A stretch of 64,000 nucleotides of DNA from a virus. The stretch covers positions 1-64,000 of IMG/VR virus record IMGVR_UViG_3300021364_003460; one strand, given 5' to 3'. A program made the position numbers and the translations under genes. Numbering within the stretch: position 1 is the stretch's first letter; every line of letters starts with the position of its first letter. The notes under the pieces were generated by a model that saw nothing but the letters and a program-made list of their open reading frames with translations, did not search any database and had not been told where the DNA came from. Below, piece after piece: positions 1-64,000 of the stretch.

Positions 1-165
1 ATGTATAAAGTTTGGGTAAATAGATTGCCAGTTATCTATATTGGAGAAACTTTAACACCCTCTCCAGTAGATAAACCTCATATAGTTAGTGTATCAGAAT
101 TAGAACAAATTATCAGACAAGAGAAAGGTAGAAGTGAAGTTACTTTTAGTAAAGTGAATTTATGA
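1..165 (+). CDS. Hypothetical protein, possibly 5'-truncated
   Basis: Open from the first base of the window, with ATG at position 1, giving 54 residues. The true start could lie upstream. No family is recognised. The stop overlaps the next ATG (ATGA), the usual arrangement here. Confidence 0.5.
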   Translation: MYKVWVNRLPVIYIGETLTPSPVDKPHIVSVSELEQIIRQEKGRSEVTFSKVNL

Positions 166-377
166 ATAACTTTATCACTGGATGGATAGATATCTATAAA
201 ACATTAGAATTGTGGTTTTATTTAGTAGCTAACAAATACAATTATTTAAATTAGTCTGACTTCTGGGATATGTGTTTCAATGGAGAATCTACATCAACTT
301 ACTGGAATTGGTTTCCTGAAGCTAGTGTTACAGAGTTTCTAGCTAATAAGTATGAGTTCTATAATGAGTGGAGCTAA
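162..377 (+). pseudogene. Small gene interrupted by an in-frame TAG
   Basis: ATG at 162 overlaps the previous stop. After 30 codons there is TAG (252-254). The same frame then continues for about 40 more codons rich in Trp, Phe and Tyr to TAA at 375-377. That composition matches neighbouring small proteins, so both halves look like one gene. It may be a nonsense mutant, a readthrough product or a sequencing error. Function unknown. Confidence 0.45.
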
Positions 378-417
378 ATAATAACATTAAACAAATTAGT
401 AAACTAAAAAAGGCTAC

Positions 418-519
418 ATGTTTCAATTCACATTAGATGACTTAAAGAGAACTCTATCTAACCTAACTCCTGGAGATAATAGAGTGTCCATAGGGTTAAT
501 ATGTCATAAAATAAAATGA
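418..519 (+). CDS. Hypothetical 33-residue protein
   Basis: ATG at 418 and TGA at 517-519, overlapping the next start (ATGA). The short product begins MFQFTLDDLKRTL. Support comes only from the overlap spacing; no family is recognised. Confidence 0.35.
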   Translation: MFQFTLDDLKRTLSNLTPGDNRVSIGLICHKIK

Positions 520-743
520 ATAATATAATTAGAAACTTAAAGTTTAAAATTGAAAAAAATGTGGAAACAATTAAAAATAATGTAGAGTACCAATGGGCTC
601 TAATCTATCTTGCTATTGAAGACTGGTATAACTTAATTGTAGCTGATCCTGAGACCATTCATTCTAAACCTTATACTTATGGTAACTTTTGGAATGGAGC
701 ATTAGACTTAGATATTAATGTCTACAATAGATTTCTTGATTAA
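516..743 (+). CDS. Hypothetical protein
   Basis: A 75-residue protein rich in Asn, Lys and aromatics, starting by ATGA overlap with the preceding small gene. It converges tail to tail with the minus-strand nuclease, overlapping it by 4 bases. No family is recognised. Confidence 0.6.
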   Translation: MNNIIRNLKFKIEKNVETIKNNVEYQWALIYLAIEDWYNLIVADPETIHSKPYTYGNFWNGALDLDINVYNRFLD

Positions 744-1714
744 CCTGCTTTCAACATCCTGTTAACAGGTAACACATCAGCAAACTTAGGAATAATCTCT
801 TTATCAAGATACCATTCTGAACCAGCCAACTTAAACTCTTCTCTGATGTCTTCTACTAATTGGTTGACTAAGTAATCTAAAGGAATAAACTCTACCTTAG
901 TCATCTGCTTTAGTAGTCTCTCAGCAGACTTAGTAATAGTAGGAGCAACAAAGTAAAAACGTATAGACTTCTTAGGGTACTTCAGTTTGGCTAATTCAAG
1001 ATAACCTTTGTCCCCTATAGCTTCTTTAATATGCTCAGTGGTAAGTGAAGTAGGTTTTAGCTCATATACTTTCAACTGTCTACCTTTAACTTCTACTAAG
1101 TCAAACCTTCTAGTTCTAGCAGTCTGGTCAGTAAATGAGTTAACTACTATCTGTTCTCTTTTGAAGTGACGGTTAGTGTAAGAAGAAAGAGAGCAGATAG
1201 CATCATGAATGGTTTCCTCATTCTGGTATTGTTGCTGGGTTTGCTGTAACTTAGCCTGCCTTCTTTCTTCTAATGAAATTACGTTAGATACAGTAGACTC
1301 AATAGCATTAGCTCCTAGAGTTTTAAACTCTTTAGCTTGTTGAGAATAGCCAGCTTGCAAGTAATGATATGCTCCTAACCAGTCTGTAATCCACAATGAG
1401 CAAGCTCTATTAAACTGAAAATGGTTAGCTTCAAACCAAGCTTTCTTAAACTTAGCTAACTGCTCACCTTTAATTAACTTAAACTCTCCAGGTAAACTAC
1501 ACTTACCATTAACCATATAGTTCTTAGAGAAGTCTACTGTATTTAATCCTTTAGCTCTAGCTAAATTAGAGACTACAAAGTGAGGTTGCTTACCTAAGAG
1601 AACATAGTGGATTTTATAAGTATTTAGCAGACTAATAAACTTATTGAGGATGTCTTGCTGAGTAGGTTTAATAGAGGGTTGGATAATGGATTTTAGTGAA
1701 GAGGTAGCCAACAT
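740..1714 (-). CDS. Putative PD-(D/E)XK-type nuclease
   Basis: A 324-residue protein. Its C-terminal third contains RRFDLVEVKGRQLKVYELKP, which fits the D...ExK core of PD-(D/E)XK nucleases: Asp in RFD, then a strand ending E-L-K. This is followed by a helix and a strand ending in FVAP, as in restriction-like folds. The N-terminal half is unassigned and has a Gln-rich linker around residues 150-165. It is one of few minus-strand genes in the window; the others are two polymerase-like genes and tail-type genes. A role in recombination or host DNA breakdown is inferred from fold only. Confidence 0.55.
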   Translation of the reverse strand: MLATSSLKSIIQPSIKPTQQDILNKFISLLNTYKIHYVLLGKQPHFVVSNLARAKGLNTVDFSKNYMVNGKCSLPGEFKLIKGEQLAKFKKAWFEANHFQFNRACSLWITDWLGAYHYLQAGYSQQAKEFKTLGANAIESTVSNVISLEERRQAKLQQTQQQYQNEETIHDAICSLSSYTNRHFKREQIVVNSFTDQTARTRRFDLVEVKGRQLKVYELKPTSLTTEHIKEAIGDKGYLELAKLKYPKKSIRFYFVAPTITKSAERLLKQMTKVEFIPLDYLVNQLVEDIREEFKLAGSEWYLDKEIIPKFADVLPVNRMLKAG

Positions 1715-1740
1715 AGAATTTAATATTAATAATTAATTAG

Positions 1741-1938
1741 TTTAAATATAACATAATAAGAGCTACTGAAGAAGAATTGAATGAGTTATTTAATAAATAC
1801 TATTCTGATAAAGTCGAAGTGAATTATATAAGGTAGAATGATATGCAATGTAATCTACACTATATAAGAAACAATATTTTAATAGTGGTAAGATTATGTT
1901 CCCCTCAACATAAAGGAGACCAACCTTCCTTTTACTGA
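1741..1938 (+). pseudogene. Startless, TAG-interrupted gene remnant
   Basis: One frame is open from 1741, without an ATG, to TAG at 1834-1836. It continues to TGA at 1936-1938. The first part reads like a charged helix (ATEEELNELFNKYY). The second part (NDMQCNLHYIRNN) keeps coding-like composition. The likely start position is occupied by ATA codons (1753-1758). It is best read as a decayed small gene between the divergent nuclease and the next + gene. Confidence 0.3.
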
Positions 1939-1963
1939 AGTTACCCTATCAAAAGATAACACA

Positions 1964-2305
1964 ATGACTGAACTAGAAATATTAAGACAACTAAAAGTAG
2001 ACTTAGAAAACTGTAATGAGATTAGTAATTTAGAAATTTACTATGAAGAAACCATTATTAAAGTTATTAAACATTATATAGGTTACCCTAAAGACCAACC
2101 ACAAGAAACTAAAACAGGTAAGTGGGTAATACTAGCTGACTGGAAATGCTATATGCAGAATAGAGTAGGAGTTAACTCACATGAGAAGTTTAAAGTTGAC
2201 CCTTCTAAATCTGTGCAAGTTAGACAGCTACTATTAGATGCAGAGATAAAGATTGCTGAGCTAACTGGTAGTAAAGTAAACTTAAGTTTAACTAAAAGGA
2301 GATAA
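1964..2305 (+). CDS. Hypothetical protein
   Basis: A 113-residue soluble protein with an N-terminal charged helix and a basic C-terminal tail. It starts a + strand run after a roughly 250-base gap. No family is recognised. Confidence 0.65.
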   Translation: MTELEILRQLKVDLENCNEISNLEIYYEETIIKVIKHYIGYPKDQPQETKTGKWVILADWKCYMQNRVGVNSHEKFKVDPSKSVQVRQLLLDAEIKIAELTGSKVNLSLTKRR

Positions 2306-2393
2306 CAACATGATCTTTAACCCATCTTTAGAGGTACTAGCACTAGCCATTATGGTTTAAATCATAAGTTTTATAAAGAGGAATATATTAAAA

Positions 2394-2786
2394 ATGAAAA
2401 CAATTAAAGAAAGAAGACTTGATTTTATAAACACAGAACTAGGTTACTTTATTGAAGACCCTAGCAGGAGAGCCTATAACAAAGAAACTAAAACTTGTAT
2501 GTATTGGGATAAAACCACAGGTAACAAATGTGTAGTTGGCAGACATATCCCTGAAGATAAATATAGTCAAGTGTCTGAAGGCATGTTAGTTGATACAGAA
2601 AAGGATGATGGTGGGTTAGTTATATTTAATTTATTACCTTTAGAATTACAGGAACTAGGAGTAACTTTCCTTGCAAGGTGTCAAGAATTTCATGACTCTG
2701 AAGATAATTTTACTGAAACTGGTTTATCTGAAGAAGGAATTAAAGAGTTAGCAATAATAAAGAAAGCTCATTGTGGAGTTAATTAA
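2394..2786 (+). CDS. Conserved phage-type small protein with C-x-Y / C-x-x-G-R motif
   Basis: A 130-residue protein. It carries CMYWDKTTGNKCVVGRHIPED, resembling a motif common in small phage and plasmid proteins of unknown role (Cys-x-Tyr, then Gly-x-x-Cys and an Ile-Pro-Asp/Glu segment). The acidic C-terminal part has no assignable domain. TAATG overlap with the next gene suggests coupled translation. Confidence 0.65.
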   Translation: MKTIKERRLDFINTELGYFIEDPSRRAYNKETKTCMYWDKTTGNKCVVGRHIPEDKYSQVSEGMLVDTEKDDGGLVIFNLLPLELQELGVTFLARCQEFHDSEDNFTETGLSEEGIKELAIIKKAHCGVN

Positions 2787-2926
2787 TGGCAACAACAACA
2801 GATGAGGCTTTTATAGAAGGATTTACTGCTTACCGCAAAGGGGGTACTTGTCCTTACTCTAGTGGTGAGAAAAGGAGAGCTTGGTTTGATGGATATGAAT
2901 TTGCTAGAGAGGAAGATAATAAGTAA
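2786..2926 (+). CDS. Ribosome modulation factor-like protein
   Basis: A 46-residue protein. It contains EGFTAYRKGGTCPY followed by RRAWFDGYEFA. This matches the RMF pattern of an aromatic/Gly N-terminal helix, Cys-Pro-Tyr, then Arg-x-x-Trp-x-x-Gly-Trp/Tyr. RMF drives 100S ribosome dimer formation in bacteria. Phage copies are usually only annotated as RMF-like, and activity here is not shown. It starts by TAATG overlap with the upstream gene. Confidence 0.6.
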   Translation: MATTTDEAFIEGFTAYRKGGTCPYSSGEKRRAWFDGYEFAREEDNK

Positions 2927-2990
2927 CTCAGAATTTACAAATAGAAACTATTTACTATAAAGCTGCACAATTAATAATAGAAAACTAAAT

Positions 2991-3056
2991 ATGATTATTT
3001 ACTTTGGTGATGAGAAAGAAGATGTAGATTACCCAGAGAGACCACGCTATGAGTAA
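2991..3056 (+). CDS. Very small putative protein (21 aa)
   Basis: ATG at 2991 and TAA at 3054-3056, overlapping the next start. Composition is acidic. Evidence is only the open frame and the tight downstream overlap, so it may be spurious. Confidence 0.2.
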   Translation: MIIYFGDEKEDVDYPERPRYE

Positions 3057-3198
3057 TGAGCTAGATAAGAAGAGAAAAGAAGTTAAAGTTAACTCTATTG
3101 AAGAAGCTTTAGAGTTATTAGAACAAGGCAAAGTTAAACAACTTGACTTTGATAAAGAAGGTAATTTAAAGAAAGCATACTCAGAAAGAGTAGACTAA
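3049..3198 (+). CDS. Hypothetical 49-residue charged protein
   Basis: ATG at 3049, TAA at 3196-3198. The product is Lys/Glu-rich and predicted helical (SIEEALELLEQGKVKQL). No family is recognised. Confidence 0.45.
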   Translation: MSNELDKKRKEVKVNSIEEALELLEQGKVKQLDFDKEGNLKKAYSERVD

Positions 3199-3231
3199 AA
3201 CTATAGTTAACTAAGATTATTAGTTGATTGT

Positions 3232-3423
3232 ATGAAAAAGAAAAAGTTAAACATTTCCAAAGCTATTAAACGCCCAGGTCAGCTAACTTTAAAAGCTAAA
3301 AGAGCTGGGTTAACTATAAACCAGTTTGCTGAGAAACATAAAAAAGATTCAGGTTTAACAGGGCAGCAAAGTAGATTTTATCTAAATACCCTAAAACCTA
3401 TTATCAAGAGAAATAAAAAGTAA
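3232..3423 (+). CDS. Small basic phage protein
   Basis: A 63-residue, strongly basic protein. KRPGQLTLKAKRAGLTINQF followed by GLTGQQSRFYLNTLK resembles small basic proteins common in large phages and algal viruses (pattern P-G-x-L-x-x-K-A-K-x-A-G). Some of those occur in virions, but no function is assigned here. It is followed directly by a terminator hairpin. Confidence 0.55.
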   Translation: MKKKKLNISKAIKRPGQLTLKAKRAGLTINQFAEKHKKDSGLTGQQSRFYLNTLKPIIKRNKK

Positions 3424-3430
3424 ATTACAA

Positions 3431-3465
3431 TAAGAAGGTATATTAACTTACCTTCTTAATTTTTA
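3431..3465 (+). terminator. Rho-independent terminator
   Basis: A 10-bp perfect stem (3431-3440 with 3449-3458), 8-nt loop, then ATTTTTAT. It ends the unit of the small basic protein. The next ATG begins at the end of the T run. Confidence 0.75.
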
Positions 3466-3683
3466 TGCAGAAAGAATACAAACTTTTACTATTGCAAGTT
3501 CTCTATCATTACTTACATGAAAAGAAAGGTAAGTTGCCTAAATCAGATAATTTAATAGTTCACTCACATAAAGTAATTAAAGACTACTACAACAAAATAA
3601 GAAGTAAAAATAATCCTTATATATCTACTGAAATTCCTATTGAAGATTTATGTGAATTGTTGTTAGAAAAGTTTTTGGAGTAA
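3465..3683 (+). CDS. Hypothetical protein
   Basis: A 72-residue, mostly helical protein with hydrophobic N-terminus (YKLLLLQVLYHYL). It lies just downstream of a terminator, with 3 bases to the next gene. Unassigned. Confidence 0.55.
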   Translation: MQKEYKLLLLQVLYHYLHEKKGKLPKSDNLIVHSHKVIKDYYNKIRSKNNPYISTEIPIEDLCELLLEKFLE

Positions 3684-3686
3684 AGT

Positions 3687-4988
3687 ATGAAAACAGTCTG
3701 TGGAATCAAATTAGATAATATTGTATGTTTAATTGAACCGCAACAAATAGTTATTTTAGAAAATGGAAATACACTTGACTTAACTTACAGTTATTTTCTA
3801 AAAGTTAAGGAAGAATATAATAGATATGAAGCTATTAAAGAAGCTTTTCAATATGTCTTTGAAAAAAGAGTTGATATTAGAAACTACAATACAAGTTTTG
3901 AAGTAAGTTGTAAAGATTTCTGGTGTAAAGTTTGGGATAATGGAGAGTTTGCTTTTAGCACAAATGAAAGTTTTACAGGTCAACTAACTGACTTCAACTT
4001 TGACTCTACTTGGAAAGCAGCTTGGATTAGATATGCTCAAGATATTAAAGATGCTTACTTAAATAATATTGTTGATGTTGTTAAAGTTGCTAAAGAAGTA
4101 TTGAAGTCTAGAGGTTTAGATAAAGAGTGGGCTATAGATAGAGACAAATATCAACCTTATTTCTTTATACAAAAAGGGGCTTACAAACTTTACTATAAAG
4201 AAGATGATAAGCTTACTTATGTAGAGTGGTATAGACTTATTAACTCTGATTTAGATAGATATTATTCCAAATTAGAAAACCAACCTAAGTTAACAGTAAA
4301 AGACATCATTGAATGTCTAGAAGAAGTTAGTAGTTGTCCTGTTAGTGGAATTAGTAGAGAAAGTTTAGAGAGCTTGAGAATAACTTACAATAAGTTTATT
4401 ATTGAGTGGATTATTACAAAGGAAGCAGTATCAGTTCATTGTGAAGACAAAGAACATTTTTATCTTAAAAGTTACACTAAACCTACTACATTAGAAGAGT
4501 GGAATGATCTTTTTAAAGATAGTTTTAATAGAGCTAAAGTATTTTTTGATATAGCTAATCAAGTTAAACAAAAAGAACCTAGCTTAATTGACTTACTTAA
4601 GAAAGCTTTTCCTAGTTATCAGTGGCTTAAGTATAATAACCATATTGAAGGTAAGAATTCTTTACTTATTTTAAGAGTATATACCGAGTATTTTGATAAT
4701 AAAGAAATCATATCCAAAGGTATGTTTGTATATGAATCTAAAGATAACTTTATAATGAAAGTCTCTGGAGCTACTTTTAATACAGAAAACCTAACTAACT
4801 ATACTAACTGGGAACAATGGTTAGAAGATTTAATTAAAGCAAAACAAAACCTTGCTGAATTAGAGCAGTCTCCTAATTTAAAAAGAGATGAATCCTTCAA
4901 ACATTTAACTGAAAAACAATATAAAAAGTGTATTGATGCTCTATTTGGAGGGGAAGATTTAGAAGTAGTAGACCCTTGGGAAGATTAG
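3687..4988 (+). CDS. Multi-module hypothetical protein with four EW-type repeats
   Basis: A 433-residue protein without a recognised family. It appears to be built from about four modules of roughly 100 residues. Each is a beta-rich stretch followed by a helix containing a Trp-centred motif: STWKAAWIRY, TYVEWYRLI, TLEEWNDLF and TNWEQWLEDL. Module 4 starts with FPSYQW, resembling FPKVNW and FPKLNW in the products of 18249-18554 and 18551-19060. This suggests one domain family used singly and in tandem. Confidence 0.6.
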   Translation: MKTVCGIKLDNIVCLIEPQQIVILENGNTLDLTYSYFLKVKEEYNRYEAIKEAFQYVFEKRVDIRNYNTSFEVSCKDFWCKVWDNGEFAFSTNESFTGQLTDFNFDSTWKAAWIRYAQDIKDAYLNNIVDVVKVAKEVLKSRGLDKEWAIDRDKYQPYFFIQKGAYKLYYKEDDKLTYVEWYRLINSDLDRYYSKLENQPKLTVKDIIECLEEVSSCPVSGISRESLESLRITYNKFIIEWIITKEAVSVHCEDKEHFYLKSYTKPTTLEEWNDLFKDSFNRAKVFFDIANQVKQKEPSLIDLLKKAFPSYQWLKYNNHIEGKNSLLILRVYTEYFDNKEIISKGMFVYESKDNFIMKVSGATFNTENLTNYTNWEQWLEDLIKAKQNLAELEQSPNLKRDESFKHLTEKQYKKCIDALFGGEDLEVVDPWED

Positions 4989-4993
4989 TAAAA

Positions 4994-5299
4994 ATGACTT
5001 TTATTGAATATGGTACTTGGGAAGAGCAAGCTGATTACTGCTACAAAATTATCTACAACTTATCTAAAGTAGATATTATTAAACTACATAAGAATGAAGA
5101 TGGTAGTAAGTGGATAGATGATTTAAAAGGTAGCAGCTATATTAGCTCTTTCAAGTTTCCTACCTGGGCTGATGCTTATCACCACCTTAAAAGATTTGTA
5201 GACTGTAGCACTCTTGAGTTAGGTTTAAAAACTAAGATACAAGAGTTTATTAACAGTCAAAAGTTAGATTACACACATATACTGGACTATACAGAGTAA
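4994..5299 (+). CDS. Hypothetical protein
   Basis: A 101-residue protein starting at ATG 4994, just after the previous stop; an in-frame TTG at 4976 is less likely. Trp-rich helical protein, unassigned. Confidence 0.6.
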   Translation: MTFIEYGTWEEQADYCYKIIYNLSKVDIIKLHKNEDGSKWIDDLKGSSYISSFKFPTWADAYHHLKRFVDCSTLELGLKTKIQEFINSQKLDYTHILDYTE

Positions 5300-5370
5300 T
5301 GGATTTACTAATTGGAATTGTTTTATATCTTTGTTTTCTTAGTGCAATAGACTATTTTCTAAATGGCTGA
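5299..5370 (+). CDS. 23-residue single-span membrane peptide
   Basis: ATG at 5299 overlaps the previous stop (TAATG) and TGA at 5368-5370 overlaps the next start. The product is almost wholly hydrophobic (LLIGIVLYLCFLSAI). The double overlap argues that it is translated. Function unknown. Confidence 0.4.
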   Translation: MDLLIGIVLYLCFLSAIDYFLNG

Positions 5371-5746
5371 AGAACTAGCTATTAATTATGGTGACTTTAT
5401 TAGCTGGCTAGAGAGTCAACCTGATAACAAAACTATTGGAATCACTCACTCATCTAGCCACTCTTTCTTTGTTAGTTATTTAAAAAAGAAGATTCCTAAA
5501 GGAGCAATCTATATTTTCTTAGATGTAACTAAAGTCTGCAAAAATAGTAACTGGAAAGAGTATACTAACCCAGACTGGATGATTAAGTTAATTAATAAAA
5601 CCAATCAACTACATAGAGTAACAGAATGTAATAAGTGGAATGTTGCCAGTTTGGGTAAACAGTTAACTAAACTACAAGTGTTGGATTGTATAAGTAAGTT
5701 AAATAGTAAGCCTAAAAAGAAAGTTAAATCAAAGAAGACTGCCTAA
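5363..5746 (+). CDS. Hypothetical protein
   Basis: A 127-residue protein with a Lys-rich C-terminal tail (KPKKKVKSKKTA). It overlaps the membrane peptide upstream and, by one base, the next gene. No family is recognised. Confidence 0.6.
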   Translation: MAEELAINYGDFISWLESQPDNKTIGITHSSSHSFFVSYLKKKIPKGAIYIFLDVTKVCKNSNWKEYTNPDWMIKLINKTNQLHRVTECNKWNVASLGKQLTKLQVLDCISKLNSKPKKKVKSKKTA

Positions 5747-6072
5747 TGCGTATTATTAATAAAGACATTAACTTGTTAGTAGAAAATGATGTGGTCAATG
5801 AGCTAATTTGTAATCATCACCTTACTAGATATTCTACTACTGTACTTCCTAGTTTTATTTATAGAGTTAACCACTTGTTATCTTTATCTAAAAAAGCACT
5901 AGATAGTAATACTCTTACTTGGATAATGGGAAGTTGCTGGAATGATTACTATAATTTGGAAGATGCAGACTCTCATGATTTTACATTAAAGATTAGTTGT
6001 GAAGCTGACCACTGTAAGGTAGTAGTTAACTATCCTGAAGTATTACCTTTGTTTACTAAAGATGCTGCCTAA
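5746..6072 (+). CDS. Hypothetical protein
   Basis: A 108-residue protein, translationally coupled on both sides by one-base TAATG overlaps. Unassigned. Confidence 0.6.
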   Translation: MRIINKDINLLVENDVVNELICNHHLTRYSTTVLPSFIYRVNHLLSLSKKALDSNTLTWIMGSCWNDYYNLEDADSHDFTLKISCEADHCKVVVNYPEVLPLFTKDAA

Positions 6073-6272
6073 TGACTCAAGAAGATTTGCAGAATAATAT
6101 TATTAAAACTGCTGTAGCTAAACTCAAAACACTAGGCTACAGAGATGTAACTGAAGATAATATATTGTCAGATGAATATTATACTCCTCCTCTAAAATGT
6201 TTATTAGTAGCCAGCAGAAGAGGCACTAAAGAATATGTTGAAGCTATTGATAATTTACTGGAGTATTTATGA
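6072..6272 (+). CDS. Hypothetical protein
   Basis: A 66-residue soluble protein in an overlapping chain of small genes (TAATG start, ATGA end). Unassigned. Confidence 0.55.
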   Translation: MTQEDLQNNIIKTAVAKLKTLGYRDVTEDNILSDEYYTPPLKCLLVASRRGTKEYVEAIDNLLEYL

Positions 6273-6541
6273 AACTACAATATGGTTTCTGGTTTATCAA
6301 CTGGTGTCACCTTGTACTTAATGAAGGTAATAGTATTCCTGGTGAAGTTACAGCAAGCAGCCAACTTTGGTTAGAAGTCTGTAGTAAACAAAATGCTAGA
6401 GAACCTTATGCTGCTGTACTAAATAGATTTCCTTTTGTAATTGGCTACACTATAGTCTGCTGGCTACACTTACTAGCTTCTCCTATGAAAGATTGGGTAG
6501 CTAACTATCTGTATCCTAAAGTTAAGTGGACTGGTAGTTAA
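6269..6541 (+). CDS. Hypothetical Trp-rich protein
   Basis: A 90-residue protein with unusual Trp content and hydrophobic segments (FVIGYTIVCWLHLLAS). Possibly membrane-associated. It starts by ATGA overlap. Confidence 0.55.
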   Translation: MKLQYGFWFINWCHLVLNEGNSIPGEVTASSQLWLEVCSKQNAREPYAAVLNRFPFVIGYTIVCWLHLLASPMKDWVANYLYPKVKWTGS

Positions 6542-6581
6542 ACTACATTTGATGTTTGTTATTCTATACAATGGTGGGCTG

Positions 6582-7118
6582 ATGAGTAAAGTAATCCAAA
6601 TTAGTAAATTCCTCTGCAAGTTTCTTAGACACTCTCCTGAAAAGTTAGGTATTACTTTAGATTCAGCAGGCTGGGTATCTATAGATAACTTACTAATAGC
6701 TTGTGAAGATTATGGTTTTCCTATTACTTTAGAAGAGCTACAAGAGACTGTAAGGTTAGATGATAAGCAAAGGTTCAGTATTAAACTTGGTTTCATTAAA
6801 GCCAACCAAGGTCATAGTATTTCAGTTGACTTAGAGTTAACTCCAATGCAGCCCCCTGTAGTCTTATATCATGGTACTGCTACTAGGTTTTTAGATAGTA
6901 TTCTTAGTAATGGGCTGAGTAAACAAAAAAGAACTCACGTACATCTAACTAAGAATATAGAAGTAGCTAAGTCTGTAGGTAGCAGGTATGGTGAGCCTGT
7001 AATGTTAATAGTAGATAGCTACTCTATGTATGGGGATGGTTATGACTTCTATCTTAGTGAAAATAATGTTTGGTTGACTGATAATGTACCAAAAGAATAT
7101 ATAAAAGTTTATGCTTAA
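6582..7118 (+). CDS. kptA: RNA 2'-phosphotransferase (KptA/Tpt1)
   Basis: A 178-residue protein of typical Tpt1 length. N-terminal winged-helix part has SKFLCKFLRHSPEKLGITLD, with the conserved Arg16-His17 pair and the GW after it. Then DDKQRFSI and NQGHSI. The C-terminal NAD+-binding lobe has LYHGT, RTHVHLT, VGSRYGEPVMLIVD and SENNVWLT. Tpt1 moves an internal RNA 2'-phosphate to NAD+, releasing ADP-ribose 1'',2''-cyclic phosphate. ATG 6582 matches family N-termini better than the in-frame ATG at 6549. A macrodomain at 39603 could process the nucleotide by-product. A role in phage RNA repair is inferred. Confidence 0.9.
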   Translation: MSKVIQISKFLCKFLRHSPEKLGITLDSAGWVSIDNLLIACEDYGFPITLEELQETVRLDDKQRFSIKLGFIKANQGHSISVDLELTPMQPPVVLYHGTATRFLDSILSNGLSKQKRTHVHLTKNIEVAKSVGSRYGEPVMLIVDSYSMYGDGYDFYLSENNVWLTDNVPKEYIKVYA

Positions 7119-7422
7119 TATTACACATATCTCTGTTGAAGACATAAAGAAATCTTTATCTAATTACAAGGATACAGATAAATTATATCTTTATAAAACA
7201 GAGCCTCTAACTTTTATTAAAGAACCTTACATTAAACAAACTAGAGCAGACTATGGAATTATTAACTTTACAGATGATAATTTAAAGTCTACGTCAATAC
7301 AAGAACTAAAAGTATCAGGTCTATTATTTCTTTATAAGAAACTAGAATTAAAAACTAAAACAGAATGGTTACAACTTCTAAATAGATATAAAGATGAAGA
7401 GTATTTAATATTAAAAGACTAA
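7111..7422 (+). CDS. Hypothetical protein
   Basis: A 103-residue protein overlapping the end of kptA by 8 bases, so probably co-translated. No family is recognised. Confidence 0.6.
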   Translation: MLNITHISVEDIKKSLSNYKDTDKLYLYKTEPLTFIKEPYIKQTRADYGIINFTDDNLKSTSIQELKVSGLLFLYKKLELKTKTEWLQLLNRYKDEEYLILKD

Positions 7423-7424
7423 AT

Positions 7425-8021
7425 ATGACAATTGAAATAGACTCAGATAAGTTTGCTGAGTATCAAGAGAAAAAGAAAGAGTATACTCAAGCTGCTTATG
7501 ATTGGGAAACTAGATTTAATAATGAGTTTAGTTTAACTTCAATAGGGCTTAATCTAAAATGGAATGCTGACTGGCAGAAGTCTAAGACTAAGAACACTGA
7601 TATAGGCATCATTCATTTAAATAACAACCTCAGTAACAATAATGTCAACAATCTAGAGTATGTTACTGAATCTCAATACTACATTCTCAGAGAGTTATTA
7701 AGTTCTCCTATGTGGGTGGCTGAGTGTAAAATAGCAGATGAAAGTTGGTTTGAAGAGCAAGCTGACTTTATGAGCAGACAAGATGCTTACTATTTACCTT
7801 ACCCAGTTGAGGAATGCGGTGGACTAAGAGCTTACTATGTTAGTTTGTTTAAGAGAATGCAGCAAGCATTGTTGGGCAACTTACCTAATGACTCTAACTT
7901 GAAAAAGTATTGGAAGAAGTTGAGTGAGAGGACTGGTTCTGAGTTTGCAGAATTAGTTCCAGTTAAAAAGAGAAAGAAAGCTGTAGGGTTTAACAGGGGT
8001 ACTCAAAACAGCTACTACTAA
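7425..8021 (+). CDS. HNH-derived paralog A
   Basis: A 198-residue protein. GIIHLNNNLSNNNVNNLEYV resembles the His...Asn-Asn-x-x-x-Asn-Leu core of HNH endonucleases, but the paired first His is missing. The following TESQYYILREL is almost identical in the gene at 8806. The two are clear paralogs, probably no longer HNH nucleases. The C-terminus after AVGF differs from the paralog and may come from a frameshift, because a startless coding frame continues downstream. Confidence 0.6.
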   Translation: MTIEIDSDKFAEYQEKKKEYTQAAYDWETRFNNEFSLTSIGLNLKWNADWQKSKTKNTDIGIIHLNNNLSNNNVNNLEYVTESQYYILRELLSSPMWVAECKIADESWFEEQADFMSRQDAYYLPYPVEECGGLRAYYVSLFKRMQQALLGNLPNDSNLKKYWKKLSERTGSEFAELVPVKKRKKAVGFNRGTQNSYY

Positions 8022-8145
8022 CTTTAAAATCTATATTGAGAATAACCCTAAGAAGTTCTCTAAAGGTAAACTCAACTCATTTAGTGAGGGCAGAAAAGCA
8101 TTCTTAAATAAGCAATTAAAGAAAGATAAACAGAAGTTGAAGTAA
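7987..8145 (+). pseudogene. Startless basic coding remnant
   Basis: A frame open from 7987 to TAA at 8143-8145, without a good start. It encodes a Lys-rich segment (ENNPKKFSKGKLNSFSEGRK). It overlaps the end of the preceding gene in another frame, so it could be a former C-terminus lost by frameshift or a gene with a non-standard start. Confidence 0.3.
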
Positions 8146-8146
8146 T

Positions 8147-8371
8147 ATGAATAACTTAATAATCCCTGGCTACACATTTACTATAGATGGGGAAGGTAAC
8201 AAGTTTCTTACTTACCCTAATGGTGTTAAAGCTGAAGTTAACTTAAAGCTATATGTAAATCAAAATAAGCTAGATGAGTTGCGCTTTGAAATTGAAGACT
8301 ACTCCAATGGTAAAGTATTCTTAGGTACTTTTACAGTTAATGGTATCTATGAAGGAGAATACCCTAAATAG
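8147..8371 (+). CDS. Hypothetical protein
   Basis: A 74-residue, beta-rich small protein (TFTIDGEGNKFLTYPNG). Starts directly after a TAA. Unassigned. Confidence 0.55.
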   Translation: MNNLIIPGYTFTIDGEGNKFLTYPNGVKAEVNLKLYVNQNKLDELRFEIEDYSNGKVFLGTFTVNGIYEGEYPK

Positions 8372-8425
8372 TATACCTACTTTCTACATAGTAACTTTTA
8401 TATTATCAAAGTATAGTTTACAACA

Positions 8426-8433
8426 TATAAATA
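8426..8433 (+). promoter_or_regulatory. TATAAATA box
   Basis: Exact TATAAATA, 3 bases upstream of the ATG at 8437. It matches the T4 late-promoter core, but the short distance would give an almost leaderless transcript, so assignment is tentative. Confidence 0.3.
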
Positions 8434-8436
8434 TTT

Positions 8437-8784
8437 ATGACTACTAAAAATGATTTCAGTGTAAAAGTCTATGTAGATGGTAATCTTTTAACAGAGGAAG
8501 GTAGCTTCACACTTACTATCAAGAACCCTTGCCAAGTATTAATTGATGAAGAAGGTGAAGTAATTGCATCTTCAGAGCCTTATGCTACTTTAAAAAGACA
8601 GTTTAAGTATGAGAATGTAAAGTTCTTATATCAACTGCAAAACCTTAAAGGTAAAGCTAAAGTAATACTAACTTCTATTAATGATAATAGTGACTTCTTA
8701 GTTATTGATGATTTAAGACTAACTAAAGTTGACTATAAGAGAAAACTTATAGAAGGTGAATCTTATAATATGTATTCTGAATAA
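8437..8784 (+). CDS. Hypothetical beta-rich protein
   Basis: A 115-residue protein of alternating strands (FSVKVYVDGNLL, FTLTIKNP), with no recognised family. It follows a 65-base gap holding a TATAAATA box. Confidence 0.6.
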   Translation: MTTKNDFSVKVYVDGNLLTEEGSFTLTIKNPCQVLIDEEGEVIASSEPYATLKRQFKYENVKFLYQLQNLKGKAKVILTSINDNSDFLVIDDLRLTKVDYKRKLIEGESYNMYSE

Positions 8785-8805
8785 AGCAAATATATTAATA
8801 CATAA

Positions 8806-9360
8806 ATGACACTAACTTTACAACAGAAGATTGAGTGTAATCAAGCAGCCTCAGAATGGGCAGCAAAATACAATAATGAATTTGATTTAAGTAATCCTAA
8901 TTTAGCTGACAAGTATAAAGAAGACTGGGAGAACTATGATAAAAGTAATGATGCTTTTGGAATCATACATTTAGATAATGATGTCTCTAATAATGAGTTT
9001 AGTAATCTAGAAGCTGTAACTGAGTCACAGTATTATATTTTAAGAGAATTATTAAATTCACCTAGTTGGGTATCTGAGGCTAAATCTTCTGGAGAAGAGT
9101 GGGCTGCTGAACAGACTAAAATGATGGTTCAGCAAGATGCTTACTTTAATAAATTACTAACTCAAGAGTTTAATAATTTAAATGATTATTATATTCACTT
9201 ATTTAGCAAACTCCAAGCTTCTATTCAAAAGAAACCTTTTGTAGATATATGGAGTAGACCTCCAAAAGAAATAAAAGAAAAACTATCTTTTGCAGCTCCT
9301 AAGTTTTCTGATTTAGTTAAAGCAAACAAAAAGAAAACTGTTAAAGGATTTGGTAAATAG
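8806..9360 (+). CDS. HNH-derived paralog B
   Basis: A 184-residue paralog of the 7425 product. Shared features are an N-terminal helix ending KYNNEFDLSN, GIIHLDNDVSNNEFSNLEAV and TESQYYILREL. The Asn-rich loop recalls the HNH core but lacks its full catalytic set. It directly precedes the 471-base gene-free region and the intact-looking HNH gene at 9832. Confidence 0.6.
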   Translation: MTLTLQQKIECNQAASEWAAKYNNEFDLSNPNLADKYKEDWENYDKSNDAFGIIHLDNDVSNNEFSNLEAVTESQYYILRELLNSPSWVSEAKSSGEEWAAEQTKMMVQQDAYFNKLLTQEFNNLNDYYIHLFSKLQASIQKKPFVDIWSRPPKEIKEKLSFAAPKFSDLVKANKKKTVKGFGK

Positions 9361-9421
9361 ACTACTTACTTTTTACTATTAGTCTGTTATAATATAAGAA
9401 TATTAAAAAGATTATTTCAAT

Positions 9422-9429
9422 TATAAATA
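9422..9429 (+). promoter_or_regulatory. TATAAATA box before the non-coding region
   Basis: Exact TATAAATA in a gene-free stretch. It sits at the 5' edge of the more GC-rich, foldable sequence (9430-9790) and could start that RNA. Confidence 0.45.
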
Positions 9430-9790
9430 CCTTGAAGTAATAACCAAGCCAAAGCGACTGTGAGCAATACACAAAATAAATAACAGACATAGGAATCTTC
9501 AGATGGAGTAGTACCAAAACTACCACTATGACAAAAGACATAACAACTTAACGTCTAGTCCACTAGTGTATCTGTCAATGAAGATAGCCCTGGTACATAA
9601 GAGAAGTTGACTCTTAAGGGTTGGATAGCAGAGAAAGCCCCAGACTATGCGAGTAAATTGGCTTGCTTATTATTTCTATGGATACCCAGCTAACTAATTA
9701 GATTTCCCTCTAAAGTTATTATGTAAAGAAGAAATAGCATAGTGATGTGGAGGCGGGGTTGTCAGACTTAGTTAGCTGGGTTTCTTCTAT
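9430..9790 (+). ncRNA. Candidate structured non-coding RNA
   Basis: The 471 bases from 9361 to 9831 hold no plausible gene, the longest such gap in the window, and 9430-9790 is clearly richer in G+C than its surroundings. A 14-bp perfect stem pairs 9684-9697 with 9768-9781. Inside its 70-nt loop, GCATAGT (9737-9743) is complementary to ACTATGC (9644-9650) outside the stem, which would make a pseudoknot. The HNH gene follows at once. This recalls intron/homing-gene pairs, but standard group I, RNase P and tmRNA signatures do not fit well. Expression and strand are inferred from the folds and flanking promoter-like boxes. Confidence 0.5.
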
Positions 9791-9813
9791 TGAAATAAAC
9801 ATTAATTAACTTA

Positions 9814-9821
9814 TATAAATA
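9814..9821 (+). promoter_or_regulatory. TATAAATA box before the HNH gene
   Basis: Exact TATAAATA, 10 bases before ATG 9832. It may drive the HNH gene separately from the upstream RNA. Confidence 0.4.
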
Positions 9822-9831
9822 ACAACTAAAT

Positions 9832-10749
9832 ATGAAAGAAGGAATAAAGAAAGCCCTGGAGTTATCTGGGGCTTTTACAATGAATACTAAAATAAGAAAG
9901 TATACTCTTGAGTTGGCAACCAAACTCCAACATAAAGGAAGTAATGGTTACTGGAATATAGACTTAACTAGTAAAGGTATCCTAACTCAAACTCTTAAAG
10001 AAATCCTAGAGCAGTTAGGTTGCTTTAGATTTTATTCTACTAATTCAGGTGAGTACATTATTAGCTACCATCAAATCCACTGGTTTCTTTATACTGGATT
10101 TAAGTGGCTACAAAAAGGAATTACTGTCTCAAAAGAAACTCATAGTCTTCATCATAAGAATTCTAATAAGGATGACAACAGGTTATCAAATTTAGTGATG
10201 CTTACTAATGAAGACCATCACTACATAACTAGAGTAGTTAATGAATCATTAGGTCTACATGACTTTGTAACTGAGATTAATCCTGATGCAGTTAGATACA
10301 ATAACCAAGGTCACAAAGTTAAAGATGCTGAAGAGTTTCTTTGTAATATCTTAGCTGAAACCTTATACAGCACTATTAAGTTTATGGAAAAGGCTGCTCA
10401 AGGTAAAGGTATCTTTGCTAAGTTTGCAGGTTTAGCTAAGTACACTTATGATTGGGTTACTACAAGAATCAAACAGTTAACTCAAGTTAGAGTGCTGGCT
10501 GGAGTAGAAGAACCTACTGTACTTTACCAACCTGAAGAAGAGTGGGATGCCTTAACTAGGCTGGCTGAAAGCTTAATGGAGACTTTTGGCTCTCAATTCC
10601 ACTACACTATAGAAGAATTTAAGAAGTTAGTAGGTTTAGATTTTATTGAGAATGAGCCTGTTTCTCCTTGCAGTCAAAGAGTGCAAGCTGCTACTGTGGC
10701 AATCGCCCCATCAACAGACAACTATATTGAAGATAACTTTCCTTTCTAA
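9832..10749 (+). CDS. HNH homing-type endonuclease
   Basis: A 305-residue protein. Around residues 80-140 it has QIHWFLYTGFKWL, then SLHHKNSNKDDNRLSNLVML and NEDHH. This is the His-His...Asn-x-x-Asp-Asn-Arg-x-x-Asn-Leu pattern of phage HNH homing endonucleases. The rest is helical without a named domain. It lies immediately 3' of the candidate structured RNA and close to two HNH-derived paralogs, suggesting repeated homing events here. Catalytic activity is likely from the motif but untested. Confidence 0.8.
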   Translation: MKEGIKKALELSGAFTMNTKIRKYTLELATKLQHKGSNGYWNIDLTSKGILTQTLKEILEQLGCFRFYSTNSGEYIISYHQIHWFLYTGFKWLQKGITVSKETHSLHHKNSNKDDNRLSNLVMLTNEDHHYITRVVNESLGLHDFVTEINPDAVRYNNQGHKVKDAEEFLCNILAETLYSTIKFMEKAAQGKGIFAKFAGLAKYTYDWVTTRIKQLTQVRVLAGVEEPTVLYQPEEEWDALTRLAESLMETFGSQFHYTIEEFKKLVGLDFIENEPVSPCSQRVQAATVAIAPSTDNYIEDNFPF

Positions 10750-10755
10750 ACTAAT

Positions 10756-11097
10756 ATGAAAATACTAAACACAGAAGAATTTGCCAAGTTACCTGAAGGT
10801 GTACTATTTAGTGAGTATATCCAATGTAGTTTATCTGCCCTTTGTATTAAAGGTGAGACTACTAACTTTGATTCTGATACTAAGTGGGTTCAGTTTTGGG
10901 ATGCTAGTGTAAATGATATACTAGCTAATGATTGTAATACCATTGAGTTCCTTAAGCCAGGTGACAGCAGCCCCCTTGATATTGCTTATACTAGAAATGT
11001 TCACCCTCCTGAAAGAATGTTTGCAGTCTGGGAATTAGATGATTTACAAAAGTTGGCAGAGATTGTAAACAATGCTATTGAGGTTACAGAATTATGA
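10756..11097 (+). CDS. Hypothetical protein
   Basis: A 113-residue acidic protein of unknown role, 6 bases after the HNH gene, ending in an ATGA overlap with the next gene. Confidence 0.6.
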   Translation: MKILNTEEFAKLPEGVLFSEYIQCSLSALCIKGETTNFDSDTKWVQFWDASVNDILANDCNTIEFLKPGDSSPLDIAYTRNVHPPERMFAVWELDDLQKLAEIVNNAIEVTEL

Positions 11098-11300
11098 TTG
11101 AAGAATTAGATGTAGTCAAAGTAGTCAACTGTCCTGTTAACTTTCCTGAGTATTGGGATAAAATTGGTACTGTAGTATGCACTTATCCTAAACACCCTGA
11201 CTACTATTTAGTAGAGTTTACTAATAATGAACTACATAACTTACATAAAAATTATCTTGAAGTTACTTGGATATTAGATGAAACTAGCCAACATTGTTAA
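11094..11300 (+). CDS. SH3-like small protein (DUF4926-like)
   Basis: A 68-residue protein. IEELDVVKVV...KIGTVVCTYPKHPDYYLVEF fits the small beta-barrel DUF4926 pattern of E-L-D-x-V, G-T-V-V and Y-x-V-E-F. Such proteins occur in toxin-antitoxin-like and phage contexts; function here is unknown. Confidence 0.5.
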   Translation: MIEELDVVKVVNCPVNFPEYWDKIGTVVCTYPKHPDYYLVEFTNNELHNLHKNYLEVTWILDETSQHC

Positions 11301-11424
11301 ACTTAGTAAAGTAAAAATAGTAGACAAACTAAGGTGGAAACATAGAGTTAAGTACACTTTAGTTTTCTTTAATAAATATTTTCTTACTTGGAAAGGAATT
11401 AGAAAATTGAGAAAGGTTAGATAG
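11278..11424 (+). CDS. Hypothetical basic 48-residue protein
   Basis: ATG 11278 overlaps the previous gene in another frame; TAG 11422-11424 is followed at once by the next ATG. Basic and aromatic, unassigned. Confidence 0.4.
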   Translation: MKLANIVKLSKVKIVDKLRWKHRVKYTLVFFNKYFLTWKGIRKLRKVR

Positions 11425-11571
11425 ATGCCTTACTACATAAAATCTCATGAGTCTCCAAATGACAAGCCTAAAAGAAATAAGAAAGGAAAGTTAAAGAGTG
11501 CTAGATTAAGACAACTAAAGAAAAGTAGAAATAAGTTGAGGAAGAAGTTAAAAGATGACTCAGTGGAATGA
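11425..11571 (+). CDS. Hypothetical Lys/Arg-rich 48-residue protein
   Basis: Starts on the base after the previous stop. Strongly basic (KSARLRQLKKSRNKLRKKL), so it may bind nucleic acid. The stop overlaps the next gene. Confidence 0.4.
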   Translation: MPYYIKSHESPNDKPKRNKKGKLKSARLRQLKKSRNKLRKKLKDDSVE

Positions 11572-11710
11572 GCCAAATGTAAATATAATTGAATCTATAA
11601 AAAGATTTAAAGATTGGTTTGCTAATGAGACTGTTTCCTACACTTATGTGATTAGCCCTCAAGAATTAGACTTATTAATAAATAAGTTTGAGTTAGTTAT
11701 AAAAGAGTAG
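11555..11710 (+). CDS. Hypothetical 51-residue protein
   Basis: ATG 11555, TAG 11708-11710. Mostly helical. It belongs to the same overlapping chain of very small genes. Unassigned. Confidence 0.4.
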   Translation: MTQWNEPNVNIIESIKRFKDWFANETVSYTYVISPQELDLLINKFELVIKE

Positions 11711-11725
11711 AGTAAAGGAAACTGC

Positions 11726-12292
11726 ATGACTTACTTAATTTTGAAAACAAGTTACAGTCATATACTATATAAAGATGGACAATTACTTACAAGCATAGAT
11801 AACAATTCAATAGATAAAAAATACAGTATTATACCTTCTCCTACTAAAACAATGAGAGAAGCATCTTACCTATTAGACACTATAAATGTTAGTGATATTG
11901 AAGATAACTTTTTAAAGTTTATAGGTAAGTTTAATAATCCTAAACTGGAATACTGTTGGCAAGTTGACCGCTACCTTATTAATCTACTAGAAGAAAACAA
12001 CACAGTTACTATTAAAGCCTTTACTAAAGTAGAAGATGTTTGGTTAAGTAGTAATATTAATAATGCTAACTTCTTAGCTGATATCTGGGATAGTTTGTGG
12101 AGTAGTAAAATACTAGCAGCTTGCTGGTACGCTCAACAAAGTTTAGAAAATGGTAGCTGTTATTGGGACTTAACTGACACCACTATTACAGTAAATAAAT
12201 TATTTAAAGAATTATATGAGTATACTGATTGGGTAGTAAAGTTAAATAAAGATAGACAGAGCGGGGAGTGGAAGATTATACATGATAATTAA
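11726..12292 (+). CDS. Hypothetical protein
   Basis: A 188-residue protein with a good ribosome site (AAAGGA before ATG). Beta-rich N-terminus, Trp-rich C-terminus. No family is recognised. Overlaps the next gene by 11 bases. Confidence 0.65.
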   Translation: MTYLILKTSYSHILYKDGQLLTSIDNNSIDKKYSIIPSPTKTMREASYLLDTINVSDIEDNFLKFIGKFNNPKLEYCWQVDRYLINLLEENNTVTIKAFTKVEDVWLSSNINNANFLADIWDSLWSSKILAACWYAQQSLENGSCYWDLTDTTITVNKLFKELYEYTDWVVKLNKDRQSGEWKIIHDN

Positions 12293-12638
12293 AAATGAAA
12301 TAGAACTGTTTACTAGAGTAGAAGTTATCAATCAATACAACTCTTTAGTAAATCAACTTAATAACTTAGGTTTAAATTTAGATAAGTTAGCTATTGCAGA
12401 AACCTACAGTGATGACTTGTTCGCAGATTATGATTGGGTAGATTCCTACAATCAAGAGTATACTTATGAATGCTTATCTGAGCTTAAAATTGCTTTCAAA
12501 AAGAATACAGGAGCAGAACTTGAGTTGGTCTATTTAGAGATTAGTGAGCTTACTGTATGGAGAGTAAGTAACTTTTATATAGAGGTCATCAATCCTGAAG
12601 TATTTGGTATTTGTAAACAGGATTTATTACATGAATAA
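12282..12638 (+). CDS. Hypothetical protein
   Basis: A 118-residue protein, overlapping at both ends with neighbours, probably in one operon with the barstar-like gene. Unassigned. Confidence 0.6.
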   Translation: MIIKNEIELFTRVEVINQYNSLVNQLNNLGLNLDKLAIAETYSDDLFADYDWVDSYNQEYTYECLSELKIAFKKNTGAELELVYLEISELTVWRVSNFYIEVINPEVFGICKQDLLHE

Positions 12639-12960
12639 ACTTACAGTAGTACATTTAGATGGTACTAAGATTACTGACAAACAAAGCTTTCTAAAAGAGA
12701 TAGCTGAAGCATTAGAGTTTCCTGAGGGGTTTGGTCACAATTGGGACGCTTTAGAAGATTGCTTAAGATATTTGAAAAAAAAGTATTTTATAGTGTGGAC
12801 TAACTATGTTTACTTAGATTCAATAGCTAAAGGAGTAGAACTACTAGAAGAGTATGGTTATATAATTTCAACTGGAGAATCTCAAGTTAACTTAAGGAAT
12901 AACTATTTCTTTGAGGCTATACTAGATATGCTTGAAGTGCCTCACACTTGGTATGATTAA
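12631..12960 (+). CDS. Barstar family protein (ribonuclease inhibitor-like)
   Basis: A 109-residue protein. HLDGTKITDKQSFLKEIAE followed by FPEGFGHNWDALEDCLR is the barstar signature (F-P-x-x-F/Y-G-x-N-W-D-A-L-x-D-C-L), with the acidic helix used to plug a barnase-type active site. Start at ATG 12631 overlaps the previous stop; an upstream ATG (12604) would add nine unrelated residues. No barnase-type partner is seen nearby, so the target may be a host RNase toxin. That is inference. Confidence 0.85.
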   Translation: MNKLTVVHLDGTKITDKQSFLKEIAEALEFPEGFGHNWDALEDCLRYLKKKYFIVWTNYVYLDSIAKGVELLEEYGYIISTGESQVNLRNNYFFEAILDMLEVPHTWYD

Positions 12961-12986
12961 TAACATTTATTAAAAGGAGATTGCAC

Positions 12987-13169
12987 ATGAAAAACCTAAC
13001 TGAGAAAAAAGAGTTCTATAGTCTGTTTGTATTGTGGCTATTCTGCTATCTTATGATAACTCTGCTAATATCCCCTAGAGTATTTTTAGTATCTTTTATA
13101 GCCAGTATTATGGCTATGATACTAACATCTGTACTTATATTGATAAAGAATCTATTTATCAGAAATTAA
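12987..13169 (+). CDS. Small two-span membrane protein
   Basis: A 60-residue protein, ATG 12987 after AAAGGAGA. Two hydrophobic segments (LFVLWLFCYLMITLLI and FLVSFIASIMAMILTSVLIL) after a short charged head. Unassigned inner-membrane protein, next to the barstar-like gene. Confidence 0.6.
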   Translation: MKNLTEKKEFYSLFVLWLFCYLMITLLISPRVFLVSFIASIMAMILTSVLILIKNLFIRN

Positions 13170-13170
13170 T

Positions 13171-14007
13171 ATGCAAGTAACTTGTGAAAACATTACATGG
13201 GTAATAGAACGCCATATCTTTGAAGAAGACAAAGAGTTAGCTCTAATTGAAGAGGTTAAAAAACAAGGAGGCTTAATTGAAGTAATTGACCCCCTTAGCA
13301 AACGTAACTTTCCTTGGGAGCAATATGGCTGGGAATTAGAAAACAAGCCAGTAATCTTTAGAGGTTCACTTAACATAGGTAAGAAAGCTAAACAGCAAGA
13401 GTGGTATCCTGGAGTTATCTGTAATCAGAAAGCTTTTAACTGCTCTACTTACTATACTTATTGGGGTAAGTGGATGTTGAATGAAGATTATATGTTATTA
13501 CCTATGGCTGAGTTAAAAAGAAAAGCGTCAGATAGTTGTTTCAAAGCTGGCTATGCACAAAAAGCTTTCATTAGACCTGACTCAGGAATGAAGCAGTTTG
13601 CAGGAGGAGTATTTAACTTATCTGATTTAAGTTTACTAAAAGATATTGAAGCAGAGACTCTAGTATTAATAGCTCCAGTTAAAAAAGTAAATAAAGAGTG
13701 GAGATTTGTAATAGCTGATAATAAAGTTATTACAGGAAGTCAATACTATGAAAAAGGTGAATATGTTACTGAACAAAATGTAGACTTCAATAATAAAGCA
13801 GCTTACTTCTTAGAAAGTATATTAGAAAAGATTACTTGGCAGCCTGATCCTATCTATACTGTAGATGTTTGTGAATCAGAAGATGAATATCATATACTTG
13901 AACTCAACAGTTTTTCATGCTCTGCATTATATAATTGTGATACATCTAAAGTTGTTGAAGCTGCTAATAAAGTAGCTATTAAAGATTGGAGAGAAGTGAA
14001 TGATTGA
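13171..14007 (+). CDS. ATP-grasp domain protein (R2K/DUF4343-like)
   Basis: A 278-residue protein. The central part has KAFIRPDSGMKQFAGGVF, then LVLIAPVKKVNKEWRFVI and NKVITGSQYY. The C-terminal part has IYTVDVCESEDEYHILELN. This order (Lys/Arg-rich ATP-binding strand, Glu-Trp-Arg-Phe, and D-x-x...E-x-N metal site) fits the ATP-grasp clade seen in phages and bacterial accessory regions. These enzymes ligate amino acids or peptides; the substrate here cannot be told. It overlaps the next membrane protein gene. Confidence 0.75.
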   Translation: MQVTCENITWVIERHIFEEDKELALIEEVKKQGGLIEVIDPLSKRNFPWEQYGWELENKPVIFRGSLNIGKKAKQQEWYPGVICNQKAFNCSTYYTYWGKWMLNEDYMLLPMAELKRKASDSCFKAGYAQKAFIRPDSGMKQFAGGVFNLSDLSLLKDIEAETLVLIAPVKKVNKEWRFVIADNKVITGSQYYEKGEYVTEQNVDFNNKAAYFLESILEKITWQPDPIYTVDVCESEDEYHILELNSFSCSALYNCDTSKVVEAANKVAIKDWREVND

Positions 14008-14218
14008 CATAGTAAAACACCTACTAGAGCTTATAGGTAAACGCATCTGGTATATACTAACAGGTAGCTTACTAATTATAGTTGCCTTCTTTAGTTTTAC
14101 ATTCAATTACCCCATCAAGATACAAGTTAACTCTTATATACAGAAAGAAGAACAGTATCAACTACATAACACTACTTATATAATGAGGTCAGTGGTTGAA
14201 AAGACTAGCAACCACTAA
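14000..14218 (+). CDS. Single-span membrane protein
   Basis: A 72-residue protein with one membrane segment near residues 16-33 (IWYILTGSLLIIVAFFSF). Starts inside the end of the ATP-grasp gene, so translation is probably coupled. Unassigned. Confidence 0.6.
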   Translation: MIDIVKHLLELIGKRIWYILTGSLLIIVAFFSFTFNYPIKIQVNSYIQKEEQYQLHNTTYIMRSVVEKTSNH

Positions 14219-14408
14219 TGATATAAAAGTTGAGGCTAAACTCAAAACAGTTAATGACAATCAAGCTTTTGAAATCAGAGCTATTGTAGTTGACTCAATG
14301 TATGTTTGCAGAACTTGGTTAACTCATAAGAAGAGATGGTATTACTTTGTAGAACACTATAGCTTCTTTGAGGTTAATATTGAGTTTAATAATCTTTATG
14401 TTAGGTAA
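14196..14408 (+). CDS. Hypothetical protein with TTG start
   Basis: A 70-residue frame starting at TTG 14196 inside the preceding gene; no suitable ATG is present. Composition is coding-like (WLTHKKRWYYFVEHYSFF), but the start is uncertain. Confidence 0.45.
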   Translation: MKRLATTNDIKVEAKLKTVNDNQAFEIRAIVVDSMYVCRTWLTHKKRWYYFVEHYSFFEVNIEFNNLYVR

Positions 14409-14496
14409 TTAATACTTAATATCTTGTATTACGTCAGTAAATTAAGCATCCTACACATAGCTAAAAGTATTAAGTATTCTGTAATAGTAAACTTAA

Positions 14497-14504
14497 TATA
14501 AATA
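14497..14504 (+). promoter_or_regulatory. TATAAATA box
   Basis: Exact TATAAATA, 5 bases before ATG 14510, in a 101-base gap. Confidence 0.35.
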
Positions 14505-14509
14505 ACTAT

Positions 14510-14836
14510 ATGGCTAAAGTAGGGTCAAAACGTGGAGTAAAAAAATCAGCTAAACATAAAGCTGCTATCTCTAAAGCTCAACAATTAAATAATAACTCTA
14601 ATTGGAAACATGGGAAAAGAATAGAGTACAGAGAAAAACTAGGATTAAAACCTAATGATGGAAAAATTGTTTCACATAAAAACGGCAAGAGACATGGTAT
14701 AAAAAACAATAAGAAATCTAATTTAGAAATCTTAAATGACCCACCTAAACCTGGTACTAAACGTAGCGGGCGCAATAACACCCCTAAACATAGCAGAATT
14801 ACACATGCTTCAGGAGTCTATAAAAAGAAAAAATAA
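14510..14836 (+). CDS. NUMOD/HNH-like basic DNA-binding protein
   Basis: A 108-residue basic protein. KRGVKKSAKHKAAISKAQQ resembles NUMOD3 DNA-recognition repeats (K-x-S-x-E/K-H-K-x-x-I-S). IVSHKNGKRHGIKNNKKSNL is a degenerate H-x-N-G...N-N...S-N-L HNH-like core. It is probably a decayed or minimal homing-endonuclease relative. Function uncertain. Confidence 0.5.
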   Translation: MAKVGSKRGVKKSAKHKAAISKAQQLNNNSNWKHGKRIEYREKLGLKPNDGKIVSHKNGKRHGIKNNKKSNLEILNDPPKPGTKRSGRNNTPKHSRITHASGVYKKKK

Positions 14837-14853
14837 CCTTAATAGTAAGTTAA

Positions 14854-15015
14854 CTTAGTATAGTTGACTTTTTAGTTAGTAAAAAAGATAACTTACTTGA
14901 TAATAATAAAACTAGAAAGCTGTGGAATAAGTGTTATGAAAAAGGACACTCTGGTGGGTTATCTGAAGTATGTAATGAATGGCATGACTTAGTAGACTTA
15001 ATTAAAAATGACTAA
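14854..15015 (+). pseudogene. Startless small gene remnant
   Basis: A frame open from 14854 to TAA 15013-15015, reading LWNKCYEKGHSGGLSEV and ending DLVDLIKND. The segment looks like a real small phage protein. No ATG, GTG or TTG is in a suitable place, and an ATA sits at the likely start. Either the start codon mutated or a rare start is used. Confidence 0.35.
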
Positions 15016-15056
15016 CCTACCTTTCACCCTACTCTTCTTATATAGTAATCTTTGTA

Positions 15057-15251
15057 ATGACTAATTACATACAAATGATTATTAATGAGAAAAATTCTAA
15101 TATGAAAATGAATAAAAAAGCAGCAGGTAAGATGCAAACAGGTAAAAAAATGAAAATGTCTGCTGGTAAAATGAAAGCAGAAAAAATACCTATGAAAAGC
15201 AAGATGCAAAAGATGTCTTCAATGAAGATGGCTAAAAAGAAAGGTTACTAA
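15057..15251 (+). CDS. Lys/Met-rich repetitive small protein
   Basis: A 64-residue protein made largely of Lys and Met, with repeated GKM/MKM units (GKMQTGKKMKM, SAGKMKAEK). An internal ATG at 15102 could also start it. A terminator follows. The composition is exceptional for this window and suggests a nucleic acid-binding or virion-associated role, without direct evidence. Confidence 0.5.
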   Translation: MTNYIQMIINEKNSNMKMNKKAAGKMQTGKKMKMSAGKMKAEKIPMKSKMQKMSSMKMAKKKGY

Positions 15252-15270
15252 GTTAAGTAAAAAGAAAACA

Positions 15271-15305
15271 AAGAGCAGTTGACTTCACAGTTGGCTGCTC
15301 TTTTT
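15271..15305 (+). terminator. Rho-independent terminator
   Basis: Stem AAGAGCAG (15271-15278) with CTGCTCTT (15295-15302), then a T run. It separates the Lys/Met-rich gene from rIIA. Confidence 0.75.
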
Positions 15306-15326
15306 AATGTTTATAAAGGAGAGTAC

Positions 15327-17354
15327 ATGAAATTACCAGTTAGTGAACACAAATTAGAAACCAATGTTGAGAATGCTGTTGATGTAGTAATAAGTCAAGA
15401 GCAAAGTAGTAAGATTCTTACTTTCCTTAGAGATAACATTTATGAGTCACCTAAGGAAAGTATGGTTAAAGAATTAATCTCTAATTCATTAGATGTCCAT
15501 GTAGAAAACAATGTAACTAAACCTATTGAGATTACTTTACCCAATACCTTTAATAACTTATTTATTATTAGAGATTTTGGAACAGGGTTGTCTAAAGAGT
15601 TTATGACTACCAAGTATACTCAAGTAGGCTTCTCTACTAAAGAGGAAAATGAGCTATCACTTGGGGCTTACGGTATAGGAAGACTTAGCCCACTAGCCTA
15701 CACTGATGTTTACTACATAGACAGCTACTATGAGTACATTCATAGTAAGTATATGCTAACTGTCTATGATGAAGGAGCTAAAAAGAAAGTAAGTTTACTT
15801 AACCTTGGAGAGTGGGCTAGTAATGAACCTTCAGGATTAAAAGTTAGTATTCCTATTAAAGAGGAAGATTACTACACTATAGAAAGCATAGTTAGAGAGC
15901 ATTGTAGATACTTACACAACCAACCTCCTCTAATCAATGGTAAGCCTGTTGAGTTAGTACCTAAAATTATAGAAGGTAATGATTGGTACATAACCTACGC
16001 TTTCTCTAATTGTATAGTAGGCTTAATAGGAGGAATGCCTAATAAACTAAAAGATATTACAGACTATACTAAATCTACATATAATGAAAGATATACTTAC
16101 AATAGATTAGGTTTAGTTATTAATATACCTATTGGTGGTGTTAATCAAACAGCTAGTAAAGACATTCAAAGAACTAAGTTTACTGAAAATACCATAACTA
16201 AGTTATTATATAAAGTTAAAGCTGAGATAATAGAAGCCTATCAAACTAAACTAAATAGTATAAATAACTTAGTTGAAGCTATCCACTTAATAAGCCCTTT
16301 AGATAGTAGTTTATATAGCCAACTTAAATGGAAACATATAAATTTTAATATCTACTATGGAGTTATTGTAAATCACTGTACAATTAGTAAGCTTAAAAGT
16401 AAAAACAAAGGTAAGTCTTTATATCTTTCTCAAACAAGTGATTACTTACCTATAGCCAACTATTACAAAGTTTACATTAATGATTTAGAAACTCCTAATC
16501 AAAAGATTCTATGTGAACAGTTACAAAAAAAGTGTGGAGATAATGTATATATTATTTCTGATATAGAAAAAGAAGATTTTAATGATGTATACAACTTTCC
16601 CTTATTATCTAGTGTTATTTCTCCAGAAGACTTAATTCCCCCAAAGAAAATAAAAGTTATATCTACTAAGCCTAAAAAAAAAGTAGATACTTCTGAAGTG
16701 ACTACTTATTATCTAAGAGAGAATCCTAGTTTAAAAGCTTACTGCACTTCTAACAAAGAAAGAGTACCTAAATCTCCAGATACTACAAAATATTATCTTG
16801 AGTTAACTGAGAGTAATAAAAAGTTAGTTTGGAATAATAAATTCTACAACCAGCAGGTTAAATATACCAACATTTATCTATTTGAAAACATAGCTAAATT
16901 AGATTTAGAAGTATGGGTAGACTTTCATGACTACTTAAAAGAGAAAATTAGTAAACTTTTAGAGCAGACCTCAAAGCTACTAGAGTTTGTAGACTTTTAT
17001 GATAACTATAATAACTTGTGGAAAATACTAGAATGGTTTAAAGATGTGCAAGATTGTGACTTAAAAAAGTTTTATGAAGAGTGTAATGAACTACTTAAAG
17101 TTTACCATCATTTAGAGTCAGAAGAAGCTAACTTATTAAGACTAGAAGTATATAACCAAACTAAGTTAAATGAACTCAAGCTAGATAATACCTTGCTGAA
17201 AGATTATAGGTACTTAGAAAGTAAGTATCCTTTAATTTTTAAACATTACAGAAGGCACAACAATATTACAGAATACTACGTTTCTTACAGATTTAAAGAT
17301 ACAGAATTGACGTTAGAAGAAGTAAATAACTACATACAATTAGTAAACAAATAA
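15327..17354 (+). CDS. rIIA: RIIA-like GHKL ATPase-fold protein
   Basis: A 675-residue protein. N-terminal GHKL (histidine kinase/HSP90-type) ATP fold: KELISNSLDVH (N box), IRDFGTGLS (G1), GAYGIGRLSPLAY (G2). The C-terminal half is Lys/Asn-rich and helical. Length, fold and the RIIB-like gene 2 bases downstream identify it as a T4 rIIA relative. In T4 the rII proteins act at the membrane, in lysis timing and resistance to prophage RexAB exclusion. ATG 15327 is chosen because AAAGGAGAG precedes it; the in-frame start at 15279 overlaps the terminator. Confidence 0.85.
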   Translation: MKLPVSEHKLETNVENAVDVVISQEQSSKILTFLRDNIYESPKESMVKELISNSLDVHVENNVTKPIEITLPNTFNNLFIIRDFGTGLSKEFMTTKYTQVGFSTKEENELSLGAYGIGRLSPLAYTDVYYIDSYYEYIHSKYMLTVYDEGAKKKVSLLNLGEWASNEPSGLKVSIPIKEEDYYTIESIVREHCRYLHNQPPLINGKPVELVPKIIEGNDWYITYAFSNCIVGLIGGMPNKLKDITDYTKSTYNERYTYNRLGLVINIPIGGVNQTASKDIQRTKFTENTITKLLYKVKAEIIEAYQTKLNSINNLVEAIHLISPLDSSLYSQLKWKHINFNIYYGVIVNHCTISKLKSKNKGKSLYLSQTSDYLPIANYYKVYINDLETPNQKILCEQLQKKCGDNVYIISDIEKEDFNDVYNFPLLSSVISPEDLIPPKKIKVISTKPKKKVDTSEVTTYYLRENPSLKAYCTSNKERVPKSPDTTKYYLELTESNKKLVWNNKFYNQQVKYTNIYLFENIAKLDLEVWVDFHDYLKEKISKLLEQTSKLLEFVDFYDNYNNLWKILEWFKDVQDCDLKKFYEECNELLKVYHHLESEEANLLRLEVYNQTKLNELKLDNTLLKDYRYLESKYPLIFKHYRRHNNITEYYVSYRFKDTELTLEEVNNYIQLVNK

Positions 17355-17355
17355 T

Positions 17356-18204
17356 ATGCAATCAACACACTTTGATAATGGAAAAGTTATTACTGTTTAT
17401 CACAATGATCAAGTATTAACTTTCAATAGAGAAGACAATGAAAGAGTATTCTTACAAGTAAGAGAACTTTACAAAGTAGGTGACTATGAAGCTATTTCTA
17501 AGTTAGTATTAACTGCTGAAAACATTAACCTTAGATATGCTGACAGTGACCTTTCTATTAGTAAAGAAGGTGTAGTCACTATTAATGGAGATGTACTACC
17601 AGCTTCACTTAGCAAAGTAATAGTAGCTTTGTATAAAGAAGATGCCCCTATTGACTGCTTTATTAACTTTTGGAATAATTTAAATCAGAATCCTTTTGCT
17701 ACTACAGTACAAAGATTATATGATTTTATTGAAAGGCATAATATTACTTTACTACCTAACGGAGATTTGTTAATGTATAAGGTAGTTAAAAGAACAGAAA
17801 ATCCTAATGTATTTATAGATATCTGGTCAGAAACAATTAGACAATCTGTTGGGGACACTATACAAGTACCCTATAACAAAGTGGATAATAGAAATGAAGT
17901 GGCTTGCTCATTTGGTTTACACACTTCAGGATGGGATTATGTACCTAAATATGGTAGGGCTATGTCAGGGATTGATGTTTGTATCAATGTTAGTGTTAAC
18001 CCCAAAGATATCTGTGCAGTACCTTATGATGATATCTCTAAAATTAGAGGTAGATGTTATACCATCTTAGGAGTTAATACACAGCTAACTGAGATTAGAC
18101 AGACATACTACAGTCAACAGTTAGAAGATTCTTCTTATGATGAAAATGAAGATTATGATGACTATTGGGATAACGTAGAAGATGACAATGATGAAGATTA
18201 CTAA
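17356..18204 (+). CDS. rIIB: RIIB-like protein
   Basis: A 282-residue protein, close to T4 RIIB length. Conserved core: LYDFIERHNITLLPNGDLLMYKVV, with DNRNEVACSFGLH and a later region VSVNPKDICAVPYDD...IRGRCYTILG. The C-terminal tail is very acidic (Asp/Glu/Tyr). It lies 2 bases after rIIA, as an rIIAB operon. Function is taken from the family. Confidence 0.85.
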   Translation: MQSTHFDNGKVITVYHNDQVLTFNREDNERVFLQVRELYKVGDYEAISKLVLTAENINLRYADSDLSISKEGVVTINGDVLPASLSKVIVALYKEDAPIDCFINFWNNLNQNPFATTVQRLYDFIERHNITLLPNGDLLMYKVVKRTENPNVFIDIWSETIRQSVGDTIQVPYNKVDNRNEVACSFGLHTSGWDYVPKYGRAMSGIDVCINVSVNPKDICAVPYDDISKIRGRCYTILGVNTQLTEIRQTYYSQQLEDSSYDENEDYDDYWDNVEDDNDEDY

Positions 18205-18248
18205 CTAATGATTGGCTCTCTATATGGGGGCTATTAAAAGAAATTTAT

Positions 18249-18554
18249 ATGATTATTCCACAACTACAAAAATACTTTCCTAAAGTTAACTGGGTATATT
18301 TCAGTAAAAAGGAAGATAAGGGTTACTGTACAGGTACTTTAAATGGATGGGAATTTATTTACCATTATAGAGCTGGCTATGGTGACTTTACTATACGGTA
18401 TACAAAATTACAGCATTTAATTTATACTGGGCAACATTATTCTAATCCTCCTAAAGTAACTTGTCTCCATTGGCATACTACATTAGAAGAAGTGTTACAA
18501 GATGCTAAGAATAAGTTAACTATACTAAAAAATAAAACAAGTGAAGTAATATGA
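18249..18554 (+). CDS. Hypothetical FPxxxW-domain protein
   Basis: A 101-residue protein with YFPKVNW and, 20 residues on, GTLNGWEF, resembling the next gene (EFPKLNW, GTLGKL). Both may be single copies of the domain repeated in the 3687-4988 product. Function unknown. Confidence 0.55.
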   Translation: MIIPQLQKYFPKVNWVYFSKKEDKGYCTGTLNGWEFIYHYRAGYGDFTIRYTKLQHLIYTGQHYSNPPKVTCLHWHTTLEEVLQDAKNKLTILKNKTSEVI

Positions 18555-19060
18555 ATGACAGTTCAGTAAACCAAGTAGATGTTTTATTAGATAAATTAGT
18601 AAATGGGCATTCTAGTAACCCTTATTATCTTAAACAAACTCTAAGAGAAATCAGAAGTTTAGTACATCAAGCTAACCTACAAGCTGATGAACTAATAATA
18701 AAAGACTGGTTTAAAGACTTTGACTTTAAAGATACTATAGATACTTTAACTAAAGAGTTCCCTAAATTAAATTGGGAAGAAGATGTCTGTGATACTGGAT
18801 ATTTGACTGAAGGGACTTTAGGTAAATTAACTGTAAGTGTAGAGTATAAAGTTAGTTTTATGGATAGTGTGTTTAAATCAGAGAAAGAAGTAACGCCATA
18901 TTGGGAATTAGATATTTACTTGAGAGATAGTAGTGAATCTGTTATTACTTTATACAACCCTCTGACAAAAAAGTTTGATAACTTAAAACAGGTTATTGTA
19001 GTTATCAAACACACCCTTAAACCTTTATGTAGTTTGTTTAGTAAATTGGAGATTACATGA
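18551..19060 (+). CDS. Hypothetical FPxxxW-domain protein
   Basis: A 169-residue protein, ATGA overlap with the previous gene. A helical N-terminal part, then EFPKLNWEEDVCDTGY and beta strands. Probable relative of its upstream neighbour. Confidence 0.55.
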   Translation: MNDSSVNQVDVLLDKLVNGHSSNPYYLKQTLREIRSLVHQANLQADELIIKDWFKDFDFKDTIDTLTKEFPKLNWEEDVCDTGYLTEGTLGKLTVSVEYKVSFMDSVFKSEKEVTPYWELDIYLRDSSESVITLYNPLTKKFDNLKQVIVVIKHTLKPLCSLFSKLEIT

Positions 19061-19485
19061 TTTCTATCAATGACATCATACCTAAGTTTACTAGCTGGGG
19101 CAACTACTCAGTGCATATTGAATTCTGTATAAAAGGAGGTAAATCAGGTAGAGATATACTATTTAACAACCCTAACTGGGTTCATCAGAGAAATGATAGC
19201 TATAGTGACTTTGTACTTGTAGATGGATTACAGAGGATAACTGCTGTAACTAAATTTATGGGCAATGAGTTAGCAGTATTTGGTGGCAACTTCTTAAAAG
19301 ACTTTACAGGAAGTGTTGGAGATGTAAAAAGACAGATACTCAGAGGACAAAGGTTTACATTTTATATTAATGACTTGCAATCTAAAAAAGAAGTCTTACA
19401 GTGGTATCTTGACTTAAATAGTGGTGGTGTAGTTCACTCACAAGAGGAATTAGATAAAGTTAAAAGAATGTTAAAAGGTATCTAA
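19057..19485 (+). CDS. DUF262-like (ParB/GmrS-N type) protein
   Basis: A 142-residue protein. FVLVDGLQRITAVTKF and YLDLNSGGVVHSQEELDKV match the N-terminal DUF262 fold (D-G-x-Q-R and D/N-x-N-x-G-G motifs) of GmrSD-type and ParB-like NTPases. It is a short, single-domain version without a nuclease partner. Phage copies exist; function unknown. Confidence 0.65.
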   Translation: MISINDIIPKFTSWGNYSVHIEFCIKGGKSGRDILFNNPNWVHQRNDSYSDFVLVDGLQRITAVTKFMGNELAVFGGNFLKDFTGSVGDVKRQILRGQRFTFYINDLQSKKEVLQWYLDLNSGGVVHSQEELDKVKRMLKGI

Positions 19486-19486
19486 T

Positions 19487-19984
19487 ATGGGTTGTCATAC
19501 TTGGTTCTTCAAATCTGTTGATATAACTTATGAACAAGCTAAAAAGTTAGTTATAGACTATTTAACTAATCAATTAGAAAAATGGACTATAGAAAACATA
19601 CTTTATACTGCTCATGAGTTTGGAGACATAAATCCTTATAACTGGACAGAAGATGTAGTTATTAAACAAAGAGCTTACTTTATTAGATGGCTTAATAGAA
19701 TAAAGAGTGGTTTACCTATTTGGAAAGGTGCAGTTTGGTATTTTCTTGCATTAAAAGAAAGTAAAGTTAGTAGATACTATAAAGGTAAATACTATATTGA
19801 CACTAATTATCATGATTACTTTAGAGTAAGTTGGGATTTAGCTAATACAAGATTAACTTCACTTCAAGAAACTTTAGAGTTTTGTGAGAAAAATAAAAAT
19901 GTAGTCTGGTTTGCAGATAATTGGCTTGAAGAAATAACTGAGTTTTGGCAGCTATATCCAGATGGTTTAATTGAGTTTAGTTAA
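19487..19984 (+). CDS. Conserved phage protein with MGCHTWF N-terminus
   Basis: A 165-residue protein starting MGCHTWFFKS, an N-terminus seen in many phage proteins of unknown role. Trp-rich and helical. Starts one base after the previous stop. Confidence 0.6.
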   Translation: MGCHTWFFKSVDITYEQAKKLVIDYLTNQLEKWTIENILYTAHEFGDINPYNWTEDVVIKQRAYFIRWLNRIKSGLPIWKGAVWYFLALKESKVSRYYKGKYYIDTNYHDYFRVSWDLANTRLTSLQETLEFCEKNKNVVWFADNWLEEITEFWQLYPDGLIEFS

Positions 19985-19996
19985 GAAGATAACTAC

Positions 19997-20326
19997 ATGA
20001 CTTGGTATAGATTAACTAAAGACGTAGAGTTAACTTATAATTTTTTAGGTAGATGGGTAGATAGTAAAACTGTAAGCTATAAAAAAGGTAGTTATATAGA
20101 AGGGTTAGAAAGGAAGCTTTACTCAGAGCAAGCTGATTATACTATTACTGAACAGATACCAGAAGACTCTGTAGAAAAGTTTGAATGTAATCCTTATCCT
20201 ACTTTCTATTATGGAGAAGATGGAAATGAATATTATGCTGACTGGGGAGAATGGAAAGAAGATTTACAAAAGTGTGAGTTTGAAGATGACCCTATAAAAA
20301 CAGGAGATAGAGTTTACTTTGAGTAA
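19997..20326 (+). CDS. Hypothetical protein
   Basis: A 109-residue acidic, aromatic protein. Unassigned. The end overlaps the next gene. Confidence 0.6.
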   Translation: MTWYRLTKDVELTYNFLGRWVDSKTVSYKKGSYIEGLERKLYSEQADYTITEQIPEDSVEKFECNPYPTFYYGEDGNEYYADWGEWKEDLQKCEFEDDPIKTGDRVYFE

Positions 20327-20651
20327 CTACCAAATTAACAAACCTTACTGGTATGAAGCTAAATTTAAGGATTTTAAAATAGCTACTATTATAATGGCTC
20401 AACTAAAAGCTAACCTTATAGTGTTTGCTAGTTGGGGCAGTAATAATTATATAGACTTAGGTGATGGTTTAAAGTTTAATGTAAAAGGTAGAAAGTTTAA
20501 AGGTCAAGTAATCATTAAACTTAACTTAGATGATACTTATACTATCTTGTTTGGAAAGATAATTAATAATGAGTGGATTCTAAAAGAAGTATATGAAAAT
20601 GTCTATTGTGACCAACTACATGAGCTGATTGATGGATATGTAGAAACATGA
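20319..20651 (+). CDS. Hypothetical protein with TTG start
   Basis: A 110-residue protein beginning at TTG 20319, just before the previous stop; no ATG is nearby. Beta-rich, unassigned. Confidence 0.5.
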   Translation: MSNYQINKPYWYEAKFKDFKIATIIMAQLKANLIVFASWGSNNYIDLGDGLKFNVKGRKFKGQVIIKLNLDDTYTILFGKIINNEWILKEVYENVYCDQLHELIDGYVET

Positions 20652-20809
20652 AAAATATTACTAAAGAAAAGATACAAGAGTTAGCTAATAAAGGTTTACA
20701 TCAAGCAGAAATAGCAAGGCAGCTTAACTGTAGTAGGGAGAACATTAGACAGTGGTGTAAAAGGTGCAATATTAAACTTACTAAACATAGATATAACAGA
20801 TATGTTTGA
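20648..20809 (+). CDS. Small helix-turn-helix protein
   Basis: A 53-residue protein, ATGA overlap at both ends. IQELANKGLHQAEIARQLNC followed by SRENIRQWCKR is a standard HTH of the resolvase/sigma-4 type. Likely a DNA-binding regulator; target unknown. Confidence 0.65.
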   Translation: MKNITKEKIQELANKGLHQAEIARQLNCSRENIRQWCKRCNIKLTKHRYNRYV

Positions 20810-21074
20810 AGCAGAAGATGAAGGTGTAGATATCTGGATTAAGGTATCTTGTAGAGCAGCTAACTTAGAGAAAGCTAACAAACTAAGTTTTCTTTACTTT
20901 GAAAATGGAGATATTAGAGGGCTTGAAGATGAAGAAGGTAATATTTATGTTCCTCACTTAGCTTTAGATGTGAATAGTGGAGAAGACTTATTAAAGTCTG
21001 AAAAGGAAATAGAAGATAAATTGGGTTTACAAATTGTTGACTATGTAAAGTATGGAATTAGTGAAGTTTACTGA
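20802..21074 (+). CDS. Tandem paralog pair 1, copy A
   Basis: A 90-residue protein. GVDIWIKVSCRAANLEKANKL and the end ISEVY match the next gene, so they arose by tandem duplication. Unassigned. Confidence 0.6.
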   Translation: MFEAEDEGVDIWIKVSCRAANLEKANKLSFLYFENGDIRGLEDEEGNIYVPHLALDVNSGEDLLKSEKEIEDKLGLQIVDYVKYGISEVY

Positions 21075-21076
21075 AG

Positions 21077-21352
21077 ATGATAATTAATGAAAGCCAACAA
21101 ATAGATGTCTGGATAAAAGCTACATTACATATAGCAGACTTAAAGAAAGCTAAACAGTTATCTTTAGAATATGATATGTATGAAAAACCTACCTCACTAT
21201 TAATAGATAATAAAGAGTGGAGTCCTGCTATATGCTTTCATAATATTAAAGATGAAACTGAACCTGTAATCTTTTCTGATGATGAAATGAAAACAGAGTT
21301 AGGTTTAGTCATAAGAGAATACAAGGAAATTAAATTAAGTGAGGTTTACTAA
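21077..21352 (+). CDS. Tandem paralog pair 1, copy B
   Basis: A 91-residue paralog of the preceding gene (QIDVWIKATLHIADLKKAKQL, ending LSEVY). The stop overlaps the next start. Confidence 0.6.
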   Translation: MIINESQQIDVWIKATLHIADLKKAKQLSLEYDMYEKPTSLLIDNKEWSPAICFHNIKDETEPVIFSDDEMKTELGLVIREYKEIKLSEVY

Positions 21353-21627
21353 TGATTATTTGTATTTGGGAAAACTCTGCTTCTTGGGATGAATACGCAA
21401 AACCATATTTGTTAAATACAGAAAAATTAACTAATCAAAAATTAAAATCTATTTTAGAAACAGCCTCTAATGATGATATTCTCTTTTCCTATGATGAGCT
21501 AAAAGGATTAACTTGTGATAAAGAAAATAACTGGCTTCCTAAAATTAAAGAAGATGTTCAGCAATCTATAGTATATCCACCTCAAACAGTAAATAAATTG
21601 TTAACAATAGGATTTGAGGGTTACTAA
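21352..21627 (+). CDS. Tandem paralog pair 2, copy A
   Basis: A 91-residue protein. MIICIWENSASWDEYAKPYL and EDVQQSIVYPPQTVNKLL are shared with the next gene. Unassigned. Confidence 0.6.
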   Translation: MIICIWENSASWDEYAKPYLLNTEKLTNQKLKSILETASNDDILFSYDELKGLTCDKENNWLPKIKEDVQQSIVYPPQTVNKLLTIGFEGY

Positions 21628-21908
21628 TGATTATTTGCATTACAGAAAACTCTCCTTATTGGGATGCTTATGGTATTCCTTATCTAATAGATACTTCTAA
21701 ACTTGATAAAGCTAGTTGGTTTAGGAAGTTATTAGAAGAGACTACAGAAAAATCTATCGTGTTAAAAAAAATAAACAAAATTAAACCATCTTTTGACTCA
21801 TATAGTTATCATGATTGGTTTACTTCTCTTGTTTATGAAGACATACAGCAAGCTATAGTTGAGCCGCCTCAAATGGTAGATAAATTACTTAGTATAGTAT
21901 TTGAATAA
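21627..21908 (+). CDS. Tandem paralog pair 2, copy B
   Basis: A 93-residue paralog of the gene before it (MIICITENSPYWDAYGIPYL; EDIQQAIVEPPQMVDKLL). Joined by a TAATG overlap. Confidence 0.6.
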   Translation: MIICITENSPYWDAYGIPYLIDTSKLDKASWFRKLLEETTEKSIVLKKINKIKPSFDSYSYHDWFTSLVYEDIQQAIVEPPQMVDKLLSIVFE

Positions 21909-21909
21909 A

Positions 21910-22128
21910 ATGAATTGGACTTTTCTTTACTACAGTAATACTAACTGTATTGCTAGTTTCAAAAGAAGACATAACATAGAAAGAGATGGATTTACTCCTT
22001 GTATGTCAATAGATTATGGAGACTGTATTGAAGATATATACAAAGATATTAAAGGAGACTGCTATAGAGAGATTGTGTATACTGACAACACTGAATGTAG
22101 ATTATATAAGAAAATAAATATTAGATGA
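21910..22128 (+). CDS. Hypothetical protein
   Basis: A 72-residue protein, start placed at ATG 21910. Several Cys residues. Unassigned. Ends a run of small genes before a hairpin-rich gap. Confidence 0.5.
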   Translation: MNWTFLYYSNTNCIASFKRRHNIERDGFTPCMSIDYGDCIEDIYKDIKGDCYREIVYTDNTECRLYKKINIR

Positions 22129-22149
22129 CAAAGTAATCCCACTACTTAT

Positions 22150-22230
22150 GTAATTGAACATAGTAGTCTCTTCAATTACGTCAATTTAAAGTCCTGTAAT
22201 CAACTGGTTTTTTGTTTAGAGAACTACAGG
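22150..22230 (+). promoter_or_regulatory. Two hairpins upstream of the RlpA-like gene
   Basis: Stem 1: GTAATTGAA (22150-22158) with TTCAATTAC (22171-22179), a perfect 9 bp without a following T run. Stem 2: CCTGTA (22193-22198) with TACAGG (22225-22230), with TTTTTT in its loop. These may be an attenuator or leader of the secreted protein gene. Confidence 0.35.
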
Positions 22231-22255
22231 CAACTGTTGAATTCAAATTTTATTA

Positions 22256-22684
22256 ATGATTAAAAAACTAATTTCAATTGTATTATCTACAAGTTTAAGT
22301 TTAAGTGCAGTTAACTTAGCAAATATACTGCCAGCAGAAGCTCACCATACTAGAAATTATAAGTTAAGAAGAGCAGTTAGAAGTAATTCATCTCAAGTGG
22401 GTATAGCCTCATGGTATGGTCATAATGATGGTTATCATGGTAGAAAGACTGCTAATGGAGAAAGGTTTAATAAATGGGGTAATACAGCAGCACATAGATA
22501 CCTCCCCTTTGGAACTAAAGTAAAAGTAACCAACCTCAATAATGGTAAATCAACTGTAGTTAGAATAACAGATCGTGGACCGTTTATTAAGAACAGAATA
22601 TTAGATTTATCTTATGGTAGTTTTAGTAAAATAGCTCCAGTAAACCAAGGACTTATTAGAGTTAGAATTGAGAGAGTAAAGTAA
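22256..22684 (+). CDS. rlpA: Secreted RlpA-like double-psi beta-barrel protein
   Basis: A 142-residue protein. Signal peptide: MIKK, hydrophobic core LISIVLSTSLSLSAV, then cleavage probably after LPAEA. Mature part has GIASWYG, GRKTANGERFN, LPFGTKVKVTN and VRITDRGPF, the RlpA barrel with its catalytic-type Asp. RlpA proteins are septal lytic transglycosylases or murein binders. No SPOR domain is present. In a phage it could weaken or remodel the host wall. It is flanked by hairpins and a terminator, as a single-gene unit. Confidence 0.85.
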   Translation: MIKKLISIVLSTSLSLSAVNLANILPAEAHHTRNYKLRRAVRSNSSQVGIASWYGHNDGYHGRKTANGERFNKWGNTAAHRYLPFGTKVKVTNLNNGKSTVVRITDRGPFIKNRILDLSYGSFSKIAPVNQGLIRVRIERVK

Positions 22685-22690
22685 AAATTA

Positions 22691-22716
22691 GGAGGGGCTA
22701 ATTACAGCCCTCTTTT
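22691..22716 (+). terminator. Rho-independent terminator
   Basis: GAGGGGCT paired with AGCCCTC (one bulge), then TTTT, seven bases after the RlpA-like gene. Confidence 0.65.
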
Positions 22717-22732
22717 AGTAAGGAGAGTTAAC

Positions 22733-23004
22733 ATGAAAGTTTTCAACACAAAAGATGACTTTGTAATAGGTTGTGGAAAAAGAGTTAATCCTAGAAGTAT
22801 GTACTATTTACGTATTAGTAAGTTATACAGATTAATAGATATTAAACTTTTACCTTGTTGGCAATTAAGAGTATAGTTTTACAGTCAATTAGTTCCTGCT
22901 GTAGAAAAAGGTATGGGATCTGGTCTTTTAAAGGACTAGGTTTACAAATAGAAATAGATAAAATTTACATCCTTAAGGGAGGTTTACATGAACATAACTA
23001 TTAA
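22733..23004 (+). pseudogene. Small gene with in-frame TAG and frameshift
   Basis: ATG 22733 with a good ribosome site (AAGGAG). TAG at 22874-22876 after 47 codons, then coding-like FYSQLVPAVEKG in the same frame. Near 22911 an A run precedes a frame change to WSFKGLGLQIEIDKIYILKG, ending at TAA 23002-23004. One TAG plus one base lost from the A run would explain it. Probably a decayed gene or sequencing error. Confidence 0.4.
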
Positions 23005-23302
23005 AATTGATGCTCCTAAATTTAAGATAGGAGATTATATTAAGTTTACTAACAGATGTATTGCTGAAGTATATGATTACAATATTGAAGTTTACTCTGA
23101 GTTTAGTTTAAGAAAAGATAAATTAAATGTAGGAAGTCAAGAAGCTTATTATACCTTAGTTGTGCAAGAAAGTTACTGTGATAACTTAATACCTTCTGAT
23201 ATATTGCTATTTAGTAACTTAAAAGTTGATAATGAAGGTAAGAAAATAGAATACACTGGTAAAAGATTTAAACCCAAGGTTGCTTACAACTATAATAAAT
23301 AA
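22988..23302 (+). CDS. Hypothetical protein
   Basis: A 104-residue beta-rich protein with strong ribosome site (AAGGGAGG). FKIGDYIKFTNRCIAEVYDY suggests an SH3-like barrel, as in 25772-26029. Function unknown. Confidence 0.6.
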   Translation: MNITIKIDAPKFKIGDYIKFTNRCIAEVYDYNIEVYSEFSLRKDKLNVGSQEAYYTLVVQESYCDNLIPSDILLFSNLKVDNEGKKIEYTGKRFKPKVAYNYNK

Positions 23303-23313
23303 AGTCTACTAAA

Positions 23314-23494
23314 ATGTCTGCTGGTATGCATTATCATAAGCTTCTTGAGTGTGACTCCATTGCCAAGTCATGTTAACTCTCCTTTATATAATGCTTCAGA
23401 ATTAAGAGAATGCACTAATGGAGGACATGAAGCATACATCTGTCCTTATGGTTGCCACCAAATTTCCTTTGATAGAGAGGTATTACATGAATAA
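23314..23494 (+). pseudogene. Small Cys/His-rich gene with apparent frameshift
   Basis: ATG 23314 opens MSAGMHYHKLLECDSIAKSC to TAA 23374-23376. The frame one base along continues as HVNSPLYNASELRECTNGGH and ICPYGCHQISFDREV to TAA 23492-23494, which overlaps the next ATG in the manner usual here. A single +1 shift near 23368 joins the halves into a roughly 60-residue Cys/His-rich protein, possibly zinc-binding. Confidence 0.35.
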
Positions 23495-23702
23495 ACAATC
23501 AGTTATCTTAACTAAGTGGGTTACAGATTCTAATACTCTATTAGAAGATTACTCTCAATTGATTTTACTAATAGAGCAGCTTTATGAAGTGCACTTACCA
23601 GAAAGTAGAACCTCAGAATTATTAAATCAGATAGACAATATGATAGCTAACTCTGATGTAGGTACTAAGTGGAAATTGACTTTAGAGAAGGTTGAAGAAT
23701 GA
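23487..23702 (+). CDS. Hypothetical protein
   Basis: A 71-residue protein from ATG 23487 (GAGAGG upstream). The longer frame from 23418 overlaps the Cys/His-rich coding sequence and is unlikely. Helical, unassigned. Confidence 0.55.
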   Translation: MNKQSVILTKWVTDSNTLLEDYSQLILLIEQLYEVHLPESRTSELLNQIDNMIANSDVGTKWKLTLEKVEE

Positions 23703-23911
23703 ATGAAGTAATAGCTGAAGAATTAATGAATCAAATTGAGGGGTTAAAACTTATAGAGTATAGTTCAGGTTGGAAGTGGGAGTATAAGGAAAGAGCATTG
23801 TGTGAGTATTACAGTGAAAGCCTTCTTGATGCCTTTATAGACTTTACTAAAACAATCTTAGAACTAAATGATAAGTTAACTAGTGGTGACATTTCTTATG
23901 ATGAAGATTAA
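23699..23911 (+). CDS. Hypothetical protein
   Basis: A 70-residue acidic helical protein, ATGA overlap. Last + gene before the convergent polymerase-like gene. Unassigned. Confidence 0.55.
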   Translation: MNEVIAEELMNQIEGLKLIEYSSGWKWEYKERALCEYYSESLLDAFIDFTKTILELNDKLTSGDISYDED

Positions 23912-23983
23912 AGTCAAATGGCTGAAAGGAAGTTTTCTTCAAAAGGTTGATTTTTCATTTTTAGCTAACTAAAGGGTAGGTTA

Positions 23984-24085
23984 CTGGAAGTGAGAGAACT
24001 AAGGAAAGAGAGATGAGATAGAGGAGACTGAGAGAAGGAAGACTGAAGAAGAGAAGAGTAAGAAGAAGTAGAGATATAGTAGATA
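23984..24085 (+). repeat. Polypurine (GA-rich) tract
   Basis: About 100 bases that are almost all A and G on the + strand, with no usable reading frame. It lies between two converging genes (23911 and 24149). Nothing else is seen in the roughly 237-base gap. Such tracts can form triplexes or R-loops; a function is not shown. Confidence 0.6.
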
Positions 24086-24148
24086 CGTTAATAGGCTAGA
24101 ACCCATACACAGTAAGGATTTCAGCCTAAAAACACAGTTTTGTAGCTT

Positions 24149-25648
24149 TTATAAAAATGGTTTTTCTTCTAATATGGCATACTTCAAACCTGACTCTTTT
24201 CTAGCATAATCAATAGCTTCTTCAGGTATTTTGCCTATAACTATTAAGCCATCATGCTGATTGTTTAAACAAGTAAAATTGTATTGTTTACTAACTACTG
24301 TTAAGTGGTGAATAAACGCAGCTTCTCCCCCTTGAAGTAAAAAAGCACAAAGTTTTCTTTTAAACTTGACTAAATCTTTCCACTTACCATTATCAGTTTT
24401 AAAATCACTAATACATAAAGTCATTCCAGTTCTGTTAACTAAATACTGATTACCATGCTTGTTAACAGCAGTTATAGGGATATAATCATTAATTAACCAC
24501 TCTTTCCATTTATCAAGACTTTTAATTAAGGGTTGTACTACCTCATAAAATCTAAAGTAGTATTTTAAAGCTAACTCTTCATCACCTTTAGCCTCCTGTA
24601 GTAAATAGTTTAATATAGAAATATCTTCAGAACACATTTCTTTATTTACTTTAGTAGGTAAATAAGCATTCATTACTAAAGATAGAAAGCAGCTTTTCCA
24701 ACAATCTATTGAGATATTTACAGCCTTAGCGTAATCAGACTTGGATCTACTTAAATAAGTGTGCAGCCAAAAAGAGTCTATATTGGCAAACTCAAACCAT
24801 TGAATTAAACCATATACTTGACTTGATTTAAGATCATAGTTTCTAATTCCAGGTATGTTACTAAAAGCTACTGCTTTCATTTCTCTAGTACAACTTTGCA
24901 TTCCGCCTCATATTTCTGATATTCTTCCTGACATTTGCACTTCATAGCTAGGATGATATTCTATTAGCCCTTTTTCTAATAACTTAATATCTGTTTGCCT
25001 TAAGTTATCATAACAAGATTTATTATTTATATATCTATAATTTTCTTTACTATTTTTACCTGACCATACTGCGTCCACATATAATCCCACAAGATGATCA
25101 GTAACAGCAGAGTCATTAATTATACAACTTTCTATAGATAAAATTGAATCCTTAATTAACTTAGGAATATTCTTTACAGTATTATCCTTTTCTATAGTAA
25201 ACTTATGTCTTTTGAATACTTTCATTTTATGAGTAGTCATTAAATTGTAATACTCACAGTCAACAAAGTCTTTAGTATGATGAGGAAATTCATCTAATAT
25301 TTTTTGAGCTATTTGAAGATTTACTCTAAATTCTCTACTGAGTCCTCTCAGTTTAGAGTAGTCTTGCTCTACTCCATCTATAACACCAATAACTTTAACT
25401 TCAATTAGATTATCTTCTTTAAGTTTTTCCCAATTGGGTTTCAATCTGCCCCACTCTTTCTGCATTAATTTAGATCCAACTGGAACCCAACCTTCCTCTT
25501 CTCTTTTAATAGTATGAAGTGTACCAAAGAGAACATGAACAAAGAATTCTTTAGTTGATTTATCATAGTTTTTAAGTAGTTCTAAATGAACGTAATTATT
25601 GACTACTTTTGGAACTCTAAAAGAGTTGATAATATATGATTTAGACAT
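24149..25648 (-). pseudogene. Compact family A polymerase-like gene with one in-frame TGA
   Basis: The minus strand reads 246 codons from ATG 25648, then TGA at 24910-24908, then 252 codons in the same frame to 24149. Motifs span the stop: SGR just before it (PolA TGR-type), then YDLKSSQVYG (motif A Asp), a Lys-containing helix WKSCFLSLVMNA (motif B), and NQHDGLIV (motif C). From GR to the motif A Asp there are 29 codons, exactly as in the intact paralog at 60759-62234. Total is 499 codons against 491. No exonuclease domain is seen. It may be a recent nonsense mutation, UGA readthrough, two-piece expression (ATG at 24901) or a sequencing error. Confidence 0.7.
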
Positions 25649-25685
25649 TATAATTATTATAGATAGTATAATATATGTTTTATAA

Positions 25686-25716
25686 AGAGAGCTACTGAAC
25701 CCAGCTCTCTATTTTA
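25686..25716. terminator. Bidirectional-looking terminator hairpin
   Basis: AGAGAGCT (25686-25693) with AGCTCTCT (25703-25710), then ATTTTAAT. It lies between the divergent polymerase-like gene and 25772, so it may be a leader attenuator instead. Confidence 0.55.
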
Positions 25717-25771
25717 ATAAGTATATAAATTTAATTATACCATTTTGTAATCAAAGAATTAAGGAGGTTAC

Positions 25772-26029
25772 ATGAACATAAACCCAGGAGATTACATACT
25801 AGATACCTCTTTCTTTTGGACATTAGGTAAAGTTACCAAAGTAATTCCAGCAGGTAATTTATGTAATGAAAATTTAGTAGAGTACAAAGAATTTTACTTA
25901 TTTAAAGATAAGATATACAGCAACCTGTATAGACTAGCTAAATTAAAAGATGTTGTACTTTATCATCCAATATTTATAACTAATTTTAAAAACAATTTAG
26001 AGATTATAGAAAAGGTATCTAACCCATGA
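25772..26029 (+). CDS. Hypothetical SH3-like protein
   Basis: An 85-residue protein with a consensus ribosome site (AAGGAGG). INPGDYILDTSFFWTLGKVTK suggests a small beta barrel. The stop overlaps the next gene. Confidence 0.6.
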   Translation: MNINPGDYILDTSFFWTLGKVTKVIPAGNLCNENLVEYKEFYLFKDKIYSNLYRLAKLKDVVLYHPIFITNFKNNLEIIEKVSNP

Positions 26030-26184
26030 TAGATCCAAATGAAGACTTAGAAAATGCACTAACTTACCTCAAGTTAAAACAAGAAGAATATGACTTCTTA
26101 GATCAAGATATGTCATACACAGATGCTATAGAAGACTTAGAAAATTTTATTGATGAAATGGAGATTGAAGATGAAGAAAATTGA
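26026..26184 (+). CDS. Hypothetical acidic 52-residue protein
   Basis: ATG 26026 (ATGA overlap), TGA 26182-26184. Very acidic and helical. Unassigned. Confidence 0.5.
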   Translation: MIDPNEDLENALTYLKLKQEEYDFLDQDMSYTDAIEDLENFIDEMEIEDEEN

Positions 26185-26338
26185 ATTCGCAATTAAACAT
26201 TTACAAACTTGTTATTTGAATCACAAACTAAACTTTGCTCACAATAATGAAAGACCTGAAGAAGAACAAGAACTTTTGTTAAGAGGATACCATAAAGCAA
26301 TATTAGATTTAAAAGAGTTACTAAATGAAACTGAGTAA
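26171..26338 (+). CDS. Hypothetical protein
   Basis: A 55-residue protein from ATG 26171, overlapping its neighbours at both ends. An upstream in-frame ATG at 26150 lies deeper in the previous gene. Helical, unassigned. Confidence 0.5.
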   Translation: MKKIEFAIKHLQTCYLNHKLNFAHNNERPEEEQELLLRGYHKAILDLKELLNETE

Positions 26339-26669
26339 TGATGTTAAGTGGAATAAAATTAAGGCTATTGAAAACAAGCTAATTCCTATCTATGCTAAAT
26401 GTGTTCAAAGTAATGCTCTTAAAGGAAAAGAGATAGCCCATAAAATAGCTAAATTAAAAGTCTGGTTACTAGCTAATGAAATCTATGACATTGCTACTGA
26501 AGGGCTAACCTCAGATAGATATGGGGATTCTTTTCCAGAACATCCAGAACATTGGACTTCCCTTTTAAAAAGGATAAATAGAGTAGGTAGTTCTAAATAC
26601 TCAGAAGATAAAATGAAGCAAAAAGTCATAGAAGAATTTTGGGCTGAGTATGACTATACAAACAGTTAA
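26325..26669 (+). CDS. Hypothetical protein
   Basis: A 114-residue helical, Lys-rich protein overlapping both neighbours. No family is recognised. Confidence 0.6.
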   Translation: MKLSNDVKWNKIKAIENKLIPIYAKCVQSNALKGKEIAHKIAKLKVWLLANEIYDIATEGLTSDRYGDSFPEHPEHWTSLLKRINRVGSSKYSEDKMKQKVIEEFWAEYDYTNS

Positions 26670-26970
26670 CTTCCATACTTTTGTATTAGACTACATTAAA
26701 CAGTTTGAGAATACTTGGGCTTACTATGAATTTGATATACCTGAAATATTCTTATATAACTGGAGTTGGAATAATGCTGAAGAGTTGTTTTTAGTATGGT
26801 TTGACTATTTACAAAATAACCTATTGTGGGATCATCAAATGTCTGCAAGCAAATTATCTGTAATAGGAAAACATAGTAAACATAGAAGAATCATGTCAGC
26901 TTTAAGATGGTCTTACAAGCTAGAAGAGTTATATACTAAGGAGAGTATACATGAGAAACCTAATGATTAG
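26650..26970 (+). CDS. Hypothetical protein
   Basis: A 106-residue Trp-rich helical protein, overlapping genes on both sides by about 20 bases. Unassigned. Confidence 0.6.
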   Translation: MTIQTVNFHTFVLDYIKQFENTWAYYEFDIPEIFLYNWSWNNAEELFLVWFDYLQNNLLWDHQMSASKLSVIGKHSKHRRIMSALRWSYKLEELYTKESIHEKPND

Positions 26971-27229
26971 TAATTTATATTTTGAGTTGGCAGCCTACTT
27001 AAAGTGGATGCCTTCTAAAACAAGAAAATTAATATGTTTAGGTCTTTCTCCAAAAGGATATTTAACAGTAATTCCCCATAAAGGCATAACTACTCAAGGT
27101 ATTCTAATAGATAAAGAACCAATTATAAAATACTTTTTATCTAAAGGTTACAAACAAGTGCCTAACAAAAAAGAAGAAAACCCAGAAAAGTTTGAATGGA
27201 AACTTACATTTATAAAAAATGACAACTGA
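26951..27229 (+). CDS. Hypothetical protein
   Basis: A 92-residue protein, Lys-rich, overlapping the ClpP-like gene by 11 bases, so probably translated with it. Unassigned. Confidence 0.6.
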   Translation: MRNLMISNLYFELAAYLKWMPSKTRKLICLGLSPKGYLTVIPHKGITTQGILIDKEPIIKYFLSKGYKQVPNKKEENPEKFEWKLTFIKNDN

Positions 27230-27749
27230 ATATAGAATTGATTTAAAAGGAAACTCTCTATACTTTAGTGGAAATATTAATGAGTCTTCTGCACATGACT
27301 TTGTAATTAAGTTAAAAGAATTAGAATACTCAATTCAAGATAAACAAAGTAAAGAATGTAATTTATATCTCTCTTCTCCTGGGGGTAGTGTAGTTTCAGG
27401 TATTAGAATGTATGAAGCTCTTAAATTGTTTAAAGGTAAAATAACTTGTTACACAGAAGGTTTTGTAGCTAGTATGGGGATTATAGTAATGTGTGGGGCT
27501 ACCTGTGTAAAATGTTCTCCTTTAACTACATTTCTAATTCATCAAACAACTTCTTGGTTTGATGGAAAGTTTCATGATAACAAAGCCTTTCTAAATTGGG
27601 TAGAGACTTGTTTAAATTATATGGTAGATATCTACAACAAAAAAACTAAGGGTAAAGTAACTGCTGAAATGTTAAAAGATGAAGTTTACTTAACCGCACA
27701 GCAAGCTCTTGATTTAGGTTTAGTAGATGAAATATTAAACTACTTTTAA
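27219..27749 (+). CDS. clpP: ClpP-like serine protease
   Basis: A 176-residue protein. LYLSSPGGSVVSGIRMYEAL (oxyanion GG), GFVASMG with nucleophile Ser85, and FLIHQ with His108, followed by a helical arm and LDLGLVDEI at the end. This is the ClpP/crotonase-like peptidase fold, at about family length. Host ClpP works with Clp ATPases. Phage copies can be prohead-type proteases or host-proteolysis modifiers. No capsid genes lie near, so the former is less supported here. A TATAAATA box follows it. Confidence 0.85.
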   Translation: MTTEYRIDLKGNSLYFSGNINESSAHDFVIKLKELEYSIQDKQSKECNLYLSSPGGSVVSGIRMYEALKLFKGKITCYTEGFVASMGIIVMCGATCVKCSPLTTFLIHQTTSWFDGKFHDNKAFLNWVETCLNYMVDIYNKKTKGKVTAEMLKDEVYLTAQQALDLGLVDEILNYF

Positions 27750-27753
27750 TTCT

Positions 27754-27761
27754 TATAAATA
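27754..27761 (+). promoter_or_regulatory. TATAAATA box
   Basis: Exact TATAAATA in a 52-base gap, 40 bases before the TTG start at 27802. The spacing suits a promoter with a normal leader. Confidence 0.45.
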
Positions 27762-27801
27762 TCTTATAGTCTATTTAAAAATAGAATAAAAGGATATTAT
27801 T

Positions 27802-28200
27802 TTGGAAGAAAGCGTACTTCAAGAGTGGGTGACTAAGCTGCCTCTTAAAATGCAAACCTGTTTAATAACAGCAATTAGAGGAGGGGATGGATTAGCCTAT
27901 GATGATTTAAGTAAACCTATTATCAGGGCATTAAGAGGGCTAATAGTAAAGTCAACTACTATTAACAATAACTACTCTAGTCTGTCTGTTAGTAAAAGAG
28001 ATATAGAAGCTTTTTGTGAAGACATAGATAGGTATATAGTTCACTTTGTAAGTCACCTCTATCAAGCTATAGAAGTAGTAGGTTATAAACATCCTGACTT
28101 TAAAGTAAGGAACTTTTGGCTACAAGTTTATATTTCTATAGTGGCTGCCTTATGTTTGAAGATAGAAAAAGAAGAAGATTTAGATAGAAGATTAAGATGA
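27802..28200 (+). CDS. Conserved phage-type protein, TTG start
   Basis: A 132-residue protein beginning at TTG 27802, with AAGGA 8 bases upstream. LQEWVTKLPLKMQTCLITAI with RGGDGLAYDD resembles a conserved phage protein of unknown role. ATGA overlap at its end. Confidence 0.6.
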   Translation: MEESVLQEWVTKLPLKMQTCLITAIRGGDGLAYDDLSKPIIRALRGLIVKSTTINNNYSSLSVSKRDIEAFCEDIDRYIVHFVSHLYQAIEVVGYKHPDFKVRNFWLQVYISIVAALCLKIEKEEDLDRRLR

Positions 28201-28388
28201 TAGTAATCAACTTTAAAGAGGAAGCAGAGTATCCTAACTTAAAAGAAGGTCAAGTAGTAGTTTGTACTCAACCTTCTTTTTTTTGTGATGGAACTAAGCA
28301 TACAATAGGTCAAAGGTTTGTAGTAAGTAAAAAAGACTCAGCTTACTTTAGTATATTTTTAGGACAAGGATATGAACTTTATAATTAA
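28197..28388 (+). CDS. Hypothetical protein
   Basis: A 63-residue, beta-rich protein overlapping the phosphatase-like gene. Unassigned. Confidence 0.55.
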   Translation: MIVINFKEEAEYPNLKEGQVVVCTQPSFFCDGTKHTIGQRFVVSKKDSAYFSIFLGQGYELYN

Positions 28389-28848
28389 AGTAACTAATAA
28401 AAGGACTGCTGAAGTTATCAAGTTTGATATCCCTTATATTGTTATTTCTATTTACTCTACTAATAGTCAGCCTGCTAAGATTCCTCTACATCCTAAATGT
28501 TTAGATGTATTATCAATCCAATTTGATGATGTTGACTCAGATGACTGGCAGATTGGGTGTAAGAGTATTACAGAAAAGCAAGCTAACCAAATATGGACTT
28601 TTGTAGATTACTACCTACAAAGAAATCACACTAATCCTAAATTAGATAACACTAAGGCAGAACTAATTCTTATTCATTGTAATGCAGGTGTTTGTAGGTC
28701 TCCAGCACTAGCAGCCGCTATCAGTAGAATATACACAGGAGAAGATAAAGAATGGTTTCAGAAACCTTACTTACCTAATATGAAAGTTTACAACACAATG
28801 TTAAAAGTAGAGTTAGCTAAAGAAGTAAATGTACTTATACTTACTTAA
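28372..28848 (+). CDS. Tyrosine/dual-specificity phosphatase-like protein
   Basis: A 158-residue protein. IHCNAGVCRSPALAAAI contains the CX5R loop: Cys103, then Arg109-Ser110, preceded by a beta strand and followed by a helix. The N-terminal part resembles phage versions that begin with a ubiquitin-like strand region. The general acid Asp may be in FDDVDSDDW. Such enzymes remove phosphate from protein Tyr or Ser/Thr, or from RNA 5' ends; the substrate here is unknown. Confidence 0.8.
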   Translation: MNFIIKVTNKRTAEVIKFDIPYIVISIYSTNSQPAKIPLHPKCLDVLSIQFDDVDSDDWQIGCKSITEKQANQIWTFVDYYLQRNHTNPKLDNTKAELILIHCNAGVCRSPALAAAISRIYTGEDKEWFQKPYLPNMKVYNTMLKVELAKEVNVLILT

Positions 28849-29173
28849 ATTGAAATCCAAAGAGGATTTGTATCCATACTTTTATTATGTAGACTGTGTG
28901 GTAGCAGCAGATTCTTCAGAAGAAGCTAAAACTATTCATCCTTGTAGTAAATATAGGTGGAGTGGGTTTAACCCTGAAGAACCTTGGGAAACTAAGGAAT
29001 GGAATGACTGTAGAAACAATAGAGATTGGAATGAGTTAACTGAACCTACTTACTTTGAAAGAGTAGATAACTGGACTAATAATCTAGATAATATTAAAGT
29101 TACTTTGCTTGGTAAAGCTGAATCTAATATTTCTAACGGTTTAATAACATCTTCTCACTACAGTTATGATTAA
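28829..29173 (+). CDS. Hypothetical protein
   Basis: A 114-residue protein, Trp/Asn-rich, overlapping the phosphatase-like gene by 20 bases. Unassigned. Confidence 0.55.
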   Translation: MYLYLLKLKSKEDLYPYFYYVDCVVAADSSEEAKTIHPCSKYRWSGFNPEEPWETKEWNDCRNNRDWNELTEPTYFERVDNWTNNLDNIKVTLLGKAESNISNGLITSSHYSYD

Positions 29174-29318
29174 GTTAAAAATGATATGTTGGAGTTTAAT
29201 TGTAGCTGGCTTTATTTTTGGAATGTCAGATAGATGGCTGCAAGCTGACTTAAATAGCCTTGGTATAGCAGCCATATTTAGTGTTTTAGTAATTCCACTT
29301 AACCCCTTATTTAAATAA
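29166..29318 (+). CDS. Small two-span membrane protein
   Basis: A 50-residue protein, ATG 29166, TAA 29316-29318. Two hydrophobic segments (WSLIVAGFIFGM and IAAIFSVLVIPL) around a short loop. Unassigned. Confidence 0.5.
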   Translation: MIKLKMICWSLIVAGFIFGMSDRWLQADLNSLGIAAIFSVLVIPLNPLFK

Positions 29319-29321
29319 AGT

Positions 29322-29546
29322 ATGATATTACTTCAATACCGCAGAACTAAGTCTGATAGAGGCTTAGAACTCTGGATTAATGAAACAGGTACATGGTTTA
29401 ACTACAAACAGAGTAAGTATTATAAACCAGAATCTAAAATCTATTCATCTCAAAGTGGGTTTCATACAGCTCAAGTTTACTTAAAGATGGGAGCTAAATT
29501 TATCCCTATTACTCCAGAAGATTATAAAGTACCTGAAGAGAATTAA
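29322..29546 (+). CDS. Hypothetical protein
   Basis: A 74-residue protein of aromatic and Lys-rich composition. No family is recognised. Confidence 0.55.
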   Translation: MILLQYRRTKSDRGLELWINETGTWFNYKQSKYYKPESKIYSSQSGFHTAQVYLKMGAKFIPITPEDYKVPEEN

Positions 29547-29549
29547 ATT

Positions 29550-29789
29550 ATGATAACAACTAAAAACAAAACTATTATTTTATCTCAAGTAAATAATGGG
29601 AATAAATATATTACTTATATTTGTGAGCAAGATAGGTTTATGTTAGACAAAGAAGACGGTTCTCTTATATATCCAGAAGTCTCTAACTTTAATGCTGCTG
29701 AACTTATAGATATAGGTAGACATTTAGTTAACTTGTGGAGAGAAAACAGTAGAGAACTTCCTATGTTTATTGAACTAAATTTAAATTAA
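29550..29789 (+). CDS. Hypothetical protein
   Basis: A 79-residue protein, 3 bases after its neighbour. Beta-rich N-terminal half. Unassigned. Confidence 0.55.
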   Translation: MITTKNKTIILSQVNNGNKYITYICEQDRFMLDKEDGSLIYPEVSNFNAAELIDIGRHLVNLWRENSRELPMFIELNLN

Positions 29790-29794
29790 TTATT

Positions 29795-30085
29795 ATGAAC
29801 ATTATAAATAAAGTTAAATCAGTAATTTACTCTAAGCAGTTAGCAGATTTAGAATTAAAGTTAGTAGAAATGCAGTCTGCTTACAATACTCTAGATGACA
29901 AAAGAATGGATCTGCATCTAGAGTTAAAAGAGAAAGATAAGTATATTAAAGAGTTAGAAGACAAAGTTAGTAAGTTAACTGCACTTAATTTAGGCAGCAA
30001 TGAATATGTTATTAAATTGCAGGAAGCTTTTCAAACTAAGATTGATGAATTAAAGAAAACTTCAGATGAATTCTTTACATTTTAA
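29795..30085 (+). CDS. Coiled-coil protein
   Basis: A 96-residue protein with heptad-like helices from about residue 17 to 65 (LADLELKLVEMQSAYNTL, LKEKDKYIKELEDKVSKL). Probably an oligomerising or accessory protein. Unassigned. Confidence 0.6.
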   Translation: MNIINKVKSVIYSKQLADLELKLVEMQSAYNTLDDKRMDLHLELKEKDKYIKELEDKVSKLTALNLGSNEYVIKLQEAFQTKIDELKKTSDEFFTF

Positions 30086-30088
30086 ATT

Positions 30089-30304
30089 ATGGAAGATTAT
30101 AAATGGTTAGAAGCCTTTAATAAAGAAGACTTAATTAAACTTCTAAATGAGATATTACCTGATTTGTATGCAGAAATAGAAGAGAACAGTAGTTACGGTC
30201 ACTTATCAGGACATTTATACACTATAGATAATATTTTGTATGAATGGCAGGAATCAACACTAGATATACAAAACCCTGAATTAAGAAAAGCTTTTGAAGA
30301 ATAA
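30089..30304 (+). CDS. Hypothetical protein
   Basis: A 71-residue acidic helical protein, last of its unit, followed by a terminator. Confidence 0.55.
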   Translation: MEDYKWLEAFNKEDLIKLLNEILPDLYAEIEENSSYGHLSGHLYTIDNILYEWQESTLDIQNPELRKAFEE

Positions 30305-30313
30305 CTAACAATC

Positions 30314-30342
30314 AGCCTTCTTTTATAGAGGGCTATTTTATT
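30314..30342 (+). terminator. Rho-independent terminator
   Basis: AGCCTTC (30314-30320) with GAGGGCT (30328-30334), one G-T pair, then ATTTTATT. Confidence 0.65.
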
Positions 30343-30365
30343 AACTTTATAAAAGGAGGTATTAC

Positions 30366-31160
30366 ATGACTACATTAGTAACTAAAGGAGTTTTTGATGT
30401 ACTGCACTCTAATCATAAAATCTTCCTATCTACTTTAATAGAGAAGTCTAATTGTAACTCTATATTAATACTGTTATCTAATGATGAGAGAGCAGCTTTT
30501 TTTAAAGGTAAAGAGAGACCTTTATTTATTTATGAGTGGAGACAACTAGACTTACATAAATTTATTAGTAAACAGTTTCCTAACATCAGACTTAGATTTA
30601 AGTCTATTAAAGTAGATAAAACTGATGAACAGAGTTTAGGGTTCTATATGAATAATAAACAATACATTATTGGATTAAAAGGTCAGTATAGTTGGCTTAA
30701 AAATCAATATAGAGGTTTAGATAACCTAATACTACTAGAAGAACAATCAGGACATCATACCTCTGATATTAGTAATCTAATTATTAACGGAGAAGAAATG
30801 TCAGGCTGCACCGCAACTAGATCAGCAGCAGTTAGAGTCAGGGATGGTATGATGCAAGAAGTAGGTAGAAATGGTATACAGCTTAGTAATGTAACTAAGA
30901 TATGTCAGCCTACATCCTGTCACAAATGCTCTCCAGGTAGATGTAATTACTATAATGAGACTGAGATTGCTTTAGCTAGTGCTGTACCTGGAGATGACTT
31001 ATTCTTATCTTATGTCCCTGACTTGAGTAGAGCTAAACTAATCTTAGATAGAAAAGTTAATAGAGTAGTTTACTTCAAAGATAGTGACAATAGAGAAGGT
31101 TTAGAATATCTAAAAGCTAATAAAGTTAAAATTAAGAAAGCTGGAGTTTACTATAACTAA
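30366..31160 (+). CDS. Nucleotidyltransferase fused to a deaminase-like domain lacking zinc ligands
   Basis: A 264-residue protein. N-terminal 1-135: TKGVFDVLHSNHKIFL, a cytidylyltransferase (HxGH-type) site with His14 and His17 kept. C-terminal 140-264 aligns with dCMP/riboflavin-type deaminases: MSGCTATRSAAV, CHKCSPGRCN, ETEIALASAVPGDDLFL, VNRVVYFKD. The catalytic HxE reads ETE and the PCxxC zinc pair reads PDLSR, so the deaminase half should be inactive. Consensus ribosome site AAAGGAGG. The adenylyl- or cytidylyl-transfer substrate is unknown; the dead domain may be structural or regulatory. Confidence 0.7.
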   Translation: MTTLVTKGVFDVLHSNHKIFLSTLIEKSNCNSILILLSNDERAAFFKGKERPLFIYEWRQLDLHKFISKQFPNIRLRFKSIKVDKTDEQSLGFYMNNKQYIIGLKGQYSWLKNQYRGLDNLILLEEQSGHHTSDISNLIINGEEMSGCTATRSAAVRVRDGMMQEVGRNGIQLSNVTKICQPTSCHKCSPGRCNYYNETEIALASAVPGDDLFLSYVPDLSRAKLILDRKVNRVVYFKDSDNREGLEYLKANKVKIKKAGVYYN

Positions 31161-31161
31161 T

Positions 31162-31380
31162 ATGAAAATTATATACGCTGACTTTAACAATGTAGATGAA
31201 GAAGGCTGCATTAGACTTAACTCTACTAAAACACTTGAAGATATTGAATCTCAAAATATCAAACTAAAGTCTGGTTTAAAAGTTAAGTTAACTGATGGAG
31301 AGCTAGAAGTAGAAGGTAGACTACAGTATTCTAAAGCTGAAGGTATCTGGACTGCATTAATTAATTGGAGTGATTTATGA
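31162..31380 (+). CDS. Hypothetical protein
   Basis: A 72-residue protein one base after the fusion gene, ending in ATGA overlap. Beta-rich, unassigned. Confidence 0.55.
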   Translation: MKIIYADFNNVDEEGCIRLNSTKTLEDIESQNIKLKSGLKVKLTDGELEVEGRLQYSKAEGIWTALINWSDL

Positions 31381-31535
31381 GTACAACTAAAGGTTATATT
31401 ATTAAAAAAGATAAAGGAAATGGTAGATATATCTTATTTGATGGAGTTATCTACACTAACTATGACATGGCTAATGCTATCTTACACAGGTTATCTGATG
31501 AGTGGGACATATATGAGGTAAAAAGTGATGATTAG
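31377..31535 (+). CDS. Hypothetical 52-residue protein
   Basis: ATG 31377, TAG 31533-31535, overlapping both neighbours. YIIKKDKGNGRYILFDG suggests a small beta unit. Unassigned. Confidence 0.5.
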   Translation: MSTTKGYIIKKDKGNGRYILFDGVIYTNYDMANAILHRLSDEWDIYEVKSDD

Positions 31536-31947
31536 AATTGGTTGGTTATTAGAAGAAAAGGGTTTTTACTCAGATGAAGATTGGGTTGTTATAAAAGTAT
31601 TTATGAACTACAATGCTGCTGTAAAAGAGTTAAATATTCTTAAAAATGACTCTACTAGAAAAGATTATGTAGAGAGACTAAAACAAATTAATGTAGAAGA
31701 AGATGACCAGTCTATAGATGACTTCTACAATCAGATTGAACAAGAAGACCCTAAATTTCAAGCTGCACTAGAGAAAGCATTAACTGAAGTTAAACAAGAA
31801 ATAGAAAACCCCACTCCTATTAATAACCCCTATGTTGATAATACAGGTAAGGTTACTAACTTTGTAAAGTATTTAAAACATATTTCTGATGAAGCTGCTG
31901 ATAAGAATTGGTTAAGTAAAGTTAGCATTTGCGGTGGAGATTACTAA
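31528..31947 (+). CDS. Hypothetical acidic protein
   Basis: A 139-residue protein starting at ATG 31528. Helical, Glu/Asp-rich. Followed by a terminator. Unassigned. Confidence 0.6.
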   Translation: MIRIGWLLEEKGFYSDEDWVVIKVFMNYNAAVKELNILKNDSTRKDYVERLKQINVEEDDQSIDDFYNQIEQEDPKFQAALEKALTEVKQEIENPTPINNPYVDNTGKVTNFVKYLKHISDEAADKNWLSKVSICGGDY

Positions 31948-31977
31948 AATCTAATTATAAATTTATAAACCTTAGAT

Positions 31978-32006
31978 GATCTAAGCTAACAACTTAGGTC
32001 TTTTTT
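31978..32006 (+). terminator. Rho-independent terminator
   Basis: An 8-bp stem (31978-31985 with 31993-32000, one G-T), followed by TTTTTT. An alternative upstream hairpin CTTAGA/TCTAAG (31971-31985) overlaps it, so the two folds exclude each other. Confidence 0.7.
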
Positions 32007-32009
32007 ACT

Positions 32010-32660
32010 ATGCACTATTTACTAGAAACAAAAGAATGTGAAGAGTATGGAGGTATAGGATTTATTATCAAAGGTAAACCTAACAGACCTCATTTTCAAC
32101 CATCTCAATCAGCATTAGGGTTAACCCATGATATACTAGAACATTCTTATAAACCAATAGGTAATGCTGTAGAAGATGAACTCTTTGCTTTAGGAGCCTT
32201 TTACTATATAAGAATACTAGGTTGTTATGATAATGGTTGTAGGTACTCTACAGTACAAGATTTAGGAAGTGAAATAGCAGACTTATTAGGATATCAAAAA
32301 GACTATCTGCAAGATCCTAAACAATACTGGACTAAAGATAAATATGTTAATGCTGACTTAAAAGAAGCAGCTAGAAAAGGTATTAAACTTTATAAAGAAG
32401 AATACCAAGATGAAGATTACATACCAGACTTTAATCAAAAATATATAATAGGTTGGTTAGCTAAAGGTTACTCCTACACTAAGGTTAGATATAAGAAATG
32501 GGATTCTTATGAGTTGGCTTACAAGTTTAAAAGAGTATCTAATCAGCTAGAAAAATTAGTTAAGTCTATAGATTATGAAGGTCAGCAGTTTAAGCTAAAC
32601 ATAAACCTGCAAACAGATAAAGTTACTTGGGAGGAATTACATGAAGAAGCTTACTATTAA
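32010..32660 (+). CDS. Conserved phage-type protein
   Basis: A 216-residue protein. LGLTHDILEHSYKPIG followed by EDELFALGAFYYIR resembles a conserved phage protein family without known role. The C-terminal half is Lys/Tyr-rich. Starts 3 bases after the terminator T run. Confidence 0.6.
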   Translation: MHYLLETKECEEYGGIGFIIKGKPNRPHFQPSQSALGLTHDILEHSYKPIGNAVEDELFALGAFYYIRILGCYDNGCRYSTVQDLGSEIADLLGYQKDYLQDPKQYWTKDKYVNADLKEAARKGIKLYKEEYQDEDYIPDFNQKYIIGWLAKGYSYTKVRYKKWDSYELAYKFKRVSNQLEKLVKSIDYEGQQFKLNINLQTDKVTWEELHEEAYY

Positions 32661-32766
32661 GCAGACGGAAGATAAATTAATTTTAAAGTTTGACAATATT
32701 AGTCAACATGAAGCTGATTACTGGGAAGGTATTTATCTCAAGCAGCTTTACTATAACACTATGTAA
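32641..32766 (+). CDS. Hypothetical 41-residue protein
   Basis: ATG 32641 inside the end of the previous gene (GGGAGG upstream), TAA 32764-32766. Unassigned. Confidence 0.4.
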   Translation: MKKLTIKQTEDKLILKFDNISQHEADYWEGIYLKQLYYNTM

Positions 32767-32827
32767 ATGGCTAGTAGAAGTTAAAGATAGAAATTTATTA
32801 TAGTTAACAATCCTGAAAGTAAACAAA

Positions 32828-33373
32828 ATGACTAGAATAATTACAGTAACAGGTCATAGACCTAAGTATTTTAAAAATGGCTATAGTGAGCAGCATAATA
32901 AACTTCTCTATAACTTATTTTATAACTGGCTATTTAAAGCTCACTCTGAGAATACAATAGATATCTACATCTCAGGTATGGCGTTGGGAGTAGATATTCA
33001 GTCAACTAAAGCTGCTTTAGATTTAGAGATACCTGTAATAGCAGGAGTACCATTTAAAAACCAAGATGCTAGGTGGTCAGTTAAACAACAAGCTGAGTAC
33101 AGACATTTGCTAACTTTAGTAAAAGAAGTAGTTTATGTAGATGAGCTAACTGACTCCCAATACTTAGTTAAGAACAGTAAACCAGGTTTATATAATCCTT
33201 ACAAACTGCTATTAAGAAACAACTGGATGATTGACCAATGTACAGAAGTGTTAGCCCTTTGGAACAGAAACCCAGAGGGAGGAACTTATCAGGCAGTAAA
33301 GTATGCTAAAAGTAAAGGGCTAACTATAACTAACTTGTGGGATAAATATGAAACTTACAATCAAAGAAGCTAG
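32828..33373 (+). CDS. SLOG-family (YpsA/DUF1273-like) protein
   Basis: A 181-residue protein. TVTGHRPKYF at the N-terminus, IYISGMALGVDIQSTKAALD with the Gly-rich Rossmann turn, AGVPFKNQDARW, and RNNWMIDQCTEVLALWNRNP with GGTYQAVKYA at the end. This is the SLOG nucleotide-ligand fold of YpsA/DprA relatives. Members bind nucleotides or their derivatives. A phage role in sensing or evading nucleotide signals is speculative. Confidence 0.85.
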   Translation: MTRIITVTGHRPKYFKNGYSEQHNKLLYNLFYNWLFKAHSENTIDIYISGMALGVDIQSTKAALDLEIPVIAGVPFKNQDARWSVKQQAEYRHLLTLVKEVVYVDELTDSQYLVKNSKPGLYNPYKLLLRNNWMIDQCTEVLALWNRNPEGGTYQAVKYAKSKGLTITNLWDKYETYNQRS

Positions 33374-33581
33374 ATATCTAGTTAAAGGGTTAGAAGAGTT
33401 AATCAGCAGTATAGATTTACTAGCTGAAATTTATGCACCTACTGACAAAAAAGAAGAGATTGCTGAGATTGTAGAAAAGCAAAGTGAGGGGTTACTTAAA
33501 TTACACAGAGAGTTAAGTGAATATATAACTAAAGTTGAGTGTACAACTCAAATAGAATTTAACTTTGAAGATTACTTATGA
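33348..33581 (+). CDS. Hypothetical protein
   Basis: A 77-residue acidic helical protein, overlapping the SLOG gene by 26 bases. Unassigned. Confidence 0.55.
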   Translation: MKLTIKEARYLVKGLEELISSIDLLAEIYAPTDKKEEIAEIVEKQSEGLLKLHRELSEYITKVECTTQIEFNFEDYL

Positions 33582-33613
33582 ACTTAGAAACTATACAAGT
33601 TTAAAAAAGTGCA

Positions 33614-33805
33614 ATGGGTACAGATATTTATGTACCTTATCTTAGTAATCTAAATAATAAAAAGATAATTTGTGTTACTGTTTCAGATAGTGAAATTAAT
33701 TTAGCTTCTACAAGTACACTTAATAAAACAGGTCAACAAGCTCTACAAGATGGTTTACTTCTAGCTAAGTTGTTACAGAAGTATAATATTGATATAAAAA
33801 GTTAA
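33614..33805 (+). CDS. Hypothetical protein
   Basis: A 63-residue protein, beta-alpha pattern (KKIICVTVSDSEINL then a helix ending LLAKLLQKY). Unassigned. Confidence 0.5.
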   Translation: MGTDIYVPYLSNLNNKKIICVTVSDSEINLASTSTLNKTGQQALQDGLLLAKLLQKYNIDIKS

Positions 33806-33841
33806 CCTAGAACCTTCTACTATTAAGAGACTTTTAAATTA

Positions 33842-34162
33842 ATGAATAATTATGCAAATTTAGCAAGAGAAAAAATACGTTCTATTATAAATAGAGAAAA
33901 TAATAGAAGAGAACTGTGGTTAAAAAGTTGCTGTAATAAACTCTACCCTACCCTAAGTATTGAAGAGTTATCTAGAATAATAAAGTGCATGGAGCTAACT
34001 ATCTATAAAGATGTAGATAATGACGTAGAATACTTAGCTTATGCACGTGACTTTGTAGAAGGAAAACATATAGATTACATAGCTAGTTTTTATAAATAAG
34101 GTTATACTTTACCTACTTTTAAAGATGGAGAACTACAGAAAACTAGGCATTACTATGAATAA
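33842..34162 (+). pseudogene. Small gene with in-frame TAA before its natural end
   Basis: ATG 33842 gives 85 codons to TAA 34097-34099. The same frame continues with GYTLPTFKDGELQKTRHYYE to TAA 34160-34162. That second stop overlaps the RNase HII start exactly as other gene pairs do here. The original protein was probably 106 residues. An 85-residue product may still be made. Function unknown. Confidence 0.45.
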
Positions 34163-34760
34163 AGTAGAACAAAAGATTGTGTTTGGGGTAGATGGAGTAG
34201 CTAGAGGTAATTATGCAGGTATCAACATTTGGTGTATATGCTGAATACCTGAAGGAGTTATCTTACCTGTAAAAGACTCTAAGAAGACTAACAAAAAACA
34301 GAGAATAGAGATAGTAAACCAGATTAAGGATAAGTGTATATGGAGTTTAGGTAGTAGCACTCCTCAGCAAATAGATAGTTTTATTAATGGTATAAATGCA
34401 GCAGAACAACTATCTTTAATGTCAGCTTATAAAGTATTAGAAGAAAGAGGATACCAAGTTAAAGAGGTATATGGAGACTTAGGTATGCCTTCTATATCAG
34501 GATTTAAATCTATTAAACTAAAAGATGCAGATGATTCTATTCCAGCAGTCTCAGCAGCTTCTATCTTTGCTAAGTATGCTTTGGATTTATATTGGGAAAG
34601 GGTTCATGAATATTACCCTCAATATGAGTTTACTAAGAATGCTGGCTATGGAGTCAAAGCTAAAGAAAAAATAACTGAGTTTGAGTTGATTGAAGGCGTA
34701 CATAGATGTAGTTACAAACCTTGTAGTAAGTATTTAGAATCATGCTTGAACAAAGTTTAA
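34155..34760 (+). pseudogene. rnhB: RNase HII-like gene with in-frame TGA
   Basis: From ATG 34155 the frame reads VFGVDGVARGNYAG, then TGA at codon 30 (34242-34244). It continues intact: VILPVKDSKK, VYGDLGMP, AVSAASIFAKYALDLYWE, FTKNAGYG and GVHRCSY, ending at 34760 (202 codons, RNase HII length). The family motif D-E-A-G-R-G reads D-G-V-A-R-G, so the second catalytic carboxylate is also lost. The distal Asp residues remain. RNase HII nicks RNA in DNA-RNA hybrids; this copy is probably inactive unless recoded and using another residue. Confidence 0.7.
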
Positions 34761-34960
34761 TCAATTATTTAAATAAGTTGTTACCTATCATTACAAATGA
34801 AGATTTAAACATAGTAGAAATAGTAACTATTTTCCAAGAAATAGACTTACATTTAAGTAGAGAATTAAATAATGAAATAAAAGGTTACTATTCTTCTTAT
34901 GATGAAGAAGAAGGTATTTACTTTATGTATGATAAGTTTTTAGGGTGGCAAGTAATATGA
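34742..34960 (+). CDS. Hypothetical protein
   Basis: A 72-residue acidic protein starting inside the end of the RNase HII-like gene. Unassigned. Confidence 0.55.
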   Translation: MLEQSLINYLNKLLPIITNEDLNIVEIVTIFQEIDLHLSRELNNEIKGYYSSYDEEEGIYFMYDKFLGWQVI

Positions 34961-35424
34961 GAAAAGTAATTAGAGATAACAAAGTTGCAGTCATCTTAGG
35001 TAACAGGTGGTACACCTCTAACAAAGTATTAGAGTGGGCTTTCTTACCAGAATTAGTTGAGTTAATAGAGTCAGTAGCATATCAAGACATGACTGAAGAA
35101 AAGTCTTATTTTTATAGAGAGAAAAAGCAGCAAATGGTGATAGATTGTTTGCTTAAAGTAGGGTATCAGTTTACTGAAAAAGATTTAGATATTAATAATT
35201 ATTTAAGAGAGTCTGATATTGACACACTCTCAAATATAGAAATAAGTGAACCTGTAGTAATTGCTGATAAATATCTTAATAATAAATTAATTAATGGAGA
35301 TAATTTATATATAGAGTGGGCTGATTGTAATAGAGACTTCTCAATTGATTATTCAGACTATGGTGAATACATAATCTATAAAGATAATATTAAGTGGCTA
35401 AATATAGATGAAAAAGATAACTAA
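34957..35424 (+). CDS. Hypothetical protein
   Basis: A 155-residue protein from ATG 34957 (ATGA overlap); a GTG at 34945 is less likely. Unassigned. Confidence 0.6.
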   Translation: MRKVIRDNKVAVILGNRWYTSNKVLEWAFLPELVELIESVAYQDMTEEKSYFYREKKQQMVIDCLLKVGYQFTEKDLDINNYLRESDIDTLSNIEISEPVVIADKYLNNKLINGDNLYIEWADCNRDFSIDYSDYGEYIIYKDNIKWLNIDEKDN

Positions 35425-35983
35425 AGAAGAGCTATTGACCTATACTAAACCTACTATATTTGAAATAACTTCATGTACTGATACTGAAGAAGAAAAACAT
35501 TATCCAGATAGTTTATGTTTATATGTGAGTCCCCATTGTGAATGTGAAGGATTTGGAGCTTACTTAATTGGAGAGTTTCATACAGAGTATAGCTATGAAA
35601 CTCTTTATTTAACAAGAAGTATAAACTGGGTCTGGGTTTATGAAGAACAAGATTTAATTAACTTAAGAAATCTAATTGATGGAGTTTTAAAAGGTATTAG
35701 TGTAATAGATGTAGAGTGTAGGATAATCAATGAAAATAGTTTACTAGTTAGAGGATACTATTTACCTCTGTATATTAAAGAAGAATTAAAGAAAACTAGT
35801 TTACTTATTAAAGCTATTAATAAGGTTTTAGATTATAAGGGCTACAAAGTAATAGGAATTATTAAAGAAGAAATAATTATAGGTGGTTGCTATAACTATT
35901 ACAGTCACCCTTATGATACTTCTTTACTAGATAAAATATTAAGTTTTGAAGGTTGTGAATTTAAAAAATATAAAGGAGAATAA
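35408..35983 (+). CDS. Hypothetical protein
   Basis: A 191-residue beta-rich protein overlapping the previous gene by 17 bases. No family is recognised. Confidence 0.6.
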   Translation: MKKITKEELLTYTKPTIFEITSCTDTEEEKHYPDSLCLYVSPHCECEGFGAYLIGEFHTEYSYETLYLTRSINWVWVYEEQDLINLRNLIDGVLKGISVIDVECRIINENSLLVRGYYLPLYIKEELKKTSLLIKAINKVLDYKGYKVIGIIKEEIIIGGCYNYYSHPYDTSLLDKILSFEGCEFKKYKGE

Positions 35984-35986
35984 TAT

Positions 35987-36850
35987 ATGTTTGACACAAT
36001 TGAATCAAGTAATTTACCAGCTAACTGGGATAACTATACATTAGAAGAAAGATTACAATATTTAGATAGACAAGAGGCTGCCAAACAAGTTAGAACTTTT
36101 GATTATCCTTTAGACAGTAGCAAACTTAGTAGAAGAAATCCTACAGTTAATGATAAATATATTAATCTGATAAAAGTATTCTTTGCTATTAGAGAAGAAT
36201 GCCATAGGGGTAACTTGGGTACTACATCCAGAGGACAACTAAAAGAATTAAGGTCTATTGAAAAGTTTGAGAAAGTATTTATGTTAAGGTTTACTAACTG
36301 TAGACCTCAATTCTTTAGCTTCAAAAAAGCTGCTGAACTAACAGGACTTTCTGTAGAAGATATAAATAATATTAAAGCTAAACCAAACGGTAAGTATGAA
36401 GGTATTAGATTTGATATTACAGACTTCTTTAACTTGATTGAAGAAACTACTAAAGCAGACTGGGAACAAGATATCTACTCTGCTACTTTGTTTGATAGTG
36501 ATTTAGAAAGGTTGTTGTATAGAGATGTTTTCTATCAAGATAAGATGGTGCAGCTTAAAGAGCATTACTGTTTTAGAAAGCTGTGTACTTATGAGAATGA
36601 AAGAATCAACCCTAATAAAGTTGAATATGCTAAGTTCACTCCAGAGGATAAACAACTACCTGATTGGTATATTCACTTTAGATATGGTACTTTTGATGAA
36701 CTTAAAAGAAAAGAACAATTAGTAGCGTTCTTTAATAACTATGATGATAGATATGATTCTAATGTAGATTACCAAGTTGAGCCAGCTACAGAAGAGCAAA
36801 TTAAAATACACAGAAGTTGGAAGAATAATAACAAAGAAGTGAAAAACTAA
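35987..36850 (+). CDS. Hypothetical protein
   Basis: A 287-residue protein. Helical, with KKAAELTGLSVEDINNIKAK in the middle, which could be a small helix-turn-helix. GGAG lies 8-9 bases upstream. Unassigned. Confidence 0.6.
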   Translation: MFDTIESSNLPANWDNYTLEERLQYLDRQEAAKQVRTFDYPLDSSKLSRRNPTVNDKYINLIKVFFAIREECHRGNLGTTSRGQLKELRSIEKFEKVFMLRFTNCRPQFFSFKKAAELTGLSVEDINNIKAKPNGKYEGIRFDITDFFNLIEETTKADWEQDIYSATLFDSDLERLLYRDVFYQDKMVQLKEHYCFRKLCTYENERINPNKVEYAKFTPEDKQLPDWYIHFRYGTFDELKRKEQLVAFFNNYDDRYDSNVDYQVEPATEEQIKIHRSWKNNNKEVKN

Positions 36851-36866
36851 AGGAGGAACTTTATAT

Positions 36867-37454
36867 ATGTTCAATACTATTGTTAGAGTAGATACAGTTT
36901 TAAGAAACTTAGGAGCAACTATACCTAGTGCAGTATGGAATAATATTAGAAATAAAGATGGAGAAATCTTTAACTATGTAGTAATGAAGGATAAAGAAAC
37001 TGGAGTAGAATATATTCAAGAGTCTGCATTAGGTTTACTTAAATCTATGTATCAAAGATTATATGAAGAACCTAATTATCCTACTACAGAAAACTTAACT
37101 AAGCAAAAAGTTCAGTTAATCACTCAATACAAATATGTAATTGAAGGTAAAGGTTTCAATGACTCAGAAGAATTAAGATTATACTTATCTCAAATGTTGA
37201 GGTCTTATAAAGAGAATCAAAGTTTAACTCAACAAGATAAAGCTTTCTTGGGAGACTTGCTATCTAGGAGTCTTATTGTCAAAGATGAAGTTAATAAATA
37301 TGGTAAAGTAGTTGACTTGATGGTGGCTATTAAACCAGGACACAAGAGTAAAACTTTTCATATAATCTACTCTAATGGTAGAAAGCAGAGTATTAGTATG
37401 AAGAATTATGTTGACCCTGGTAAAGAAGTGTTGGTTAATATTTGGGAAAATTAA
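36867..37454 (+). CDS. DUF3223/DCL-like domain protein
   Basis: A 195-residue protein with a strong ribosome site (AAAGGAGGA). From about residue 95: GKGFNDSEELRLYLSQMLRS, LTQQDKAFLGDLLSRS and later KTFHIIYSNGRKQSISM. This order matches the DCL/DUF3223 domain (F-x-S-x-E-A...F-L-x-x-L-L...F-x-V-x-x-x-D-G). In plants DCL acts in plastid rRNA processing; its phage role is unknown. Confidence 0.5.
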   Translation: MFNTIVRVDTVLRNLGATIPSAVWNNIRNKDGEIFNYVVMKDKETGVEYIQESALGLLKSMYQRLYEEPNYPTTENLTKQKVQLITQYKYVIEGKGFNDSEELRLYLSQMLRSYKENQSLTQQDKAFLGDLLSRSLIVKDEVNKYGKVVDLMVAIKPGHKSKTFHIIYSNGRKQSISMKNYVDPGKEVLVNIWEN

Positions 37455-38288
37455 ATGAATATTAGAGCTACTGAATATTTAATTAACAATAAAGGTAAAC
37501 AAGGTATTTATTTCTATGGTTCTAAAATCTATAGTTTTGATGTACCTGACCAATTAGCCAGCTATGAGTTTGTCCTGTTTCTAAAAGATAATGAAGGTAA
37601 TGTAGAACCTATTACTTTTATAGATACCTTAAATTTAAGAAATTTACCTACTAAGCAAATTAAATTACGTAAATTCTTAGATACTGATAACCCTATTAAA
37701 ACTATAGTTGACTGGGATACTTTTGTACAACAAACTCAACCTGAACTTTATAAGTACCATAAAAAAAGGTTACTTAGAAAAGCAGCTAAAGTTATACCTT
37801 CTAAAAAAGAGATAGTAGTGCCTTGGCTTAGTGAAGAGGATAAGTTAGATTTCTTAGAGTTTACTAATAACCATGCTTTTAGTTTTGAGCTAGAAAGTAA
37901 ATATGGAGCAGCAGCTTGTATAAGTAGTTCCCAAATATTTGGTTACTCTAATTATCCTTTTGACCTAGCTCCTCTAGAAGAAGTCTGGAGAGATGTAGAT
38001 TTACCCTATGGATTTACTTATAAATCTACAAGAGATAAAGTAATAGACTTTAATAATTTTCCTTTAAATATACAATTAGAGTTAGCTAAAAGGTATATTA
38101 ATTCCATTAAGCACTCAGAGAAGTATTTACCTTACCAGGTTTATCTAGCAGGTACAGATGACTTTTCTTATAGTAAATACTTTTGTACTTTAGAGGAAGC
38201 TGAACAAGAGTTAGATTACTTAAGAATGATGCAACCTTTAGACGTTAAATTAGATATTTTAGATAGAGGATATTTGTTTACTAATTAA
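37455..38288 (+). CDS. Hypothetical protein
   Basis: A 277-residue protein starting on the base after the previous stop. Beta-rich N-terminus, basic middle (KKRLLRKAAKVIPSKK). Unassigned. Confidence 0.6.
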   Translation: MNIRATEYLINNKGKQGIYFYGSKIYSFDVPDQLASYEFVLFLKDNEGNVEPITFIDTLNLRNLPTKQIKLRKFLDTDNPIKTIVDWDTFVQQTQPELYKYHKKRLLRKAAKVIPSKKEIVVPWLSEEDKLDFLEFTNNHAFSFELESKYGAAACISSSQIFGYSNYPFDLAPLEEVWRDVDLPYGFTYKSTRDKVIDFNNFPLNIQLELAKRYINSIKHSEKYLPYQVYLAGTDDFSYSKYFCTLEEAEQELDYLRMMQPLDVKLDILDRGYLFTN

Positions 38289-38290
38289 CT

Positions 38291-38569
38291 ATGATTGATA
38301 CATTAAACTTATACCCAGACTTTGTAATGTCAGAAGTTTGGAACTATTATCTAACTAAAATTAGAGAGCTCTCTCCTAAGTTAGCTGATATTATTAACAA
38401 ATATGGAATAGGCACTAAAGTTAACTTAGATGGGTATGACTTTGAAAGTGGACAGCTATTAGATGACATTCCTAAAGTTTACAAAAAAGAGATATATGAG
38501 TCTACTGTTTATGATTTAATATGTGAGTTAGCTAATGAATATGGAAATTGGTGTTTACAGCATAGCTAA
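38291..38569 (+). CDS. Hypothetical protein
   Basis: A 92-residue helical protein overlapping the zinc-ribbon gene downstream. Unassigned. Confidence 0.6.
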   Translation: MIDTLNLYPDFVMSEVWNYYLTKIRELSPKLADIINKYGIGTKVNLDGYDFESGQLLDDIPKVYKKEIYESTVYDLICELANEYGNWCLQHS

Positions 38570-38762
38570 CTGCCCTAACTGTAAAAAGTTAGTAATACCT
38601 ACCTCTTCTGGTGGAGTGGGCTATGTACACAAAGAATACTTTTATGAAGAGCAAGAAGTTTGGAGTTACACTTGCCCTGAATGTAACTACTCTGATATAG
38701 ATGATAACTGGAGTATTGAAGAAGGATTTTGTAATTTAGAAGAGAAGGAATATTATACTTGA
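38541..38762 (+). CDS. Small zinc-ribbon protein
   Basis: A 73-residue protein with CPNCKK and, 33 residues on, CPEC: two CxxC pairs forming a zinc ribbon. ATG 38535 is an alternative start. Function unknown. Confidence 0.6.
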   Translation: MEIGVYSIANCPNCKKLVIPTSSGGVGYVHKEYFYEEQEVWSYTCPECNYSDIDDNWSIEEGFCNLEEKEYYT

Positions 38763-39181
38763 CTGAACTAATTAAAATAGCTTCAATGAGAGGTAATCTA
38801 TTTCCTGAATTAGGTTATATAAATATTAGAGTAGATAGAGCTTCTGTACTGGGTAATCCTTTTGAGCTAACTAAAGAAGAAGATAGAGATAGAGTATGTG
38901 ATGCTTATGAAGAGTGGTTTCAATTTAACTTAAGTGAAAGTTACAAAGAAAATCACTATATTGATTTATCTTATTGGACTAATAAAGGTTTTAAGATAGC
39001 AGCCAAGTTTAAAGAACCAAGTTGTCAGCAAGTTACTAATGAAGTTAACAGACATGTAGATTTATTGTTTGAGGGTAAAAAGATTAGGTATATTTGTTGG
39101 TGCAAAAAACCTAAAGTAGAAGTTAGATGTCACGCTGACTCCATTAAAAAAGAAGTGTTAAGGAAATATAATACAAACTAA
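38759..39181 (+). CDS. DUF4326 family protein
   Basis: A 140-residue protein starting at TTG 38759, overlapping the previous stop. INIRVDRASVLGNPFEL, then RYICWCKKPKVEVRCHADSI near the end. These match DUF4326 (R-x-S-V-L-G-N-P-F and C-W-C-x-P...C-H-x-D-x-I), small phage/bacterial proteins with a likely metal site and unknown role. Confidence 0.8.
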   Translation: MTELIKIASMRGNLFPELGYINIRVDRASVLGNPFELTKEEDRDRVCDAYEEWFQFNLSESYKENHYIDLSYWTNKGFKIAAKFKEPSCQQVTNEVNRHVDLLFEGKKIRYICWCKKPKVEVRCHADSIKKEVLRKYNTN

Positions 39182-39221
39182 AACAAGAGAATTATTTAAC
39201 TTTGTTGTACTAATAAAAAAT

Positions 39222-39239
39222 TCCCATATTGGGACTTTT
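39222..39239 (+). terminator. Weak terminator-like hairpin
   Basis: TCCC-ATATT-GGGA, then CTTTT, 40 bases after the DUF4326 gene. The stem is short. Confidence 0.35.
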
Positions 39240-39331
39240 CTAACTATGCTCCTACAGCAGATAATAAGTTTATTAGCCTCTATTGCTAAGAAGATACAGG
39301 TACTATAGATATTAGTTTACTAGATAATAAT

Positions 39332-39427
39332 ATGACTAATATATCAACAGTCTTAGAAGTAGGTGATCGCTCACAGATAACTACAGTGCTAGATATACTA
39401 CTGTTTGCTATAGAAAAAGATGAATAA
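39332..39427 (+). CDS. 31-residue protein or remnant of a longer gene
   Basis: ATG 39332 to TAA 39425-39427, overlapping the next ATG. The frame is coding-like upstream too (FSNYAPTADNKFISLY) but is broken by a TAA at about 39289. It may be the tail of a decayed gene. The rest of the 39182-39419 gap shows nothing else. Confidence 0.3.
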   Translation: MTNISTVLEVGDRSQITTVLDILLFAIEKDE

Positions 39428-39602
39428 AACTATGTGGGTTGAAGTTAAAAAGCCAACTACTTTAAATAAGTTTACAGAGTTAATACTCTTACAAGAAGAA
39501 ATAGAAAAGTTATTAAAAGAGTATGCTAACTTAAACAAAGAAGATGCAGAATTCAAAGAAGTATACCTTGAATATGGAAGAAAGGATTTAATAAAAACTT
39601 AG
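39420..39602 (+). CDS. Hypothetical protein
   Basis: A 60-residue helical protein (LILLQEEIEKLLKEYANLNK) ending where the macrodomain gene begins. Unassigned. Confidence 0.5.
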   Translation: MNKTMWVEVKKPTTLNKFTELILLQEEIEKLLKEYANLNKEDAEFKEVYLEYGRKDLIKT

Positions 39603-40067
39603 ATGAATACTTTAAACATCATAAACAAAGATATTCTAACTGTAGAGAAAGGTATCATAGTTCAACAAGTTAATGCTATAGGTAAAACTGGAGCTGGGCT
39701 AAGTGGAGCTATTAATACTAAGTATCCTAACGTTAGAGAACTATACTTAAAGATTAAAGAGTTAGATGGATTACAAATGGGAAATGTTATCTGGTCTAAA
39801 CCAACTAAAAACCTTTTCATAGCTTCTATAGTAGGGCAACAAAATGTAGGAACTTACAAAGTGCAAACTAATTTTGATGCCTTAAGAAAAGGATTACAAG
39901 AAGTAGCTAGGATAGTTAAAAATGGACATGAGGTGTTCATCCCTTACTATTTAGGTTCTGGCTTAGGAGGAGGACCAACTCAACAGACTAAACAAGAAAC
40001 ATGGGAGAAGGTAAGTAACATTATTTGGGAAGAAATACCTGATGCAATCATTTGTAGGAAAGTTTAA
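39603..40067 (+). CDS. Macrodomain protein (ADP-ribose-binding/hydrolase-like)
   Basis: A 154-residue single macrodomain. IVQQVNAIGKTGAGLSGAI is the first ADP-ribose loop and VFIPYYLGSGLGGG the phosphate loop, most like the TARG1/ALC1 branch. Such proteins remove ADP-ribose from proteins or nucleic acids or hydrolyse ADP-ribose 1''-phosphate. The latter derives from the product of the KptA reaction encoded at 6582. Undoing host ADP-ribosyl toxins is equally possible. A terminator follows. Confidence 0.85.
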   Translation: MNTLNIINKDILTVEKGIIVQQVNAIGKTGAGLSGAINTKYPNVRELYLKIKELDGLQMGNVIWSKPTKNLFIASIVGQQNVGTYKVQTNFDALRKGLQEVARIVKNGHEVFIPYYLGSGLGGGPTQQTKQETWEKVSNIIWEEIPDAIICRKV

Positions 40068-40082
40068 AGATTCTCTTTAGAG

Positions 40083-40116
40083 AAAGCTCAGTTAAAGCTG
40101 ACTGAGTTTATTTTAA
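40083..40116 (+). terminator. Rho-independent terminator
   Basis: CTCAGT (40087-40092) with ACTGAG (40101-40106), extended by weaker A-T pairs, then TTTATTTTAA. Confidence 0.6.
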
Positions 40117-40141
40117 TAGTTAAAGTTTAGAAAACATAATA

Positions 40142-40789
40142 ATGACTACAGAAGTAAGACTAAAGAAAACTTACAAGTCTGGCAGCAATGGGGATACTGG
40201 AATGAGTTATGTATTACATAACAGACCTCCTATTCTCAAATCTTCTCCTGCTTGTAAAGTTCAAGGTGAAATAGAAAAAGTAAGGCATAACATAGAAGAG
40301 TTACTGTATTCTTGTACTCTAATTCAAGAAGACTTAACTTATGTTCTTACTTGGTTAGATAGAAATCTATTTTCTCTAGCTAGTTTCTGTTATATGAAAG
40401 GAGAAAGTAGCAATCATGTATTACCTACAGAGTTGTTAGATTTCTTAGATAAGAAAACTGCTGAATTGAAAGTAGAAGTAGGTGATTGCCAAGACTTCTT
40501 AAATCAATCTCACATTAATCTGATTAAGTTAGATGGTATTAGAATTGAAGTTAGACAACTAGAGTCAGCTTATGTAGCTTGGTGGCATACTCAAGAAATG
40601 ATATCTTTCCTTATGGATAGAGATGACTTAATTACAGGAGTAAAACATCATGCAGCTATATTAAATAGATTGTCAGCTTACTTGTTTGAAGCTACTAGAA
40701 TGGAAGCTAAACTAATGAATACTAAAGATATTTATGTAGAGCAAAGACCTTGGCAAGCTAACTTAGAATCTTTTAATCCACCTTTATAA
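40142..40789 (+). CDS. PduO-type cobalamin adenosyltransferase-like protein
   Basis: A 215-residue protein. KTYKSGSNGDTGMSYV recalls the PduO N-terminal ATP loop (T-x-x-G-D-x-G-x-T-S). A Lys-Ser follows, then GEIEKVRHNIEELL in place of the usual G-x-x-D-E-L helix, and a long helical body. The match is partial and several PduO residues differ. The next gene is a class II ribonucleotide reductase that needs adenosylcobalamin, which makes this assignment attractive. It could also be an unrelated helical protein. Confidence 0.45.
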   Translation: MTTEVRLKKTYKSGSNGDTGMSYVLHNRPPILKSSPACKVQGEIEKVRHNIEELLYSCTLIQEDLTYVLTWLDRNLFSLASFCYMKGESSNHVLPTELLDFLDKKTAELKVEVGDCQDFLNQSHINLIKLDGIRIEVRQLESAYVAWWHTQEMISFLMDRDDLITGVKHHAAILNRLSAYLFEATRMEAKLMNTKDIYVEQRPWQANLESFNPPL

Positions 40790-40798
40790 TAGAATTTA

Positions 40799-40806
40799 TA
40801 TAAACT
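40799..40806 (+). promoter_or_regulatory. TATAAACT promoter-like box
   Basis: TATAAACT, a variant of TATAAATA, 22 bases before ATG 40829 of the reductase. Confidence 0.4.
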
Positions 40807-40828
40807 TACAATTTAATAACAACTAAAC

Positions 40829-43800
40829 ATGCAGACATTACAAGTAAATACTTTTAAAGCTTACTTTGACTTGCTCTCTCCTAAGTATGTAGATTGGGAA
40901 TTTTATAGTAAATATTTAGACAAAGAGCCTCCTTTTGGTGAATTAGGAGTAATAGTATTTTTAAGAACTTACAGTAGATTTATTGAACAATTAGGTAGAA
41001 GAGAATACTGGAGAGAAGTATGTTTAAGAGTCGTTGAGTACAGCCTGTCTTTAGATAAAGTAACTCCAGTTGAATTAAAAAAAGAAGAAGCTAAAAAGTT
41101 ATTTGATATGATGTTTAATCTTAGAGGATTTCCTGCTGGAAGGACTCTATGGATTGGCAACACTAAGATTACTGAAACAAATGGAACAGCAAATTTTAAC
41201 TGTTCTGCTGCTACTACAGATAGTATTTCTAAGTTTGCAGAATGTTTTTATATGTTACTAGTAGGTGCAGGATATGGCTTTAGTGTAGAAGACAAATACA
41301 TTAGTAACCTGCCCACTTTTTATCCTGGTAAAACTTTAGTCAATAAAGAGTATAACTACAACAAATACTTAAAAGTAGATGATACAGAGATTGAGTTTTA
41401 TAAAGATAATAAATTTCTGTCTTCAGTGGTTTATACAGAAAAGTCTTTATGTATAGAAGAAGATAATAAGTATTTATCTGTACCAGAAGACTGCAATAAA
41501 GTTAATATTCTGGTAGGAGACAGCCGTGTTGGTTGGGTTAACACTCTAAGACTTCTACTTACTTTACATACTTATTCAAATATAAAAGTTGTTGAAGTAG
41601 ATTATGATTATGTTAGACCAGAAGGTGCAATCTTAAAAACATTTGGAGGCAGGTCTAGTGGTCACACTGCTCTAGAGACTTTACTAAATAGAGTTGTAGA
41701 AATTATAAATGAGTTATCTAAACCTGGAAAATTAAGTAGCGTTCAATGTTTAGATATTAAAAATTCTATTGGTATAGCTGTAGTAGTTGGTGGAGTACGT
41801 AGGTCAAGTGAGTTAGTATTAGGAGATTTATTTGACACTAATTTTATTAATTCTAAAAAAGACTTGTGGAGTGATGAAAGTTTAGCTAATAAAAGAGCTA
41901 CTAGAGTTATGAGTAATAACTCAGTAACCTTATATGAAAACCCTGGTTTAGAATACTTTAAACAATTAATGGAAAGTGTTAGAACATCAGGTGAACCAGG
42001 AGTATATAGCATAGGTAACGCTCAAAAAAGAGCAGCTAACAGAAAACTTACCAACCCTTGCTTTACTGGTAGTATGAAACTTCTTACTAGTGAAGGTTAT
42101 GTTGAATTTAAAGAACTAGAAGATAAAGAAGTAGAAGTAATTAATAAAGAAGGTAATATTACTAAAAGTAAAGTTTGGTCTTCTGGAATTAAAGAGTGCA
42201 TTGAATTAAGACTTTCTAATAAAGAGACTCTACAATGCACTCCTGATCATATATGGTTAACAAATGAAGGAGAAATACAAGCTAAAGATTTAAAGAATAA
42301 ACAATTAGTACCTTTTCTAAAAGAACCTGATTTAGATATTAATTATACAAGATATGGTTTTATTCAGGGAGATGGCACTTTAAATAGACTTACTTCAGTT
42401 ATACACAAAGGGTTGGAAGTAAACATAGGATATAAAGATGGAGACATTTATTCTTTATTTGAAGGTTTAAATTATACAAATAAGAGTTATAGAGTTATTT
42501 ATTTAAATGACTCTAAAGACCTAGAGGTGATTAAATCTTTAGGATATCAAGCAGTTAAATTACCTCAAAGAACTTTACCAGATAAATATCCATCTTTCTC
42601 TTTCAAAGAGAAAGCTTCCTTTTTAAAAGGTTGCTATTCAGCAAATGGTTCTGTTCTTAGCTGTGGTAGAGTCACTTATAAAGCAACTTGTAAAGAATTA
42701 TTAGAACAAATTCAAGAATCTTTATATTTAGACTTTGGAATTGAATCTTATATAACTACTAATAAGTCTAAAGAAGTGCAGTTTAGTAATGGTGTTTATA
42801 CCTGTAGAGAAAGTTATGATTTAAATGTAAATAAGTTTACTGATAAAGTTAACTTCTTTAATGAAATTGGTTTTGTTCAAAGATATAAAGTTGAATTATT
42901 AGCTAAACACTTATTAAAATCTGCACCTTATATAACTTCTATTAAAAATATTGGTGAACATAAAGTTTATGATTTTACTGAACCTGAAACTCATTGGGGT
43001 GTAGTAAATCGCTTTATAGCTCATAATTGCGGTGAAATCCTCTTAGACGACAGAGGAGTGTGCAACTTAACTGAAGCTAATGTATTAGCTCATGTTAAAG
43101 AAGATAACACTTTTGATTGGGAAGTTTGGAAAGATACTATTACTTGGGTGACTAGAATGGGATCTAGAATAACCTTAGTTGATATGTGGCATCCTAAATG
43201 GCAAGAAACTCAGCAAAGAGATAGGTTACTTGGAGTATCAATGACAGGTATAGTAGAAGCTTTTGATGCTCTTAATTGGTCAGAAGAAGACATTACTTAC
43301 TTTTATAAAAAGACTCAAAGTATTGTTGATCTTGTTGCAGATAACTATCATAACTATCTAGGTATTCCAAAAAGTTTACTTAAAACTACTATCAAACCCA
43401 GTGGTTCATTGTCGCAATTGCCTACAGTTTCATCTGGTATACATAGACCTTATGCGCCTTATTACTTAAGAAGAATTAGAGTTAGTAAAACAGATCCTTT
43501 AGCTAAAACACTATATGATTTAGGATTAATTCCTGTTCCAGAAAACAGTCAAGGTGATGACTTGTTTGGAGAATACTGTAACACTTGGGTATTTACTTTC
43601 CCAGTTAAAACTAAAGCTAAATTAAATTCAATTGATGAACCAGCTTTAGTTCAGTTAGAAAGATATAAACAAGTAATGCAGCATTATGTTCAACACAACT
43701 GTTCTATTACTGTATCTGTTGCTGAACATGAATGGGAAGAAGTAGCTCAATGGTTGTATGAAAATTATGATTACTATATTGGAATAGCATTCTTGCCTAG

Positions 43801-44008
43801 ATTTGATCCATTAGATAAAGATGGGAAGGTTCTATATCCTAACTTACCTTATCAAACTTCAAATGAAAAAGAATACTTAGAACTTAAAGATAATACTCCC
43901 AATTTAACAGAAGGAGAATTAATTGAATTGTTAACTAAGTATGAAAAACAATATGAAGAATTAGATTTAGGTTCTGATTGTGCCTCTGGAGCTTGCCCCG
44001 TGCGCTGA
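40829..44008 (+). CDS. nrdJ: Class II (B12-dependent) ribonucleotide reductase with intein
   Basis: A 1059-codon gene encoding a 736-residue reductase plus a 323-residue intein. Extein motifs: LRGFPAGRTLW, NFNCSAATTD (first catalytic Cys), GGVRRSSELVLGD, TNP/CGEILL split by the intein, GVCNLTEANV, TTIKPSGSLSQLPTVSSG, and a C-terminal SDCASGACPVR Cys pair for re-reduction. Length and single-chain layout fit monomeric adenosylcobalamin-dependent NTP reductases. It supplies dNTPs aerobically or anaerobically. It follows the PduO-like gene and a promoter-like box. Confidence 0.92.
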   Translation: MQTLQVNTFKAYFDLLSPKYVDWEFYSKYLDKEPPFGELGVIVFLRTYSRFIEQLGRREYWREVCLRVVEYSLSLDKVTPVELKKEEAKKLFDMMFNLRGFPAGRTLWIGNTKITETNGTANFNCSAATTDSISKFAECFYMLLVGAGYGFSVEDKYISNLPTFYPGKTLVNKEYNYNKYLKVDDTEIEFYKDNKFLSSVVYTEKSLCIEEDNKYLSVPEDCNKVNILVGDSRVGWVNTLRLLLTLHTYSNIKVVEVDYDYVRPEGAILKTFGGRSSGHTALETLLNRVVEIINELSKPGKLSSVQCLDIKNSIGIAVVVGGVRRSSELVLGDLFDTNFINSKKDLWSDESLANKRATRVMSNNSVTLYENPGLEYFKQLMESVRTSGEPGVYSIGNAQKRAANRKLTNPCFTGSMKLLTSEGYVEFKELEDKEVEVINKEGNITKSKVWSSGIKECIELRLSNKETLQCTPDHIWLTNEGEIQAKDLKNKQLVPFLKEPDLDINYTRYGFIQGDGTLNRLTSVIHKGLEVNIGYKDGDIYSLFEGLNYTNKSYRVIYLNDSKDLEVIKSLGYQAVKLPQRTLPDKYPSFSFKEKASFLKGCYSANGSVLSCGRVTYKATCKELLEQIQESLYLDFGIESYITTNKSKEVQFSNGVYTCRESYDLNVNKFTDKVNFFNEIGFVQRYKVELLAKHLLKSAPYITSIKNIGEHKVYDFTEPETHWGVVNRFIAHNCGEILLDDRGVCNLTEANVLAHVKEDNTFDWEVWKDTITWVTRMGSRITLVDMWHPKWQETQQRDRLLGVSMTGIVEAFDALNWSEEDITYFYKKTQSIVDLVADNYHNYLGIPKSLLKTTIKPSGSLSQLPTVSSGIHRPYAPYYLRRIRVSKTDPLAKTLYDLGLIPVPENSQGDDLFGEYCNTWVFTFPVKTKAKLNSIDEPALVQLERYKQVMQHYVQHNCSITVSVAEHEWEEVAQWLYENYDYYIGIAFLPRFDPLDKDGKVLYPNLPYQTSNEKEYLELKDNTPNLTEGELIELLTKYEKQYEELDLGSDCASGACPVR
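42059..43027 (+). other. Intein in nrdJ (codons 411-733)
   Basis: Inserted between Pro and Cys of the active-site NPCGE motif. Block A begins CFTGSMKLLTSEGYVEF; block B is TPDHIWLTNEG; the end is GVVNRFIAHN before Cys734 (43028-43030). All splice residues (Cys1, the block B His, His-Asn and Cys+1) are present. Between the blocks, YGFIQGDGT and LKGCYSANGSV resemble the two LAGLIDADG motifs. The second has Asn for the usual acidic residue, so homing activity may be reduced. Confidence 0.9.
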
Positions 44009-44014
44009 TGAATT

Positions 44015-44176
44015 ATGACAGCTTTATTTCCAAACTATGTAATATTATCAACCTTTAGTTTAATTCATTTAAAAGAACTATCCTTATTTTATGGATTAAA
44101 GCTACCTCAGATTTATTACCTAAGTAAGCATCAACTTATTATAGAAATCTTAAAGTATTATTCTTGGTTTAATTAA
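44015..44176 (+). CDS. Hypothetical 53-residue protein
   Basis: ATG 44015, TAA 44174-44176, hydrophobic and helical (YVILSTFSLIHLKEL). Followed by a terminator. Unassigned. Confidence 0.4.
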   Translation: MTALFPNYVILSTFSLIHLKELSLFYGLKLPQIYYLSKHQLIIEILKYYSWFN

Positions 44177-44184
44177 ACTTTACT

Positions 44185-44248
44185 TAGCCAGCCTAATAGT
44201 TCCTCTTGACAGAGAGAGCTTCCTAACAAGAGGCTGGCTACTTTTATT
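44185..44248 (+). terminator. Rho-independent terminator
   Basis: A 10-bp stem (44185-44194 with 44231-44240) around a 36-nt arm, then CTTTTATT. An alternative inner stem CCTCTT/AAGAGG competes with it. Confidence 0.65.
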
Positions 44249-44249
44249 A

Positions 44250-44513
44250 ATGATAACTAGACGTGGTAATTTTATTCAACTAAACAAACCTGAGTGGTTT
44301 AAAGATAAAGCTTTCTTAAGCTGCCTTGAAAATGAGTGGACTTGGTACAGCATTCAGAAGTCTCCTGAGTTTTGGGATACTATATTTCACTATGAAGAGA
44401 ATGCTGGCAGTCTTGACTATTTACCTCACTATATAGCTGAGGAATTAGAAAGTATATGTAAATCAGAATGTTTAAGAGAAGGATTAATATGGATAACAAA
44501 CCTACCAAACTAA
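44250..44513 (+). CDS. Hypothetical protein
   Basis: An 87-residue Trp-rich helical protein directly after the terminator. Unassigned. Confidence 0.55.
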   Translation: MITRRGNFIQLNKPEWFKDKAFLSCLENEWTWYSIQKSPEFWDTIFHYEENAGSLDYLPHYIAEELESICKSECLREGLIWITNLPN

Positions 44514-44761
44514 AGTTTCATAACTTTAAAAATAGACAATATAAAAGACAACCTTATATACTAGAATTTAATATTTGGTATAAGTCTTTTATATTATGTT
44601 TCTATCCTCCTTGTATTGATACAGTTAACACATTTAGAGGAATAGATTATTTTCTTTCATTACCTGGATTTAAGTTTTCTTATAAAGATTACAAAGAATA
44701 TCATTATGAAAACTTAACTGATAATGATTGGTATAACTTACTAGAGGAAGAGCCTTTTTAA
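44489..44761 (+). CDS. Hypothetical protein
   Basis: A 90-residue aromatic-rich protein from ATG 44489 (GAAGGA upstream), overlapping the previous gene. Unassigned. Confidence 0.55.
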   Translation: MDNKPTKLKFHNFKNRQYKRQPYILEFNIWYKSFILCFYPPCIDTVNTFRGIDYFLSLPGFKFSYKDYKEYHYENLTDNDWYNLLEEEPF

Positions 44762-44763
44762 TT

Positions 44764-44907
44764 ATGAGAATTGAAATATCTGATTTTGGTAGATTAGAAA
44801 TCTTACTAGGTTCTCTCTACTTTGTTTTCAACTGTAGACCAACTCAATTTAGTGAGTTTGGTTACACTACTGTCTACTGGAATGGTAGACCTGTTTGGTA
44901 CGCTTAA
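44764..44907 (+). CDS. Hypothetical 47-residue protein
   Basis: ATG 44764, TAA 44905-44907, 2 bases after the previous gene. Beta-rich. Unassigned. Confidence 0.45.
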   Translation: MRIEISDFGRLEILLGSLYFVFNCRPTQFSEFGYTTVYWNGRPVWYA

Positions 44908-44940
44908 TTTATATTTTTAAATTTATTAAAACTAAATATT

Positions 44941-45375
44941 ATGTATAACAATCAAACTATCTGGTTAACTTTAAAGTCTGATGTTCCTAATAACTTACCC
45001 CAAGTATTTACTTTAGCTGATGGGGGTAAATTAGTTTACTATCCAGATGGTAATATTAATAATTCAAAAGGAGTTAAGAAAATAAATTCTAACTCCTATA
45101 AAATGTACTCTCCTTGTGGTGAGATTGTTGAAGTTACTAATTTAAGTAGCTTTTGTAAAGCACTATTTGGTACTACAGTAAATACTGATAGACCTAAGTT
45201 TGTATCTTCTTTTAGTGATATGTTTACTGGTATTAGAAAGGAAAATAATGTAATGGGCTGGACTAAGTTTCAAGAACCTAATGTTGCTGAACCTCAACAA
45301 CAAGAACCTGACAATCCTAATGGTGAAGAGGAAGAAGAGGATACAGAAGCCTTAGAACTATTATGTGTAGCGTAA
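44941..45375 (+). CDS. Hypothetical protein with acidic tail
   Basis: A 144-residue protein. The central part (YKMYSPCGEIVEVTNLSSF, then FCKALFG) resembles short DNA-binding segments of homing endonucleases, followed by a Gln/Pro and poly-Glu tail. It converges on the minus-strand tail genes. Function unknown. Confidence 0.55.
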   Translation: MYNNQTIWLTLKSDVPNNLPQVFTLADGGKLVYYPDGNINNSKGVKKINSNSYKMYSPCGEIVEVTNLSSFCKALFGTTVNTDRPKFVSSFSDMFTGIRKENNVMGWTKFQEPNVAEPQQQEPDNPNGEEEEEDTEALELLCVA

Positions 45376-45397
45376 GCTAAGTAATACCTAAGTTATT

Positions 45398-46126
45398 TTA
45401 ACTTGGCATCTCCCAACCTATCTTCCAATCTAAAGCAAGTAATCTAGTAATAGCTTCTTTTTCAGTCTCCATTTGAGTCTGCTCAAAAGCTCTAACTACA
45501 TCTAACCATTTACCTCTAGTGCCAGCTATAAAGTTAGCATAGTTAATTAAGTATTCATTAGATTGAAGTATCTGGTTAACTACTGCTAACAACCCAGCTT
45601 TAAACTCAGGTAGATTAGTATCTGTAATACCAGTTCTTACTATATGTTGAGCAGTTAGGTTAGGAGCATCTAAAGAATTTTGGCTAACTGAATATGCTTG
45701 TGCTTCAGGTAATATTGTAGTAGTCCACCTATCTCTTTCAGCATCAGAGTAATCAGATACAGCTTGTCTTTGTAAACTAGATGCGTAACTATAAATATCT
45801 TTTTCTACTTGCAACTTAGCTTCTACTAAAGTTTGAGGAAGTAAGTCTTCAATAACTTGCTGTCTTAACTCTTCTTGTAGTTCTAGGTAAATAGTTATTT
45901 TAGTAATGTAATAATCATATACTTCATTACTAGGATTTAAAGATTCTACAGTACCATTAAAATGTCTTAACTCATACAATACATCAGGATAGTATTCTAC
46001 TTGTTTGATATTAACAGGCAAACTAAAGGTAGATTCTAATTGTAGAAATTCTTCTCTAGTAGACTTTAATGTACTAACTTCATCATAAATCTGAATGTAG
46101 TTATCTCTAATTATAAAGTGTTTCAT
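45398..46126 (-). CDS. Probable tail-associated protein
   Basis: A 242-residue helical protein, one base after the tail-collar fibre gene on the same strand. Its position suggests a fibre chaperone or tail accessory part. Motifs alone do not show it. Confidence 0.5.
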   Translation of the reverse strand: MKHFIIRDNYIQIYDEVSTLKSTREEFLQLESTFSLPVNIKQVEYYPDVLYELRHFNGTVESLNPSNEVYDYYITKITIYLELQEELRQQVIEDLLPQTLVEAKLQVEKDIYSYASSLQRQAVSDYSDAERDRWTTTILPEAQAYSVSQNSLDAPNLTAQHIVRTGITDTNLPEFKAGLLAVVNQILQSNEYLINYANFIAGTRGKWLDVVRAFEQTQMETEKEAITRLLALDWKIGWEMPS

Positions 46127-46127
46127 C

Positions 46128-47276
46128 TTATTTTACTTTTACTATGTAGTTGAGAACTATATAAGGCTGCATGTTGTTGTGAGCTGCTCCTCCTCCAGTG
46201 TTACTTGTAGGAGTAGAGGAAGAAGAGATAGTAATGCCTGTAGTTGATGTACTTACTAAATCTTTGTCTGCTGAGTTTTTAGAAATATAATCTTTATTTG
46301 TTGGATAAACTCCAGCAACTTCTCCAGCTACAGCAACATCTAAAGATGGTCTTAAAAAAGAATCAACATTTATATCAGAGTTTCCTCCCTCACTTCCTCC
46401 TCCTAACTTCCAAGCATATAAATCATGAGAGTGTCCTGCCCCTTCTTCTACTGTATGGGTATGTTCATTACTATGACTATGTGCAGGTAACTCACTTTCA
46501 GTTAATGTATGTGTAGCTTCACCTCCAGTAGACCCTAAAGCAAATCCAATACCAACTCCTACAGGTATTTTTTGTTCTAAGTTAGGTAAGTTAAAGGTAG
46601 AGCTGCCATCTCCTGCACCATAAGTAGTACCAAATCTACTAAACAAAACATTATAAGTTGTTCTATTAATAGCTTGACCATTAGCAAACATAAAGTTGTC
46701 ATCTGGTACAACACTACCTCCATAAGGGATAATTGCACCTACAGGTAAACTACCCCCTACAGAAGTAATATAACCAACAGTAGCTATTTGATTTGGGTCT
46801 GCCTCAGCTAGAGGAGTAGGAGCTTTAGGAATACCTGTAAAAGTAGGGCTATTAATATTGGCTTTACTGTTTTGTAAGCTAGTAATAGAGTTAGATATAG
46901 AAACTAAACTACTATTGATAGTTGCAATGTTAGTTTCTGCTGTGGTGACTCTTAAAGTGAGGGCAGTCAAATCAGCTTGTAACTGAGTTATCTCTAATAG
47001 TAAATCATTTCTTAAATTGTTAATAAGAACAGATAACTCTCCATCTCCAAAAATAGAGTCTTGTAAGTTAGTTAATTGATTAGTTAATTCAGTACAGCAT
47101 TGTTGAAGTGCAGCAATGAAATCATAGTTTTCTACTGTAGTGTAGAGGTCTGAAATGGTGCTGCTCAGTTGAGTTCCTGTGTGAAGGGATCTGTCAAGTA
47201 CAGCTAGAAAATTGTTATCTAACGTTTGGCAATCTAAGGGCGTATTTTGATTACCTCTTAAAGTTAATACTGGCAT
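46128..47276 (-). CDS. Tail fibre protein with collar domain
   Basis: A 382-residue protein. N-terminal 1-150 is coiled and Leu/Thr/Asn-rich (trimeric-fibre-like). Then SLPVGAIIPYGG and FMFANGQAINRTTYNVLFSR, GTTYGAGDGSSTFNLPNL and KIPVGVG: the phage tail-collar domain of T4 gp12-type short fibres. The C-terminal part has a His-rich stretch (SHSNEHTHTVEEGAGHSHD) typical of metal-binding fibre tips. It is a host-recognition or baseplate fibre, divergent from hen1. Confidence 0.85.
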   Translation of the reverse strand: MPVLTLRGNQNTPLDCQTLDNNFLAVLDRSLHTGTQLSSTISDLYTTVENYDFIAALQQCCTELTNQLTNLQDSIFGDGELSVLINNLRNDLLLEITQLQADLTALTLRVTTAETNIATINSSLVSISNSITSLQNSKANINSPTFTGIPKAPTPLAEADPNQIATVGYITSVGGSLPVGAIIPYGGSVVPDDNFMFANGQAINRTTYNVLFSRFGTTYGAGDGSSTFNLPNLEQKIPVGVGIGFALGSTGGEATHTLTESELPAHSHSNEHTHTVEEGAGHSHDLYAWKLGGGSEGGNSDINVDSFLRPSLDVAVAGEVAGVYPTNKDYISKNSADKDLVSTSTTGITISSSSTPTSNTGGGAAHNNMQPYIVLNYIVKVK

Positions 47277-47342
47277 GTATACATTTTTATAAAGTTAACT
47301 TACTTCCAGTTAACTAGATTTCACATGAATAAATAAGGCAAT

Positions 47343-47362
47343 AAATTTAACTTGTTAAATTT
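47343..47362. promoter_or_regulatory. Palindromic operator-like site
   Basis: AAATTTAAC-TT-GTTAAATTT, a perfect 9-bp inverted repeat. It lies between the divergent tail fibre gene and hen1, where a dimeric regulator could act on either. Confidence 0.4.
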
Positions 47363-47390
47363 ACACTTTTGTAAACAAAGCAATAATCAC

Positions 47391-48647
47391 ATGGCATTTT
47401 TAAGTATTGAAAGTAGCAATCCAAAGTTCAGTTACATTATTAATAAGAATCCTAGTAACCCTGCTATAGCTAAACCTATTAGGCAAGGTACTGCTATTGG
47501 GTGGTTTGCTAATGAACAGAAGTATTGTGTTAGGTTTGTAGACCCTCCTCAAAAGATGTCTTACAACAAAGCTGAGTATGAATACCTTGATGTGACAGCT
47601 TTGAGTTCACCAGCAGCTTACAGTAATCTTATTAGAGATTTCTTTAATGGATTGTTAAAAAAAGAAAGTGAGTTTGATGTAATTGAGCATGACTTTCATA
47701 AAATAGAATTAGGATTTATTAAATGTAGTAAAAGAAACCTTGAACACTTTACTAAGTTCTTTCCACAAGTTACCTATATAGAACTAGCTAAAAATACTTA
47801 TCAAGTAACCTTTTTTGATAAAAAATTAAGTTCTCTTAGAAAGCTACTTCATTTAACTAATCTATTCTGTATCTTCATGATGGTAGCTGATGATGACTTC
47901 TATGTTGACATTAATGAAGATGTTATCAAAAAGTATCTAGTTTCATTACAAGTTATAAAAGTTCCATACTATATAGCTAACCTATTCAAAATACAGTTTC
48001 TCAAAACTAAAGCTCTGTTTACTAAGTTTGCACCTACCTTACAAGAAGCCTGCACTGAAGAAGTTACCTTTGAGTTTGGTACTGTATTAGATGCTAGAAA
48101 GAGGTGGATTGAAAGTAACCTTTCTTTTAAGAACAATATAGTAGACATTGGTGCAGGAGAAGACTTTAACTACGCTTACCTGTCTAGAAACATTAAAGGC
48201 ATCTATTACCCAGTAGATAGAGATGAAGAAGCTAGAAAGTCTATTACTAGAAAGATTGAGTATAAGAAGTTTGATAAGGTAGCTGAACCTTTAGCTGACT
48301 GGAATGAAATTAAGGAACTATTAGATAGTGACACTGAAGTTATTTTAACTGAGATACTTGAACATAATAGTTTGAAGGAAGCTAGAGCTTTGTTAACAGA
48401 GGTCTTAAGTCATCCACAAGTTAAACGTTTACTTATAACCTTACCTTGGATGCCTTTCAACAAATACTATTTATTAGATACAGAGTTTAGGCATGATGAC
48501 CACAAATGGGAAGCTGATAATGAAGTATTAACTAAACTTTATTATGTTGTCAGATCAGAAAAGAAATATAAAGTTGCAGAAGCTTTTATAGGGGATTTAA
48601 TTTATGGAATATCTCCAACAGTAGGAATAATTATTGAGAAGGTGTAA
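47391..48647 (+). CDS. hen1: Hen1-type RNA 3'-terminal 2'-O-methyltransferase
   Basis: A 418-residue protein. N-terminal 1-210 is the region that in bacterial Hen1 contacts and activates the Pnkp ligase. The C-terminal methyltransferase has DIGAGEDFN (SAM loop, 252-260), TEILEH (Glu321, Glu324, His325) and EFRHDDHKWE (His368, His371), the Mn2+-binding set unique to Hen1. The enzyme methylates the 2'-OH of an RNA 3' end so that the repaired junction resists a second cut. ATG 47391 is used; the TTG at 47352 adds residues over the palindrome. Pnkp follows after 4 bases. Confidence 0.88.
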   Translation: MAFLSIESSNPKFSYIINKNPSNPAIAKPIRQGTAIGWFANEQKYCVRFVDPPQKMSYNKAEYEYLDVTALSSPAAYSNLIRDFFNGLLKKESEFDVIEHDFHKIELGFIKCSKRNLEHFTKFFPQVTYIELAKNTYQVTFFDKKLSSLRKLLHLTNLFCIFMMVADDDFYVDINEDVIKKYLVSLQVIKVPYYIANLFKIQFLKTKALFTKFAPTLQEACTEEVTFEFGTVLDARKRWIESNLSFKNNIVDIGAGEDFNYAYLSRNIKGIYYPVDRDEEARKSITRKIEYKKFDKVAEPLADWNEIKELLDSDTEVILTEILEHNSLKEARALLTEVLSHPQVKRLLITLPWMPFNKYYLLDTEFRHDDHKWEADNEVLTKLYYVVRSEKKYKVAEAFIGDLIYGISPTVGIIIEKV

Positions 48648-48651
48648 TTAC

Positions 48652-51291
48652 ATGACAATTAATATTCAAATACCCATGCACACTGTAGTCACTATGGTGG
48701 CTCCTTCATGCTCAGGTAAATCTCTACTAGTAGAAACATTAGTAAATCAATTAGAAAGAACTTATCAATTAGGTTTAAGTAAACTCAACTTCCATGTAAT
48801 CTCTTCAGATGATATACGTAGAGAGCTTATTGGGGAAGACTTACATAAACATGACAATGAAATGCTTTATGCTTCTGGGGCTGCATTTGATTTACTATTT
48901 TGTAAGTTGAGAAACCTACTTCAGTTTCCTCTTAGTTTAAAGAATGCAGTAGTGTTTGTAGATACTACTGGTTTAAGTAAAGAGTTTAGAGACCAGGTAA
49001 ATAAAGTAGCTGAGAGATATGGTTATAATACAGCAGCCATTGTATTAGACTACAAAGAATATCAAGACTACTTTAAGTTAGCTGAAAATGATGAGAGAGT
49101 AGATAAGTCAGTTGTTAGCAATCATGTAAAAAGACTCAGAACTAAAACTCTACCTCAAATGAGGAGGAAAGACTACTCAGCAGGTATCTTTAAAATTAAA
49201 CAGCTAGATTACCTTTGGCACAACGTTGAAATTCAGTTAACTAATGCAAATGAATATATCAACTGTAGGCTACCTATTAAAACTGCTGAAGGGGAAAGGA
49301 TAGAGTATACTTGTTTAGGGGATAGTCATGGTTGTTATGATGAGGTAATACAAGTATTAACTAAAGCTGGGTTTACTATTGAAGAGGGGTTAATTAAAAA
49401 TCCTGGCAACAAAAGAATTGTTTGTTTAGATGACTACATTGATAAAGGAAGTAAGCAAAAAGAGCTTATTCAATTCTTCTATAACAACCAAGATTACATT
49501 TACCATGTTTTAGCTAATCATGAGGATTTTGTTGTAAGGTACTTTACTGGAGATATCAAACCAGATAAAGACTCTTTACAATACTTTGATTCTATTAGCT
49601 GGCTTAAAGATACTCCTGAGTTGGAAGAATTAAAATGGCTACATTCTCAAGCTAAACCCTTCTTAATTCACCCTGACTTTATCTGTACTCACTCTCCTTG
49701 TAAACTAAAACACTTAGGTAAACTAGATAAGGAATCTAAGAGAGCTCAACTTAAGCATAGACTACCTTCTATCTATGGTAAAGACTTTGATACTGAGGAA
49801 GAATACAAAAATGTACTAGAAACTAATTTAAATTGGTTAAAGGAGCAAGCTGTAGCTAACTTTCCTTTTATCTTCTCTGGTCATCTTTCATTCAGTAATG
49901 TTGTCAGACTAGGTAGCCAAGTAATGTTAGATACTGGAGCAGTCTATGGGAATAAACTTACCGCTTGTACTGTAAAAGGAAGAAAGCTAGACTTTACTCA
50001 AGTTCAAGCTAAAGAAGCATACTACCCTATTAAGTATCTAACAACTATCTTTGATACTAAAGATAAAGTTAACTTAAATAGTCTAGACTCTAGGGAACAG
50101 AGAAGAATTAAGAGAGCTTTAGGAGAGAAACCAATCAACTGGCTATCAGGAACTATGTCACCTAGTGCTAGTAATGATTCTCAGTTAGAACCTATTGAAA
50201 CAGCATTAGAATACTATAAATCTAAAGGTGTTACTGACCTAGTAATGCAATGTAAAGAAATGGGCAGTAATGCTTCCTTCTATTGGCTGCCTAATCCAGA
50301 AGACTGCTACATGGTTAGTAGAAATGGCTATCTTATTAATCAAGTAGACATTAAACCTATAGTAGATAAGTTCCACTCTCTAATTGCAGAAAGGTTTCCT
50401 GATGCTACTCAAGTAATAGTTTTTGGAGAATTGAAACCTTGGTCTGCTTTAGGTAAAGGTTTAATTGACCACCACTTCATCCCTATCTACTCAGGGATGA
50501 AAACTGAGTTAGAGTTCTCTAAAACTAATGGTTTTGATACAGCTTTCTCTAGTTTGTTATCTCAAGCTAAAGAAGAGTTTGCTCATGACAGAGGTAAGTT
50601 ATCTAAAGCTGAGTTAAGGGCTAAGTATGGAGATGCTAAAGTAGAGTGGTATAACAGTGTACTACAAGCTGCTAAGTATGTTAATCCTGTAGATATTGAT
50701 TTAGCTGAGGTAGAAGCCTACAAGGAAGAGTTAGATGGGTATACTCAAGATAGTGAGTTAGATTTCCAACCTTTCCAAGTATTAAAGATTGAAAGAGGTG
50801 ATAAAGTAGAAGTGTTACCTTTTGATAACTATGAAGGGTTTAAACTATTTAACTCTAATCAAATTATAAAATTAGATTTAAATTCTAAGGAAGGTTATGA
50901 TACTGAAGTTTTGTATGCTAGATATGTGTACAAAAACTGGGTATCTGCTCCACAAGACTTCTTTGGTTATACTAAGTTAGAAGGTGTAGTTATTAAACCT
51001 TTAGACCCTAAGCTGACTAATGTAGCTCCTTATATTAAAGTAAGAAATCCTCAGTACCTTAAGTTAGTGTATGGGCCAACTTACAATTTAGAACCTACCT
51101 ATAGTAAACTAGTTAAATCTAAAAGGATTAGTAGAAAGATTAAGTCTTCCATTAATGAATGGCAGCTAGGTTTAGAAATGTTAGGTATTCATTCTAGTCA
51201 GATGACATTAGATAACTCTAAAGCAGTAGACTTAATGATTAAGTTTATTGCAGAAGAAAGGAAAGTGGAAGTGTTAGATCCAAGGTTGTAA
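48652..51291 (+). CDS. pnkp: Three-domain RNA repair enzyme Pnkp (kinase-phosphatase-ligase)
   Basis: An 879-residue protein, matching bacterial Pnkp length and order. Kinase about 10-170: APSCSGKS P-loop (Lys23) and SSDDIRREL. Metallophosphatase about 215-440: CLGDSHG, CLDDYIDKG, ANHED, SGHLS. Adenylyltransferase (ligase) about 495-879: VMQCKEMGSNAS with nucleophile Lys535 in K-x-x-G-S. It heals 5'-OH and 2',3'-cyclic phosphate ends, and ligates with Hen1. Both genes are adjacent, as in bacterial RNA repair operons. In a phage it probably counters host anticodon nucleases (inference). Walker A differs from GxxGxGK at its first Gly. Confidence 0.92.
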   Translation: MTINIQIPMHTVVTMVAPSCSGKSLLVETLVNQLERTYQLGLSKLNFHVISSDDIRRELIGEDLHKHDNEMLYASGAAFDLLFCKLRNLLQFPLSLKNAVVFVDTTGLSKEFRDQVNKVAERYGYNTAAIVLDYKEYQDYFKLAENDERVDKSVVSNHVKRLRTKTLPQMRRKDYSAGIFKIKQLDYLWHNVEIQLTNANEYINCRLPIKTAEGERIEYTCLGDSHGCYDEVIQVLTKAGFTIEEGLIKNPGNKRIVCLDDYIDKGSKQKELIQFFYNNQDYIYHVLANHEDFVVRYFTGDIKPDKDSLQYFDSISWLKDTPELEELKWLHSQAKPFLIHPDFICTHSPCKLKHLGKLDKESKRAQLKHRLPSIYGKDFDTEEEYKNVLETNLNWLKEQAVANFPFIFSGHLSFSNVVRLGSQVMLDTGAVYGNKLTACTVKGRKLDFTQVQAKEAYYPIKYLTTIFDTKDKVNLNSLDSREQRRIKRALGEKPINWLSGTMSPSASNDSQLEPIETALEYYKSKGVTDLVMQCKEMGSNASFYWLPNPEDCYMVSRNGYLINQVDIKPIVDKFHSLIAERFPDATQVIVFGELKPWSALGKGLIDHHFIPIYSGMKTELEFSKTNGFDTAFSSLLSQAKEEFAHDRGKLSKAELRAKYGDAKVEWYNSVLQAAKYVNPVDIDLAEVEAYKEELDGYTQDSELDFQPFQVLKIERGDKVEVLPFDNYEGFKLFNSNQIIKLDLNSKEGYDTEVLYARYVYKNWVSAPQDFFGYTKLEGVVIKPLDPKLTNVAPYIKVRNPQYLKLVYGPTYNLEPTYSKLVKSKRISRKIKSSINEWQLGLEMLGIHSSQMTLDNSKAVDLMIKFIAEERKVEVLDPRL

Positions 51292-51294
51292 ATT

Positions 51295-51486
51295 ATGGAA
51301 ACTTATTATGTCATGTACTTTTATGAAAATGAAGAAGTGCATTCTGTAATAGAATTACAGGCTTCTTATTTACACTCTGATTTGCTAAGTAAAATAGAAG
51401 CAAATGCACCAATGGAAGATTACTATTATCAGGTAGTCACAAAAAAAGTATATGAAGACTATAATTCTAGCAAACCAGAAACCTAA
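51295..51486 (+). CDS. Hypothetical protein
   Basis: A 63-residue protein 3 bases after pnkp, Tyr/Glu-rich. Possibly in the same operon. Unassigned. Confidence 0.5.
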   Translation: METYYVMYFYENEEVHSVIELQASYLHSDLLSKIEANAPMEDYYYQVVTKKVYEDYNSSKPET

Positions 51487-51536
51487 GTACAGTTCTCTTC
51501 ACTTTACTACTCAGTACAAATTTAGTAATCTAATAA

Positions 51537-51544
51537 TATAAACT
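51537..51544 (+). promoter_or_regulatory. TATAAACT promoter-like box
   Basis: TATAAACT in a 77-base gap, 19 bases before ATG 51564. Same variant as before nrdJ. Confidence 0.4.
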
Positions 51545-51563
51545 TTAACTTAACTATATATCT

Positions 51564-51974
51564 ATGAAACTAAATACTACTCCTTACATTGTTCAAGAAC
51601 TCTTAGATAAAGGTTACATTAGTTCTGACAATAAAGATAAAGTAGCTGAAGTGCTTGCTAATGAAGGTAAGCTTAGTAAAGAGTACCAGGTTAAAAGTAA
51701 GATTCTAAACTATCTAGAATACTTCTCTGGTTCTCTAGTTAAAGAAGTAGATGTTAATTCAATTTACTCTAATATCAAAGCTAAATTTAAAGAAGATGCT
51801 GAACTTGAAAATGGTGATATTAGATACCAAGTATTAGATTATCTAAAGAAAGAAAAGAAGTTAAGTCATTATGCTGAATTGAGTGAAACATTAACTGATT
51901 CATTAAAATTAACTACTAATGTAGTTGAAATGTTAAAGCCTTTTCAGGTAGTAGGATATAGGAAAATATTGTAG
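51564..51974 (+). CDS. Hypothetical helical protein
   Basis: A 136-residue protein. Three similar helical segments (VQELLDKGYISSDNKDKV, LDYLKKEKKLSHYAEL) suggest short internal repeats. Unassigned. Confidence 0.55.
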   Translation: MKLNTTPYIVQELLDKGYISSDNKDKVAEVLANEGKLSKEYQVKSKILNYLEYFSGSLVKEVDVNSIYSNIKAKFKEDAELENGDIRYQVLDYLKKEKKLSHYAELSETLTDSLKLTTNVVEMLKPFQVVGYRKIL

Positions 51975-52005
51975 TAGACTGACCACCTAACTCAAGTTAA
52001 CTAGT

Positions 52006-52044
52006 CCATTATGGTAAATAATCTTTATTTTAAAACCATAATGG
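52006..52044 (+). promoter_or_regulatory. Inverted repeat enclosing the phoH start
   Basis: CCATTATGGT (52006-52015) and ACCATAATGG (52035-52044), a perfect 10-bp inverted repeat with a 19-nt loop. The 3' arm contains ATG 52041, the likely phoH start. As RNA it would hide that codon; as DNA it could be an operator. Confidence 0.5.
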
Positions 52045-52793
52045 CTAGAAAGAAAAGAGTTACTAGAAGGGCTAAAGTTGAGTATACTGAATCTAAACTT
52101 ACTTATCAAGAAACTGAATACAAGCAGTTTACAGGAAAGATTCAGACTACTAAATTGATTAGACCTCTGAATCCTAGACAAAGAGAATATATTTGGTTAA
52201 TTAAAGAGAAGACTGTTATCATTGCCCAAGGAGATAGCGGCACTTCTAAGAGCTTTCTAGCCCTACATACAGCTATTCAACTGTTCAATAATGAGTCTTC
52301 TCCAATAGAGAAGATTTTTTATATTAGGGCTAATGTAGGACTTAGTGAAGAGAAAGACTTAGGGTACATGAAAGGTGATTTGAAAGAGAAAATATTACCT
52401 CTAGCCTACCCAGTCTTAGACTCTTTAATAGGATTCATGAATGAAAGTCAAGCTAAGTATTTAGTAGAATCAGGTAAAATAGAAGTCTTACCTGTAGCTA
52501 TGGTTAGAGGGCGTACCTTCAACAACTCTATAGTAATTGTTGATGAAGCTCAATCATGTAGTCCTACTAGTATACTCACCTTACTTACTAGAATAGGTCA
52601 GAATAGTAAAATGCTTCTACTGGGTAACTGTTCTAACTACCAAAAAGATACTAAAGCTAATATTAATGATGGGCTTAATGATGCTATTAATAGACTTCAA
52701 GGATTACCTGATGTAGGTTATATCAGATTTAGAAGAGAAGATATAGTTAGAAATAGTGTTATCAAAAACATTTTAGCTAGGTATGAAGATTAA
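52041..52793 (+). CDS. phoH: PhoH-family ATPase
   Basis: A 250-residue protein from ATG 52041; ATG 52011 is an in-frame alternative. RPLNPRQREYIWLI, AQGDSGTSKSFLAL (Walker A, 64-71), RANVGLSEEKDLGYMKGDL, GRTFNNSIVIVDEAQ (Walker B) and LLLGNCSNYQKD. This is the compact PhoH ATPase common in phages; the role is probably RNA-related but not established. The Walker A has G-T-S-K-S, where Ser replaces the usual Gly before Lys. A terminator follows. Confidence 0.88.
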   Translation: MARKKRVTRRAKVEYTESKLTYQETEYKQFTGKIQTTKLIRPLNPRQREYIWLIKEKTVIIAQGDSGTSKSFLALHTAIQLFNNESSPIEKIFYIRANVGLSEEKDLGYMKGDLKEKILPLAYPVLDSLIGFMNESQAKYLVESGKIEVLPVAMVRGRTFNNSIVIVDEAQSCSPTSILTLLTRIGQNSKMLLLGNCSNYQKDTKANINDGLNDAINRLQGLPDVGYIRFRREDIVRNSVIKNILARYED

Positions 52794-52810
52794 TAAGTAA
52801 ACAAATCAAT

Positions 52811-52842
52811 AGGAGACTAATTACAGTCTCCTTAAACTTTTA
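52811..52842 (+). terminator. Rho-independent terminator
   Basis: AGGAGACT (52811-52818) with AGTCTCCT (52825-52832), 6-nt loop, then TAAACTTTTA. Confidence 0.7.
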
Positions 52843-52864
52843 TTAACTAACATTTATTAAACAA

Positions 52865-53104
52865 ATGAGAACAACATTAATTAAAAAAAAAGATATTCAA
52901 TCTCAAAACTCTGGAGAATACAACTATGAAGATTACAGTAAAACAAAAGCTTTTAAAAGAATTCAAGTGTTGGAGGTCACTGGTGTAAAAAAGCTTAAGT
53001 GGGAGTGGACTGCTCCTACACCTAATGAACTAGGAATACATCCTTACTCTAGAAGAACAATTAGAAAGTATACATTTCATGAACTTACAACAAGCAATTA
53101 TTGA
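52865..53104 (+). CDS. Hypothetical basic protein
   Basis: A 79-residue Lys/Arg-rich protein, overlapping the next gene. Unassigned. Confidence 0.55.
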   Translation: MRTTLIKKKDIQSQNSGEYNYEDYSKTKAFKRIQVLEVTGVKKLKWEWTAPTPNELGIHPYSRRTIRKYTFHELTTSNY

Positions 53105-53393
53105 ATTAGAGTGCTGCCTTAGTAAAGTAGTAAAAGTATCTGAATCAGAAGCCTATCAGTTAGCTACTAAAGAGGGTCACTCAAGTTTAGCTACTGACTT
53201 AGAAGATGTTAAACATAACTTAGAAAATACTTTAAATAACTTACAGGACTTGTTAGATATTGAGTTTATAGAATCTTTAGAAATAGATTTAAATGAATGT
53301 GTGCCTTTGACAAAAGAAATGTATGAAAGGGCTACTAAACTTACTAAAAATATGGAAGTTGATTTAAATGAAGATTTAGAAGGAGACTTTTAG
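53079..53393 (+). CDS. Hypothetical protein
   Basis: A 104-residue acidic, helical, probably coiled protein. Unassigned. Confidence 0.6.
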   Translation: MNLQQAIIELECCLSKVVKVSESEAYQLATKEGHSSLATDLEDVKHNLENTLNNLQDLLDIEFIESLEIDLNECVPLTKEMYERATKLTKNMEVDLNEDLEGDF

Positions 53394-53395
53394 TA

Positions 53396-53551
53396 ATGGC
53401 TAATAGAAATTATGTACATGAATTAAGTAAATTTCTTAAAGAAAATGTAATGTCTTCTCCTCAAGAACAACATTTTGAAACTATAGTTTATCTTAAAATT
53501 AATAAGTTTCTTTCTGATAATAATTTAGTTATTACTACAAAATGGGATTAA
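53396..53551 (+). CDS. Hypothetical 51-residue protein
   Basis: ATG 53396, TAA 53549-53551. Helical (YVHELSKFLKENVM). Its pattern resembles the start of the next protein. Unassigned. Confidence 0.45.
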   Translation: MANRNYVHELSKFLKENVMSSPQEQHFETIVYLKINKFLSDNNLVITTKWD

Positions 53552-53556
53552 CTCTA

Positions 53557-53931
53557 ATGACTAATGAAGAGTTTGCTAAGAAGTTAATAAGTAAATTATG
53601 TAGTAGAAATTATATTAGTTGGCAAGAAGGTATACAAGGAGAAGTAACTCAGTTTCTACAAGAAAACAATCTCCAAGTTATTAATACTAAAGATCAACTA
53701 TTAGGTTACTGTGTTGAAGATGTAATTATCTATTACTTCCAAGAATTAGAGCATTATCAAGAGAAGTATGGAAGTAATATACCATCAGAACTTACTAGAG
53801 AACAAAGTCAGTATTTACTAGAGTTAGCTGATAGATTAAACAGCAAGCATGAATTAACTTTTTGTTGGGATGACATTGATGAAGCAATTGAAGAATGGTT
53901 AGGTGAAAACTATGCTACCTCATTGGACTAA
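53557..53931 (+). CDS. Hypothetical protein
   Basis: A 124-residue acidic helical protein. ATG 53557 avoids overlap; ATG 53542 is possible. Unassigned. Confidence 0.55.
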   Translation: MTNEEFAKKLISKLCSRNYISWQEGIQGEVTQFLQENNLQVINTKDQLLGYCVEDVIIYYFQELEHYQEKYGSNIPSELTREQSQYLLELADRLNSKHELTFCWDDIDEAIEEWLGENYATSLD

Positions 53932-54103
53932 AGTTAGACTTACTGAAGATATTGCTTGCTCTACAGTAGAAAAAGGTGATGAAGGTGTTGTGATAGATTC
54001 CATTCTAATACCAAACAAAACTTTTTATTTAGTTCAAGTAACAGATAAAGAAGAAATTATTACAGCGGTAGAAGAAAGTTTAGTAAATGTGGATTTAAAC
54101 TAA
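53912..54103 (+). CDS. SH3-like small protein
   Basis: A 63-residue protein. WTKVRLTEDIACSTVEKGDE and YLVQVTDKEE fit a small barrel like DUF4926. Start at ATG 53912 within the previous gene; GTG 53903 is an alternative. Confidence 0.5.
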   Translation: MLPHWTKVRLTEDIACSTVEKGDEGVVIDSILIPNKTFYLVQVTDKEEIITAVEESLVNVDLN

Positions 54104-54104
54104 T

Positions 54105-54272
54105 ATGACTTTTAAGAAAGGTGACAAAGTAAAGTTAACTAAAGACTTTCCTCCTAAGTATAAACAAGGTGAAGAAGTCAATGTAACAGAAGCTTATGAA
54201 GCGGTAGATTACTCTACTATGTATTATGAAGTTAACGCTGACATTACTGTAGAAGAAGAGGATATTGAATGA
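54105..54272 (+). CDS. SH3-like small protein
   Basis: A 55-residue protein, ATG 54105, TGA 54270-54272. FKKGDKVKLTKDFPPKYKQG recalls its upstream neighbour, so the two may be diverged duplicates. Confidence 0.5.
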   Translation: MTFKKGDKVKLTKDFPPKYKQGEEVNVTEAYEAVDYSTMYYEVNADITVEEEDIE

Positions 54273-54499
54273 TGGATGAATTAGACAACTTATTAGACAA
54301 CTATAGTAAACCTGATTTAGAAATACCTTTAGAAAAAAGATTTGAAATAGCTAAATTTAATAATCTTATTGAAGGTGCTAGTAAAGAGCAAGCTATTGAG
54401 TTAGCTAAACAAGCTTGGAAATTGATGCTTATTAGAGAGCATACTATGAATGAACTACTCAAGTATGAATGGGGATTAACGGATACCAAAGCTGCATAA
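54269..54499 (+). CDS. Hypothetical protein
   Basis: A 76-residue helical protein, ATGA overlap. EQAIELAKQAWKLMLIREHT is one long helix. Unassigned. Confidence 0.55.
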   Translation: MMDELDNLLDNYSKPDLEIPLEKRFEIAKFNNLIEGASKEQAIELAKQAWKLMLIREHTMNELLKYEWGLTDTKAA

Positions 54500-54500
54500 A

Positions 54501-54881
54501 GTGGATATTAAATATGAAGCTCTTAATAAAGGGTTATTTAAACACACTACTAATCCAGGATTAATAAAAGAAGTTCTGTTAGAAAACTACATTGAAAAGT
54601 GTCCTAACAGAACTAGGTTAGTAAAAGAAATAGCTTACTGTCTTGTTACTTCTATTGGAGAAAGAGTTGTTAGGAAAGAATACAGAGTAGCTTACTATAG
54701 CTGCTCCACTACTGATTGGAAATATAAAGTAGTCTTTCCTAGAGTTAAATACTTTAAGTCACTTAATGATTTGATAATAATAGATATCTCTATTTTAGAA
54801 ACAAATAGAGATATATTATTTGATAAATATAGATGGTTTAAAGAAGATTTAATTAAAGAGTTAGAAAACTATGGAGAATGA
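54501..54881 (+). CDS. Hypothetical protein with GTG start
   Basis: A 126-residue protein starting at GTG 54501, one base after the previous stop. Unassigned. Confidence 0.55.
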   Translation: MDIKYEALNKGLFKHTTNPGLIKEVLLENYIEKCPNRTRLVKEIAYCLVTSIGERVVRKEYRVAYYSCSTTDWKYKVVFPRVKYFKSLNDLIIIDISILETNRDILFDKYRWFKEDLIKELENYGE

Positions 54882-55104
54882 AAAATATTTTGTATCTCAG
54901 GCGTTATTAGAAAATAATAGTAGTAAACCTTTACTAATTAGAAGCCCAGATTTTCCTGAGTTAAATAATCAAAGTTTACCTGTTGGATTTAGCGGTATTA
55001 TGCAGTTTATTTACCCTAGTGATTTAAAGTTAAGAAAAGATAGCTGGATTAATAGTAAGGGTACTCCTGTGGTCTATTTAGAATTAGTAGATAAAGATTT
55101 CTAA
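54871..55104 (+). CDS. Hypothetical protein
   Basis: A 77-residue protein, converging with a minus-strand gene (4-base overlap). Unassigned. Confidence 0.55.
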   Translation: MENEKYFVSQALLENNSSKPLLIRSPDFPELNNQSLPVGFSGIMQFIYPSDLKLRKDSWINSKGTPVVYLELVDKDF

Positions 55105-55505
55105 ATTGTACCAACTAAAAACAAAGTTAAATCTATTGCTTCTACAGAAGTATTTCTAATAGTAATAGTATTAGAATTAAGAGTAGTTGGTAATGCAGCA
55201 GGCACTATATTATCTACAAACAGAATAGTACCTTCTACAACTTGAGTACCATAGGTTAACTCTATCTTTTGAGTAGTATCTACAGCTATAGACTTTAGAA
55301 ACTTAATTCCTAAGTCAGCTAATACTACATTAACAATCTGACCAGCAGTTAACAAATAAGGTAGCTTGTAAGATTTACAGTTCTCAATTACATTATCATT
55401 AGCTTGCAGAATGAAGTGTTCTTCTCTTTCTTTATAAGTAGAAGGACTTGTACCGCTAACTTCTTTAGTATTGTAATTTAAATTATATGAGTAAAGTAAA
55501 GACAT
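55101..55505 (-). CDS. Hypothetical beta-rich protein
   Basis: A 134-residue, strand-rich protein with many Thr, Val and Asn (TYGTQVVEGTILFVDNIV). Its minus strand and composition resemble the fibre genes, so it may be a virion part. That is a guess. Confidence 0.5.
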   Translation of the reverse strand: MSLLYSYNLNYNTKEVSGTSPSTYKEREEHFILQANDNVIENCKSYKLPYLLTAGQIVNVVLADLGIKFLKSIAVDTTQKIELTYGTQVVEGTILFVDNIVPAALPTTLNSNTITIRNTSVEAIDLTLFLVGTI

Positions 55506-56046
55506 GATTTATAATGAAAGTAATGAATACTTATTCTGCCCTGAATACTTTAGACTTAACTGTGCAAGCTATGAAGTAAAGTGTTCTGAGTGTGGAGGCT
55601 GCACTGGTGAAGGTAGTTTAGAGTATATTCCTATTAAACCTTATCCTTTATTAGCTAAGAAAAAACATCCTTATTTACTACATCAAAAGAAAACTAAGAA
55701 AGATGCTACTAGAAAAGAAAAGTTAGCAAAGAGGTCTACTGAAACTAGTAAGATTGTTAAGAAAGCTCTTAGAAGTGAACGCAACAGTCTAAAAAGTATA
55801 GGAGCTAAAGGTACTATTGCTAGTGGAAGGTTTGATGGTTCTGGAGATGGATTTATATCAATCAATGATATCAAATACTATATAGAAGTAAAAACTAGAT
55901 ATTCTGATAATGCTTCTATGTTTCCTACTAGTGCTGAATGGAATAAAGCAACCAACCAAGGCTGCAAGTTATTTGTAGTAGAATCAGCTAGAGGTAGTAC
56001 AGTTACTATGAGTAAAGAAACATTTATGGAGATATTAGGTTTATAA
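55504..56046 (+). CDS. Zinc-ribbon plus PD-(D/E)XK nuclease-like protein
   Basis: A 180-residue protein. The N-terminus has Cys-rich VKCSECGGC, a likely zinc site, then a basic linker. The C-terminal half has RFDGSGDGFISINDIKYYIE followed by VKTR, an Asp...Glu-x-Lys core, then a Trp/Gln helix and LFVVES. This resembles small phage Holliday-junction or VRR-type nucleases. RecA is encoded shortly downstream, consistent with recombination. Confidence 0.55.
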   Translation: MIYNESNEYLFCPEYFRLNCASYEVKCSECGGCTGEGSLEYIPIKPYPLLAKKKHPYLLHQKKTKKDATRKEKLAKRSTETSKIVKKALRSERNSLKSIGAKGTIASGRFDGSGDGFISINDIKYYIEVKTRYSDNASMFPTSAEWNKATNQGCKLFVVESARGSTVTMSKETFMEILGL

Positions 56047-56048
56047 TT

Positions 56049-56393
56049 ATGCAAACTATAATAATGATGGCTGAGTTTGAAGGTAAATGCTTCTGGCAAC
56101 CTAAAAATGATTACTCAGCAGAATGGAAATTATGGCTACCTACTGGAGCAGCTATTGATATAGAAGACTTACCTTTAAGTTGGGAACTAAATAATCAACT
56201 AACTGAATGGGTAGAGTTCTATGATGAACACTTTGATAATACCAAGTTAATTTCTTTAGCAAAAAAAGAAGTAGCAAAAGATAACTTTGATATTTTAGGT
56301 AAACATTTATGGCAGCTAGTTAAAGAAGAATTAGCTGGTGAATATAATGTAGTTTACTATAGTGAGTTAGAAAAAAAGGTGTTAGATGCTTAA
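56049..56393 (+). CDS. Hypothetical protein
   Basis: A 114-residue acidic protein, Trp/Glu-rich, overlapping the next gene. Unassigned. Confidence 0.6.
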   Translation: MQTIIMMAEFEGKCFWQPKNDYSAEWKLWLPTGAAIDIEDLPLSWELNNQLTEWVEFYDEHFDNTKLISLAKKEVAKDNFDILGKHLWQLVKEELAGEYNVVYYSELEKKVLDA

Positions 56394-56550
56394 TGAAGAA
56401 TTGAAAAAAGAATTAAAAGAACTAATTATACAATTATTAGGAATGGGATTAATATTAACTATTCTTGCTTTAGTTGTAATACCTTTTTGTTTTTTACTAA
56501 CAGTTTTATCTTATTATATAATTACATTTTTAATAGACTTACTATTTTAG
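56386..56550 (+). CDS. Small membrane protein
   Basis: A 54-residue protein, ATG 56386, TAG 56548-56550. Charged helix, then about 40 hydrophobic residues (LLGMGLILTILALVVIPF onward), probably two membrane spans. Unassigned; too little to call a holin. Confidence 0.5.
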   Translation: MLNEELKKELKELIIQLLGMGLILTILALVVIPFCFLLTVLSYYIITFLIDLLF

Positions 56551-56552
56551 TT

Positions 56553-56636
56553 ATGACTAAAGAAAAGAAAGAAGAGCAGCAGGAAAAAGAAGATAAGAAA
56601 GAAAAGTATGTAAATAAACCTGGTGGTAGAAAGTAA
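56553..56636 (+). CDS. 27-residue Lys/Glu peptide
   Basis: ATG 56553, TAA 56634-56636. Almost wholly Lys, Glu, Gln and Asp, ending KPGGRK. Evidence is the tight position only. Confidence 0.3.
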   Translation: MTKEKKEEQQEKEDKKEKYVNKPGGRK

Positions 56637-56688
56637 TACTTAGAGAAGCTCAGGTAGATAACAACAGTTAAATATACAACTGAATAAT

Positions 56689-57747
56689 ATGTCAGATGAA
56701 ATCACTTCATTGAAAGAATTAAAAGCTTTAGACTCTCAAATGTTTAAAATGTTTGGGGAGGATTATTATGGTATAACTAATAGGAAAAAAAATGTACAAA
56801 AATATACTTTCTTTCCTACTAGATGTCACTCTATTAATAAAGCTTTAGGTGGTAAAGGTATACCAGAAGGGGGAGTAATTAACATAGCAGGTCAAAAATC
56901 CACAGGGAAATCAGCTTTAGCCCAACTAATAATGGCTGATTTCCAAGCTCAGAATAAAATAGTAGCTTATTTTGAAGCTGGTGAAGCTTCCTTTGACCCT
57001 AGAATAGCTAATTCTTTAGGTCTAGATATAAATAAAATGATTTATGTACCTGGACCTGCCTCTGCTGAACAGATATTAGAAGGTATGAGAACAGTAATTA
57101 AAAGTGGGGTAGTTTCTTTAGTTTGTTTAGATTCAGTTAGTGGACTTAGCCCTAGAGTAGAACAAGAAGAAAAGTCCTTAGATGAAGCTACTATGGCTAT
57201 TGTACCTAGATTGCTTAGTAGATTACTAAAAGAAGTGGCTCCTATTTGTAGAAAAAATAAAACCACATTATTATTTATTAACCAAGTTAGGTCTAATTTA
57301 GGAGGTTATGGAAGTAGTGAAGTAGAACCAGGAGGTAATGCTATACCTTTTTATGCAACTATATTAGCTAAAACTAGAAGAGTAGAAATATTAAAGAAAG
57401 GAGCTAATGAAATAGGTATAAAAATAGAACTTAAAACTAACAAAAACAAAGTAGCTCCTCCCTTTACTAAAGGTACTTTTGATATCTTATTTGGGGATGA
57501 GAATGAACCAGGTTGTATAGATATCTATGGAGATGTAATAGATATAGCTTTTGATAAAGGTATAATTAAAGGTAGTAAATCTTGGATGGAATACCCTGCT
57601 GGTAATAAAATTAATGGTAGGGAAAAAATGAGAGAATACTTAAAAGATAACTCTAATATATTTACTCAATTAAGAGAAGAATTAAAACATGACAACACCA
57701 CTACAGAAACCACAGAGGAAAAAGACTACCAAGAAGAGGCAGCTTAA
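56689..57747 (+). CDS. recA: RecA/UvsX-type recombinase
   Basis: A 352-residue protein of RecA length. CHSINKALGGKGIPEGGVI, Walker A GQKSTGKS (68-75), VAYFEAGEASFDPRIANSLG, Walker B VVSLVCLDSVSGL, and NQVRSNLGGYGSSEVEPGG for DNA-binding loops. The C-terminal tail is acidic. It forms filaments on single-stranded DNA for recombination-dependent replication and repair. The usual catalytic Glu context is altered to EAGEAS but keeps Glu. Confidence 0.93.
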   Translation: MSDEITSLKELKALDSQMFKMFGEDYYGITNRKKNVQKYTFFPTRCHSINKALGGKGIPEGGVINIAGQKSTGKSALAQLIMADFQAQNKIVAYFEAGEASFDPRIANSLGLDINKMIYVPGPASAEQILEGMRTVIKSGVVSLVCLDSVSGLSPRVEQEEKSLDEATMAIVPRLLSRLLKEVAPICRKNKTTLLFINQVRSNLGGYGSSEVEPGGNAIPFYATILAKTRRVEILKKGANEIGIKIELKTNKNKVAPPFTKGTFDILFGDENEPGCIDIYGDVIDIAFDKGIIKGSKSWMEYPAGNKINGREKMREYLKDNSNIFTQLREELKHDNTTTETTEEKDYQEEAA

Positions 57748-58192
57748 TAAACTACCTGCTAGTCTACCTAACTATAAGTATGAAGCTTTTAGTTATAAAG
57801 ATATTCAGAGAGCTGCCAGTTACTTCCAAGCTGAGTTAGCTAAAATTGAAAAGCTTATAGGTAAAGTAACTCAAATTAATAAACCTGAATCAGTTAGATA
57901 TGGTAGTACAGTAAATACTCCAAACTTCTATAATGCTGCTTTTACTCAAGCTACTAATCCTGCTAGTTATCTAGATTTACCTCCTCAACCTCCTAGAGTA
58001 TTCCCTGCTGGTACAGGAATCAATCCATATCAGCCTGGTATTGCTGGAGCTACTTTAGATATGCCAACTGTAGGTGGAGGTATTACTCCTAAAGCAGAAG
58101 TGTATGAGACTTTACAACAACCCGCAATAGTAGATAACAGTGCCGACTTAGAAAGTGAACTAAAAGATATGTTAAATCAGAATGCAAATTAG
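57689..58192 (+). CDS. Hypothetical Pro/Gly-rich protein
   Basis: A 167-residue protein overlapping the end of recA by 59 bases. Basic N-terminus, a helix (IQRAASYFQAELAKIEKLIG), then a Pro/Tyr/Gly-rich part. Might be an accessory of the recombinase; unassigned. Confidence 0.55.
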   Translation: MTTPLQKPQRKKTTKKRQLNKLPASLPNYKYEAFSYKDIQRAASYFQAELAKIEKLIGKVTQINKPESVRYGSTVNTPNFYNAAFTQATNPASYLDLPPQPPRVFPAGTGINPYQPGIAGATLDMPTVGGGITPKAEVYETLQQPAIVDNSADLESELKDMLNQNAN

Positions 58193-58364
58193 TTTAAAAG
58201 ATAGTATTGAACACAAGGCAAAGTTAGCTTATCAAGAATTCTATAATGAATACAAACATTCTTTCTGTTTAGGTAGCTGGGAACAGTTAATTGAAGAGCA
58301 GAAGCAACATTATAGAAAAAAAGCTGCTAAACAAATATGGTCTAGTTGGGACTATGAGAAATAA
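58182..58364 (+). CDS. Hypothetical protein
   Basis: A 60-residue helical, charged protein, ending before a terminator. Unassigned. Confidence 0.55.
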   Translation: MQISLKDSIEHKAKLAYQEFYNEYKHSFCLGSWEQLIEEQKQHYRKKAAKQIWSSWDYEK

Positions 58365-58372
58365 ATAAAAGT

Positions 58373-58403
58373 AAAGCTCTCTAGTAATAGAGGGCTTTTA
58401 AAC
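58373..58403 (+). terminator. Rho-independent terminator
   Basis: AAAGCTCTCT (58373-58382) with AGAGGGCTTT (58389-58398), one G-T pair, 6-nt loop, then a short T-poor tail. Confidence 0.6.
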
Positions 58404-58405
58404 TT

Positions 58406-59131
58406 ATGTCTAACAAAGGATTAAGTAAACACACTTTAAAAAGCTACAGTAAAAAGAAACCTCAGTTACGTAGGTATATTAAACAAGGTTATGAAGAACA
58501 TACTTTGTTACCTAATAGAAGTATTAGACATAGAAAATGGGATAGAAGAAATCCTTATAAAATAGTTGAAAAGTATTTAGAGTCTAAAGTAGGTTGCAAC
58601 TGGAATGATGTTTACTCAGAACTTAGAAGTAAAATAGGATATTTTAAAGTAGAAGATTATATCAAATCTTTTACTATTAAAAAATATAAAAGACTAACTT
58701 GGAGTAGATATGGTAAAGTTTACTATTCTATAGATAAAAAAATTAAAGGTATTAGACCAGGTGAATTTTATATAGACTCAAATAACTTACTTCAACAAGT
58801 ACCCAAAAAGAGAAAGATAAATAAAGTAAAAAAACCTATAGTTATCAAGATAGATGATAACCATGAGTATAGATATTTAGAGAATAAAGCTAGTTGGTAT
58901 TACTATTACAAAGATATTACTAAAAAAGTAAAGAAAAGATTAGTAGTAGACAGTAAAGGCAAACCTGTTTTTTACAATAGACTTAACTGTAAAATATTAG
59001 ACCCTATGTTGTTAGGTACTCCTATGTTTACTTATCAGACTGTAGAAAAGGTAACTTGGGAAAGAGATCCTATAGATACGTTTGGTAATTATCATAGATT
59101 AAAACTTAGAAATTTAGGAGTGTTCTTATGA
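58406..59131 (+). CDS. Hypothetical very basic protein
   Basis: A 241-residue protein with many Lys, Arg and Tyr (TLKSYSKKKPQLRRYIKQGY, PKKRKINKVKKPIVIK). Probably nucleic acid-binding. No family is recognised. Confidence 0.6.
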   Translation: MSNKGLSKHTLKSYSKKKPQLRRYIKQGYEEHTLLPNRSIRHRKWDRRNPYKIVEKYLESKVGCNWNDVYSELRSKIGYFKVEDYIKSFTIKKYKRLTWSRYGKVYYSIDKKIKGIRPGEFYIDSNNLLQQVPKKRKINKVKKPIVIKIDDNHEYRYLENKASWYYYYKDITKKVKKRLVVDSKGKPVFYNRLNCKILDPMLLGTPMFTYQTVEKVTWERDPIDTFGNYHRLKLRNLGVFL

Positions 59132-59149
59132 TAGTAAAAAGTGGTCAAG

Positions 59150-59437
59150 ATGATTATGACTGGCATTAGAGAAAAACTCTACTCTGAAATCTTTGTTGAG
59201 TTACCTATATTAGCTAAAGAACAAAAGTGGGCTATAACTGCTGACCACTGTATAGGAAGAATAATTTATGACTCTGTAATGAGTTGTAAGTGGAGTAAGG
59301 TAGTTAAGTCACCTTTCTATAAGAATGCTGAGTTGAGTAAAGTTGAGGAAGCTCTATTAGTGTGCGATCGCCTAAAGGTGGAAGGTAAAATATTAGCTGA
59401 CAAGTTGAATGAAGAGAGTTTGAGATATAGAAAATGA
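59150..59437 (+). CDS. Hypothetical protein
   Basis: A 95-residue helical protein from ATG 59150 (ATG 59156 possible). It overlaps the ArgRS-like gene by ATGA and contains a HIP1-type octamer in its coding sequence. Unassigned. Confidence 0.6.
   Translation: MIMTGIREKLYSEIFVELPILAKEQKWAITADHCIGRIIYDSVMSCKWSKVVKSPFYKNAELSKVEEALLVCDRLKVEGKILADKLNEESLRYRK
59364..59371. repeat. Single HIP1-type octamer GCGATCGC
   Basis: Exact GCGATCGC. In cyanobacterial chromosomes this octamer is very abundant. Only this copy was noticed in 64 kb of AT-rich sequence, so it is weak host evidence. Confidence 0.5.
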
Positions 59438-60531
59438 TAGATATTTACAGCTTAAATGAGATACCTAAAAAGTTTAATAAACAAGGACTCTGTTATTTTG
59501 GTAAGCTGACTAAAGAAGAGTTGCCTTTAGATTGTGAGCTAGAGTATGTTCCAGGCTATACCAATATATACCTAAACTCATTTGAAGAAGACTTTGTGCA
59601 GTTTGAGTACATGGATGGATTTAGTCCTAACCTTAATAAGAAGCTACACTTAGGTCATCTTAGTAACTTTATCTTTGCTAAAACTTTTCAATCACTGGGA
59701 GTTAGTAAACAAACTATTGCTATCTATGGAGATACCTTAAAAGGAACTGACTACACCAATAAAAATCAGATAATGTTTGACTACAAAGTAGATAAAGAAT
59801 ACTTTGCTAGTCAGATGACACTTAGTGATGACAGTATATTAAGTAATGGTAAGGGTAAGTATGAAGGTGCTAAAGTCTGGCAAGATAATGTAATGATTAA
59901 GTCCAATGGAGGTACTACATACTTCTATCAAGATGTAGCTCTAAGACAGCATCTAAAGTTACCAACTCTATACTTAACTGGACAAGAACAAGTAAATCAC
60001 TTTGCTGAACTTAAAAAGTATGATGGCAATGTTACTCATATAGGATTAGGTTTAGTCAACCTTAATGGCAGCAAGATGAGTTCTAGAGAAGGTAATGTTG
60101 TCTTTATGGAAGAAGTTGTAAGTAAACTAAATGAAGGTTTTAATAACTTAAAGTTAACTTACAATGTGCTGGCTGGTAGTCTTATTAAAAGTAATCCCAC
60201 TACTAATAAGAATATAAACATGACTGACTTAATGGATGTAAAGAAATCATTAGGTCTGTATGTGAGCTATTCACTGGCTAGATTAGATAAGCTACCTATT
60301 GAGTTTGAAAAGGTAGAAATTAGCCCTTTAGTTAAGTATCTGTATGCTAAGTCTAAAATTAAGTTGAATCCTTCTATATTGTTCAATAAGTTAGTAGAGG
60401 TGTGTCAAGCTTTCAATGGAGACTATGAAAGTAAAAGTAGTCAGGAGAATGTTGAGTTGTATTCTCAATATAAGGTAGATGCGGAGTATATGTTTGATAA
60501 GTTAGGGTTGTATAAGGTTGAGAAGGTGTAG
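59434..60531 (+). CDS. argS: Reduced arginyl-tRNA synthetase-like protein
   Basis: A 365-residue class I synthetase core, against about 550 or more for full ArgRS. FSPNLNKKLHLGHLSNF is the PN-x-x-K-x-L-H-x-G-H signature; GGTTYFYQDVALR follows. TGQEQVNHFAEL and GSKMSSREGNVVF carry the KMSKS-type loop in its ArgRS form. The N-terminal tRNA D-loop domain is missing and the anticodon-binding helical part is short. It may charge tRNA inefficiently or modify or bind another substrate. A reduced CysRS lies 2 kb downstream. Confidence 0.75.
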   Translation: MIDIYSLNEIPKKFNKQGLCYFGKLTKEELPLDCELEYVPGYTNIYLNSFEEDFVQFEYMDGFSPNLNKKLHLGHLSNFIFAKTFQSLGVSKQTIAIYGDTLKGTDYTNKNQIMFDYKVDKEYFASQMTLSDDSILSNGKGKYEGAKVWQDNVMIKSNGGTTYFYQDVALRQHLKLPTLYLTGQEQVNHFAELKKYDGNVTHIGLGLVNLNGSKMSSREGNVVFMEEVVSKLNEGFNNLKLTYNVLAGSLIKSNPTTNKNINMTDLMDVKKSLGLYVSYSLARLDKLPIEFEKVEISPLVKYLYAKSKIKLNPSILFNKLVEVCQAFNGDYESKSSQENVELYSQYKVDAEYMFDKLGLYKVEKV

Positions 60532-60694
60532 ATAGCAAGTATCAAGCTTGTTCAACTTTTCCATTCACCTTTTCAGACTTTTCTTTGAGTCAAATAGGTT
60601 GTAGCCTTTCTATTGAGCAACTAGACAAATAACAAGAGTAAGTTAACCTAAAGATAGTAAGATAAGTAAGACTACTAGAAGTCAACCTAGAATA

Positions 60695-60723
60695 AGACCT
60701 CTAAGTGAGAACCTAAGAGGTCT
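60695..60723. terminator. Hairpin between converging genes
   Basis: AGACCTCT (60695-60702) with AGAGGTCT (60716-60723), 13-nt loop, no strong T run. It lies in the 227-base gap between the ArgRS-like and polymerase-like genes. The rest of the gap is purine-rich on the + strand with many CTAAG pieces and no gene. Confidence 0.35.
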
Positions 60724-60758
60724 AAGACTAAGTAGTCTATCTAGATAGCAACCCTAAG

Positions 60759-62234
60759 CTAAGTTATAAGACCTCCCTCTAAGTCTGTAGTTATCCTAAG
60801 TAAGGAAGCTTGCGCCCTAACAGCCTCCTTCATTTTACTCTCTAAAGACTTTACTAAATTACCTTTATTGTAGTGTACTGTAAATCCATCATGCTGAAAG
60901 AGAGTAATAGACATATATTTACTATTCTCTTTAGCTATATCAAAGACTGGCTTAAGTAATACCATCTCCATTAGTTGAGCCTCCTGAGCTAACAAAGACT
61001 TAACACAGTCATGTCTTTCTTTATCAGTATTACCTTCTACTAAAAGTTCTCTACCATCATGCCAGTCTAAAGTTAACTTACCCTCTTCTAAGACTTTAGT
61101 TATCTTAGCTTCTCTGGCTTTATAAAGAGCTGCCATAATGGGACGGGCTAACACATCAGCACCCTTCTTGGCTATCTTTAGTTTCTTAAATCCTTTAGTC
61201 AGTCTAGCTAATAAACATGACTTCTTCATACCATAAATAAGAGAATAAAGACTTTCTTTAAGTAAACCTTTGAGAGCATCAAACCAACCAGGGTTATTTA
61301 ATTTATTGTAAGTATAGTTAATTCCTAAATGAGTAAAGAGGGAAGTCCAGATATGGTTGCCTGATTGTAAGAATTCTTGTACTTCTGTTATGTTCCATAG
61401 TTTAGCTACTATAGCCAACTGACTACTAACTAAATCATACTCATACCAACCCTTACAGATGGCTTTTCTTAGCTTTCTACAAAGAAGTAGTATACTTTCC
61501 CCATGAGGAAATATCCTTACTGTTCTACCAGCACTGCTAGGTTTGTAGTAAGGCTTAGGATTCTCATATATAGATAGAAGTATCTTAGTTTCTATTTCTC
61601 TTAAAGTAGCGTCCTTAGTAGGCTTGAGTTTAGGGTTAGTTTCATTAGACTCTAATCTAGCCAGCACACTAGACACATGGTCAAGGTTTTCTTTAACTTT
61701 GCTAGTAAAAAGATTAGAAGGTAAATTATTTAAGTATTCTAATAAAGGTAGTGCCTCTACAGAAGCATTATCATAGAATCTCTTAACTTCCTCTTCTAAC
61801 TCCTTTCTAATTTCACCAGGAGTATTCTTATTAGCTTTCTTTAAAGTAATAAAGTTGATCATGTTTGTACTGTTACCTATAGGAAAATAACCTAACTCTT
61901 TTTGAATATAATACTGTACTTCTAAAGCAAAGTAAGGAATAGCTGACCTAGCTTTACCTTCTTCATAACTGTACTCTTTAATAGCTAACTTTAAACCTGT
62001 TTCTTCTTGAAATTTAGTTAGATAGTTGCCTGCATTGTAGCGGTGATTTTTAAGTTTCTTATAGCAACCTTCACAACTAGCTAAAGTATGTCTATCTAAA
62101 ACAGTATAGTTTTCTTTGTTCTTACTAAAGATAAGTTTGAGAACTAGCTTTCTGTAACCAGCATTATCTTTAAGAACTGGGTAATGTTCAAGAAGAGAGT
62201 TAGTTAACTCTTGAGATATTAATCTTTTTATCAT
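60759..62234 (-). CDS. Compact family A DNA polymerase-like protein
   Basis: A 491-residue protein. SSAGRTVRIFP resembles the PolA T-G-R-x-S-S...P-N segment. Then YEYDLVSSQLAIVAKL is motif A (Asp267), KESLYSLIYGM motif B (Lys326 and Tyr-Gly) and FQHDGFTVHY motif C (His448-Asp449). No 3'-5' exonuclease is seen. The N-terminal 230 residues, with a C-x-x-C (Cys54, Cys57), are unassigned. Order and spacing fit a minimal family A palm/fingers enzyme. Whether it makes DNA, RNA or primers is unknown. A paralog with an in-frame TGA lies at 24149-25648. Confidence 0.7.
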   Translation of the reverse strand: MIKRLISQELTNSLLEHYPVLKDNAGYRKLVLKLIFSKNKENYTVLDRHTLASCEGCYKKLKNHRYNAGNYLTKFQEETGLKLAIKEYSYEEGKARSAIPYFALEVQYYIQKELGYFPIGNSTNMINFITLKKANKNTPGEIRKELEEEVKRFYDNASVEALPLLEYLNNLPSNLFTSKVKENLDHVSSVLARLESNETNPKLKPTKDATLREIETKILLSIYENPKPYYKPSSAGRTVRIFPHGESILLLCRKLRKAICKGWYEYDLVSSQLAIVAKLWNITEVQEFLQSGNHIWTSLFTHLGINYTYNKLNNPGWFDALKGLLKESLYSLIYGMKKSCLLARLTKGFKKLKIAKKGADVLARPIMAALYKAREAKITKVLEEGKLTLDWHDGRELLVEGNTDKERHDCVKSLLAQEAQLMEMVLLKPVFDIAKENSKYMSITLFQHDGFTVHYNKGNLVKSLESKMKEAVRAQASLLRITTDLEGGLIT

Positions 62235-62291
62235 ATAATTAAAATATATATTGAGATTGGATTGAAATATATAAGTTAGACTTAGTAGTTA

Positions 62292-62328
62292 AAGAGGGAG
62301 TTATTAGAAGTAGCTGCCTCTATTTTAA
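62292..62328 (+). terminator. Terminator or attenuator hairpin
   Basis: AGAGG-G-AG (62293-62300) with CT-G-CCTCT (62314-62321), one mismatch, then ATTTTAA. It sits upstream of the RHH gene, in the divergent gap after the polymerase start, so it may be a leader element. Confidence 0.45.
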
Positions 62329-62361
62329 TGTATACATTTATAGTACCAAAAAGGGCTAGTT

Positions 62362-62511
62362 ATGGCAAGGAGAAAGTGGGTTGAAAAAAGAATTAAAATA
62401 AGCTTTTCACAAACAGAAATAGATAAATTAGAAGCTTATTGTGAAAAGCATGAAAGAGAATATAGTGATGTGATTAGAGAGCTAGTAAGAAATCTAAAAG
62501 TGGAGGATTAA
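62362..62511 (+). CDS. Ribbon-helix-helix (CopG-like) regulator
   Basis: A 49-residue protein. VEKRIKISFSQTEIDKLEAY gives the beta strand and first helix; REYSDVIRELVRNL gives the second. This is the CopG/Arc fold. It stands alone without a toxin partner, next to the polymerase-like and CysRS genes, and may bind a palindrome in the adjacent gap. Confidence 0.7.
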   Translation: MARRKWVEKRIKISFSQTEIDKLEAYCEKHEREYSDVIRELVRNLKVED

Positions 62512-62513
62512 AA

Positions 62514-62744
62514 ATGACAACTTACATTGAAGTAGAATCAACCTTAGACTTGCATAATAAAGTAGATGAACTAATAGGAGACTTACCTATTGCTTGGTCT
62601 ACTGCTAACAGATTACAGTATCCCCATGCAGAAGTAACTTATGAAACTTCTTATATTAATGGACTTAAAAAAGCTAAAGTTAGATTAGTTAAAGATGTAT
62701 ATGATGAATCTAAAGTAGAGGAGTATGAGGTAACTTTAAAATGA
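62514..62744 (+). CDS. Hypothetical protein
   Basis: A 76-residue protein 2 bases after the RHH gene and overlapping cysS by ATGA. Beta-rich second half. Unassigned. Confidence 0.55.
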   Translation: MTTYIEVESTLDLHNKVDELIGDLPIAWSTANRLQYPHAEVTYETSYINGLKKAKVRLVKDVYDESKVEEYEVTLK

Positions 62745-63841
62745 TTAACCTTTACCTTAAAGACAGTTTAACCAACCAACTAAAACTGTTTACTCCTATT
62801 CAACCTAACCATGTAAACATATATGCTTGTGGAATAACCCCTTATGATTTCTCTCATATAGGTCATGCTAGATCAGCTATTACATGGGATATTTTAATCA
62901 GGTATTTAAAGTACCTTGGTTATTCAGTCAACTACATTAACAACGTAACTGACATAGATGACAAGATTATTGAGAAAGCAAAAGTTAATAATGCTCCTGC
63001 TTTAGAAGTTAGTGATTACTACTTTAAAGAATATCAGAAAGAGTTAGCAGCTTTAAATGTGATACCTGCTGATAACTACCCTAAAGTTAGTGAAAATATA
63101 CCTCATATTATTAAGTTTATTCAAGAGTTAATTGCTAAAGAGGCAGCTTATGTGGCAGGAGATGGAGTTTACTTTAACCTCAACTCAGCAGCTAACTACG
63201 GTAAATTATCTAACAGAGATAGTCAAAGTTGCAGCTATCAAGACTTTGCTTTATGGAAATTAACTAAAGATAATGGCTGGGATAGTCTTTGGGGTTATGG
63301 TAGACCCGGCTGGCATATTGAGTGTTCTACATTTATAAAAATTTATATAGGAGATACAGTAGATATACATTGTGGAGGTAGTGATTTAGTATTTCCACAT
63401 CATGAGAATGAAATAGCACAGTCAGAAACCTTAACTGGTAAACCTTTAGCAAACTATTGGTTACATAATGGTATGGTTAAAATTGATGGTAAAAAGATGT
63501 CTAAGTCATTAGGTAATACTATTACTATCAAAGATGTGTTAGCTAAATATCATCCTCACACTCTTAGAATGTTATTCCTACAAACTGGGTATCACAAACC
63601 AGTTAACATTACAGAAGAGTCTTTAAAGGCTGCTGAAAATGCTTATCTTAAATTAGAGAAATCTGCTAACTTATCTCATACTTATATACTATCTGAAGAA
63701 AATCCTTACCTTAAAAAGTTTGAAGAATATATGTCAGACGACTTAAATACAGCTAAGGTATCTGCACTAATGTTTAAGTTAGCTAAAGAAAAAAAGTATT
63801 CTATTTTAAAACAAATAATGAATTTAGTTGGATTACTATGA
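62741..63841 (+). CDS. cysS: Reduced cysteinyl-tRNA synthetase
   Basis: A 366-residue protein, against about 460 for bacterial CysRS. IYACGITPYDFSHIGHARSA has the first zinc Cys and HIGH; GWHIECSTF, then FPHHENEIAQSE, complete the zinc ligands (Cys, His, Glu). KKMSKSLGN is the KMSKS loop. It ends after a short DALR-type helical part (YMSDDLNTAKVS), without the C-terminal anticodon-recognition domain. The catalytic core looks intact, so Cys activation is likely. tRNA specificity may differ. Confidence 0.88.
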   Translation: MINLYLKDSLTNQLKLFTPIQPNHVNIYACGITPYDFSHIGHARSAITWDILIRYLKYLGYSVNYINNVTDIDDKIIEKAKVNNAPALEVSDYYFKEYQKELAALNVIPADNYPKVSENIPHIIKFIQELIAKEAAYVAGDGVYFNLNSAANYGKLSNRDSQSCSYQDFALWKLTKDNGWDSLWGYGRPGWHIECSTFIKIYIGDTVDIHCGGSDLVFPHHENEIAQSETLTGKPLANYWLHNGMVKIDGKKMSKSLGNTITIKDVLAKYHPHTLRMLFLQTGYHKPVNITEESLKAAENAYLKLEKSANLSHTYILSEENPYLKKFEEYMSDDLNTAKVSALMFKLAKEKKYSILKQIMNLVGLL

Positions 63842-64000
63842 GTAGAAAGCAAACAATAGAATTAGAGTGGTTTAATATAGAAGATAAAGAACCTGACCCT
63901 TTAACTCCTATAATTACAGATTGGGACTATTCATACATTTTAGTAAAAGAAGAAGATAGTGGATACTATGTTAAGGCTAATGACGTAGATGACTTTTCAA
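63838..64000 (+). CDS. Hypothetical protein, cut by window end
   Basis: ATG 63838 overlaps the cysS stop and stays open to the last base (54 codons). Acidic, Trp/Tyr-rich. Unassigned partial gene. Confidence 0.5.
   Translation, partial: MSRKQTIELEWFNIEDKEPDPLTPIITDWDYSYILVKEEDSGYYVKANDVDDFS

Follow-up and report, generated by a model that had tools for sequence, protein, structure and literature searches.

The window, i.e., the whole stretch of DNA analyzed here, comprises bases 1–64,000 of a 190,865-base virus record. On its minus strand, two adjacent open reading frames (ORFs) lie in the same frame and are parted only by a TGA codon at 24910–24908, and the sequence-only reading that first described them had both the arrangement and the coordinates right. 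The locus includes the following features:

24908–25648, minus strand: N-half ORF of 246 aa; it has a variable N-terminal part and contributes the thumb helices, the initial strands of the palm and the GR motif (R242)
24908–24910, minus strand: in-frame TGA, codon 247, at a column that holds Gly in the uninterrupted close homologs and Glu in Calothrix
24906–24909, minus strand: Shine-Dalgarno-like GAGG, 4 nt ahead of the ATG at 24901 and overlapping the TGA
24149–24901, minus strand: C-half ORF, 250 aa if the ATG at 24901 is the start, with motif A (DLKSSQ, D272), the motif B Lys (K318) and motif C (H465-D466-G467)

The codons right after the TGA are GGC GGA ATG, and there is no intervening DNA at the site; with nothing inserted there, an intron or intein at this stop was rejected. 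That no sequence is missing, as had been claimed, holds as well, since alignments to uninterrupted homologs are gapless across the stop. The equal distance from the GR Arg to the motif A Asp in this protein (R242–D272) and the second polymerase-like protein of the window (R237–D267), 29 residues in each, was also confirmed; the spacing is again 29 in the cyanobacterial homolog L072 and about 26 in jumbo phages, so that it is no family constant. Against a profile of 10 relatives from which the window proteins were left out, the read-through product scores 87.6 bits, compared with 54.1 for the C-half and 19.8 for the N-half, whereas the highest score among 600 shuffles is 6.3. This dense genome contains 18 neighboring in-frame ORF pairs with a single-stop gap, and this pair is the only one joined by TGA. 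Judged from frame and alignments, the ORFs at 24908–25648 and 24149–24901 are one gene.

The polymerase identity given to the product at the outset is upheld by its fold and by the homolog alignments, even though Pfam PF00476 matches neither half nor the read-through. An AlphaFold2 model of the read-through, run together with relatives, reaches a pLDDT of about 80 over most of residues 160–480 (below 50 in a large part of residues 1–160), and Foldseek matches it to a family A DNA polymerase with an E-value of 1e-6. Over residues 147–492 the model shares the fold of family A polymerases (Z 14.5–18.7), including Pol theta (18.7), T7 DNA polymerase gp5 (17.4) and Klenow (16.2), and the protein also has the catalytic Asp pair, the motif B Lys and a GR...QN.P-like segment in common with them. 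The catalytic Asp residues of motifs A and C (D272 and D466) and K318 are invariant in the family alignments. In Pol I/Klenow, a steric-gate Glu lies five residues past the motif A Asp, and another Glu follows HD in motif C. Unlike these enzymes, with which identity is 10–15%, this family has DLKSSQ as motif A and HDG as motif C throughout, i.e., Q in place of the steric-gate Glu and Gly in place of the HDE Glu. Given that both Glu residues are absent family-wide, we do not call the protein a DNA-specific PolA; on the strength of the model, it would work like a family A polymerase. The TGA comes after the first palm strands and ahead of motif A.

The closest uninterrupted relatives are cyanobacterial. 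An ORF of Calothrix sp. NIES-4105 plasmid6 (AP018296.1), unannotated, 592 aa long and spanning the record start, matches the read-through with an E-value of 4e-73 without a gap at the stop, and the halves alone with E-values of 4e-22 (N-half) and 2e-45 (C-half). Relatives are present in 5 of 386 cyanobacterial-phylum genomes, three of them full length (44–47% identity), and no relative from these 386 genomes has an internal stop. The Calothrix ORF and the homologs L072–L074 share the motifs and full-length homology (33–47% identity, gapless at the stop site); in contrast to the phage gene, they are uninterrupted, and they lie on a plasmid or beside prophage-type genes. Indeed, the full-length homologs of three cyanobacterial genomes adjoin such genes, namely a terminase and an integrase (region L080), an integrase and an antirepressor (L078), and tail collar and tail fibre genes (L079). 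From these relatives, the host of the phage is probably a cyanobacterium. In the relatives, the protein is probably an accessory or plasmid-type replication polymerase.

More distant uninterrupted homologs occur in Vibrio (GR7B, GR11A), Erwinia, Dickeya and Yersinia jumbo phages. They have about 20–26% identity and are single ORFs, all annotated as ‘hypothetical protein’ and without known function, but share with the phage gene GR..GGGFQN, D..SSQ, the Lys and HDG. The same motifs recur in phrog_30690, whose profile matches residues 228–357 of the read-through (E 8.6e-5) and the GR7B homolog (E 3.1e-10). In IMG/VR, no closer relative was found with either half, the read-through, the paralog peptides or alignments A2 and A7; alignment A4 recovered the Erwinia/Dickeya-type group and nothing else. 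Two further observations concern this family. Plasmid unnamed7 of Synechocystis sp. B12 (L070:1869-3405) encodes a distant homolog that seems to be frameshifted ahead of motif C, its annotation listing separate products of 434 aa and 59 aa. A phrog_37791 gene is present at 743–1714 (minus strand) of the window, and another member of this phrog adjoins the polymerase homolog of prophage region L080.

The column of the stop is occupied by Gly in L072, L073, L074, L075, L076 and all sampled Erwinia-group jumbo phages, and by Glu in Calothrix, which indicates that the TGA is derived. Trp or Phe, proposed beforehand as the residues whose presence there would be informative, was not seen in the homologs, although the distant paralog, poorly aligned in this region, may place Phe near the site. 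A Gly column would fit a genome in which TGA encodes Gly (code 25), and a reassignment to Trp (code 4) can be considered along with it. Stop usage speaks strongly against either: in the whole record, TGA ends 44 of 235 ORFs (TAA 158, TAG 33) and thus behaves like TAA and TAG, and among the neighboring in-frame ORF pairs it joins no other. Furthermore, of the 31 ORFs that end with TGA and are at least 90 aa long, 30 run into the next stop no more than 26 codons later, this gene alone failing to do so, and the pattern of TGA-recoded phages, in which TGA rarely ends ORFs and often occurs inside them, is absent. Code 25 was rejected on these grounds, and we consider genome-wide reassignment practically negligible.

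If this single TGA were read through often enough to matter, be it because the stop is naturally leaky or because the host supplies a suppressor tRNA, some full-length polymerase would result; the frame is open on both sides and every catalytic residue is kept. The 190,865-base record contains no tRNA gene detectable by ARAGORN, and no recoding element was recognized by Rfam. The site is a conserved Gly, rather than Trp or Cys, and TGA-G is not an especially leaky stop context. Because TGA is an ordinary stop genome-wide and there is no tRNA gene, recoding is excluded and phage-borne suppression unlikely; the same goes for a phage-borne selenocysteine tRNA, whereas a host tRNA is a possible source. 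Overall, we regard read-through as very improbable. The locus looks like a broken or two-piece gene rather than a product of an altered genetic code.

Neither half shows decay. Conserved positions are retained in 20 of 24 cases in the N-half and 61 of 69 in the C-half, about the same rate as in the uninterrupted relatives, which implies either a recent loss or the continued use of both halves; any loss of the gene would thus be recent. The missing motif B Tyr, present in jumbo phages, had raised a suspicion of decay that was rejected because cyanobacterial homologs have Met or Leu there. Alternatively, the real phage gene could be whole and the TGA a consensus or assembly error of one base in a metagenomic contig: the codon is one substitution away from sense codons used by the relatives at this column, no other damage is seen in 499 codons, and the locus comes from a sole contig, IMG/VR scans having found no second copy of it. 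A single contig cannot tell mutation from consensus error, which counts against certainty on a recent loss. Positive signs of such an error are lacking, however, and elsewhere in the record long ORFs of up to 3674 aa are uninterrupted; this explanation appears rather unlikely.

A more serious alternative, if still an unlikely one, is a functional split gene, in which ribosomes would terminate at the TGA and start anew at the ATG, six bases further on, via the overlapping GAGG, giving one chain with the thumb and first palm strands and another with the catalytic palm and fingers that reassemble into a working polymerase. The context is favorable to re-initiation, which weighs against a simple loss: an interior stop placed at random in this genome would have an in-frame ATG in the next three codons in 3.5% of cases, and one that also has a four-base Shine-Dalgarno core in only 0.24%, and the GAGG at spacing 4 is unique in that no other start codon of the composite frame has a core match as long as 4. 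The undecayed halves are as expected if both were made and used. However, L072 and L074 have Met at the position of the ATG, where others have Leu or Phe, and the codon therefore predates the stop. Since the context owes its existence to an ancestral Met and ancestral Gly-rich codons, the ATG after the stop, read earlier as a hint of split expression, is no evidence of an evolved start, and its combination with the Shine-Dalgarno sequence is weakened as proof of an evolved split. Moreover, none of the relatives is split at the same place, and parting the first palm strands from motif A would make for a demanding reassembly.

Polymerases in two pieces have precedents, and this phage itself offers a parallel. 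Its canonical PolA-type polymerase lies in two ORFs (record 68113–71461, L014:4113-7461) separated by about 870 bases that hold an antisense LAGLIDADG endonuclease; the break, between the QQI motif and motif A, affects the fold interval that the TGA interrupts, and no intron model of Rfam matches there. Split phage polymerases and reductases can work, according to PMC2988022, and the two chains of the split gp43 of phage 25 are reported to form a working polymerase. The 43A/43B fragments of gp43 in T4-related phages (PMC2988022, with reference to Petrov et al. 2010) are adjacent, as are the ORFs considered here, but belong to family B, are split by an insertion and are shown to be active, whereas here the protein is family A-like, the halves are parted by a single stop codon, and any joint activity is hypothetical. 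A literature search on split or stop-interrupted phage family A polymerases yielded nothing relevant.

Taken together, the ancestral frame with a derived stop, the polymerase fold, the absence of decay and the continued use of TGA as a stop point to a derived, probably recent point nonsense mutation in a non-replicative family A-like polymerase gene that is single-chain in its relatives, the reading that we favor with some reservation. It is followed in our ranking by split expression, consensus error and read-through, in that order. Of the three options offered initially, recent loss is thus the best supported, split expression is possible and ranks second, and read-through by recoding is not supported. 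Under the nonsense-mutation reading, the single-chain gene would have acquired a premature TGA at a near-invariant Gly in this phage lineage, through a recent point mutation, and the main product would be an inactive 246-aa N-fragment, with a C-fragment possibly re-initiated to an unspecified extent at the ATG six bases on. The TGA would be tolerated thanks to the phage's own PolA-type replicase, clamp, clamp loader, helicases and primase, together with the distant paralog. Indeed, the phage carries a complete set of these genes, including the canonical PolA-type polymerase with its exonuclease domain, which suggests that the polymerase-like gene is probably not the main replicase.

The paralog and a third gene of the record share with the interrupted gene a leader element:

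25686–25718, strand not assigned: leader hairpin, then ATTTTAAT on the plus strand (ATTAAAATAGAG on the minus strand)
25626–25654, plus strand: predicted sigma-70-type promoter (TTGATA-17-TATAAT) in antisense orientation, directed out of the start of the gene and into the hairpin of the leader
60759–62234, minus strand: distant paralog, uninterrupted, 491 aa, with a leader element at 62318–62329
62292–62329: the same leader element at the paralog, upstream of 62234
62211–62239, plus strand: antisense promoter-like site at the paralog
record 185754–187205 (L020:1754-3205), minus strand: Rep-like gene, 483 aa, homologs of which are carried by 66 plasmid records, most of them cyanobacterial
record about 187255–187286 (L020:3255-3286): the same leader element at the Rep-like gene, upstream of its start at 187205

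The term paralog, taken over from the sequence-only reading, is tentative for the product of 60759–62234, which scores 11.9 bits against the family profile and gives a poor fold model (pLDDT 41.6); a homolog of it is encoded on the Deinococcus plasmid pDEIPE01. ATTAAAATAGAG has two exact matches in the window (0.10 expected), upstream of the polymerase-like gene and of the paralog, and a third copy lies elsewhere in the record, upstream of the minus-strand 483-aa gene. On the plus strand, the element consists of the 3' arm of the hairpin followed by ATTTTAAT and is terminator-like. At both window loci, an 11/12 match to a sigma-70-type promoter on this strand overlaps the start codon, 55 and 81 nt ahead of the end of the hairpin, where the whole 190,865 bases contain 7 sites of at least 11/12; at the Rep-like gene, the scan gave the hairpin and no promoter.

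The residue pattern of the 483-aa protein, which has no profile match, suggests an archaeo-eukaryotic primase. Its homologs include a protein of pSYSG of Synechocystis 6803, a plasmid whose Rep protein was called unknown in a 2024 paper (PMC10899382). Identification of this gene (P0008) as CyRepA was rejected: among the matches listed, those in Synechocystis are on pSYSG, not pSYSA, and it was therefore not filed as CyRepA1. On pSYSA, the CyRepA1 replication locus is accompanied by the antisense asRNA1 (PMC9978351), and pSYSX has been described as ‘two Reps in one plasmid’ (PMC10899382). The phage loci resemble those of pSYSA and pSYSX in combining a replication-type gene with an upstream antisense transcript, predicted in the phage, and a hairpin, but differ in that the phage protein is polymerase-like, the RNA is predicted from sequence and the loci lie inside a 190-kb phage. 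By this analogy, the leader elements possibly represent plasmid copy-control loci with predicted antisense control RNAs; if so, copy-control replication loci in the style of plasmids would accompany a complete replisome in phages. The compound proposition, that two chains are separately translated by stop–start coupling and that the phage has several plasmid-type replication loci, each under a leader antisense RNA, would be improbable as a whole.

The stop codon is probably an ordinary nonsense change, and the polymerase-fold family is of more use. Jumbo phages, cyanobacterial prophage regions and plasmids have in common this unannotated family without the two Glu residues usual in DNA polymerases, and both its role and its preference for dNTP or rNTP substrates are testable.

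Several other genes of the window are worth recording. The ribonucleotide reductase gene at 40829–44008 contains an intein bearing a LAGLIDADG domain. A cysteinyl-tRNA-synthetase-like gene (62741–63841; PF01406, E 1.6e-111) is present in this record without tRNA genes. Finally, at 47352–51291, a gene with a Hen1 N-terminal domain lies beside a kinase-phosphatase-ligase (Pnkp) gene, and together they form an RNA repair pair of bacterial type, here in a phage.

Follow-up and report, generated by a model that had tools for sequence, protein, structure and literature searches.

A putative hybrid RNA repair operon pairing Hen1 with a kinase-phosphatase-ligase fusion in an LMM01-like cyanophage

Results

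The window analyzed here is a stretch of 64,000 nucleotides from a virus (positions 1 to 64,000 of the IMG/VR record IMGVR_UViG_3300021364_003460). Two adjacent open reading frames (ORFs) lie on its + strand, as do their domains and motifs given below: hen1 at 47391..48647 (ATG at 47391, stop at 48645-48647, 418 aa) and a pnkp-rnl fusion at 48652..51291 (ATG at 48652, stop at 51289-51291, 879 aa), separated by 4 nt (48648-48651), where a preliminary description of the DNA had placed them. The product of the first ORF is confirmed as a predicted Hen1 RNA 2'-O-methyltransferase. Its N-terminal domain (residues 4-219, 47400..48047) matched PF22032 (Hen1_N) in a Pfam search with E=3e-50, and phmmer gave a full-length match (residues 3-416, E=9e-25) to the PDB Hen1 4xrp_C, sequence-level matches in the PDB being confined to this Capnocytophaga structure. 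The AF2 model (pLDDT 87.9) had 4xrp_F as its best Foldseek match, with a TM of 0.85. Alignment of homologues located the SAM-binding motif DIGAGE at residues 252-257 (48144..48161), with D252, G254 and G256 unchanged across 17 viral and 78 bacterial sequences. The same alignment recovered both metal/catalytic motifs named in the preliminary description: EILEH (residues 321-325, 48351..48365), where E321, E324 and H325 are invariant in 95/95 homologues, and FRHDDH (residues 366-371, 48486..48503; H368, D370 and H371), where H368 is kept in 94 of the 95 and H371 in all.

The 879-aa product of the second ORF is confirmed as a fusion of a 5'-OH kinase, a calcineurin-like 3'-phosphatase and an ATP-dependent RNA ligase, the activities being predicted. 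Pfam matches to PF13671 (AAA_33 kinase, E=5e-9), PF00149 (Metallophos, E=2e-8) and PF16542 (PNKP_ligase, E=2e-20) follow one another in the domain order of bacterial Pnkp, as had been proposed, and the AF2 model has a pLDDT of 83. The P-loop polynucleotide 5'-kinase domain (48652..49251) carries the Walker A sequence APSCSGKS, D53 and R113, and resembles the kinase of Clostridium thermocellum Pnkp (4jt2/4gp6, TMt 0.82-0.84 by Foldseek). In the metallophosphoesterase domain (49279..50046), which is similar to the C. thermocellum Pnkp phosphatase 4j6o (48.6 bits, TMt 0.72), residues D224, H226, D261, N289, H290, H347, H411 and D427 are invariant among homologous fusions. The nucleotidyltransferase domain (50080..51288) is of the Rnl type: residues 493-879 matched the PDB Rnl 4xru_B with E=2e-36 (phmmer) but the C. 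thermocellum Pnkp ligase with only 4e-8, the bit scores were 128.6 for Capnocytophaga Rnl against 34.5 for Anabaena Pnkp-C and 35.1 for Clostridium, and the fold agrees with the Rnl-type ligase (TMt 0.84-0.85 by Foldseek, 0.85 for 4xrp_E). The adenylation lysine K535 lies in KEMGS (ligase motif I), its codon at 50254-50256, and the motif I lysine is present in 82/83 homologous fusions.

Compared with 14 viral and 69 bacterial fusions and with the 95 Hen1 homologues, the two proteins appear to possess all known catalytic residues. A lack of domain matches or of catalytic residues would have spoken against the preliminary description, which had also suggested an HMM search for Hen1 and the Pnkp ligase; Pfam and phmmer returned the matches given above, and the homologue alignments indicate that the residues are in place. 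Three changes in the fusion, A17, D260 and N540, are unique to this phage at positions otherwise invariant (83/83). A17 replaces the first Gly of the kinase P-loop and is compatible with the Walker A consensus, and N540 replaces the Arg of the ligase KxMGSR, making it similar to the Rnl2-type KxxGxN. D260 stands in for the Gly preceding the phosphatase metal ligand D261, and could weaken the phosphatase. A fourth position, K265 in place of Arg, is common to the phage protein and the Bacilli and viral fusions.

By these comparisons the gene pair is a hybrid: its Hen1 and its ligase fall into the Capnocytophaga class, and the kinase and metallophosphatase fused to that ligase follow classical Pnkp. 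With the three-protein system of Capnocytophaga gingivalis (Pnkp1-Rnl-Hen1; PDB 4xrp/4xru; Wang, Selvadurai and Huang 2015) the phage shares the full-length Hen1 family, consisting of a PF22032 N-domain and a methyltransferase C-domain, and the Rnl-type ligase; Capnocytophaga, however, has separate Rnl and Pnkp1 proteins and a T4-like HAD phosphatase, where the phage has one chain and a calcineurin-like phosphatase (the HAD 3'-phosphatase PF25109 was not found in the fusion, and PF00149 is there instead). With classical Pnkp-Hen1 (C. thermocellum, Anabaena variabilis; PDB 4drf, 3ty8, 4j6o) it shares the single kinase-metallophosphatase-ligase chain, the domain order and the operon partnership with hen1, but the classical ligase and Hen1 N-domain are of another class. 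The curated families TIGR04074 (25 bits, cut-off 340) and TIGR04075 (154 bits, cut-off 750) were far under threshold, as they were for the Bacilli relatives, and PF12623, the classical Hen1_L N-terminal domain, had no match in the phage record (a Deinobacterium control was positive). The proposal of a bacterial-type RNA repair operon in a phage thus holds as regards Hen1, a three-domain Pnkp and seemingly intact active sites, but not as regards membership of the classical Pnkp/Hen1 system. A T4-type Pnkp/Rnl1 assignment was also considered and rejected; it would call for a HAD phosphatase, a separate Rnl1 and no methyltransferase.

Adjacent genes for a PF22032 Hen1 and a kinase-metallophosphatase-Rnl fusion are also found in 12 further viral loci (L012-L020, L023, L025, L026) and in dozens of Bacilli, including Paenibacillus, Brevibacillus, Cohnella and Listeria, with the same gene order, domain architecture and catalytic residues as the phage pair at 26-38% identity. 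These operons are chromosomal in Bacilli and phage-borne here. Hen1 shares the locus with the fusion in 12/14 viral cases and adjoins it (or a split form) in all Bacilli loci recovered, mostly overlapping it or separated from it by 4 nt, and this persistent linkage suggests that the two proteins cooperate. Scans of viral contigs with single Hen1 or Pnkp sequences gave no matches, reflecting a limit of sensitivity; alignment-based scans gave 7 loci and 9 loci. Both phage proteins sit on long branches in their trees, and the donor was not placed. No third operon member was found, the flanking ORFs not being common to other carriers; a 63-aa ORF at 51295 is a possible orphan.

The virus is a Microcystis-LMM01-like cyanophage, and its host, going only by the kinship of the phage genes, is probably a cyanobacterium. 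Megablast with a 24-kb stretch returned no closely related phage, and a promoter/terminator scan was uninformative, with no more promoter matches than expected by chance. Hen1 was not found in portal-gene relatives or in LMM01-group isolates, so the operon is accessory cargo, and such patchy presence is what one would expect of an accessory gene involved in defence. The phage further encodes two stand-alone RNA ligases (genome positions 95878-96918 and 183147-183758) and a truncated CysRS (mini-CysRS); RtcB was not found. The preliminary description had the phage protecting its own tRNAs, a claim that falls with the absence of tRNA genes from the whole 190,865-bp record (two methods); the substrate must then come from the RNA of the host, with its tRNA as the likeliest candidate. 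Among the other virus records that have the hybrid system, most hold 10-60 tRNA genes, and tRNA absence was accordingly dropped as a trait of carriers.

Discussion

We consider it likely that this LMM01-like cyanophage carries the gene pair as an accessory operon, still intact, that repairs RNA and protects the repaired site, probably in counter-defence against tRNA-cutting host systems. In the proposed pathway, a ribotoxin or anticodon nuclease would cut host tRNA, so that one end bears a 2',3'-cyclic phosphate (or a 3'-phosphate) and the other a 5'-OH. Opening of the cyclic phosphate and removal of the 3'-phosphate would fall to the metallophosphatase domain, and the kinase domain would phosphorylate the 5'-OH. 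The N-terminal domain of Hen1 would dock on the ligase domain and activate it, and Hen1 would 2'-O-methylate the newly made 3'-terminal ribose before the ligase domain (K535) closes the break. The junction would then lack the 2'-OH needed by the nuclease, and the repaired tRNA should withstand re-cutting. The characterized homologues argue strongly for the four activities, for dependence on Hen1 and for methylation before ligation. In Capnocytophaga the Hen1 N-terminal domain touches the ligase, presumably activating it; ribotoxin-cut tRNA is mended only with all proteins present, and repair with SAM yields colicin-D-resistant tRNA (PMC4411300). It is context only that points to a counter-defence purpose and to tRNA as the main target, with an anticodon nuclease as a reasonable inference for what the phage pair is directed against. 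T4 Pnkp and Rnl1, acting against PrrC, are the functional precedent for a phage kinase, phosphatase and ligase that mend cleaved host tRNA (PMC12409363, PMC10264068), but the T4 system has no Hen1, a HAD phosphatase and an Rnl1-type ligase, and its mended tRNA can be cut again.

With no tRNA genes in the phage, the protected pool would be that of the host, sustaining translation for the phage. We give about even chances to the more specific idea that the phage guards the host tRNA pool instead of supplying its own. By this idea a hybrid enzyme uniting both known bacterial Hen1 repair lineages would, during infection, turn host tRNAs that have been cut into 2'-O-methylated ones with permanent resistance, a counter-defence able to outlast repeated cleavage. 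The two extra RNA ligases and the mini-CysRS are counted in that idea alongside the Hen1-coupled operon.

A different role, which we regard as unlikely, would be general RNA maintenance, in which the operon mends collateral breakage of tRNA, rRNA or mRNA during infection (by phage- or stress-induced RNases or competitor toxins) and mainly not damage from immunity. Wang et al. propose a broad substrate range and generic repair (PMC4411300). Similar operons are chromosomal in Bacilli and, as three genes, in Bacteroidota, where phage counter-defence does not account for them, and the CysRS and two other ligases could be read as a broad translation and RNA maintenance kit. However, the patchy accessory distribution in related phages suits a conflict role better than housekeeping, and 2'-O-methyl protection pays only if the same site is cut repeatedly. 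It is less probable still that one or more activities have degenerated, the phosphatase through G260D, leaving a partial or decaying system in which, for example, Hen1 and the ligase would seal only metal-dependent (3'-OH/5'-P) breaks and host enzymes prepare the ends. The three unique residues and the long branches in both trees would fit such decay, but the metal ligands and other catalytic residues are all retained, neither ORF is shortened, the C-termini of both are conserved, and changes in the P-loop and motif I have precedents. Capture of a classical Clostridium/Anabaena-type Pnkp-Hen1 from the cyanobacterial host is very improbable: the shared domain order, the operon with Hen1 and the folds of kinase and phosphatase, which come nearest to C. 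thermocellum Pnkp, favour it, but the ligase scores, the Capnocytophaga-restricted Hen1 match and the curated-family and PF12623 results already contradict it.

Hen1 and PNKP in a phage are not unprecedented. The jumbo phage XacN1 was described with both in 2018 (PMC5852040), and this Xanthomonas phage, the Stenotrophomonas phages CM1 and RAS14 and the Vibrio phages RYC and vB_VpaM_sm033 all have a PF22032 Hen1, an Rnl ligase and a kinase. Unlike in the fusion described here, their ligase is a separate gene; the kinase stands alone in XacN1 and RAS14, while in RYC and sm033 Hen1 is fused to a kinase and a HAD phosphatase, the phosphatase type also present in the Bacteroidota loci. The hybrid itself may already be tabulated in what is reportedly an RNA repair survey by Burroughs and Aravind from 2016.

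Conclusions

The hybrid architecture connects two bacterial Hen1 systems formerly set apart by phosphatase type, and shows that the second, Capnocytophaga-type class extends beyond the 10 species in which it was known in 2015. Cleavage of tRNA is now regarded as a common anti-phage tactic, employed by PrrC, RloC, PARIS, retrons, Cas13a and Cas12a3, and a methylating repair kit is thus a directly testable counter to it. Which RNAs bacterial Hen1 repair acts on in living cells has yet to be established according to PMC4411300, and phage infection offers a setting in which RNA damage can be triggered on demand. If the proposed role is correct, the phage would possess a stronger strategy than that of T4, with the damage undone and the site made immune, and an abortive-infection nuclease would be unable to win by repeated cutting.

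Domain architecture and family placement

The Hen1 ORF (47391-48647, 418 aa) is followed after 4 nt by an ORF encoding an 879-aa fusion protein (48652-51291). Both lie exactly where a preliminary description had placed them, and the motifs it named are all present: EILEH and FRHDDH at residues 321-325 and 366-371 of Hen1, and K535 of the fusion within KEMGS. Profile searches matched the first ORF to Hen1_N (PF22032, E=3e-50) and the second to an AAA_33 kinase, a calcineurin-like phosphatase and a PNKP ligase domain, in that order, placing the identity of the pair beyond doubt.

The outline proposed earlier, Hen1 beside a three-domain Pnkp, thus stands, while structures, scores and domain content move the pair from the classical Clostridium/Anabaena family to a hybrid subclass. 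Classical membership was rejected, as the phage proteins score far under the cut-offs of the curated Pnkp/Hen1 models and a search for the classical Hen1_L domain found none. The nearest solved structure to Hen1 by sequence search is 4xrp_C (full length, E=9e-25), which is the Hen1 subunit of the Pnkp1-Rnl-Hen1 complex from Capnocytophaga gingivalis. The model predicted for the phage Hen1 (pLDDT 87.9) has a TM of 0.85 to this subunit, well above Anabaena or Clostridium Hen1. For the ligase domain, the Rnl of the same complex gives E=2e-36 (128.6 bits), as against just ~35 bits for the Clostridium/Anabaena Pnkp ligase. The kinase and phosphatase folds, in contrast, are nearest C. thermocellum Pnkp (4jt2/4gp6, TMt 0.82-0.84, and 4j6o, TMt 0.72, respectively), and the phosphatase is calcineurin-like whereas that of Capnocytophaga Pnkp1 is of the HAD type (PMC4411300). 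Given these divided affinities and the failure of the classical models, the phage system is a hybrid of both published Hen1 repair lineages.

When the phage proteins are compared with 83 further fusions and 95 further Hen1 proteins, their catalytic residues prove conserved, no position having more than one exception. Lys replaces Arg in the DRG motif of the phosphatase (K265) throughout the family, and three changes are peculiar to this phage. A17 is compatible with the Walker A consensus, and N540 is similar to Rnl2-type motif I. D260 adjoins a metal ligand of the phosphatase and is the sole real doubt on the activity of an operon that otherwise appears intact in sequence.

Occurrence and genomic setting

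The hybrid operon is a genuine system that recurs in other genomes. Scans based on alignments recovered a further 14 kinase-metallophosphatase-Rnl fusions in viruses, and Hen1 shares the locus with 12 of these. Among bacteria, this two-gene operon occurs across all recovered Paenibacillus, Brevibacillus, Cohnella, Bacillus and Listeria loci, mostly with a 4-nt gap or overlap. The Bacteroidota have three separate genes, hen1, rnl and HAD-pnkp1. Occurrence of the system is patchy, PF22032 being present in 2 of the 300 genomes that were sampled from the phylum. The three Bacteroidota genes are grouped together in Flavobacterium and other members (loci L097-L102, L104 and L105); in Capnocytophaga gingivalis, by contrast, hen1 reportedly lies at a distance from rnl-pnkp1 (PMC4411300).

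PF22032-class Hen1 with a separate Rnl is found in the sequenced phages RYC, XacN1, sm033, CM1 and RAS14, and differs in RYC and sm033 in being joined to a kinase-HAD protein in one chain. The XacN1 genome paper already mentions Hen1 and PNKP (PMC5852040). A putative Pnkp1-Rnl-Hen1 set has also been described in Borg elements (PMC11208441). In view of these precedents, phage Hen1 repair is already known in kind, and the hybrid is new in variant; no description of the hybrid fusion or of the cyanophage setting was found in the literature examined. The main text of a jumbo-phage survey treats RNA ligases and kinases, with Hen1 unmentioned there (PMC7824862).

The virus (190,865 bp, GC 31.4%) is a cyanophage of the LMM01 kind, as all matches to its portal protein come from LMM01-group phages of Microcystis and one Microcoleus phage (38%), and its ribonucleotide reductase (40829-44008, + strand) is nearest the intein-containing enzyme of Nodularia cyanophages (51%); the length of the reductase, 1059 aa, is consistent with an intein. 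Hen1 is missing from the portal-related records (37-52%), several of which are fragments, and from LMM01-group isolates, and the operon therefore looks like accessory cargo. Both this phage (52011-52793) and XacN1 (12013-12792 of its locus) have a PhoH-like gene close to the Hen1 locus. It is the only neighbour found common to the two phages, probably by coincidence, because PhoH is common.

Further along the + strand is a cysteinyl-tRNA synthetase gene (62741-63841; TIGR00435, 420 bits, above cut-off) whose product has the HIGH and KMSKS motifs and is missing ~100 residues at its C terminus; the phage has no tRNA genes. Near it, the 365-aa product of 59434-60531 (+ strand) has motifs resembling those of class-I synthetases (HLGH and KMSSR) and matches the ArgRS family of Pfam weakly (E=4.5e-5); the gene is possibly a second, degenerate one of the aaRS-like kind. 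A 491-aa ORF on the - strand (60759-62234) has no Pfam match; by eye, it contains YDLVSSQ, SLIYGM and HDGF, resembling motifs of family-A/single-subunit polymerases. Elsewhere in the record, DNA polymerase A is apparently split into two + strand ORFs (genome coordinates 68119-69582, exonuclease plus N-part, and 70448-71461, palm), and the - strand ORF between them (69500-70381) may be a mobile-element insertion.

Substrate and biological role

The preliminary description had the operon protecting the phage's own tRNAs from anticodon nucleases. This does not hold for the present record: ARAGORN and the Rfam tRNA model both return zero tRNA genes over its full length, and the repair substrate must therefore be host RNA. 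Most other virus records with this system contain 10-60 tRNA genes. The phage encodes three ATP-dependent RNA ligases in all, the two beyond the fusion being stand-alone + strand genes for an Rnl5/DRB0094 family-like enzyme (genome 95878-96918) and a compact 203-aa PF09414 protein (genome 183147-183758); a search for RtcB in the phage found none.

The reconstituted Capnocytophaga complex mends tRNA cut by a ribotoxin only when every one of its proteins is present, and with SAM the repair product resists colicin D (PMC4411300). By homology to this complex, the phosphatase and kinase would first treat the 3' and 5' ends, respectively, Hen1 would next methylate the 2'-OH at the 3' terminus, and ligation would finally seal the ends. 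The T4/PrrC precedent (PMC12409363, PMC10264068), together with the occurrence of the operon as an accessory element and the absence of tRNA genes from the phage, suggests that the operon may serve in counter-defence. With this operon, tRNA repair by methylation in phage-host conflict can be put to a direct test.
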